DNA from: Kofleriaceae bacterium
Lineage (GTDB): Bacteria; Myxococcota_A; Polyangia; Haliangiales; Haliangiaceae
Direction: 5' to 3'
Assembly: GCA_018058095.1 (NCBI GenBank)
Contig: JAGPCO010000066.1
Location: 1-41,976, forward strand
DNA length: 41,976 nt
The notes beneath the pieces were generated by a model that did no database searches, was not told where the DNA came from, and was given only the letters and a program-made list of their open reading frames with translations. The position numbers and the translations under genes are program-made. Shown here one piece after another: positions 1-41,976 of this stretch; position 1 is the first letter of the stretch, and each line of letters starts with the position of its first letter.

Positions 1-14
1 GCCCGGCCATCGGC

Positions 15-959
15 CTACCGCTCGGGCGTGGCGCCGACCAGGTCGCTGTCGAGGATGGACGGGGCCTCCTCGGCGTCGGACACGCCGGTGATGGCCTGCA
101 GCTCGCGGATGGTGGCCTCGGTCTGCGACATGCCCTCGGCCACGGCGTCGACCTGGGCCGAGATGGAGTCAGGGTCCTGGTGGCTGATGGCCATCTCGGT
201 CAGGGCGTGGATCTTCTGCTCGATGCGATCGAGCTCGACCGCGACGAACTCGGCGTTGCGCGAGGCCTTGTCGAAGTTGTCGACCCGCAGCTCGGCGGTG
301 GCGATGCTGTCGCGCAGGGAGCGGACGATGCGGACCTGGCTCTGGTCGGCGCTGATGTCCTCCACGTCCTTGTCGCCCAGGCCGCGGCTGGCGGCCGCCT
401 CCTTGCCGCGCAGGTCCTCGAGCGCCTTGCGCAGGGCGGCGCCGTCGGCCGCGCGCAGGAACCGCTCGAGCGCCTGCTGGCTGAGCAGCAGCTTGAGGAA
501 CACCCAGAGCAGGCGGTCGAGCGCGGGCGCGCGCAGCTCACCGGCCGCGCCGGAGGCGTCGCGGGTCTCGCCGCGCACGGCGTTGGCGATGCGCTGCATC
601 TCGACGCAGCGTGCGCGCAGGCGCAGGAAGCGGTTGCGCCGCTCCTCGGCCAGGCCGCGTAGCACGTCGAGCACGCGGTCCTTGCTCGACTGCGCCGACT
701 CGGGCTCGCTGCTGCGGCCACCACCGGGCAGGCCGCGCTCCTCGGCCCGGGCCTTGGCGTCGATGGCGGCCTGGAAGCGCGGGATGGTGGTCAGCCCGGC
801 CAGGTACGTCAGCTCGCCGGCGGCGACCAGCGGCAAGGCGATGTCGGCGTGGCCCGACAGCACGGCGGCGGCCGCCGCGCCGCCGAAGATGAGCAGGTTC
901 CAGCGGTACAGGAACGCTTCCTGGACGTAGCGGAGCCAGCCGGCCTTCTTGCGCGCCAT
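15..959 (-). CDS. Two-TM coiled-coil membrane protein, function unknown
   Basis: This is a complete 314-aa protein with an ATG start and a TAG stop. Residues about 18-56 are hydrophobic and probably form two membrane helices (LLIFGGAAAAAVLSG and IALPLVAAGELTYLAGL). The rest is charged, Arg/Glu/Ala-rich and mostly predicted helix, with a likely coiled coil at about 210-290, so a large cytoplasmic helical domain hangs from a short membrane anchor. No family is recognised. It starts 7 bp after the ABC ATPase stop and is the last visible gene of the pspA-ABC operon. It may be an accessory or partner of the transporter or of PspA, which is also a helical coiled-coil protein, but that is inferred only from position and shape. 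Confidence 0.8.
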   Translation of the reverse strand: MARKKAGWLRYVQEAFLYRWNLLIFGGAAAAAVLSGHADIALPLVAAGELTYLAGLTTIPRFQAAIDAKARAEERGLPGGGRSSEPESAQSSKDRVLDVLRGLAEERRNRFLRLRARCVEMQRIANAVRGETRDASGAAGELRAPALDRLLWVFLKLLLSQQALERFLRAADGAALRKALEDLRGKEAAASRGLGDKDVEDISADQSQVRIVRSLRDSIATAELRVDNFDKASRNAEFVAVELDRIEQKIHALTEMAISHQDPDSISAQVDAVAEGMSQTEATIRELQAITGVSDAEEAPSILDSDLVGATPER

Positions 960-966
960 GGTGGCC

Positions 967-2040
967 TCAGTCTCCCGCTCGCTTGGAGGACTCGAGCTTG
1001 TCGATGATGTCGCGGATGCCGAACACCACCTCGAGGAACTTGGGGTCGCGCTGCATCACCGTCGACGGACGATCGGGCGGCGGGACTCGGAGCTCCTTGA
1101 GCACGGTGCCGGGCGAGTTGGAGAAGATGAGGATGTGATCGCCGAGGTACACCGCCTCCTCGATCGAGTGGGTGATGAAGAAGATGGTGGGCGACTGGTC
1201 GCGCCACAGCTCGACCAGGTTGTCCTGCATGCGGGCCCGGGTCGGCGGATCGAGCGCGCCGAACGGCTCGTCCATGAGGATGATGCGTGGCTCGAGGATG
1301 AGGGTGCGGGCGATGGCGACCCGCTGCCGCATGCCGCCCGACAGCTCGTGCGGGTACTTGTCGGCGTCGTTGCGCACCGACAGCCCGACCTTGTGGATCC
1401 AGTGGCGGGCCCGGTCGAGGCGCTCGCTCGTGCCGACCCCCCGGCACTCGAGACCGAACGCCACGTTGTCGAGCACCGACCGGTTGTCGAACGAGGTGTA
1501 GTCCTGGAAGACCATCCCGCGGTCGGGGCCGGGCCCCTCGATCGGGTGGCCGTCGACGAGGATGCGGCCGCTGCTGTGCGGGAACTGCGGGGTCAGGCCG
1601 GCGATGAGCCGGATCACCGTCGACTTGCCGCAGCCCGACGGGCCGAGGATGGACACGAACTCGCCACGCCCCGGGTGGTCGTCGATCTTGAACGACACAT
1701 CCTTGATCGCGGTGAAGTCGCCGTAGCGCTTGGTCACGCGGTCGAACATCACGACCGGCAGCGGCTTGGCCGGGCCCAGCTCTTTCATGCCGACGCCAGC
1801 ACCGGCCTCGACCCGGGGCGCGGCGCTGGCCTTGGCCGGGAGCGGGGCGGCTGGCGCGCTCGGCGCGCTCGGCGCAGGGGCGGCCGGGGCCGCCGGTGCC
1901 GCGGCCTCGCCGGCCAGCTCGGCCTCGAACGCCGCCAGCGCGGCGGCGGCCGCGGCCGGGTCGACCGGGGCGGCCGGGGCCGCCGCGCCGGTCGGGGCGG
2001 GCGCCGGGGCGGCCGGCTTGTCGTCGTCGGGCTTGCTCAC
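967..2040 (-). CDS. ABC transporter ATP-binding protein (nitrate/sulfonate/taurine type)
   Basis: This 357-aa cytoplasmic ATPase energises the neighbouring permease. The motifs are clear: Walker A GPSGCGKST, signature LSGGMRQR, Walker B IILMDEP, then the H-loop in FFITHSIEEA. The Q-loop lies in MVFQDYTSF. The core resembles SsuB/TauB/NrtD ATPases. It is about 100 residues longer than usual because of an Ala/Pro-rich N-terminal extension (about residues 8-85), which is low complexity and probably disordered. The start is GTG. The gene begins 10 bp after the permease stop and ends 7 bp before the two-TM protein. The substrate is unknown; sequence similarity to taurine/nitrate systems does not fix it. 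Confidence 0.93.
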   Translation of the reverse strand: MSKPDDDKPAAPAPAPTGAAAPAAPVDPAAAAAALAAFEAELAGEAAAPAAPAAPAPSAPSAPAAPLPAKASAAPRVEAGAGVGMKELGPAKPLPVVMFDRVTKRYGDFTAIKDVSFKIDDHPGRGEFVSILGPSGCGKSTVIRLIAGLTPQFPHSSGRILVDGHPIEGPGPDRGMVFQDYTSFDNRSVLDNVAFGLECRGVGTSERLDRARHWIHKVGLSVRNDADKYPHELSGGMRQRVAIARTLILEPRIILMDEPFGALDPPTRARMQDNLVELWRDQSPTIFFITHSIEEAVYLGDHILIFSNSPGTVLKELRVPPPDRPSTVMQRDPKFLEVVFGIRDIIDKLESSKRAGD

Positions 2041-2050
2041 GGCGGCGGCC

Positions 2051-3067
2051 TCACAGGTCCTTGCGGTACGGGAAGAACCCGCGCTGCAGGTAGCGGATGG
2101 TCAGGTCGATCAGGAAGGCGATGCCGGCGATGACGATGAGCAGCATGTAGTTCTGCTCGATCAAGCCGCGGTTCTGCCCGGTGTTGAGCATGGCGCCGAT
2201 GCCCTCGTCGGTGTTGATGGCCTCGGCCAGGGTGATGTAGCCCAGGGCCAGCCCGAACTGAAAGCGCAGGCTGGTCACGATGTCGGGCAGGGCCAGCGGC
2301 ACCAGCACCTTGCTGATGACCTGCCAGCGGCTGGCGCCGAGAGTCTCGGCGGTCTCGACGAAGCGCTGCGGCACCGACGAGATGGCCTTGACGGTGTCGG
2401 CGAAGACGAAGCCGACCACCGCCAGGAAGATGAACATCCACTTCTGTCGCTCGCCGATCGAGAACAGGATGACCGTCAGCGGCAGCATGGCGCCCATCGG
2501 CACCGAGCGCAGGAACAGCACGAACGGTCCGACCGCGGCGGCGATGGCCCGGAAGGTGCCACCGATCACGCCCAGGGTGACGCCGACCAGCGCAGCCACG
2601 CCGATCCCCTTGGCGACGCGGGCCATGGTCGCCAGCACGTTGTCGAGGAGGTCGCGATCGATCAACTTGCCGAGCGCGCCGAACACCGCGCCCGGGCTGG
2701 GCAGCTTCGACGGCGAGATCCACGCCTCGGTCGCGCTGCCGCGGGTGATGAGCCACCACCCGAGCAGCAGCACGCCCAGGCTGGCGCCGCCGATCCCCAG
2801 CCGCAGGGGCAGCGGGCCGTCGACGCGCAGGCTGCGCCACCACGCCGGCGGTGGCAGCGGGCTGCCGTCGCTCGAGATCTTGGCGGTCGGCTTCGGCGTG
2901 CTCACCTTGGCCGCCACCTTCGGCGTGCTCGGCTTGCCCGGCGTGGCCGCCCGCGCCGGTGGGGTCACCGTGGCCGGCGCGCTCGCCTTGGGCTGCCCGG
3001 CCTGTGCCTCGGGCGCCGCGTCCTCTCTCTTCGGCCCAGCCGGCGGCTGGTCGCCGCCTGCGCTCAC
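2051..3067 (-). CDS. ABC transporter permease (SsuC/TauC-like)
   Basis: This is a 338-aa inner-membrane permease of the binding-protein-dependent transport family. The N-terminal ~75 residues are Ala/Pro/Lys-rich and probably cytoplasmic and disordered. About six membrane helices follow, starting with LGVLLLGWWLI. The cytoplasmic EAA loop is visible as ETAETLGASRWQVISKVLVP, where the ATPase would dock. The GTG start overlaps the stop of the upstream binding-protein gene (GTGA, 4 bp), so the two are probably translationally coupled. The long low-complexity extension matches the one on the partner ATPase and is unusual for this family. Substrate unknown. Confidence 0.92.
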   Translation of the reverse strand: MSAGGDQPPAGPKREDAAPEAQAGQPKASAPATVTPPARAATPGKPSTPKVAAKVSTPKPTAKISSDGSPLPPPAWWRSLRVDGPLPLRLGIGGASLGVLLLGWWLITRGSATEAWISPSKLPSPGAVFGALGKLIDRDLLDNVLATMARVAKGIGVAALVGVTLGVIGGTFRAIAAAVGPFVLFLRSVPMGAMLPLTVILFSIGERQKWMFIFLAVVGFVFADTVKAISSVPQRFVETAETLGASRWQVISKVLVPLALPDIVTSLRFQFGLALGYITLAEAINTDEGIGAMLNTGQNRGLIEQNYMLLIVIAGIAFLIDLTIRYLQRGFFPYRKDL

Positions 3068-4794
3068 TGTGCCTCCGCCGGCACCACCTTGATCTCGACC
3101 CGCCGGTTCTTGGCGTGGTTGTCGACGTCCTTGGGGTCGGCCGGGCGGTCCCAGCCGTAGCCGGCGGCGGCGATCTGGTTGGGCTGGATCTTGAACTGGT
3201 TGACCAGCGCCTCCTTGACGGCGTTGGCGCGGTTGAGCGACAGCTCCCGCACCAGGCGCTCGTCGGCGACGCCGCGCATCGACCCGTCGGTGTGGCCCTC
3301 GATGACGATGCGGGCCGCGCCGAACTGGCCGGCCATCTTGGCGATCTCCTCGACGGTGTACTTGACCTGCGGGTCGTACGCGACCTCGCCGCCACCGCTC
3401 TTGGCCGGCACCATCTTGAACACCTCGTACGAGTTGGGGAAGAAGCTGATGACCACGCGCCGGGTCAGGACCGCGCTCTCGACGTTGATGGCGTCGGCGG
3501 CGACCGGGGTGAACTTGAAGTCGTACGTGCTCTTCTGGCTGGCGTACTTGTCCTCGCCACCCAGCTTCTTGATGACCGAGAAGTCGGCGATCTGGTCGAA
3601 CGGGACGCGGTCGGACACCACGCCGATGGCCTTGTACAGCAGGAAGGCGGTGTTGTAGGTCCGCTCGAAGTTGGTCGGGTTGTTCTGGTTGAGGAAGAAG
3701 TCGCGGTTCTCGGCGTAGTTGGTCCAGTGGGCGTCGGCCAGCATGCTCTGCCCGGTGCCGGGCGGCAGGTCGTACACGTCATCCATCATCTTGGCCGACT
3801 CGGCCTTCTTGGCGTCGTCGGCCGCAAGCTCCGACGTCGCGTCGAGGATGCCGCGGACCAGGCCCTCGATGATGTCCGGGTTGTCGCGCGCGAAGTCGGC
3901 CCGGGCGAACCACACGTCACCGATCAGCTTGTTGGCGGTGCCGGTGGTGATGAGGATCTTGTTGCCCTGGACCTTCTCCAGGTTGTAGATGTCCGGCGCC
4001 CACGACACCACCGCCGACAGGCTGGGCTCGGCGTTGAACGCGGCGGCGGCGGCGAAGGCGTCCTTGACGAACTTGGTCTTGACCTCCGACGGCTGCACGT
4101 TGGCGTTGAGCAGCATGTTGAGCAGGAAGTAGTGCGACGGCGAGTTCTGCGCCAGCACCACCGTCTTGCCGCGCAGGTCGGCGACCGACTTGATGGTGTC
4201 GCGCACGACGATGCCGTCGCCGCCGTTGGACCAGTCGATCTGCTGGAACACGCGCGGCATGGTGCGCGGGTCACGCCTCAGCCGTTGCACCACCAGCGGC
4301 AGCATGTCGACGGTGGCCCAGCCGAGGTGGATCTTGCCGGCGGCGAAGGTGTCACCCATGTTGACCGGGTCCTCGATCTTGACCAGCTCGACCAGGAAGT
4401 CGCCGCCCTTGGCGTCCTTCCACACCTTCTTCGGCGCCTTGCCGCCGTTGGCGTAGATGATCGGGGCCCAGCCGGCCCAGGTGTTGATGGCGAACTTGAC
4501 GACCCGGGTCTTGCCGAGGGCGGTGTAGTCAGCCGAGCCGGGCACCTCGGGCAGGCGCTGGGCCGGCTCGAACGCGTACTCCTTGACCGTGGTGATGCCC
4601 TCACCGGACGGGTTCTCGGCGGTGCCCTGGCCGCTCTGCTGCTTGATCTGATCGAGGTCGACCTGCTTGGTCGCCGCGGGCTTGTCGCTGCTCTTCTTGG
4701 CGTTGCAGCGATACAGCGACAGGCCGACCAGGCCGGCGGCGATGGCCAAGGCGGCGATGAAGAAGGCGGGTTTCGGCTTACCAGCGTTGGACAT
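3064..4794 (-). CDS. Substrate-binding protein fused to OmpA peptidoglycan-binding domain
   Basis: This 576-aa protein has an N-terminal hydrophobic segment (about 11-29). It ends LYRC rather than a clean lipobox, so it is probably an uncleaved anchor. Residues about 90-400 resemble NMT1/TauA/ThiY-type periplasmic binding proteins: FAINTWAGWAPIIYANGG, a SVADLRGKTVVL strand-turn and NLEKVQGNKILITT. The C-terminal ~130 residues are an OmpA-like domain with the diagnostic GHTDG at about 500, LSLNRANAVKEAL and KNRRVEI at the end. Family knowledge: the OmpA domain binds meso-diaminopimelate in peptidoglycan. A solute-binding domain held at the inner membrane and the cell wall at once is inferred. 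The cognate permease overlaps downstream. An ATG start was chosen just before the charged n-region. Confidence 0.9.
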   Translation of the reverse strand: MSNAGKPKPAFFIAALAIAAGLVGLSLYRCNAKKSSDKPAATKQVDLDQIKQQSGQGTAENPSGEGITTVKEYAFEPAQRLPEVPGSADYTALGKTRVVKFAINTWAGWAPIIYANGGKAPKKVWKDAKGGDFLVELVKIEDPVNMGDTFAAGKIHLGWATVDMLPLVVQRLRRDPRTMPRVFQQIDWSNGGDGIVVRDTIKSVADLRGKTVVLAQNSPSHYFLLNMLLNANVQPSEVKTKFVKDAFAAAAAFNAEPSLSAVVSWAPDIYNLEKVQGNKILITTGTANKLIGDVWFARADFARDNPDIIEGLVRGILDATSELAADDAKKAESAKMMDDVYDLPPGTGQSMLADAHWTNYAENRDFFLNQNNPTNFERTYNTAFLLYKAIGVVSDRVPFDQIADFSVIKKLGGEDKYASQKSTYDFKFTPVAADAINVESAVLTRRVVISFFPNSYEVFKMVPAKSGGGEVAYDPQVKYTVEEIAKMAGQFGAARIVIEGHTDGSMRGVADERLVRELSLNRANAVKEALVNQFKIQPNQIAAAGYGWDRPADPKDVDNHAKNRRVEIKVVPAEAQ

Positions 4795-4860
4795 GACGTT
4801 GCTCCGGTGGCTGCGTGAGGGCGCGGCGCGGCGTCAGGCCGGGCGCCGCGGGGGGGCGAG

Positions 4861-5610
4861 CTACTGCGTGACCTTCTCGGGCTCGGCCGGGCCGAGGTCC
4901 TTCTGGGTGTCGGCGACCGGCGTGGTCTCCGGCGCGCGCATGCCGAGCTCGACCTCGAGCTCGCGCAGCGCGTCCTCGCCCATGGCCTTCTCCATGCGCT
5001 CCTCGGCCTGGATCTCGGCGACGCCGTCCGACGACAGATCGGCGGCGACCCGGGCCTTGCCGCGGTTGCCGTCGATCTTGCGCTGGATCACGTCCTCGAG
5101 CTGACCGAAGTCGGTCGTGAGGTTCATGTTGAAGCTCTCCGACAGCTTCGCGATCTCGGCCTCGGCCTCGCTCATCTTGAGCTCGGCGTCGTACTTGTGG
5201 ATGCGGTCCTTGACCTCGACCAGCTTCTTGTTGGCGTGCTGGATCTTCTTGAGGTTGTTCTGGTAGGCCGCCTCGTGCATGGCCAGCTGCTCCTGGTTCT
5301 GGGCCAGGCCGGTCTTGGCCTTCTGCAGCTCGAGGGCGAACTTGGCGGCGGTCTCGCGCTCGCCGGCCTTGAGGTAGGCCTTGGCCTGGGCCGCCAGCTT
5401 GCCGACGTGCGCCTCGCCCTCCTTGACCTGCCGCCCGACCCGCTCGACCAGGCCGCGGTACTGCTCGAGGCCGACCCGGCCCTCCTTGAGCTGCTCGACC
5501 GCGAGGTCGTACTCGTACTGCATCTGGGCGATGGGGTCGGCCTCCCAGAAGAAGTTCGCCAGCTTGTTGAGCTGACCCTTCATCGAACCCCAGAACTTCT
5601 TGAAGATCAT
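4861..5610 (-). CDS. pspA: PspA/IM30 family phage-shock protein
   Basis: This 249-aa protein is almost entirely helical. It has an amphipathic N-terminus (MIFKKFWGSMKGQLNKLANF) followed by DPIAQMQYEYDLAVEQL, matching the PspA/Vipp1 pattern. A long coiled coil covers about 30-190, and a Glu/Pro-rich tail about 215-249. PspA/IM30 proteins bind and stabilise the cytoplasmic membrane under envelope stress and form ESCRT-III-like polymers. The reading frame stays open upstream to about 5922, but that part lies opposite the 3' end of the FadL-type gene. ATG at 5610 is chosen because GGGAG sits just upstream. It is the first gene of the ABC operon, 66 bp before the binding protein. Confidence 0.9.
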   Translation of the reverse strand: MIFKKFWGSMKGQLNKLANFFWEADPIAQMQYEYDLAVEQLKEGRVGLEQYRGLVERVGRQVKEGEAHVGKLAAQAKAYLKAGERETAAKFALELQKAKTGLAQNQEQLAMHEAAYQNNLKKIQHANKKLVEVKDRIHKYDAELKMSEAEAEIAKLSESFNMNLTTDFGQLEDVIQRKIDGNRGKARVAADLSSDGVAEIQAEERMEKAMGEDALRELEVELGMRAPETTPVADTQKDLGPAEPEKVTQ

Positions 5611-5636
5611 CGCGCTCTCCCGCCGGCGGGCTGGCG

Positions 5637-5655
5637 CCTGGCCGACCCGGCCAGG
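5637..5655 (-). other. Perfect 7-bp hairpin in the pspA leader
   Basis: CCTGGCC (5637-5643) and GGCCAGG (5649-5655) form a perfect stem with a 5-nt loop. It lies about 27 bp upstream of the pspA start, between the candidate promoter and the ribosome-binding site. It could be a leader structure or a protein-binding palindrome. GC-rich DNA forms such stems by chance fairly often. Confidence 0.35.
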
Positions 5656-5673
5656 CCCTCCGCAGGTGGCGCG

Positions 5674-5702
5674 ACAGTAGCCGCGCCGGGGCGAGCGCTC
5701 AA
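5674..5702 (-). promoter_or_regulatory. Candidate promoter for the pspA-ABC operon
   Basis: On the minus strand TTGAGC (5702-5697) is separated by 17 bp from TACTGT (5679-5674), a weak sigma-70-like arrangement (4/6 and 3/6 matches). It lies between the FadL-type gene's terminator-like stem and pspA, where a promoter is expected. No sigma-54 GG/GC pair was identified. Confidence 0.3.
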
Positions 5703-5722
5703 GGGACGCGGCGGCAAGAACC

Positions 5723-5749
5723 GGCCGGCCGCGGCCACCGCGGCCGGCC
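5723..5749 (-). terminator. Terminator-like stem-loop after the FadL-type gene
   Basis: A perfect 12-bp inverted repeat (5723-5734 with 5738-5749) with a 3-nt loop begins 13 bp beyond the minus-strand stop at 5763. It is entirely G/C. No long U-run follows, only a short GGTTCTT stretch. It probably ends or weakens transcription before the pspA promoter. Confidence 0.6.
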
Positions 5750-5762
5750 CGCCGGCACGGAG

Positions 5763-7193
5763 CTACAGCGAGGCGCCGAGGCCGAGCATGAAGTACATGG
5801 TCCGCTGCTGGTAGGTGCCGGCCATGTCGGGGTTGCGGCTCGGGGTCATCGGGTCGGCCGTGCGCGGCGCCGTGGTGCGCTCGAGGTAGGTGGCCAGGCC
5901 GAGGGTGGAGCTGGCCAGCCACCGGCCCGACTGCCAGCGCGCCCCGAGCTGGGTGATGATCTTGTCCTGGTCGATCAGCGCTGGCTCGAGGGTGGCGTCG
6001 GGCACCGCGTTGCTGTCGTACAGCACGCCGCCATTGAGCTCGAGGGTGTCGGTCAGGTCGTAGGTGCCGCCCAGCTTGACGCCGAAGGTGTCCTGCCAGT
6101 CGCGCGGGATGTTGACCAGCACGCCGTCGGCGCCGGCGGCCAGGCTGCCGTCGGCGTTGAAGTCACAGCGTGCGCCGGCGAAGTTGCGGTCGACCAGGCA
6201 CTGCCGCTCGAACTTGCTCCAGCGCTGCCACTCGACCACGGCGTGCAACGAGGCCCGCCAGAACGCGTTCCAGGTGCCGCCGACCCGGACCACGTCGGGC
6301 AGGGTCTGCCGCATCTGCACGTCGACCGGCGCCTGGGCCGGGGTGGCGCCGAACTTGTTGGTGAGCGTGCCGTCGACGGTCATCTCGCCCAGGCCGGGCG
6401 AGGCCTGGTACGAGATGCCGACCCGCGAGCACGGGGTCGGCTCGTACATCAGGCCGGCCGACAGCGACAGGCTGGTGTCGCTCAGCTCGAGCAGGCTGCG
6501 GCCCTCGGCCACGTTGCCGCCAGCGTCGACCACGTCGTCGGTGCCGTCGATGCGGCGGGCGCGGATGAGGTTGATGTCGGTCGAGACGACGTTGACGCCG
6601 ACCCCGATCGCGAGCCGGGCCGCCGGGATGCGGTAGCCGGCCGCCAGCGTGTAGTACAGGGAGCGCTGCTCGCCCTCGATCGACGACCAGCGGGCCGGGC
6701 CATCGACCGCGCCCGGGTACATCGTGTTGCCGGCGAAGCGGTCGTCGGCGTCCCAGCTCGACGAGCCGCCGAACGGGGCGTACACGGCGAGGGCGACACC
6801 CAGCCCGGGCACGCCGAGGTCGGAGGCCAGGCCGAGGAACGGGCTGGCCACCAGGTTGCCGAGGGTGGCGGTGCCGGAGTTGACGGCGTTGTCGGGCGTG
6901 CCGGTGCCCGGGTTGTCGATCGCGCCCGGGTCCCTGGTGTAGTCGACCGTGCGGTAGGCGAGCAGGCCCTCGAGGTAGCCGCGGTGGCCGCGCTCGTAGG
7001 CCAGGCCGGCCGGGTTGTAGAAGGCCGCGGTCACGTCGGTGGTGGCGGCGTGGCCGTGTTCGCCGCCGAAGCGGGCGACCGAGAAGCCTCCGGCCTGGGC
7101 CCGGCCGGGCATCAGCGCGAGCAGGGCCGCGGCCACGGCACCGCAGCTCAGAAGAAGGCTGACGACGGGACGCGGTGCTTGACGGCGGTGCAC
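5763..7193 (-). CDS. OmpP1/FadL family outer-membrane protein
   Basis: This 476-aa protein has a long signal peptide ending RAQA before GGFSVARFGGEHG. The mature N-terminus carries the FadL-family hallmark AAFYNPAGLAYERG, the region that forms the plug (hatch) in FadL channels. Alternating beta-strand patterns run to the C-terminus, which ends MLGLGASL. FadL-family barrels import hydrophobic compounds such as long-chain fatty acids across the outer membrane; the substrate here is unknown. The only plausible start is GTG at 7193, placing it almost back to back with the divergent lipoprotein gene. It ends before the terminator-like stem ahead of pspA. Confidence 0.88.
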   Translation of the reverse strand: MHRRQAPRPVVSLLLSCGAVAAALLALMPGRAQAGGFSVARFGGEHGHAATTDVTAAFYNPAGLAYERGHRGYLEGLLAYRTVDYTRDPGAIDNPGTGTPDNAVNSGTATLGNLVASPFLGLASDLGVPGLGVALAVYAPFGGSSSWDADDRFAGNTMYPGAVDGPARWSSIEGEQRSLYYTLAAGYRIPAARLAIGVGVNVVSTDINLIRARRIDGTDDVVDAGGNVAEGRSLLELSDTSLSLSAGLMYEPTPCSRVGISYQASPGLGEMTVDGTLTNKFGATPAQAPVDVQMRQTLPDVVRVGGTWNAFWRASLHAVVEWQRWSKFERQCLVDRNFAGARCDFNADGSLAAGADGVLVNIPRDWQDTFGVKLGGTYDLTDTLELNGGVLYDSNAVPDATLEPALIDQDKIITQLGARWQSGRWLASSTLGLATYLERTTAPRTADPMTPSRNPDMAGTYQQRTMYFMLGLGASL

Positions 7194-7215
7194 GGTGGGG
7201 CGAAAGTCTGCGGCG

Positions 7216-7851
7216 ATGACTCAGTCGTTGTCAATGCGGATGCGGGTGACGACGCTGGTCCCGGGTACGTTGGTGCTGCTGGCCGGATGTGTCGATCCAC
7301 GCGGGCGCTTCGACGACTTCGCCGATCGCACCCCGGCGCCACCTGACGCCGACAGCACGGACGCCGCGGTCGTGACCGACTTGCCGGACGTCGACGGCAC
7401 CTTCCTGCTCGCGGTCAACCCGTCGATCTCGCCGGGCAACGCCGTGCAGTACCTGGTGACCTGGGACCTGACCGAGCCAGGCACCGCCGGGGCCGCGGGT
7501 GATCTCGACGGCAGCTACCAGCCGTTGCGCACGTTCGGCCTGGTCTCGAACTCGCCGGAGCGCACCCCGGTCGGCGCGCCGCTGGTGGTGGGCGACGTCG
7601 CCGTCGACAACACCGCCTCGTTCTCGGCCCGCCTGATGGGCACGCTGCCGGGTATGGCCAACTCGGTGACCGGGCAGACCCGGCCGTACAACATCGTGCT
7701 GGCCGGCGTCATCCGCAGCCCCGACCTGGTGTGCGGCACCGTGACCGGCATGGTCGACGTGGTCGACGTGGCCGGCTCAACCTTCGCCGCCATCCGGGTC
7801 ACCGACACCACGCCGGCCAACCTGCCGGCGCCGACGCTGGCCTGTCCGTAG
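7216..7851 (+). CDS. Predicted lipoprotein, function unknown
   Basis: This protein is about 211 aa. A short signal peptide ends in the lipobox LLAGC followed by VDPRGRFDDFA, so it is likely a lipid-anchored periplasmic or outer-membrane protein. A linker rich in Asp, Ala and Thr follows, then a beta-rich domain with no recognised family. ATG at 7216, ATG at 7234 and ATG at 7240 are all usable. None has a clear Shine-Dalgarno, and the later ones give the most typical signal length. An in-frame GTG at 7195 is less likely because it nearly abuts the divergent gene. The first two starts encode MTQSLSM and MRMRV. Confidence 0.7.
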   Translation: MTQSLSMRMRVTTLVPGTLVLLAGCVDPRGRFDDFADRTPAPPDADSTDAAVVTDLPDVDGTFLLAVNPSISPGNAVQYLVTWDLTEPGTAGAAGDLDGSYQPLRTFGLVSNSPERTPVGAPLVVGDVAVDNTASFSARLMGTLPGMANSVTGQTRPYNIVLAGVIRSPDLVCGTVTGMVDVVDVAGSTFAAIRVTDTTPANLPAPTLACP

Positions 7852-7925
7852 GGCCCGGGTTACGCACCGACGTAGCACCGGCGGCGCGCTGGACGGAACG
7901 CGCCGTGGTGGGCTACCGTGCCGCG

Positions 7926-9332
7926 GTGACCTCCCGATCGATCGTCGCCCTGGCAGCTGGTAGCGCCCTGGGCGTGGTGGGTGCGACCGCCGCACCCGCC
8001 GTGGCCGGCCCCTTCACGACGGTCCCGTCGGCCGCCGATCCGGGAGACCCGATCGACCTGCACCTCACGCTCGACTGGGAGCTGCGCCTGGGCCGCGGCC
8101 AGATCACGCGCGAGCGGGTCGGCATCGCCTCGGTGGCGCCGACGGACCCGATCCCGGAGGTCCGGGACCTGCTGCTCGAGAGCTCGCGCCACACGCTGCG
8201 CGCCGGCGCCGAGCTCGGGGTGTTCCACGACACCTGGCTGTCGCTCGGGCTGCCGATCGTCATCTCCGATCAGCGCGCGCTGTTGTTCGACCAGCAGGAC
8301 ACGCCGTGCTCGTTCGCCGGCGCCGGGGCGACCTGCGTCAACGCCGACAACTCACCGACCGTGCTCGACGGCCTGCTGCCGGCGCGCGGCTACGACGCCG
8401 ACGATCCCGGCACCGGCTTCCCCATGGGCGAGGACATGATCTTCCGCGGCCCGGGCCGCAGCGGGCTGACCCACGTCGCCCTCGGGCTCGGCGTGGCGCC
8501 GATGAACCAGCGCCGCGACGACACCAAGCCGACCTGGAAGCTGGGCGGCGAGCTGCAGCTGGCCATCGGCACGCTGGCCCGGTTCGACCGCGACGCCCCC
8601 GACGCCTCGGGTGGCCTGTCGACCGGGGTGCACGAGCTGCGCGTCTACACCAGCGTCGGCAAGCGGGTCGGCTGGGCCGAGCCGTACGTCCAGATCGACT
8701 GGAAGACGCCGCTGTCGGCCAAGAGCGGCTCGCCGTTCGAGGACCCTGGCTTCGGCGCGCGCCGCTCGCTGACCATGCCCGAGGGCAGCCTGCTGTTCGG
8801 GTTCGAGGCCATCATGGTCGACCGGCCCGACGATCACACCCGGGTCAGCGTCGATCTGTCGACGGAGATCCGCGGCTACTTCGAGGGCCGGGCCCACACG
8901 CCGATGTGGGAGGTGCTGGCCTACGCCGGGGACAGCCGCTACGGCGGCCCGCTCATCCTCGACCGCGATCCGGTCATGCCCGACGTCCAGGCCATCAGCC
9001 ACCCCGGCATCTCGCTGGTCGAGAACTACCTCGAGCTGACCGCCCGCTTCGCGGTCCGCGCCGAGCTCGGCCCGCGCGTCCACCTGGGCGCCGTCGGTGG
9101 CCTGTCGTTCGCCAACGACCACACCATCACCTTCGACGACGCCGGCGTCGACCTGCCGACCTGCGACGGCGGCAGCACCGGGTGTGAGGTCGAGCAGAAC
9201 GACCTGGTCAACCCGGGCACCGCCGAGGTCAACCCCAACCACGTCCCGCTGGTCAACCTGGTCGGCCACCGCTACCGGCTCGAGGACGCTCTCGGCGTCC
9301 AGGTCGGCGTCGAAGCCCGCATCATGTTCTGA
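7926..9332 (+). CDS. Predicted outer-membrane beta-barrel protein
   Basis: This protein is about 468 aa with no recognised family. GTG at 7926 gives a signal peptide (SIVALAAGSALGVVGATAAPAVA, cleaved before GPFTTV) and fits best; in-frame GTGs at 7905 and 7908 are alternatives. The frame stays open further upstream but only inside the previous gene. The mature protein has many alternating amphipathic strands (LTLDWELRLGRG, HTLRAGAELGVF, LYGFEA-like repeats) and ends in GVQVGVEARIMF, with the terminal Phe typical of barrels. It has several loop cysteines (CSFAGAGATC, CDGGSTGC). It is probably a Myxococcota-type surface or channel protein. It converges on the lipoprotein gene at 9349. Confidence 0.75.
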   Translation: MTSRSIVALAAGSALGVVGATAAPAVAGPFTTVPSAADPGDPIDLHLTLDWELRLGRGQITRERVGIASVAPTDPIPEVRDLLLESSRHTLRAGAELGVFHDTWLSLGLPIVISDQRALLFDQQDTPCSFAGAGATCVNADNSPTVLDGLLPARGYDADDPGTGFPMGEDMIFRGPGRSGLTHVALGLGVAPMNQRRDDTKPTWKLGGELQLAIGTLARFDRDAPDASGGLSTGVHELRVYTSVGKRVGWAEPYVQIDWKTPLSAKSGSPFEDPGFGARRSLTMPEGSLLFGFEAIMVDRPDDHTRVSVDLSTEIRGYFEGRAHTPMWEVLAYAGDSRYGGPLILDRDPVMPDVQAISHPGISLVENYLELTARFAVRAELGPRVHLGAVGGLSFANDHTITFDDAGVDLPTCDGGSTGCEVEQNDLVNPGTAEVNPNHVPLVNLVGHRYRLEDALGVQVGVEARIMF

Positions 9333-9348
9333 CCGGCGGCGGGCGTCC

Positions 9349-10305
9349 TCACTCGGGCGCAGCCGGCGGCAGCAGCTCCAGCGTCCGGGTCACCCCGCCG
9401 AAGGTGGCGGTCACGCGCGCGCCGGGCAGCGCGTACAGGTAGTCGACGCAGTTGGCGAGGGCGGTCGGGGTGAGGGTGACGTCGACCGCGCCGCCGAGCG
9501 ACCAGCCCTGGCCGATCACCGGCTGGCCCCCGGCCTCGGCGTGTACACACAGGCGGCCGGCGGTGCGGCCCGGCTGGTCGAGCTCGAGCACCAGGGTGTC
9601 GACCTGGTCGACCACGGTGACCGGCAGGGTGCGCACGCCGAAGGCGTCGGCGCGAAGCCGCAGGTCGAACTGGCCGGCGGCGGCCGGGGCCGAGATCACG
9701 TCCCAGCGCGCCTGGGTGAAGGCCGGATCCGACCAGCCGTCGACGGCGAGCGAGTGATCGATCAGGCGGCGGCCGCTGGCGGACAGCAGGCGCAGCTCGA
9801 GGGAGGTGGTGCCGGCCAGCACGGCGGCGTCGTCGGCGCCGGGCCGGCCTTGCACGCCGGGGACGGCGAGCTCGACGCGGTCGAGCGTGTCCACCTGCAC
9901 CAACCACTGCCCCGCCGATGCGCCCGCGGACAGCTCGAGGGTGGCCTCTCCGTCCGCGACCCCACGTACGGTCGCGCCACGCCACGCCCCCTCGGCCGGG
10001 CCCTCGACCACGGTGGCGGCGGCGCCGGCGCTGCGGATCGACGGCGTCACGCCGGTCCGGGCCCACACCCGCAGCTCGAGCGCACCGCCGACGGCGACCG
10101 CGGCGAGCTGGTTGCCGCTCGCCTGCGCCCCGCTCGGCAGCTCGGTCTCGACGGCGAAGGGGTCGGGCACCACCGGGCCGGGCGGGTCCTCGCAGTACTG
10201 GCCGAGGCACGAGTCGTTCACGCCATCGCCGTTGCTGTCGTAGTCGGTGGCGCAGGCCGAGGTGGCCGCGGTGGCGAGCAGGAGGAGGACCAGGGACGAG
10301 CGCAT
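9349..10305 (-). CDS. Predicted lipoprotein with Ca-binding-like motif
   Basis: This protein is about 318 aa. The signal peptide MRSSLVLLLLATAATSAC ends in a lipobox, and ATG at 10305 is preferred over ATG at 10323. Right after the lipid-attachment Cys comes DYDSNGDGVNDSC, which resembles the DxDxDGxxD calcium-binding loop of thrombospondin type-3 repeats. The remainder is beta-rich and Ala/Val/Gly-rich, possibly Ig-like or carboxypeptidase-regulatory-like folds, with a final LELLPPAAPE. No enzymatic motif is visible. It is a lone minus-strand gene after a hairpin that separates it from the barrel gene upstream. Confidence 0.75.
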   Translation of the reverse strand: MRSSLVLLLLATAATSACATDYDSNGDGVNDSCLGQYCEDPPGPVVPDPFAVETELPSGAQASGNQLAAVAVGGALELRVWARTGVTPSIRSAGAAATVVEGPAEGAWRGATVRGVADGEATLELSAGASAGQWLVQVDTLDRVELAVPGVQGRPGADDAAVLAGTTSLELRLLSASGRRLIDHSLAVDGWSDPAFTQARWDVISAPAAAGQFDLRLRADAFGVRTLPVTVVDQVDTLVLELDQPGRTAGRLCVHAEAGGQPVIGQGWSLGGAVDVTLTPTALANCVDYLYALPGARVTATFGGVTRTLELLPPAAPE

Positions 10306-10385
10306 GGTCCGACCAATCTGCACGGCCTGGACCAGGCAGGACGGTTAGTAAGTTCAGATGGTTACGCGCGCCCGTCTGGCAGGAA

Positions 10386-10413
10386 CCTGACACTGCATCG
10401 ACGGTTTGTCAGG
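10386..10413 (-). terminator. Terminator-like hairpin after the 10417 gene
   Basis: CCTGACA (10386-10392) and TGTCAGG (10407-10413) form a perfect 7-bp stem with a 14-nt loop. It starts 4 bp beyond the minus-strand stop of the small barrel gene. No clear U-run follows. It may end the kinase-regulator-barrel transcript. Confidence 0.45.
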
Positions 10414-10416
10414 TCG

Positions 10417-10968
10417 TCACAGCCGCCAGGCCAGGGTGGCGTCGATGGCCGGGAACGGCGTGCTGCTGACCCGCTCGGGGCCGGCCTCGGGATCCACCGC
10501 GACGCGGAGGTACTGCGCGCCCAGGCCCAGCCGCAGGTCGAGGCGATCGGTCAAGCCGATGGCCCAGCCGACGAACACGCCCGCGGTGATCGCCAGGCCG
10601 CCGGCGTCGTCGTCCTGCGCGCGCACCGCGGCGGCGCGCAGGTACGGCGTGACGTACAGGCCGCGCCCGCTCGGGTCGGCCAGCCAGGTCGCGCGCACGC
10701 CGGCGCCGACGCCGATGGTGTCGTCGCCGAGATCGAACCACGGCAGGAAGTAGGTGCCGAACACGAACGCCTCACCGGCCACCGCCCAGTGCTCGGCCAG
10801 CGGGTGCTCGTAGGCCGGGCCGATCACGGTCAGCCCGCCATCGACCTGCAGCTGCGGGCGAGGCCGAAGGCGCGGCAGATCGGCCGCGGCTGGCGCGGCC
10901 GCGCCGGTCACCAGCGCGGCGGCGAGCGACGCGGAGACCACGATCGGGGGCGTCGGCGAGCGGGGCAT
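10417..10968 (-). CDS. Small predicted outer-membrane beta-barrel protein
   Basis: This is a 183-aa protein with a signal peptide ending APAAADLP. The mature part is a run of amphipathic strands with Gly/aromatic periodicity ([51 protein letters not shown]) and ends in DATLAWRL. The shape fits a small 8-stranded barrel or a DUF3575-like protein, but the family is not firmly recognised. It begins 22 bp after the sigma-54 regulator stop, so it is probably the third gene of the histidine kinase-regulator operon and perhaps linked to envelope sensing. Confidence 0.72.
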
Positions 10969-10990
10969 GGCGTGGGCCCGGCGCGGGCCG

Positions 10991-12484
<1,494 letters not shown>

Positions 12485-12505
12485 GACCTGGCTACCCTAC
12501 CACCA

Positions 12506-14809
12506 TCACCCACCCACCGCCTTCGCCGGCGGCGAGGCGTCGGCGGGCGGTGAGGCATCGGCTGGCGACGCGGCCTCGGCCGGCGGCGAGGTGTCGGCCG
12601 GCGGTGCGGCGGCGGCGCCCGGGGCCGGCGTGGGGTCGGCGCGCGTCGGCAGGTCGTGCCGGCCGGTGGCATCGGCCCGGCCCGGGCGATCGTGGCGCCC
12701 GGTGCTCATCGCGTCGCCGACCGCGGGCAGGAAGACCGAGAAGGTCGAGCCCTGGCCCAGCGTCGACCGCACCTCGATGGTGCCGCCGTGCTGGCTGACG
12801 ATGCGCTGGGAGATGGCCAGGCCCAGGCCGGTGCCGCGCTGCTTGGTCGTGTAGAACGGGATGAACAGCTTCTTGAGCTTGTCGCGCGGGATGCCGATGC
12901 CGGTGTCGCGGAAGCGGACCTCGGCGAACTGGCCGTAGCCCAGGCGCGAGCGCCGGCGCCGGGTGGTGAGGATCTCGAGCGTGCCGCCCTCGGGCATGGC
13001 CTGCAGGGCGTTGAGGCCGAGGTTGAGGAACACCTGCAGCAGCGCCTCGGGGTCACCCGCCGCCGGCGGCAGCAGGTCGTCGATACGCACCCGCACGTCG
13101 ACGTTCTTGCTGTCGTCGGACTGCTGCAGCAGCTGCACGGTCTTGCGCACCACCGCGTTGACGTCGACCCTGCCCTGGTCGTCGCGTTCGGTCCGCTCCG
13201 ACCGGACGTAGTCGAGGAAGCGGGTGACCACGTTGTTGAGGCGGTTGGCCTCCTCGACGATGATCTCCATCAGCTCGACCGTCTCCGGACCGGACTCGAT
13301 CGGCTTGCCGTCGGGGCCGACCAGCAGCTGAGCCGCGCCCTTGATGGCGCCGAGCGGGTTGCGGATCTCGTGGGCCAGGCCGGCCGCCATCTCGCCCAGC
13401 GCGGCCAGGCGGTCGCGCTCCTTGACCCGCTCGTAGGCCTGGCTCGACTCGATGACCCGGGCCGCCGCCGCCGCCAGCTGGCGGAACATGTCGATGTCGT
13501 CGAGGTCGAACGCGCCGGCGGCGCGGTCGTCGCGCACCGCCAGCAGGCCGAGCAGCCACGGCCCCTGCTCGGTCTCGGCCGAGCCCAGCAGCGGGAAGAT
13601 GAGGGCCGCCCGCATGTCGTCGGCCCGGCTCAGCAGGGCGGCCAGCGCGGCCCGCTTGTCGGCGTCGCCGCCGCCGCCGAGGGCGTCGAGCTCGCGCTGG
13701 GTCAGCTCGGCGTCGAAGTAGGTGGCGCGGATGGTGTCGAGGAAGGTGCGATCGGTGCCGGCGTCGAGGCGCTCGGCCGGGGCGTCGCCGAAGAAGCCGG
13801 CGCGGTCGAACCCGGCGCCATCGGGATCGAGCAGGTAGACCGAGCCGTCGGTGACGCGCTGCGACTCCTCGAGCGCGGTGACGATGCGGGTCACCATGTC
13901 GGGCACGTCGACCACCGCCGGCAGGTCGCGCCGGAGCGCCTCGAGCCGGCCGCGCAGCTCGTGCCGCTGTCGCACCAGCCAGCGGTTGATGCCGTTCTCG
14001 AGCCGGCTGCGCACCGGCTCGAACAGGATGAGGATGACGAACGACGCGACCAGCGCGTTGAGCAGGTACAGGCCCTCCTGGCCGCCGCCGATCCAGTACA
14101 GCAGGAAGCCGTACACCGCCCACAGCAGCACGACCAAGAGGCCGAGCACCGCCATCTTGCCGACCAGCTCGTTGACGTCGATCAGCCGGTTGCGGAACAG
14201 CGTCTGCGACAGGAAGTACAGGTAGAGGACGGTGAAGACGTTGCCGATGGTCGGCCAGGCCACCCCGAAGCGCGGCAGCACGTCGGTCAGGGCCAGGGTG
14301 GTGGCGACGAAGCCGCCCAGCGCCAGGTAGCGGACCCGGGCCCGTTCGACCCGCTTGGCGGTCGAGCGGTACTGGATGTACAGGTCGTACACGCAGCGGT
14401 ACAGGCCGCCGAAGACGTAGGCCCCGAACGGGACCTGGAAGTAGATCTTGTCGTGGATGGGGAAGACGATGGCCGAGTAGATCAGCGCGACGTAGGCGAG
14501 GAAGGTCCAGGCCAGGGTCACGCGCGGGCCGCGCCGCTGCCCGCCGATGGACGGCTGCGACAGGAACAGGCGGAAGAAGGCGATGGCGGTGGCCGGCACG
14601 GTGGCCGCGGCCCACAGCGCCAGCCAGCGCACCAGCTCGCTGTCGATGGCGTCGGCGATGAAGGTGGCGGCGTGCCAGGCCGACACGACCATGGTGAACG
14701 CCGCGAACGAGGTGAAGATGCGGTCGCGCCGGTTGCGCAGCAGCACCGAGGCGCCGATGGCCAGGGTGAGCAGCGCGGCCAGCAGCGCGGAGACCGCCTG
14801 GACGTTCAC
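12506..14809 (-). CDS. 7TM-GAF sensor histidine kinase
   Basis: This is a 767-aa membrane kinase. About seven to nine hydrophobic helices cover residues 5-275, resembling 7TM sensor regions. A GAF-like domain lies at about 290-450. The dimerisation/phospho-acceptor helix follows with H480 in [11 protein letters not shown]. The ATPase domain has an N-box ([14 protein letters not shown]), G1 (DTGIGIP) and G2 (GTGLGLAIS). The C-terminal ~60 residues are a low-complexity Ala/Pro/Asp tail with a hexapeptide repeat. The TM-GAF-HK layout paired with a sigma-54 regulator resembles PrsK/PrsR, though no PEP-CTERM genes are in view. It is the first gene of an operon with the regulator at 10991. Confidence 0.93.
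12527..12606 (-). repeat. 18-bp tandem repeat in the kinase tail
   Basis: Four to five imperfect 18-bp units encode SPPADA-like hexapeptides (variants [28 protein letters not shown]) at the very C-terminus of the kinase. The tract is in frame and probably disordered. It is likely to vary in copy number between strains. Confidence 0.75.
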
Positions 14810-14887
14810 GGGAGCCAGTCTACTGGAAAGGACCGGGGCGCCGGCGCCGGAGGTGGGGCAGATGGCGCTTGCCGGGGCCGGCCGCGC

Positions 14888-14902
14888 CGTGACAGCGTCA
14901 CG
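14888..14902. promoter_or_regulatory. Inverted repeat CGTGAC-AGC-GTCACG before the peptidase
   Basis: A perfect 6-bp inverted repeat with a 3-bp centre ends 2 bp before the M28 peptidase ATG, in the 95-bp divergent spacer shared with the kinase gene. It may be an operator or an RNA hairpin that masks the ribosome-binding site. No promoter elements are clear in this spacer. Confidence 0.3.
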
Positions 14903-14904
14903 CC

Positions 14905-15885
14905 ATGTCGCCGCGGCCGTCCTGGACCCTCGCCTTCGCGCTGTCGACCTCGCTCGTCCCCCTGCTGGCCAGCTGCGACGACCCGTCGGCGTCGATCGAC
15001 GCCGGGCCGGCCGGCGGCGCCGACGGCGCGGGCGGCGCGGCGGTCGATGGCGCCGTCGACGCCGACGCCCTGGCCTGCACCGGGGCCGACGCCTGCGCCT
15101 GGCTCGACGACTACCTGCGCGAGCTGGTGTCGGCGCTGGCCGGGCAGGTCGAGATCGCCCCGGGCCTCACGGTCACCGGGCGCGAGACCCTCGCCGAGCG
15201 CAGCGCGGCCCGGACCTACCTGCGCGACCAGCTCGCGCGCTGGGGCGCGGTCACCGGCCACACCTACGCCACCGGGGAGAACGTGGTCCTGACCCTGCCG
15301 GCGACCACCGCGGCCGGCGCCGCGGCCGCGCCGCTGTTGCTGGGCGCGCACTTCGACAGCGTCGCCGCCGGCCCGGGCGCGGCCGACAACGCGACCGGGA
15401 CCGCGCTGGTCGTCGCCGCCGGCCGCTACCTGGCCGGGCTGCCGCGCCGCGATCGGCCGGTCATCATCGCGGTGTTCGACGAGGAGGAGCTCGGCCTCAT
15501 CGGCAGCCGGGCCTACGCGCGCGATCTGGTCGCGGCCGGCACCGCGCTGCACAGCGCGCACTGCTTCGACATGCTCAGCTACGACGGCGACGACGACGGC
15601 GGCGTCGAGCTGTGGTCGCCGACGACCGAGCTGGCCGCGCTGTACCAGCGGCACGGCCAGGCCCGCGGCGTGCCCATCGCCGCCTTCACGTTCACCCGGT
15701 CGGATCACCAGGCCTTCCTCGAGCAGGGCCTGGCCGCGGTCGGTGTCGGCGAGCAGTTCGTCGGCGGCGATCACACCAGCCACTACCACCGGGCGACCGA
15801 CACCTTCGACAAGGTCGACTTCGACTACCTCGGCGCCGCCGCCCGCCTGGCCCTGTCGGTCAGCACCGACGTCGTCGTCGACTGA
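14905..15885 (+). CDS. M28-family zinc metallopeptidase lipoprotein
   Basis: This 326-aa protein has a lipoprotein signal (LLASC, lipid-attachment Cys at 24) and an Asp/Gly/Ala-rich linker to about residue 55. The peptidase domain has the co-catalytic zinc ligands expected for family M28: H149 (GAHFDS), D161 (ADNATG), E194/E195 ([11 protein letters not shown]), D222 (FDMLSY) and H295 (YHRATDT). It should be an exported aminopeptidase anchored to a membrane; peptide specificity cannot be read. It is transcribed divergently from the sensor kinase. Confidence 0.92.
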
Positions 15886-16049
15886 GTCGGGCCTGCTGCC
15901 CGCGGTCGGCGACGGCTGCGGTCCCCGGTCGGCGCGGTGTCGCCGAAACACGCCGCGTGTCGATCGACGCGCGCGTGGCTGAATCGCGCGGTGGGCGGCG
16001 CGTCGGAGCCGGCATAACGCGCCACGTGCGCACCTGCTGGAGGAACTCG

Positions 16050-16487
16050 ATGATGACCACCGCCGTCCGCTCCCTGTCGCTGCTCGCGCTCCTGTCGTCC
16101 ACCCTGTTCGCCGCTGCCTGCACCAGCGAGCCACTCGACATGAGCGGGTCGTGGGACCTGGCCTTCGAGCTCGGGGCCGGCGACTGCTTCCAGATGCCGC
16201 CCGGCAACCTCGAGTTCGAGGTGCTCGGCGACGGCTCGGCCTACACGTTCGAGACCGACTCGGTCGACGAACTCACCGCCGACTGGCGCTGCGAGGTCGA
16301 CAACTGCACGCTCGATCTCGAGGTGTCGTCGTCGGGTGTCTCCGCCGGAGGGCGGGCCTACGATGGCACCCTCACCCTCGACCTCGTGGTCGACGAGGCG
16401 CTGGCCGTGACCGGCGACGCCTCCATCGTCTTCACCGGTGACATCTCGTGCCGGCACGAGATGACGGTCGACGGCACCATCCGCTGA
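16050..16487 (+). CDS. Small predicted lipoprotein, function unknown
   Basis: This 145-aa protein has a strong Shine-Dalgarno (CTGGAGGA) 5-6 bp before ATG at 16050. The signal peptide SLSLLALLSSTLFAAAC ends in a lipobox. The mature domain begins MSGSWDLAFELGAGDCF and is beta-rich, with cysteines at CFQM, CEVDNC and CRHE that could form disulfides. The opening SGSWDL and repeated strand pattern resemble lipocalin-like or META-like small domains, but no family is claimed. It stands alone between the peptidase and the convergent kinase gene. Confidence 0.8.
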   Translation: MMTTAVRSLSLLALLSSTLFAAACTSEPLDMSGSWDLAFELGAGDCFQMPPGNLEFEVLGDGSAYTFETDSVDELTADWRCEVDNCTLDLEVSSSGVSAGGRAYDGTLTLDLVVDEALAVTGDASIVFTGDISCRHEMTVDGTIR

Positions 16488-16515
16488 GGTGCAGCAGCCG
16501 GGCGCGCGTGCCCGC

Positions 16516-18204
<1,689 letters not shown>

Positions 18205-18284
18205 CGCTCGGATCATATCGCGCGCGGCTGATCGGCGCGCGGGCGGCAGCGGACGCAGTGTCCGACCGGTGGCGCCCCCGCCGG

Positions 18285-19952
18285 TCAGAACGGTGGCGGC
18301 GTGATGCCGGCGGCGCGGGCCTTGGCGACCGAGAGGGCGAGGGCCTGTCGGTTCTCGAGCAGCTTGCCGACGAAGAGCTGCTTGAACTGCAGGTCGCCCT
18401 GGCGGCGGGCCTGGTCGAACGTGCCGGTGCCGATGAGCGCCACGTCGAGGTAGTAGCGCTTGTCCTTGCTCTTGTCGGCCGCCGTCGGCTCCCAGCCGAC
18501 GAAGGCGTGGCCGGGCAGGAAGACCACGACCGGCCGCAGGCCGATGGCCTCGAGCAGGGTGGCGAAGGTCAGCGTGGCCTCGAGCGCGTGGGCGTTGCCG
18601 GTGGCCAGCACCTCGGCCGGGACCCGGGTCCGCTTGACCTCGGCGGCCTCGGCGAACACCTCGGGGTCCATCACGACGCTCAGGCCACGCGCCTTGAGCT
18701 CGTCGAACAGCGCCTTGGCCTGGGCCAGGCTGGCCGCCTTGGCCCCGGCGAAGCTCTTGCTGCCCTTGACCCGGGCCTTGGCCTTGGTCAGGAAGGCGTC
18801 GATGGCCGGATCGGTCGGCGTCAACCATGCCATCGCGGTGTCGCGCCGGTCGAGGGTGCGGTCGGAGCCAACCCGCTCGGCCAGCGGCAGGTAGTCGCGC
18901 GGCAGCACCTCGATCGGCTCGCTCTCCTCGAGCAGCAACTCGCTGCCCTCGGTCACCCGGATCACCAGCTGCGCGGTGCGCGGGGCGCGTAGCTTGCCCG
19001 GCTCGAAGCTCATCGGCAGCGGCGGGGTCAGGGCGGTGTCGACCTGCTTGCCCGGCGCGACCGAGACCGTCTTGCGCATCGGCTCGGTCACGCCGCCGAC
19101 CTGGACCTCGATCCGGAAGGTGCGCGGGGTCTTGCGGTGGTTGATGAGGCGGACCAGGACCAGCGGCTGCCGATCGATCTTGCCGGCGGCCTTGAGGTGG
19201 TAGGTGCCGAGGGCCAGCCACTTGCCGGCGTCGTGGTCGATGAACACTCCATCCTTGCCGACGCGGGCGGCGCGGTCGGGCAGCGTGAGGAATGGCGCGG
19301 CGGTGGCCTGCGGCAGGCGGCGCAGCGCCGGCGTGAGGTCCTTCCACTGCGCTTCGAAGGCGGCGAGGTCGCCGATGGCGATGCTGGCGACCATCGAGAA
19401 CACCCCGGCCTCGAAGGCGTCCTCGCTGGCACCCTCGGCGCGCGCGGCCTGGCTGGCCCGGGCGGTGGCCTTGGCGCAGGCGCGGTACTGGCCGACCTCA
19501 CACACGTACAGCGACTCGGCCAGGGTCAGCGCGGCCTTGCGGTCGGGGTACAGCTTGGTCAGCCGCTTCAGCATGGCCAGCGCCTCATCGCGCCGGTCCA
19601 TCTTCAGCAGGGCCCGGATCAGCAGCTCGGGGTTGGCGTGGGTGGGATCGAGCGTGAGCAGGGCGTCGGTCGCGTAGGCCAGCGAGCCCCAGGCCTTGGC
19701 TTTGCGCGCGCACTGCTGCAGGCGGACGGTGCCGTCCAGGCGCTCCTTCGCGGTCAAGGCCGTGCCGGCGCGGACCAGGGCCGCGGCCAGGGCGGGCGGC
19801 CCGCCGCAGGCCTTGCTGCCGAGCTGCGTACGCACCGCGGTGGCCGCCTCGACCTCACTCGGCTCGGGTGCGGCCGCGCCCGGCCGCGACGTCGCCGTCA
19901 CCAGGCCAGCCAGGCCGACAGCAAGCACCCATGCCCTCGTGACTCGCCCCAT
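18285..19952 (-). CDS. Exported TPR-like / transglutaminase-like protein lacking the catalytic Cys
   Basis: This 555-aa protein has a signal peptide (VLAVGLAGLVTATSRPGAAA). The N-terminal half is helical with TPR-like pairs (NPELLIRALLKMDRRDEALAML). A beta-rich section lies at about 245-345. The C-terminal part contains LEATLTFATLLEAIGLRPVV and PGHAFVGWEP, the core of transglutaminase-like domains, with the GHAFVG histidine. In such proteins a Cys precedes the core helix. Here that place reads GNAHALEA, so the domain is probably not a cysteine peptidase or transglutaminase. It may be a binding or scaffold domain. It lies 80 bp upstream of the Ser/Thr kinase and may be co-transcribed with it. 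Confidence 0.82.
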   Translation of the reverse strand: MGRVTRAWVLAVGLAGLVTATSRPGAAAPEPSEVEAATAVRTQLGSKACGGPPALAAALVRAGTALTAKERLDGTVRLQQCARKAKAWGSLAYATDALLTLDPTHANPELLIRALLKMDRRDEALAMLKRLTKLYPDRKAALTLAESLYVCEVGQYRACAKATARASQAARAEGASEDAFEAGVFSMVASIAIGDLAAFEAQWKDLTPALRRLPQATAAPFLTLPDRAARVGKDGVFIDHDAGKWLALGTYHLKAAGKIDRQPLVLVRLINHRKTPRTFRIEVQVGGVTEPMRKTVSVAPGKQVDTALTPPLPMSFEPGKLRAPRTAQLVIRVTEGSELLLEESEPIEVLPRDYLPLAERVGSDRTLDRRDTAMAWLTPTDPAIDAFLTKAKARVKGSKSFAGAKAASLAQAKALFDELKARGLSVVMDPEVFAEAAEVKRTRVPAEVLATGNAHALEATLTFATLLEAIGLRPVVVFLPGHAFVGWEPTAADKSKDKRYYLDVALIGTGTFDQARRQGDLQFKQLFVGKLLENRQALALSVAKARAAGITPPPF

Positions 19953-20043
19953 GCCACACAGGATACGCGCCGAGGCGGCGGCTATTCAACGTGGCGCGGG
20001 CCCGCTTGTCTGCGACCGGCAAAGGTGCCAGCGTCGGCAGCCG

Positions 20044-22975
<2,932 letters not shown>

Positions 22976-22979
<4 letters not shown>

Positions 22980-24268
22980 CGCTGGCCGATGACGAAGCGC
23001 TCGGCGCCGTCGGCCAGGGCGAAGGCGTGCAGCCCGGTCCAGGTCGCCAGCACGACGAGCTCGTCGGTGGTGACCAGGCCGGTCGGCGTGAACGACCCGG
23101 TCACGCCGAGCTCGCGGTCCCACAGCCGGGCGCCGGTGTCGAGCGCCAGCGCGGTCAGGCGCGGCCGCGCCGGCGACGGCGGCGTGTACAAGGCGATGGC
23201 GGCCCGATCGGACAGGGTCACCAGCTTCTCCTCGCTGCGGCTGACCAGCGGGTCGATCGCCGGGATCTCCGCGACCCACGCCGTCACCTGGCCGTTCACC
23301 GCGGCCAGCATCGGCACCGACGTCCCCGGCGACTTGTAGCCGATGCCGACGATCGGCCCGCCCGGGCGCCGGATCCAGCGCCGGACCGTCATGCCCGGGG
23401 TCGGCGCCAGGTCGTCGCTCCAGCGCTCGAGCGACAGCAGGCCGACGGCGCGCCGCCAGCTGTCGTTCCCGATCGGCAGGCACACGTCGGCCGGCAGCTC
23501 GGCCCCTAGCGCGGCGAAGCGGGCGCCGACGCCGTCGCGGGTGTAGTCGCGATCGAACCGCACCAGCGGCTTGCCGGGCAGGCGCCGCCCGTCGGCGTCG
23601 ACCAGCCACCAGGCGTCGTCGGCGGTGGCCACCACGACCGCGCCCGGCTGGCCGGCCGCGCACAGGTCGGCCACCTTCTCGCTGAACGGCGTCTGCCAGC
23701 GCACCGCGCCGGTCTTGCCGTCGCGCCCGCTCAAGGTGCCGCGCTCCGACGCCACCAGGACCTGGTCGCCGACCACGGCCAGCTCGAGCTGGCCCAGGCC
23801 GCTGTAGCTGCCGAGGGACTCGCTCTGCCACAGGCGCTGACCGGTCCGGCCCGAGTACGCCGCCAGGTGGGTTCGATCGCCGTCGAGGACGTAGCGCACC
23901 ACGCCGACCACGTCGCGCGCGCCGTCGCCGTCGACGTCGAGCAGGACCGGCAGCTCACCGGCCCACAGCAGCTTGCCGCCGCCGAGGCCGAGGCGCCCGC
24001 GCATCGTCGCCGCGACCACGCCGCCGACCACCACCACCATCATGACGAGGAACGGCATCATCGCCAGCCACGAGAAGCGCTGACGGGCGACCGGCCACGA
24101 CGGCGGCGTGGTCGGGCCGGTCGGCATCGGCCGCGGCACCTGCAGGATCTTGCTCCGTCCCTGCACCCGTGCGCTGGTGCCGCAATACGAACACGTCACG
24201 GTGGCGGCATCGTCATCGACCTGCTGGCTGGCGCCGCACTGCGGGCAGCGGACCGGGATGAGGCGCAC
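22976..24268 (-). CDS. Zinc-ribbon membrane protein with PQQ-like beta-propeller
   Basis: This is a 430-aa protein. An N-terminal zinc ribbon uses C8-x2-C11 and C26-x2-C29 (CPQCGASQ, CSYCGTS). A Pro-rich linker and one TM helix follow (about 70-87, LAMMPFLVMMVVVVGGVV). The rest is a beta-propeller of PQQ/WD-like blades: YSGRTGQRLWQSE, SGRDGKTGAVRWQ, LALDTGARLWDRE. The orientation suggests a zinc ribbon in the cytoplasm and a propeller in the periplasm. The first blade contains LLDVDGDGARDVVG, an FG-GAP-like Ca-binding pattern. Function unknown. Its stop overlaps the stop of the convergent MinD-like gene (CTAG). Confidence 0.85.
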
Positions 24269-24300
24269 GCCTGGACCTTATCGCAGCTTTCGCGCTGCAC

Positions 24301-24400
24301 CCCTTGCGGCGGGCCCTTGGAGTCCCCACCTTCGGGCTGTCTCCAGCGCACCGGATCCTCTGGTTCCGGCGACCTACGGGAACCCCCGCGGGCTCACGAC
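24301..24400. other. Intergenic region with overlapping alternative hairpins
   Basis: The divergent spacer holds several stems. GGAG (24319-24322) can pair with CTCC (24341-24344). CCGGA (24351-24355) pairs with TCCGG (24365-24369). GGTTCC (24362-24367) pairs with GGAACC (24379-24384). The last two share the bases 24365-24367, so they exclude each other. This could be a small RNA, an attenuator-like leader or chance in GC-rich DNA. Confidence 0.3.
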
Positions 24401-24413
24401 ACCCGGCGCATTC

Positions 24414-24442
24414 CCTGCGACCCCGACCAATCGGGGCGCAGG
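24414..24442. promoter_or_regulatory. Long palindrome upstream of the sigma-54 regulator gene
   Basis: CCTGCG-A-CCCCGA (24414-24426) is the mirror of TCGGGG-CGCAGG (24431-24442) around CCAA, giving a 12-bp stem with one bulged A. It ends 59 bp before the ATG of the response regulator. A short AT-richer tract with TATCCT (24461-24466), a possible -10, follows. It may be an operator, an autoregulation site or an RNA stem. No sigma-54 GG/GC pair is obvious next to it. Confidence 0.5.
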
Positions 24443-24501
24443 ATCTGCGCATTCTCGACATATCCTACCCCTCGATCCAACCAGAAAGCACGGAGACCAC
24501 C

Positions 24502-25971
<1,470 letters not shown>

Positions 25972-26037
25972 CCCGGGAGCGGGCGGGCGTGCCGCGCTGG
26001 CGACCCGCGGGCATGCCATAGTGCGTCGGCCACGGCC

Positions 26038-27201
26038 ATGGGCGAGTTCTTCGACGAGATCAAGCGGTACATCGGCTTCACGGCCGAGGACGCCGCCACG
26101 CTGGCGCGGCTGCACGCGGTGCTGTCGCCCGACTTCCGCACGTTCGCCGAGCACTTCTACGACGTGATCGAGCGCCACCCGCGGGCCCGGGCCGTGTTCG
26201 CCGGTCCGACCCAGGTCGAGCGGCTCAAGGGCACGCTGGTGGAGTGGATGGAGTCGGGGCTGATCGGGCCGCACGACGAGCGCTACTACGAACGCCGCTC
26301 GCGCATCGGCCGGCGCCACGTCGTGATCGGTTTGCCGCAGGAGTACATGTTCACGGCGATGAACGTGCTGCGGCTCGACTTCCACCGCAGCATCAGCCAC
26401 GGCGTCGCCGATCGCGCCGCCGCCTGCGCGGCCACGGCCGCGGTCGACAAGCTGCTCGACCTCGAGCTGGCGATCATGCTCCGGCACTACCAGGTCGACT
26501 CCGAGGAGCGCCTGGTCGCCCGCGAGCGCCGGGCCCAGGCCGAGAAGCTCAGCGCGATGCAGACGCTGACCGCCGGCCTGGCCCACGAGGTGCGCAACCC
26601 GCTCAACTCGGCCAAGCTGCAGCTCGAGCTGCTCGAGCGCCGGCTGCGCCGCATCACCGACGATCCCAAGCTGCTGGGCAGCAGCGCGCTGGTGAAGTCG
26701 GAGATCGAGCGCCTGACCGAGCTGCTCAACGAGCTGCTGGCGTTCGCGCGACCGCAGCAGCTGAGCCTGTCCCTGCACGACCTGGTGTCGCTCCTGCACC
26801 AGGTCATCGAGCTGGAGCGAGCCACCGCCACCGCCAAGGGGGTCCAGCTCGTCCTCGTCGGGGATCACCAGCCCCTGCCGATGTCGATCGACGCCGGCAA
26901 GGTGCATCAGCTGGTGCTCAACCTGGTGCGCAACGCGATCGAGGCGGTCGGTCCCGGTGGCCACGTCGAGGTCGAGGTCGCCCTCGACGAGGTGCGCGCC
27001 ACCATCCGCATCCGCGACGACGGTCCGGGAATCCCGGAGGAGGCCCGGGCCCGCATCTACGAGCCGTTCTTCTCGACCAAGGAGAGCGGGACCGGCATGG
27101 GCATGGCCATCGTCCACAGCCTGGTCAGCCTGCACGGAGGCGCCATCGACTTCACCACCGGCCCCACCGGCACCGAGTTCGTGATCTCGCTGCCGCGGTA
27201 G
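26038..27201 (+). CDS. Globin-coupled sensor histidine kinase
   Basis: This is a 387-aa soluble kinase. Residues about 10-155 match the sensor globin of HemAT-type proteins: FAEHFYDVIERHP with distal Y41, and RIGRRHVVIGLPQEYM with proximal heme ligand H94. The spacing of 53 residues equals the Y70-H123 spacing I recall in Bacillus HemAT. The kinase follows, with H183 in LAHEVRNPLNS, an N-box (LNLVRNAIEAVG), DDGPGIP and GTGMGMAIV. Sensor globins bind O2, NO or CO, so this kinase probably reports gas or redox state to the regulator just upstream. There is no membrane segment. ATG at 26038 has little Shine-Dalgarno sequence. Confidence 0.92.
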   Translation: MGEFFDEIKRYIGFTAEDAATLARLHAVLSPDFRTFAEHFYDVIERHPRARAVFAGPTQVERLKGTLVEWMESGLIGPHDERYYERRSRIGRRHVVIGLPQEYMFTAMNVLRLDFHRSISHGVADRAAACAATAAVDKLLDLELAIMLRHYQVDSEERLVARERRAQAEKLSAMQTLTAGLAHEVRNPLNSAKLQLELLERRLRRITDDPKLLGSSALVKSEIERLTELLNELLAFARPQQLSLSLHDLVSLLHQVIELERATATAKGVQLVLVGDHQPLPMSIDAGKVHQLVLNLVRNAIEAVGPGGHVEVEVALDEVRATIRIRDDGPGIPEEARARIYEPFFSTKESGTGMGMAIVHSLVSLHGGAIDFTTGPTGTEFVISLPR

Positions 27202-27289
27202 CAGGGCGGCGAGAAGCGCGTGCCCGTGCCCGATCTGGGCGACCCGGCGTCCCGCTGGTGGTCAGGCCCTCGCCGCGTTACCGTGGGGC

Positions 27290-27610
27290 ATGCCCAGGCG
27301 CGATGACCTCGACGAGCCGCCTGGCAGCGGCGCGGGTCCGGTCGTGCCGGTGGGAACCACGGCGGCCACGCCGGTGGACGAGCCGCCCGTGGTGGCGCGG
27401 ATGGTCATCGAGATCCGCAGCGACGGACGGCGCACCATCGCCCGCGGCGCGCTCGAGGACGTGGCGTCGGGCCAGCGCACCGCCATCGAGGCCCGCGGCT
27501 CGACCCCGGTCCAGCTCGCCCTCGAGCTGGCGCGGGTGATGGTCCGGCTGCCCCGGCTCGTGGTCGGCCAGGTCCGGCGGCGCGGCCTGCTCGGCCGCGG
27601 CCCGCGCTGA
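27290..27610 (+). CDS. Small hypothetical protein (106 aa)
   Basis: This short gene shows the codon pattern of its neighbours (GC-ending codons throughout). The first ~35 residues are Pro/Gly/Val-rich and probably disordered. Then comes a compact segment MVIEIRSDGRRTIARGALED followed by a helix (TPVQLALELARVMVRLPRLV) and a basic tail (RRRGLLGRGPR). No family is recognised. It follows the globin-coupled kinase by 88 bp and precedes the respiratory promoter region, and a stem-loop lies after its stop. It could be a small partner of the kinase or an unrelated gene. Longer minus-strand open frames cover the same DNA but lack comparable features. Confidence 0.65.
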   Translation: MPRRDDLDEPPGSGAGPVVPVGTTAATPVDEPPVVARMVIEIRSDGRRTIARGALEDVASGQRTAIEARGSTPVQLALELARVMVRLPRLVVGQVRRRGLLGRGPR

Positions 27611-27627
27611 GGCAGCCGAGGCTCCTC

Positions 27628-27650
27628 CGCTGCGGCAATCCGCCGCAGCG
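27628..27650 (+). terminator. Terminator-like stem-loop after the small gene
   Basis: CGCTGCGG (27628-27635) and CCGCAGCG (27643-27650) form a perfect 8-bp stem with a 7-nt loop. It starts 18 bp after the stop of the 106-aa gene. No U-run follows. It probably separates the sensor region from the respiratory operon. Confidence 0.45.
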
Positions 27651-27846
27651 GGTGCGCGCGGCGCAGTCGATGCACCTGTGCGGCGAATTGTCGCGAACTC
27701 GGGGGATCTCCGGCCTGGAACGGCCGTGGGCGCGCCGTCGAGACGTTTTGCCGCAGGCCAACTGGTGGCGATCGCAGTGGAAGCCGGCATCTGATGCGCA
27801 CTCCGGCGCGGCCCACCCCCTGCGCCCCTCATCTCTCCCCGTGATT

Positions 27847-27890
27847 CGAAACCACCGAGCAAACCTTGCGAAACCACCTGACTCTGTGGT
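27847..27890. promoter_or_regulatory. Tandem CGAAACCACC repeats, candidate operator of the respiratory operon
   Basis: CGAAACCACC occurs at 27847-27856 and again at 27869-27878, exactly 22 bp apart (about two helical turns). The second copy forms an inverted pair: ACCAC (27873-27877) with GTGGT (27886-27890). The tract is AT-richer than its surroundings and lies 70-115 bp before actA. The same-face spacing fits cooperative binding by a dimeric regulator, possibly the nearby response regulator; that link is inference. Confidence 0.45.
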
Positions 27891-27960
27891 CTTTCACGAC
27901 CCCAACGGCCTGTGCCGGTGAACCGCCGCTTGCTGTGATTCCCGTCCCCGAGGAACCACC

Positions 27961-28593
<633 letters not shown>

Positions 28594-28609
28594 CGCGAGG
28601 CCCAAGACC

Positions 28610-31600
28610 ATGAGTCAGCACGACCACGACCACGACCACGGCGTCACCGCCGAGCCCGGCCTGGTGCCGACGCAGGGCACCGCCCCTGGCCACGGCTACT
28701 GGCGCAGCCTCGAGGAGCTCGCCGCCGGCGGCGTCCCGGCCAAGCCCGACGAGTTCCCGGCCACCGCGGCCGACAGTCAGTCGGGCGACCTGCTGTCGCG
28801 CCGGAACTTCTTCAACCTGATGGGTGCCAGCCTGGCACTGGCCGGCGTGGCCGGCCCCGGCTGCAAGCGGTACGAGAAGGACGAGATCGTCCCGCTCGCG
28901 CGGCGGCCCGAGGACCAGATCCCCGGCGTGACCCAGGAGTACGCCGGCGTGCTCGAGATCTCCGGAGCCGCTCATCCGGTGGTGGTGACCTCGTTCGAGG
29001 GGCGCCCGATCAAGGTCGACGGCAACCCCGAGCACCCGTTCACCGGGGGTGCGGTCCGCGGCGCGACCACCCGGCACGGCGGCTCGAGCGCTTTCGTCCA
29101 GGCCTCGGTGCTGTCGGTGTACGACCCCGATCGCTCGACCAGCGTGCTGCAGGCCGGCAAGGCCTCGACCTTCGTCGCCTTCCGCAAGTGGCTGACCGAC
29201 TACCGCGCCCAGCTGCAGTCGGGCGCGGCCAAGGTCCGCATCCTGTCCGAGGCCACCAGCTCGCCGACCATCGAGGCGCTTCGCCGCAAGCTGGTCGAGC
29301 AGCTGCCGGGCGCGGTGTGGGTCGAGTACGAGGCCCTGTCGTGGGACAACGAGCGCGCCGGGACCCGGATGGCGTTCGGCCAGCCGGTGCGCCCGATCGC
29401 CAAGCTCGATCAGGCCCACACCATCGTCGCCCTCGACTGCGACCTGTTCATCGAGCACCCCGCCGCCATCCCGTACAGCCGGGACTTCGCCAAGGGCCGT
29501 CGCGGCGACAAGCCGAGCAACCGCCTGTGGGCCATCGAGAGCACGTTCTCGTCGACCGGGGCCATGGCCGACCACCGGCTGCCGCTGCGGTCCGAGCTCA
29601 TCCTCCCGGTGTGCCAGGCCCTCGACGCCGCCCTCGCCGGCGGCGTCGCGCCCACCTCCGAGGCGCTGGCCGAGGGCAAGGTCGCCCGCTTCCTGCAGGT
29701 GCTGGCCGAGGAGCTGCGCGAGCAGAACGGCAAGGCCGTGCTGGTCGCCGGCCGTCGCCAGCCGGCTCAGGTCCACGCCCTGGTCGCCAAGATCAACGGC
29801 GCCATCGGCGCGGTCGGCAACACGCTGACCTACGTGAACGACCCCGAGCCGGAGCGCCAGCTCAGCCACCTCGACGCGATCAGCAAGCTGACGCGTGAGA
29901 TGACCGACAAGCAGGTCGAGACCCTGATCATCCTCGGTGGCAACCCGGTGTACGACGCGCCGGCCGACCTCGGCTTCGCCGCGGCGCTGGCCGGTGTCGC
30001 CAGCACCGTGCACCTGTCGGAGCACGCCAACGAGACCTCGATGGCGTGCGCGTGGCACGTGCCGCGCGCCCACAACCTCGAGACCTGGACCGACGCCCGC
30101 ACCTGGGATGGCACGTACACCCTCGGCCAGCCGGTCATCCTGCCGCTGTACGGCGGCGTCTCGCCGGCCGAGCTGCTGTCGCTGGTGCTGGGCGACGAAA
30201 AGACCGGCGACGTGCTGGCGGCCGACACCTTCAAGGCGCTCGGCAAGGGCACCTGGCGCAAGGCCGTGCACGACGGCTTCGTCGCCGACACCGGGTACAA
30301 CACGGTCGGCGTCGCGCTGCAGGCGCTGGCGCCGGTCACCCTGGCCGAGAGCCAGCGCGCCGGCACCGCCGCCAAGAACGGCGCGCTCGAGGTGACCTTC
30401 GTCCACTCGACCTCGACCTGGGATGGCCGCTTCGCCAACAACCCATGGTTGCAGGAGACCCCCGACTTCCTGACCAAGGTCACCTGGGACAACTACGCGA
30501 TGGTCAGCCCGGCCACCGCCGAGGCGCTCGGGCTGAGCAACGACACCCTGATCAACGTGAAGGTCGGCGACCGCAACGTCGAGGTGGCCTGCTACACCAT
30601 GCCGGGCCAGGCCCGCGGCTCGATCGCCCTGGTGCTCGGCGGCGGCCGCACGCGCGCCGGCAAGGTCGGCGGCAACGGCAAGGCCAAGGTCGGGTTCGAC
30701 ACCAACCGCGTCCGCACCGTGGCCGGCTTCGACATGGCCAGCGGATGCTCGGCGACCCGGACCGGCAAGGGCTACGCCCTGGCCAGCACCCAGGAGCACT
30801 GGGACCTGCGGCAGGGCATCGACACCACGATCGGGGAGCGCGGCATCGCCAAGCGGCTGCCCAGCCTGGTGGTCGAGACCACCCCGGCCAAGGCGGCCGA
30901 CCCGACCTGGACCGCCAAGAACGAGACCGAGTACTACCACGACGGCAACCGCGGCCTGTCGCTGTTCGAGGAGCACCCGTTCGCCCAGGACGAGCGCTAC
31001 GCCAAGACCGACAAGCCGGAGCCGAAGTCGAACCACGCGTGGGCGATGGCCATCGACCTGTCGACCTGCACCGGCTGCAACGCCTGTGCGGTCGCCTGCC
31101 AGGCCGAGAACAACGTCCCGGTCGTCGGCAAGGACCAGGTCCAGCGCAACCGCGAGATGAGCTGGATCCGGATCGACCGCTACTTCAAGGGGCCGGTCGA
31201 TGATCCGGAGATCGCGCACCAGCCGATCGCCTGCCACCACTGCGAGAACGCGCCGTGCGAGCAGGTGTGCCCGGTCGGCGCGACCACCCACTCGAACGAG
31301 GGCCTCAACGACATGGCGTACAACCGCTGTGTCGGCACCCGCTACTGCCTCAACAACTGCCCGTACCGGGTCCGCCGCTTCAACTTCCTCGACTACCACA
31401 AGGAGCTGGCCGCGGCCCGCAACAAGGTGCGCGAGCTGGTGTTCAACCCCGAGGTCACCGTCCGCCACCGCGGCGTGATGGAGAAGTGCACCTACTGCGT
31501 GCAGCGCATCCAGAACGGCAAGATCCGGGCGAAGGTCGACGGGCGGACGCTGGCCGATGGTGACATCGTCACCGCCTGTCAGGCGGCGTGCCCGACCGAG

Positions 31601-31795
31601 TCGATCGTCTTCGGCGACCTGGCCGACAAGGAGAGCCGGGTCAGCAAGCTGCACGGCGATCGCCGGGCCTACGGTCTGCTCGACGCCGAGCTGTACACCA
31701 AGCCGCGCACCCTGTTCCTGGCCCGCGTCCGCAACCCCAACCCGAAGCTGGCCCCGGCGACCGCCGCGGCCGCCGGTCACCAGGGTGGTCACTAG
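28610..31795 (+). CDS. actB: Alternative complex III iron-sulfur subunit (molybdopterin-oxidoreductase-like)
   Basis: This is a 1061-aa protein. A His/Asp-rich start (HDHDHDHG) precedes a twin-arginine-type signal with R64-R65 ([17 protein letters not shown]) and a following Cys (GPGC). The middle ~750 residues resemble the molybdopterin-oxidoreductase fold, which in ActB is known to lack the cofactor. The C-terminal part carries ferredoxin-like cysteine sets from C820 on: [41 protein letters not shown] and CQAACP. This fits a set of 3Fe-4S and 4Fe-4S clusters. ActB is the peripheral periplasmic subunit. It is encoded between actA and actC, and only 2 bp separate it from actC. Confidence 0.95.
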
Positions 31796-31797
31796 TC

Positions 31798-33204
<1,407 letters not shown>

Positions 33205-33220
33205 GAGTCGCGAGGACGCC

Positions 33221-34606
33221 ATGGACAACAAGCACTCCCACGACGACACCCACGAAACCGACGCCGACCTCGGCCCGTCCGGGCTGGCGCCCGGCGCCCT
33301 GTACGGCGTGCTCGCCGAGTTCGACTCGCCGGGTGCGCTGGTCAAGGCCGCGCGCCGGGTGCGCGACGCCGGCTACACCGAGTTCGACTGCTACAGCCCG
33401 TTCCCGGTGCACGGCATCGACGAGGCGATGGGCATCAAGCGCACCATCCTGCCGGCGCTGGTGTTCGGCGGCGGCATCGCCGGCCTCATCGGCGGTCTGT
33501 TCCTGCAGTGGTACCTCAACGCCTGGAACTGGCCGTGGACCATCTCGGGCAAGCCGTACTGGTCGCTGCCGGCCAACATCCCGATCGGCTTCGAGACGAC
33601 CATCTTGCTGTCGGTGTTCACCACCTTCTTCGGCATGTGGATCCTCAACCGCCTGCCGCAGGTGTGGCACCCGTTCTTCCGGCTCGACCGTTTCGCCAAG
33701 GTCACCGACGACGGCTTCATGCTCGGCATCGAGGCGCGTGACCAGCGGTTCGACCTGGCCGTCACCCGCAAGCTGCTCAGCGAGGCCGGCGCGCTCGAGG
33801 TCGAGGAGTGCCGGATCGACCCCGACCCGGCCGCCAAGAAGATGCCGACCTGGATCTTCGGCCTGATCATCACCTCGACGGTGTTCGCCCTCATCCCCTT
33901 CGCGATCATCGCCAAGGCGCGCGGCAGCAAGTCGAGCAAGCCGCACTACCACATCTTCTCGGACATGGACTTCCAGGCCAAGGCGAAGTCGGACACGGCC
34001 TTCCCGCTGTTCCCCGACGGTCGCGCCAACCGCGGCCAGGTCCCCGGCACGATCGCCCGTGGTTCGCTCGCCGAGGACGACGCCTACCACCGGGGCCTCG
34101 AGATGAAGGACGTCGTGCGGACGGTCACGCCGCCGGCGCCGGCCGCGGTGGACCCGGCCGCGCCCGCCGGGGCGCCGGTCGCGCCGCCGGTGCCGACCAC
34201 GCCGACCACCGTCACCGTGCGTGAGCCGGTGTGGATCACCGGCCTGCCGGCCCAGATCGAGCCGTCGGTCTCGACCATCAAGCGCGGCCAGGAGCGCTAC
34301 AACATCTACTGCGCCCCGTGTCACGGCTACGACGGCCGCGGCATGGGCGCCATCCCCAAGCGGGTCGCCGGCCTCGGCGGCGCCTGGCCGGCGCGAAACC
34401 TGGTCCAGGCCAACGGGGTGGCCATCGGCATGCCGAACGGCCAGCTCTACAACACCATCGCCAACGGCTTCAACACGATGTCAGGGTACGCCTCGCAGAT
34501 TCCGGTCGCGGATCGCTGGGCCATCGTGCTGTACGTGCGGGCGCTGCAGCGCGGCCAGAACGCCGAGCTGAGCGATGACCCGGCAACCCTGCAGAGCGTG
34601 CAGTAA
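33221..34606 (+). CDS. actDE: Fused alternative complex III subunits ActD and ActE
   Basis: This is a 461-aa protein joining two usually separate subunits. Residues about 20-205 are the DUF3341 ActD domain with two TM helices (VFGGGIAGLIGGLFLQW and TTILLSVFTTFFGMWIL). A further TM helix, a Pro/Ala/Thr-rich linker at about 305-335 and then a monoheme cytochrome c (ActE) follow. The heme motif CAPCH is at 364-368, and a Met ligand probably lies in GFNTMSGYASQI. ATG 33221 has GAGG upstream; the in-frame GTG 33191 lies inside actC. The frame runs uninterrupted with no stop or frameshift at the junction. A His/Asp-rich N-terminus (NKHSHDDTHETD) is present. Confidence 0.93.
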   Translation: MDNKHSHDDTHETDADLGPSGLAPGALYGVLAEFDSPGALVKAARRVRDAGYTEFDCYSPFPVHGIDEAMGIKRTILPALVFGGGIAGLIGGLFLQWYLNAWNWPWTISGKPYWSLPANIPIGFETTILLSVFTTFFGMWILNRLPQVWHPFFRLDRFAKVTDDGFMLGIEARDQRFDLAVTRKLLSEAGALEVEECRIDPDPAAKKMPTWIFGLIITSTVFALIPFAIIAKARGSKSSKPHYHIFSDMDFQAKAKSDTAFPLFPDGRANRGQVPGTIARGSLAEDDAYHRGLEMKDVVRTVTPPAPAAVDPAAPAGAPVAPPVPTTPTTVTVREPVWITGLPAQIEPSVSTIKRGQERYNIYCAPCHGYDGRGMGAIPKRVAGLGGAWPARNLVQANGVAIGMPNGQLYNTIANGFNTMSGYASQIPVADRWAIVLYVRALQRGQNAELSDDPATLQSVQ

Positions 34607-34615
34607 GGAGCGGCC

Positions 34616-35905
34616 ATGAGCACGGAAAAGACGCTGCATCCCGACGAGAAGGTCAAGGCTGGCACGCTGGGCAAGCGCCTGGCGGGCGCCGGCGCCGCCA
34701 TCCTCGTCATCTTCCTGATCCTGTCCATCATCCTCGGCGCCAGCAAGGGTGACCACTGGCGCCGGTTCTTCCACGCCTACGTCATCGGCTGGAGCTTCGT
34801 CGCGTCGATCGCCATCGGCAGCCTGTTCTTCGTCATCATCCACCACCTCGTCCGCGCGCAGTGGAGCACCGTGGTGCGGCGGCTGGCGGAGATCGTGACC
34901 GGGTCGTTCCCGCTCCTGTTCGTGGTGGGCCTGGGCTTCATCATCCCGGTCGCGGCCGGCTACGACGGCCTGTACTACTGGGGCCACCACGACGCGCACC
35001 ACGCCGCCAACCACCACCTGCACGGCAAGCTGGGCTGGCTCAGCGGCGGCGCGTTCGCGCTGCGCTACGCCATCTACTTCGCGATCTACATCGGGCTGTC
35101 GCGTTACTTCGCGGGCACGTCGCGCAAGCAGGACGAGAGCGGGGACGAGGCGCTGTCGGAGAAGATGCGCATCGCTGCCGGGCCGATGGTCATCCTGTAC
35201 GGCATCACCACGGTGTTCTTCGGCTTCGACATCCTGATGTCGCTGCAGCCCAAGTGGTACTCGACCATCTACAGCGTGAACTTCTGGGGCGGCGCCATGA
35301 TCGGCGCCTACGCGACCCTGGCGCTGCTGGCGATGGCGGTGCAGCGGTCGGGTCGGTTGACCCGGTCGATCACCGTCGAGCACTACCAGGACCTCGGCAA
35401 GTGGGTGTTCGCCTACACCTTCTTCTGGGCGTACACCGCGTTCTCGCAGTTCATGCTGATCTGGTACGCCAACATCCCGGAGGAGACGATCTTCTACAAG
35501 TACCGGATGTTCTCCGAGTGGAAGTGGCTGTCGATCGCCATCACCGTCGGCCACTGGGCCTTCCCGTTCGTGTTCCTGCTGTCGCGCTGGACCAAGCGGA
35601 TCCTGCCGGTCTTCACGTTCTTCTGCGTGTGGCAGCTGGGCTTCCACTGGCTCGACCTGTACTGGAACGTCATGCCGAACATCAACTGGTCGACGGTCAC
35701 CCCGCCCGGCGGCGCGCCGTTCGTCGGTGGTCCGCTCATGGGCAACCCAGCCGACCACACCATCGGCTTCTCGCCGGTCGACGTGACGATGTGGGTGGCG
35801 ATGATCGGGGCGCTGCTGGCCGGCATCGGCCTGGCGATGAAGGGCAACCTCATCCCGGTCCGCGACCCCAAGCTCGGCAAGAGCCTGGCCTTCGAGAACT
35901 TCTGA
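34616..35905 (+). CDS. actF: Alternative complex III membrane subunit, NrfD-like
   Basis: This is a 429-aa integral membrane protein homologous in fold to ActC, with about ten TM helices (AAILVIFLILSIILGAS, FHAYVIGWSFVASIAIGS, LMLIW-type segments). The start ATG has a strong TAAGGAG Shine-Dalgarno, 9 bp after the actDE stop. In ACIII, ActF is the second NrfD-like half and may carry a proton pathway. The motif YWGHHDAHHAANHHLHGK is unusually His-rich and lies in a loop after a TM helix. It is part of the actA-caa3 operon. Confidence 0.94.
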   Translation: MSTEKTLHPDEKVKAGTLGKRLAGAGAAILVIFLILSIILGASKGDHWRRFFHAYVIGWSFVASIAIGSLFFVIIHHLVRAQWSTVVRRLAEIVTGSFPLLFVVGLGFIIPVAAGYDGLYYWGHHDAHHAANHHLHGKLGWLSGGAFALRYAIYFAIYIGLSRYFAGTSRKQDESGDEALSEKMRIAAGPMVILYGITTVFFGFDILMSLQPKWYSTIYSVNFWGGAMIGAYATLALLAMAVQRSGRLTRSITVEHYQDLGKWVFAYTFFWAYTAFSQFMLIWYANIPEETIFYKYRMFSEWKWLSIAITVGHWAFPFVFLLSRWTKRILPVFTFFCVWQLGFHWLDLYWNVMPNINWSTVTPPGGAPFVGGPLMGNPADHTIGFSPVDVTMWVAMIGALLAGIGLAMKGNLIPVRDPKLGKSLAFENF

Positions 35906-35970
35906 AGTGATCTGCACCGACGTCCGTGGTGACGGTGGAGCCCTGGTCCACCGGAAGCAAAGGTGAACTC

Positions 35971-36408
35971 ATGAGTGGTGGCGCCCCCCGCAATCCCGAC
36001 CGCACCAACATCGTCGGCATCGTCGTCGTCGGCATCTGCGGCGCGGCCATGGTCTACCTGTCGATCGCGTTCCTGCAGGCGTTCTACGCCGACGACACCG
36101 CGCAGGTCGACACGATGGCTGACTACGGCGGCCAGGATAACTTCTACCGCACGGTTCGGGCCGAGCAGGTCGGCGTGATCGAGACCGCGCGTAAGGGCGC
36201 GGTCACCACCGGCGGCAAGCAGACCTACACCATGAGCATCGACCGGGCGATCGCCAAGGTGGCCGAGGACGCCAAGCGCGCGCCCGACCACCTGGTCCCG
36301 AGCCAGTGCCGGTCCAACAAGCCCAGCATCGAGCCGGCGTTTGGTCGGCCCAAGCCCCTGGCCGAGCCGCCCGCATGCACCCCCGAGGCTGGAGGCGATG
36401 CGCCCTGA
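35971..36408 (+). CDS. Small one-TM protein of the ACIII operon (possible ActG)
   Basis: This is a 145-aa protein. One TM helix is clear (NIVGIVVVGICGAAMVYLSIAF), with the remaining ~110 residues hydrophilic and containing C- and Pro-rich ends (PPACTPEAGG). ATG 35971 has AAAGGTG upstream; an in-frame start at 35926 is less likely. Some ACIII complexes carry a small single-TM subunit, ActG, of similar placement between ActF and the oxidase genes. That identity is inferred from position and topology only. It overlaps the SCO gene by 11 bp, which suggests translational coupling. Confidence 0.75.
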   Translation: MSGGAPRNPDRTNIVGIVVVGICGAAMVYLSIAFLQAFYADDTAQVDTMADYGGQDNFYRTVRAEQVGVIETARKGAVTTGGKQTYTMSIDRAIAKVAEDAKRAPDHLVPSQCRSNKPSIEPAFGRPKPLAEPPACTPEAGGDAP

Positions 36409-37315
36409 CCTGACCGCTTCGGTCAGGTTCGCCCCGATCGTGCTCGCGATCGTGGTCGCGGGCGTCTGCCCGCACTCGGGCCGTGGGTTTCGCGCAGCGT
36501 TTGCCGAGTCCGCACCTGCTGCGGGCGACTACGTCCCGACGCCGCCGCCGAACTTCCCGGCCGGTGGCGTGACCGTCGACGAGATGCTCGGCGGTCGGTT
36601 GCCGGTGGCGCAGCCGATGCGGCGCCACGACGGCGCCGCCACCACGCTCGGCGCCGAGCTGGCCGGCACCATGCCGACCATCCTGACCTTCAACTACTCG
36701 ACCTGCCCGATGTTGTGCTCGCTGCAGCTCAACGCGCTGGTCGCGGCGCTGCCCGGCATGACCTGGAAGGTCGGCAAGCAGTTCCGCATCGTCACCGTCG
36801 TGCTCGACCCCGACGAGAGCCTGACCACGGTCCAGCACACCCGCGCCAAGTACCTGGCGCAGCTGCCGAGCGGCGCCAATCCTGACGGATGGGTCTTCCT
36901 GACCACGCCGAAGGCCGGGGACGGGACCTCCATCCGCCACATCGCCGACGCCGTCGGCTTTCGCTATCAGTACGTGCCGGACCGCGCCGAGTGGGCTCAC
37001 CCGGCCGCCCTCATCTTCGTGTCGACCACCGGCCGCGTCACCCGGTACGTGTACGGGGTGGACCTGTCCGCGGCCGAGCTCGAGGCCTCCGTCGTCCGGG
37101 CCGGGCTCGACGAGACCTCGACCGCGGCCGGCTTCATGCTGCGCTGCTTCCACTGGAACCCGGACGCCAACAACTACTCCAAGGTCGGCGCCAGCGCGAT
37201 GCGCTACGGCGCGGCCGCGTTCATCGTGCTCCTCCTCGCTTCGCTGGGGGTCTGGCGGCTGCTCCGCCGCCAGCCCCGCGCTTCACATGCCCCCGTGGGA
37301 GTCCTCCGGCCATGA
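36398..37315 (+). CDS. SCO1/SenC family copper chaperone
   Basis: This is a 305-aa thioredoxin-fold protein that helps load the CuA site of oxidase subunit II. An N-terminal hydrophobic segment (FAPIVLAIVVAGVC) exports it, and a C-terminal TM helix (AAAFIVLLLASLGVWRLL) anchors it, which is an extra element not found in all SCO proteins. The copper ligands are C-x3-C in STCPMLC and a conserved His in EWAHPAALIFV. ATG 36398 has GGAGG just ahead of it and overlaps the previous gene by 11 bp. The stop overlaps the subunit II start (ATGA). The position directly before the CuA subunit fits its function. Confidence 0.92.
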   Translation: MRPDLTASVRFAPIVLAIVVAGVCPHSGRGFRAAFAESAPAAGDYVPTPPPNFPAGGVTVDEMLGGRLPVAQPMRRHDGAATTLGAELAGTMPTILTFNYSTCPMLCSLQLNALVAALPGMTWKVGKQFRIVTVVLDPDESLTTVQHTRAKYLAQLPSGANPDGWVFLTTPKAGDGTSIRHIADAVGFRYQYVPDRAEWAHPAALIFVSTTGRVTRYVYGVDLSAAELEASVVRAGLDETSTAAGFMLRCFHWNPDANNYSKVGASAMRYGAAAFIVLLLASLGVWRLLRRQPRASHAPVGVLRP

Positions 37316-38664
37316 GACATGACCCATTCCGCTGGCCCGAAATGCGGCCCCTCCATCGGCGCCTCCGCCCCTGGTCCACGCTGACCGCGCTCGTCCTGGT
37401 CGTGGTCGCCGGCCTGAGCGGCTCCGCCTCGGCGCAGCAGCCGACCGCTGGCTCGGCGGCACCGACCGCCGCTGGCTCGGCGGCACCGACCGCCGCTGGC
37501 TCGGCGGACCCGACCGCCGCTGGCTCGGCGGCACCGACCGCCGCCGGCTCGGCGGACCCGACCGCCGCTGGCTCGGCGGCTCCGGTCGAGGCTCCGGCGC
37601 CGACGGACGCCGCCGCCGCCCCGACCGCCGCCGCGCCGACCGCCGCGGCTCCGGCCGGCACCGGATCGGCCGCCGCCAAGGCGCCGGGCGAGCTGCCGTT
37701 CTACGAGGTGCTGGCCAGGCGCCCGCACGACACCAGCGGCAACTACTGGCTGCCCAAGGGCGCCAATCGCTACGGCGACGGCACCGACATGATGTTCATC
37801 GCCGTGCTGGCGCTGTCCATCTTCTTCTTCGTCGCCATCACCGTGGCCACCGTGTACTTCGTCATCAAGTACCGGCATCGGCCCGGGCACAAGGCGCAGC
37901 CGTCGTCGTCCCACAACGACGCGCTCGAGATCACCTGGACCGTCATCCCGACGATCATGTGCGTGTTCCTCTTCTACTACGGCTGGCGTGGCTACTACCG
38001 GATGGTCACCCCGCCGCAGAAGGCGCTCGAGATCCAGGTCATCGCGCAGAAGTGGGCCTGGAACTTCGTGCACTCCCCGGTCGGCGTGTCCGACTCCAAC
38101 CTGCACATCCCGGTCAACACCCCGGTCCGGCTGGTGATGACCTCCAAGGACGTGCTGCACAGCTTCTTCGTGCCGGCCTTCCGCACCAAGCAGGACGTGA
38201 TCCCCAACCGCTACACCTACGTGTGGTTCGAGGCGACCAAGCCCGGCACGTACCGCCTGTACTGCACCGAGTACTGCGGGCGCGACCACTCGCAGATGAA
38301 GGTCAACGTGGTGGTGCACGAGCCGGGCGGCTACGAGCGCTACCTGAGCGAGGCCGACGCCTCCAGCCAGGTCGCCAGCGCCGAGAACGGCGCCAAGCTG
38401 TACGAGAAGAAGGCGTGTATCGGCTGCCACTCGCTCGACGGTTCACCCCGGGTCGGCCCGTCGTTCAAGGGCATCTTCGGCTCGACCATCGCGCTCAAGG
38501 ACGGCACCAGCGTGGCCGGCGACGAGAACTACCTGCGCGCCGCCATCCTCAACCCGCAGGCGCAGGCCCGGCCGGGGTACCCGCCGAGCATGCCGGCCTT
38601 CGAAGGTCAGCTCAAGGAGAGCGAGCTGATGTCGCTCATCCTGTTCATCAAGGCTCAGAAGTAG
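37312..38664 (+). CDS. ctaC: Cytochrome c oxidase subunit II (caa3 type, CuA plus cytochrome c)
   Basis: This is a 450-aa protein. A signal-like helix (LTALVLVVVAGLSGSASA) is followed by an Ala/Pro/Thr/Gly tandem-repeat linker, two TM helices (LSIFFFVAITVATVYFVI and IPTIMCVFLFYYGW) and the CuA domain. CuA ligands are H283, C318, C322, H326 and M329 (CTEYCGRDHSQM). A C-terminal cytochrome c domain has heme motif CIGCH at 369-373, which defines the caa3 type. Electrons enter CuA from this heme, presumably fed by ACIII. ATG 37312 overlaps the SCO stop; ATG 37342 is an alternative. Confidence 0.96.
   Translation: MRHDPFRWPEMRPLHRRLRPWSTLTALVLVVVAGLSGSASAQQPTAGSAAPTAAGSAAPTAAGSADPTAAGSAAPTAAGSADPTAAGSAAPVEAPAPTDAAAAPTAAAPTAAAPAGTGSAAAKAPGELPFYEVLARRPHDTSGNYWLPKGANRYGDGTDMMFIAVLALSIFFFVAITVATVYFVIKYRHRPGHKAQPSSSHNDALEITWTVIPTIMCVFLFYYGWRGYYRMVTPPQKALEIQVIAQKWAWNFVHSPVGVSDSNLHIPVNTPVRLVMTSKDVLHSFFVPAFRTKQDVIPNRYTYVWFEATKPGTYRLYCTEYCGRDHSQMKVNVVVHEPGGYERYLSEADASSQVASAENGAKLYEKKACIGCHSLDGSPRVGPSFKGIFGSTIALKDGTSVAGDENYLRAAILNPQAQARPGYPPSMPAFEGQLKESELMSLILFIKAQK
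37441..37581 (+). repeat. 24-bp tandem repeat in the subunit II linker
   Basis: Six units of 21-24 bp encode PTAAGSAA or PTAAGSAD (the first lacks one Ala). The A and D variants alternate. The tract links the signal helix to the membrane domain, stays in frame and is nearly identical between units, so it is likely to expand or shrink by slippage. Confidence 0.9.
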
Positions 38665-38673
38665 AGGCCTGCC

Positions 38674-41609
<2,936 letters not shown>

Positions 41610-41623
41610 CCCCCGAGGCAGCC

Positions 41624-41976
41624 ATGGCCGACCACTCGACAACCTCGCACGGCGCTCCCGCTGGTTCTCACGACGGGCACGCGGACGAACACCACGGCAT
41701 CGCCCACACCGCCTCGGTCAAGGTGCTGCTCGGCACCTGGGGCGCGCTGATGGTGTTGACCGTGCTCACGGTCCTCGCCACCCGGATCGATCTCGGCACC
41801 AACACCAACCTGGCGCTGGCCATGCTGGTCGCGGTGATCAAGGCGTCGCTGGTGTGCGTGTTCTTCATGCACCTCAAGTACGACAAGCTGTTCCACACCG
41901 TGGTGCTGGTCGGCGGCATCCTCGCCGCCGCGCTGTTCGTCGGCTACACGCTGCTCGACAGCAACCAGTACCAGGA
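41624..41976 (+). CDS. ctaF: Cytochrome c oxidase subunit IV (caa3 type), partial
   Basis: About 117 residues are visible, cut by the window end. The start is His-rich (MADHSTTSHGAPAGSHDGH, then EHHG). Three TM helices follow: VLLGTWGALMVLTVLTVLAT, LALAMLVAVIKASLVCVFFM (with CVFFMHLKYDK, typical of prokaryotic subunit IV) and VVLVGGILAAALFVGYTLL. It is a small structural subunit of caa3 oxidases. It begins 14 bp after subunit III with a CCGAGG ribosome-binding site. Confidence 0.9.
   Translation, partial: MADHSTTSHGAPAGSHDGHADEHHGIAHTASVKVLLGTWGALMVLTVLTVLATRIDLGTNTNLALAMLVAVIKASLVCVFFMHLKYDKLFHTVVLVGGILAAALFVGYTLLDSNQYQ

Follow-up and report, generated by a model that had tools for sequence, protein, structure and literature searches.

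Does a solute-binding protein that is fused to an OmpA-type domain act in import, or does it sense the state of the cell wall? This question is raised by a gene on the minus strand of the window, that is, the whole stretch of 41,976 nucleotides from a Kofleriaceae genome that was analyzed here. We consider it probable (roughly 0.6) that the fusion protein, tethered to both wall and membrane, is the binding subunit of a functional importer serving a PspA/AAA+ envelope-maintenance system.

Domain architecture of the fusion protein

The fusion gene (3064-4794, minus strand) has an ATG start and encodes 576 amino acids. Its domain order and folds, and the residues of diaminopimelate-binding type described below, were read directly from the sequence and from the structural model, using Pfam, AlphaFold2, and fold comparison. 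The AlphaFold2 model, built with 11 homologues as input (mean pLDDT 74), contained a single N-terminal helix (residues 9-31), two lobes (approximately 98-420), and an OmpA-type domain (443-572). The helix corresponds to a membrane anchor encoded at 4702..4770 (minus strand), and a lipobox was absent from all 81 orthologue sequences checked, so that a lipoprotein anchor was rejected. The uncleaved anchor proposed in the sequence-only reading was borne out.

The same reading had assigned the central part to a TauA/NMT1-like binding domain, which held in both profile and fold searches. Specifically, the domain (residues ~95-425; 3520..4512, minus strand) matched Pfam NMT1 over residues 135-326 (E 4.3e-7, 30.5 bits against a gathering cutoff of 20.5), and its closest solved fold was TauA (VIA-align Z 26.7, 290 residues, rmsd 3.6 Å). 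SsuA was also similar (Z 24.7), and the bilobed fold of the NMT1/SsuA/TauA class covered the entire domain.

The C-terminal domain (residues 443-576; 3067..3468, minus strand) was of the OmpA peptidoglycan-binding type, matching Pfam OmpA at residues 477-563 (E 9.5e-13, 48.8 bits against a gathering cutoff of 27.2), and MotB/PomB were listed among its relatives. The closest solved fold was AbOmpA with a peptidoglycan peptide (3td5, Z 15.0). The GHTDG and NRRVEI motifs, noted previously, were both intact. Moreover, the Asp and Arg expected of a diaminopimelate-binding site were present as D503 and R522, whose counterparts in the AbOmpA structure are chain positions 55 and 70; the spacing of 15 residues between these positions equals that between Asp271 and Arg286 of AbOmpA, which have a role in diaminopimelate binding (PMC5974059). 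D503, R522, and N563-R565 were conserved in at least 80 of 81 sequences, and the OmpA domain would, judging from these residues, bind peptidoglycan in vivo.

Across the 81 sequences, the spacer between the binding and OmpA domains was nearly invariant, at 41-43 residues, whereas the linker from the membrane to the binding domain varied between 53 and 75 residues. The fixed spacing of the binding domain therefore appears to be relative to the wall-binding domain and not to the membrane, so that the earlier suggestion of a binding protein kept at a set distance stands for the wall side and fails for the membrane side. The protein as a whole is predicted to sit in the periplasm, spanning from the inner membrane to the wall.

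Operon and genomic context

The fusion gene is the second gene of a tight operon on the minus strand, which the earlier reading did not mention. The first gene of this conserved block, pspA (4861..5610, minus strand), encodes a PspA/IM30 family protein of 249 amino acids (Pfam PspA_IM30, 2.8e-11); PspA is a bacterial relative of ESCRT-III. Downstream of the fusion gene, and overlapping its stop by 4 bases, starts a gene for a TauC-like ABC permease (2051..3067, minus strand; Pfam BPD_transp_1, 1.4e-21; NCBIfam TauC, 2.1e-33, under the curated cutoff). It is followed by a gene for a TauB-like ABC ATPase (967..2040, minus strand; Pfam ABC_tran, 2e-28; NCBIfam TauB, 1.3e-62, also under the curated cutoff), in the sequence of which a Walker A motif, an LSGGMRQR signature, a Walker B motif, and an H-loop could be read directly.

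The last gene before the contig end, gene 5 (15..959, minus strand), encodes two N-terminal hydrophobic helices followed by long helices, and the contig ends 14 bases past it. Its model was all-helical (pLDDT 86), the Pfam search gave no significant family, and Foldseek gave no match up to E 1e-3. Gene 5 was considered as a candidate ESCRT-III/PspA homologue, but no profile or fold match to that family was found; the hhalign probability against the PspA profile was 0.1%, with profiles that were shallow.

Other genes in the window include one, immediately upstream of pspA, for a FadL/OMPP1/TodX-like outer-membrane protein (5763-7193, minus strand) and a histidine kinase gene beside that of a sigma-54-type response regulator (10991-14809, minus strand). 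Additionally, the region 28610-40386 (plus strand) encodes a 1061-residue protein with 4Fe-4S domains and, further along, COX2 with a cytochrome c domain, then COX1.

A double AAA+ gene (79% identity) lies apart from the pspA operon, on another contig of the host genome (locus L156; G000:C18, 35483-37279), adjoining a small conserved gene termed gene 7 (34619-35167). Loss of the AAA+ gene from this genome was thereby rejected. That C18 directly continues the window contig was not supported: the AAA+ gene is preceded there by other genes, and a search for a matching end gave none. Pfam recognized one AAA domain in the AAA+ protein; it lies in the C-terminal half, which also carries the Walker A motif GPVGTGKS/T. 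The N-terminal half of the double AAA+ ATPase is an inactive AAA copy according to PMC11237479. Gene 7 was also found near a distant set of binding protein-OmpA, permease, and ATPase genes in another genome (L035), which independently suggests that the genes form one system.

Distribution and conservation of the gene block

Among the 35 other related genomes searched, 14 had a full-length match with more than 50% identity, and in a fifteenth the match was partial and lay at a contig end. Scanning named genomes recovered 375 relatives, and the 80 best were retained as loci. In every one of these the match reached the OmpA domain, in one case (L135) via a second reading frame, so that the fusion is not a chance event. 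By record title, these best 80, mostly metagenome-assembled genomes, came from Myxococcota/Deltaproteobacteria, Acidobacteriota, Gemmatimonadota, Planctomycetota, Verrucomicrobiota, and Lysobacterales, such that the operon is spread over at least six bacterial groups. One of the carriers, Paraliomyxa miuraensis (L116), is a cultivable environmental bacterium.

Conservation of the operon was observed directly in neighbor counts taken only over loci with enough flanking sequence. Near the fusion gene were pspA at 63 of 74 loci, the permease at 64 of 68, the ATPase at 59 of 63, gene 5 at 55 of 62, and the double AAA+ gene at 34 of 43. PspA was 56-80% identical between orthologous operons, and identity of the binding domain across groups was 57-80%. 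The spread among relatives indicates that the conserved gene block is old. No catabolic genes were among the recurring neighbor families that were identified, with several small clusters lacking identification. Several Planctomycetota loci (within L129-L147, which comprise Planctomycetota and Verrucomicrobiota) had the AAA+ gene between pspA and the fusion gene, and at two loci (L138 and L146) gene 5 precedes a more distant pspA.

Four Lysobacterales loci had no adjacent ABC genes, and in three of these pspA was beside the fusion gene. Each of the four genomes encoded one orthologous permease elsewhere (66-71% identical); the permease is thus retained even when unlinked from the fusion gene. 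Together with the position of the AAA+ gene on C18, the unlinked permease at these four loci establishes that the components are separable.

The ligand pocket

Pocket positions were mapped through a phmmer alignment to TauA, a sequence alignment at ~20% identity, and ten TauA positions were checked, of which Asp84 and Ser109 mismatched the chain letters and were left out. In the published TauA pocket, the amine is bound by Glu106 and Asp205, with Trp176 also contributing to the pocket, and the sulfonate is held through main-chain NH groups of Gly61, Gly79, and Thr132 (PMC6906117). Conservation of the former group was evident from direct comparison: D193, the counterpart of Glu106, and W265, that of Trp176, were kept in all 81 sequences, and D293, that of Asp205, in 80 of 81. 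In the same alignment (~20% identity), the positions of the sulfonate cage had changed, with Gly61, Gly79, and Thr132 being replaced by the near-invariant P143, D163, and P219.

A proline has no NH available to donate. Taurine or another sulfonate was rejected as the putative ligand on account of this replacement of the main-chain cage by Pro/Asp. The acidic triad D163/D193/D293 was also present in a protein that RefSeq names 'putative urea ABC transporter substrate-binding protein', and these two features together point to a small cation, with guanidinium among the candidates, as a likelier ligand than a sulfonate. Profile scores placed the binding domain outside the named families: it scored 48.8 bits against the TauA equivalog TIGR01729, not reaching the curated cutoff of 304.25, and its best NCBIfam match, TIGR03427 (putative urea binding protein, 9.5e-21), was far under the curated cutoff (74.3 against 333.9 bits). 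In the distant homologues L036 and L037, D193 and some Trp residues were lost, and the query ABC genes all went undetected in the stretches around them.

Relationship to known systems

Operons of PspA/Snf7, double AAA+, ABC, and PBPB/OmpA genes are known from genome comparison (e.g., OGG56892.1), in which wall binding by the OmpA domain was also proposed (Ravi et al. 2024, mSystems, PMC11237479). Since both the gene set and the wall-binding idea were already in that study, the fusion is not new; what is new here are the spacing between binding and OmpA domains, the reading of the pocket and ligand, and the retention of the permease when unlinked. The PspA, ABC ATPase, permease, and binding protein-OmpA genes that make up the operon of Ravi et al. 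were all present in the window operon, whereas the double AAA+ gene included in their operons was on a separate contig in this genome. They also list a Snf7 homologue with a transmembrane segment, which may or may not correspond to gene 5. A limited literature search found no laboratory test, binding, transport, or stress phenotype of any member.

The system shares with TauABC/SsuABC the fold of the binding protein, the permease and ATPase classes, and the pocket acids and Trp. However, it has Pro/Asp where TauABC/SsuABC have the main-chain amide cage for the sulfonate, and it differs from them in its extra transmembrane anchor, OmpA domain, and PspA neighborhood. The relative annotated as a putative urea binding protein (TIGR03427) has in common with the fusion protein a D(W/Y)SNG(G/N)DGI motif and the three acids, but no OmpA domain.

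RefSeq names include substrate-binding protein/OmpA family proteins. Vibrio plasmids encode two binding protein-OmpA proteins, one of them named 'phosphate ABC transporter substrate-binding/OmpA family protein', alongside genes for an ABC ATPase and a vWA protein. Identity to the fusion protein was ~24% for the nearer one; TelA was present, and no PspA was annotated adjacent. On plasmid loci L149 and L150 (~7000-15800 in L149), the set comprised two binding protein-OmpA genes together with genes for vWA, TelA, an ABC ATPase, a permease, and a 'putative urea' binding protein, and it resembles a cousin of the PspA system that is based on TelA. We found nothing relevant in the literature on binding protein-OmpA fusions with TelA or on peptidoglycan-anchored substrate-binding proteins.

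MotB has an N-terminal transmembrane segment, a linker, and a C-terminal OmpA peptidoglycan-binding-type domain. The fusion protein resembles MotB/PomB stators in these three elements, yet carries a binding domain of ~330 residues between them, and no MotA-like partner was seen in its operon. Anti-phage defense was also considered, but PADLOC matches were limited to the MotB/OmpA, ABC, and AAA parts.

Import, sensing, or both

In the reading that we favor, the N-terminal helix would fix the binding subunit of a TauABC/NMT1-class ABC importer in the inner membrane, the C-terminal OmpA domain would bind peptidoglycan, and the binding domain would sit midway in a MotB-like topology, at a fixed spacing from the wall domain and tethered to the membrane by ~64 residues. 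There it would catch a small, probably cationic solute and pass it to the permease, and the wall tether would retain the importer at places of wall contact, at which PspA and the AAA+ ATPase would carry out membrane maintenance. Import, the ligand class, and cooperation with PspA are what we infer. Against this reading are the non-adjacency of the permease at the four Lysobacterales loci, the position of the double AAA+ gene on a separate contig, the losses in L036 and L037, the low identity of the pocket alignment, and the failure of the literature search to turn up a phenotype for any member. The main rival, which draws on largely overlapping evidence and which we regard as possible though unlikely, is that the binding domain senses a ligand or how far the membrane is from the wall, gates the ABC ATPase, and signals to PspA/AAA+ without net transport, in the manner of a sensor or stator. 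The MotB-like combination of transmembrane segment and OmpA domain and the near-invariant spacing would suit such a role, as would cyanobacterial CmpC/NrtC structures, in which binding protein-like domains are on ABC ATPases (one entry title includes 'regulatory'), and the adjacency of pspA at Lysobacterales loci with the permease elsewhere. The permease and ATPase are, however, kept with the gene at most loci, and invariance of the pocket residues is what one would expect of a ligand that is bound and handed on, although a ligand sensor would likewise keep its pocket. Wall sensing instead of nutrient import, as first suggested for this gene, is not favored in view of the frequency of both ABC genes (64/68 and 59/63) and the unlinked permeases of the four Lysobacterales genomes; sensing together with import is possible. 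One version of the latter is a mechanically gated importer, in which the membrane-wall distance decides whether the tethered binding domain reaches the permease. We give this version only a small chance; if true, ABC activity would report membrane-wall separation and control membrane repair by PspA/AAA+.

Even less probable, in our view, is an ordinary nutrient importer with a binding protein merely retained by the wall, PspA being adjacent only as a fellow envelope gene: its standard-looking ABC components and the unlinking of genes in some lineages are set against the presence of pspA near the gene at 63 of 74 loci in at least six groups, the double AAA+ gene at 34 of 43, and the lack of catabolic genes among the recurring families identified. 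Finally, the fusion could be degenerate, with an OmpA domain that no longer binds the wall, or an artificial join in an assembly of 227 contigs; the identical architecture at 80 of 80 loci and the retention of D503, R522, and NRR render this very improbable.

The operon ties PspA to what would be a wall-anchored ABC importer, and bears on PspA-envelope coupling outside the classical systems. Moreover, the narrowed ligand class and the near-fixed spacing between the binding and OmpA domains provide specific, testable handles on a system described from genome comparison.
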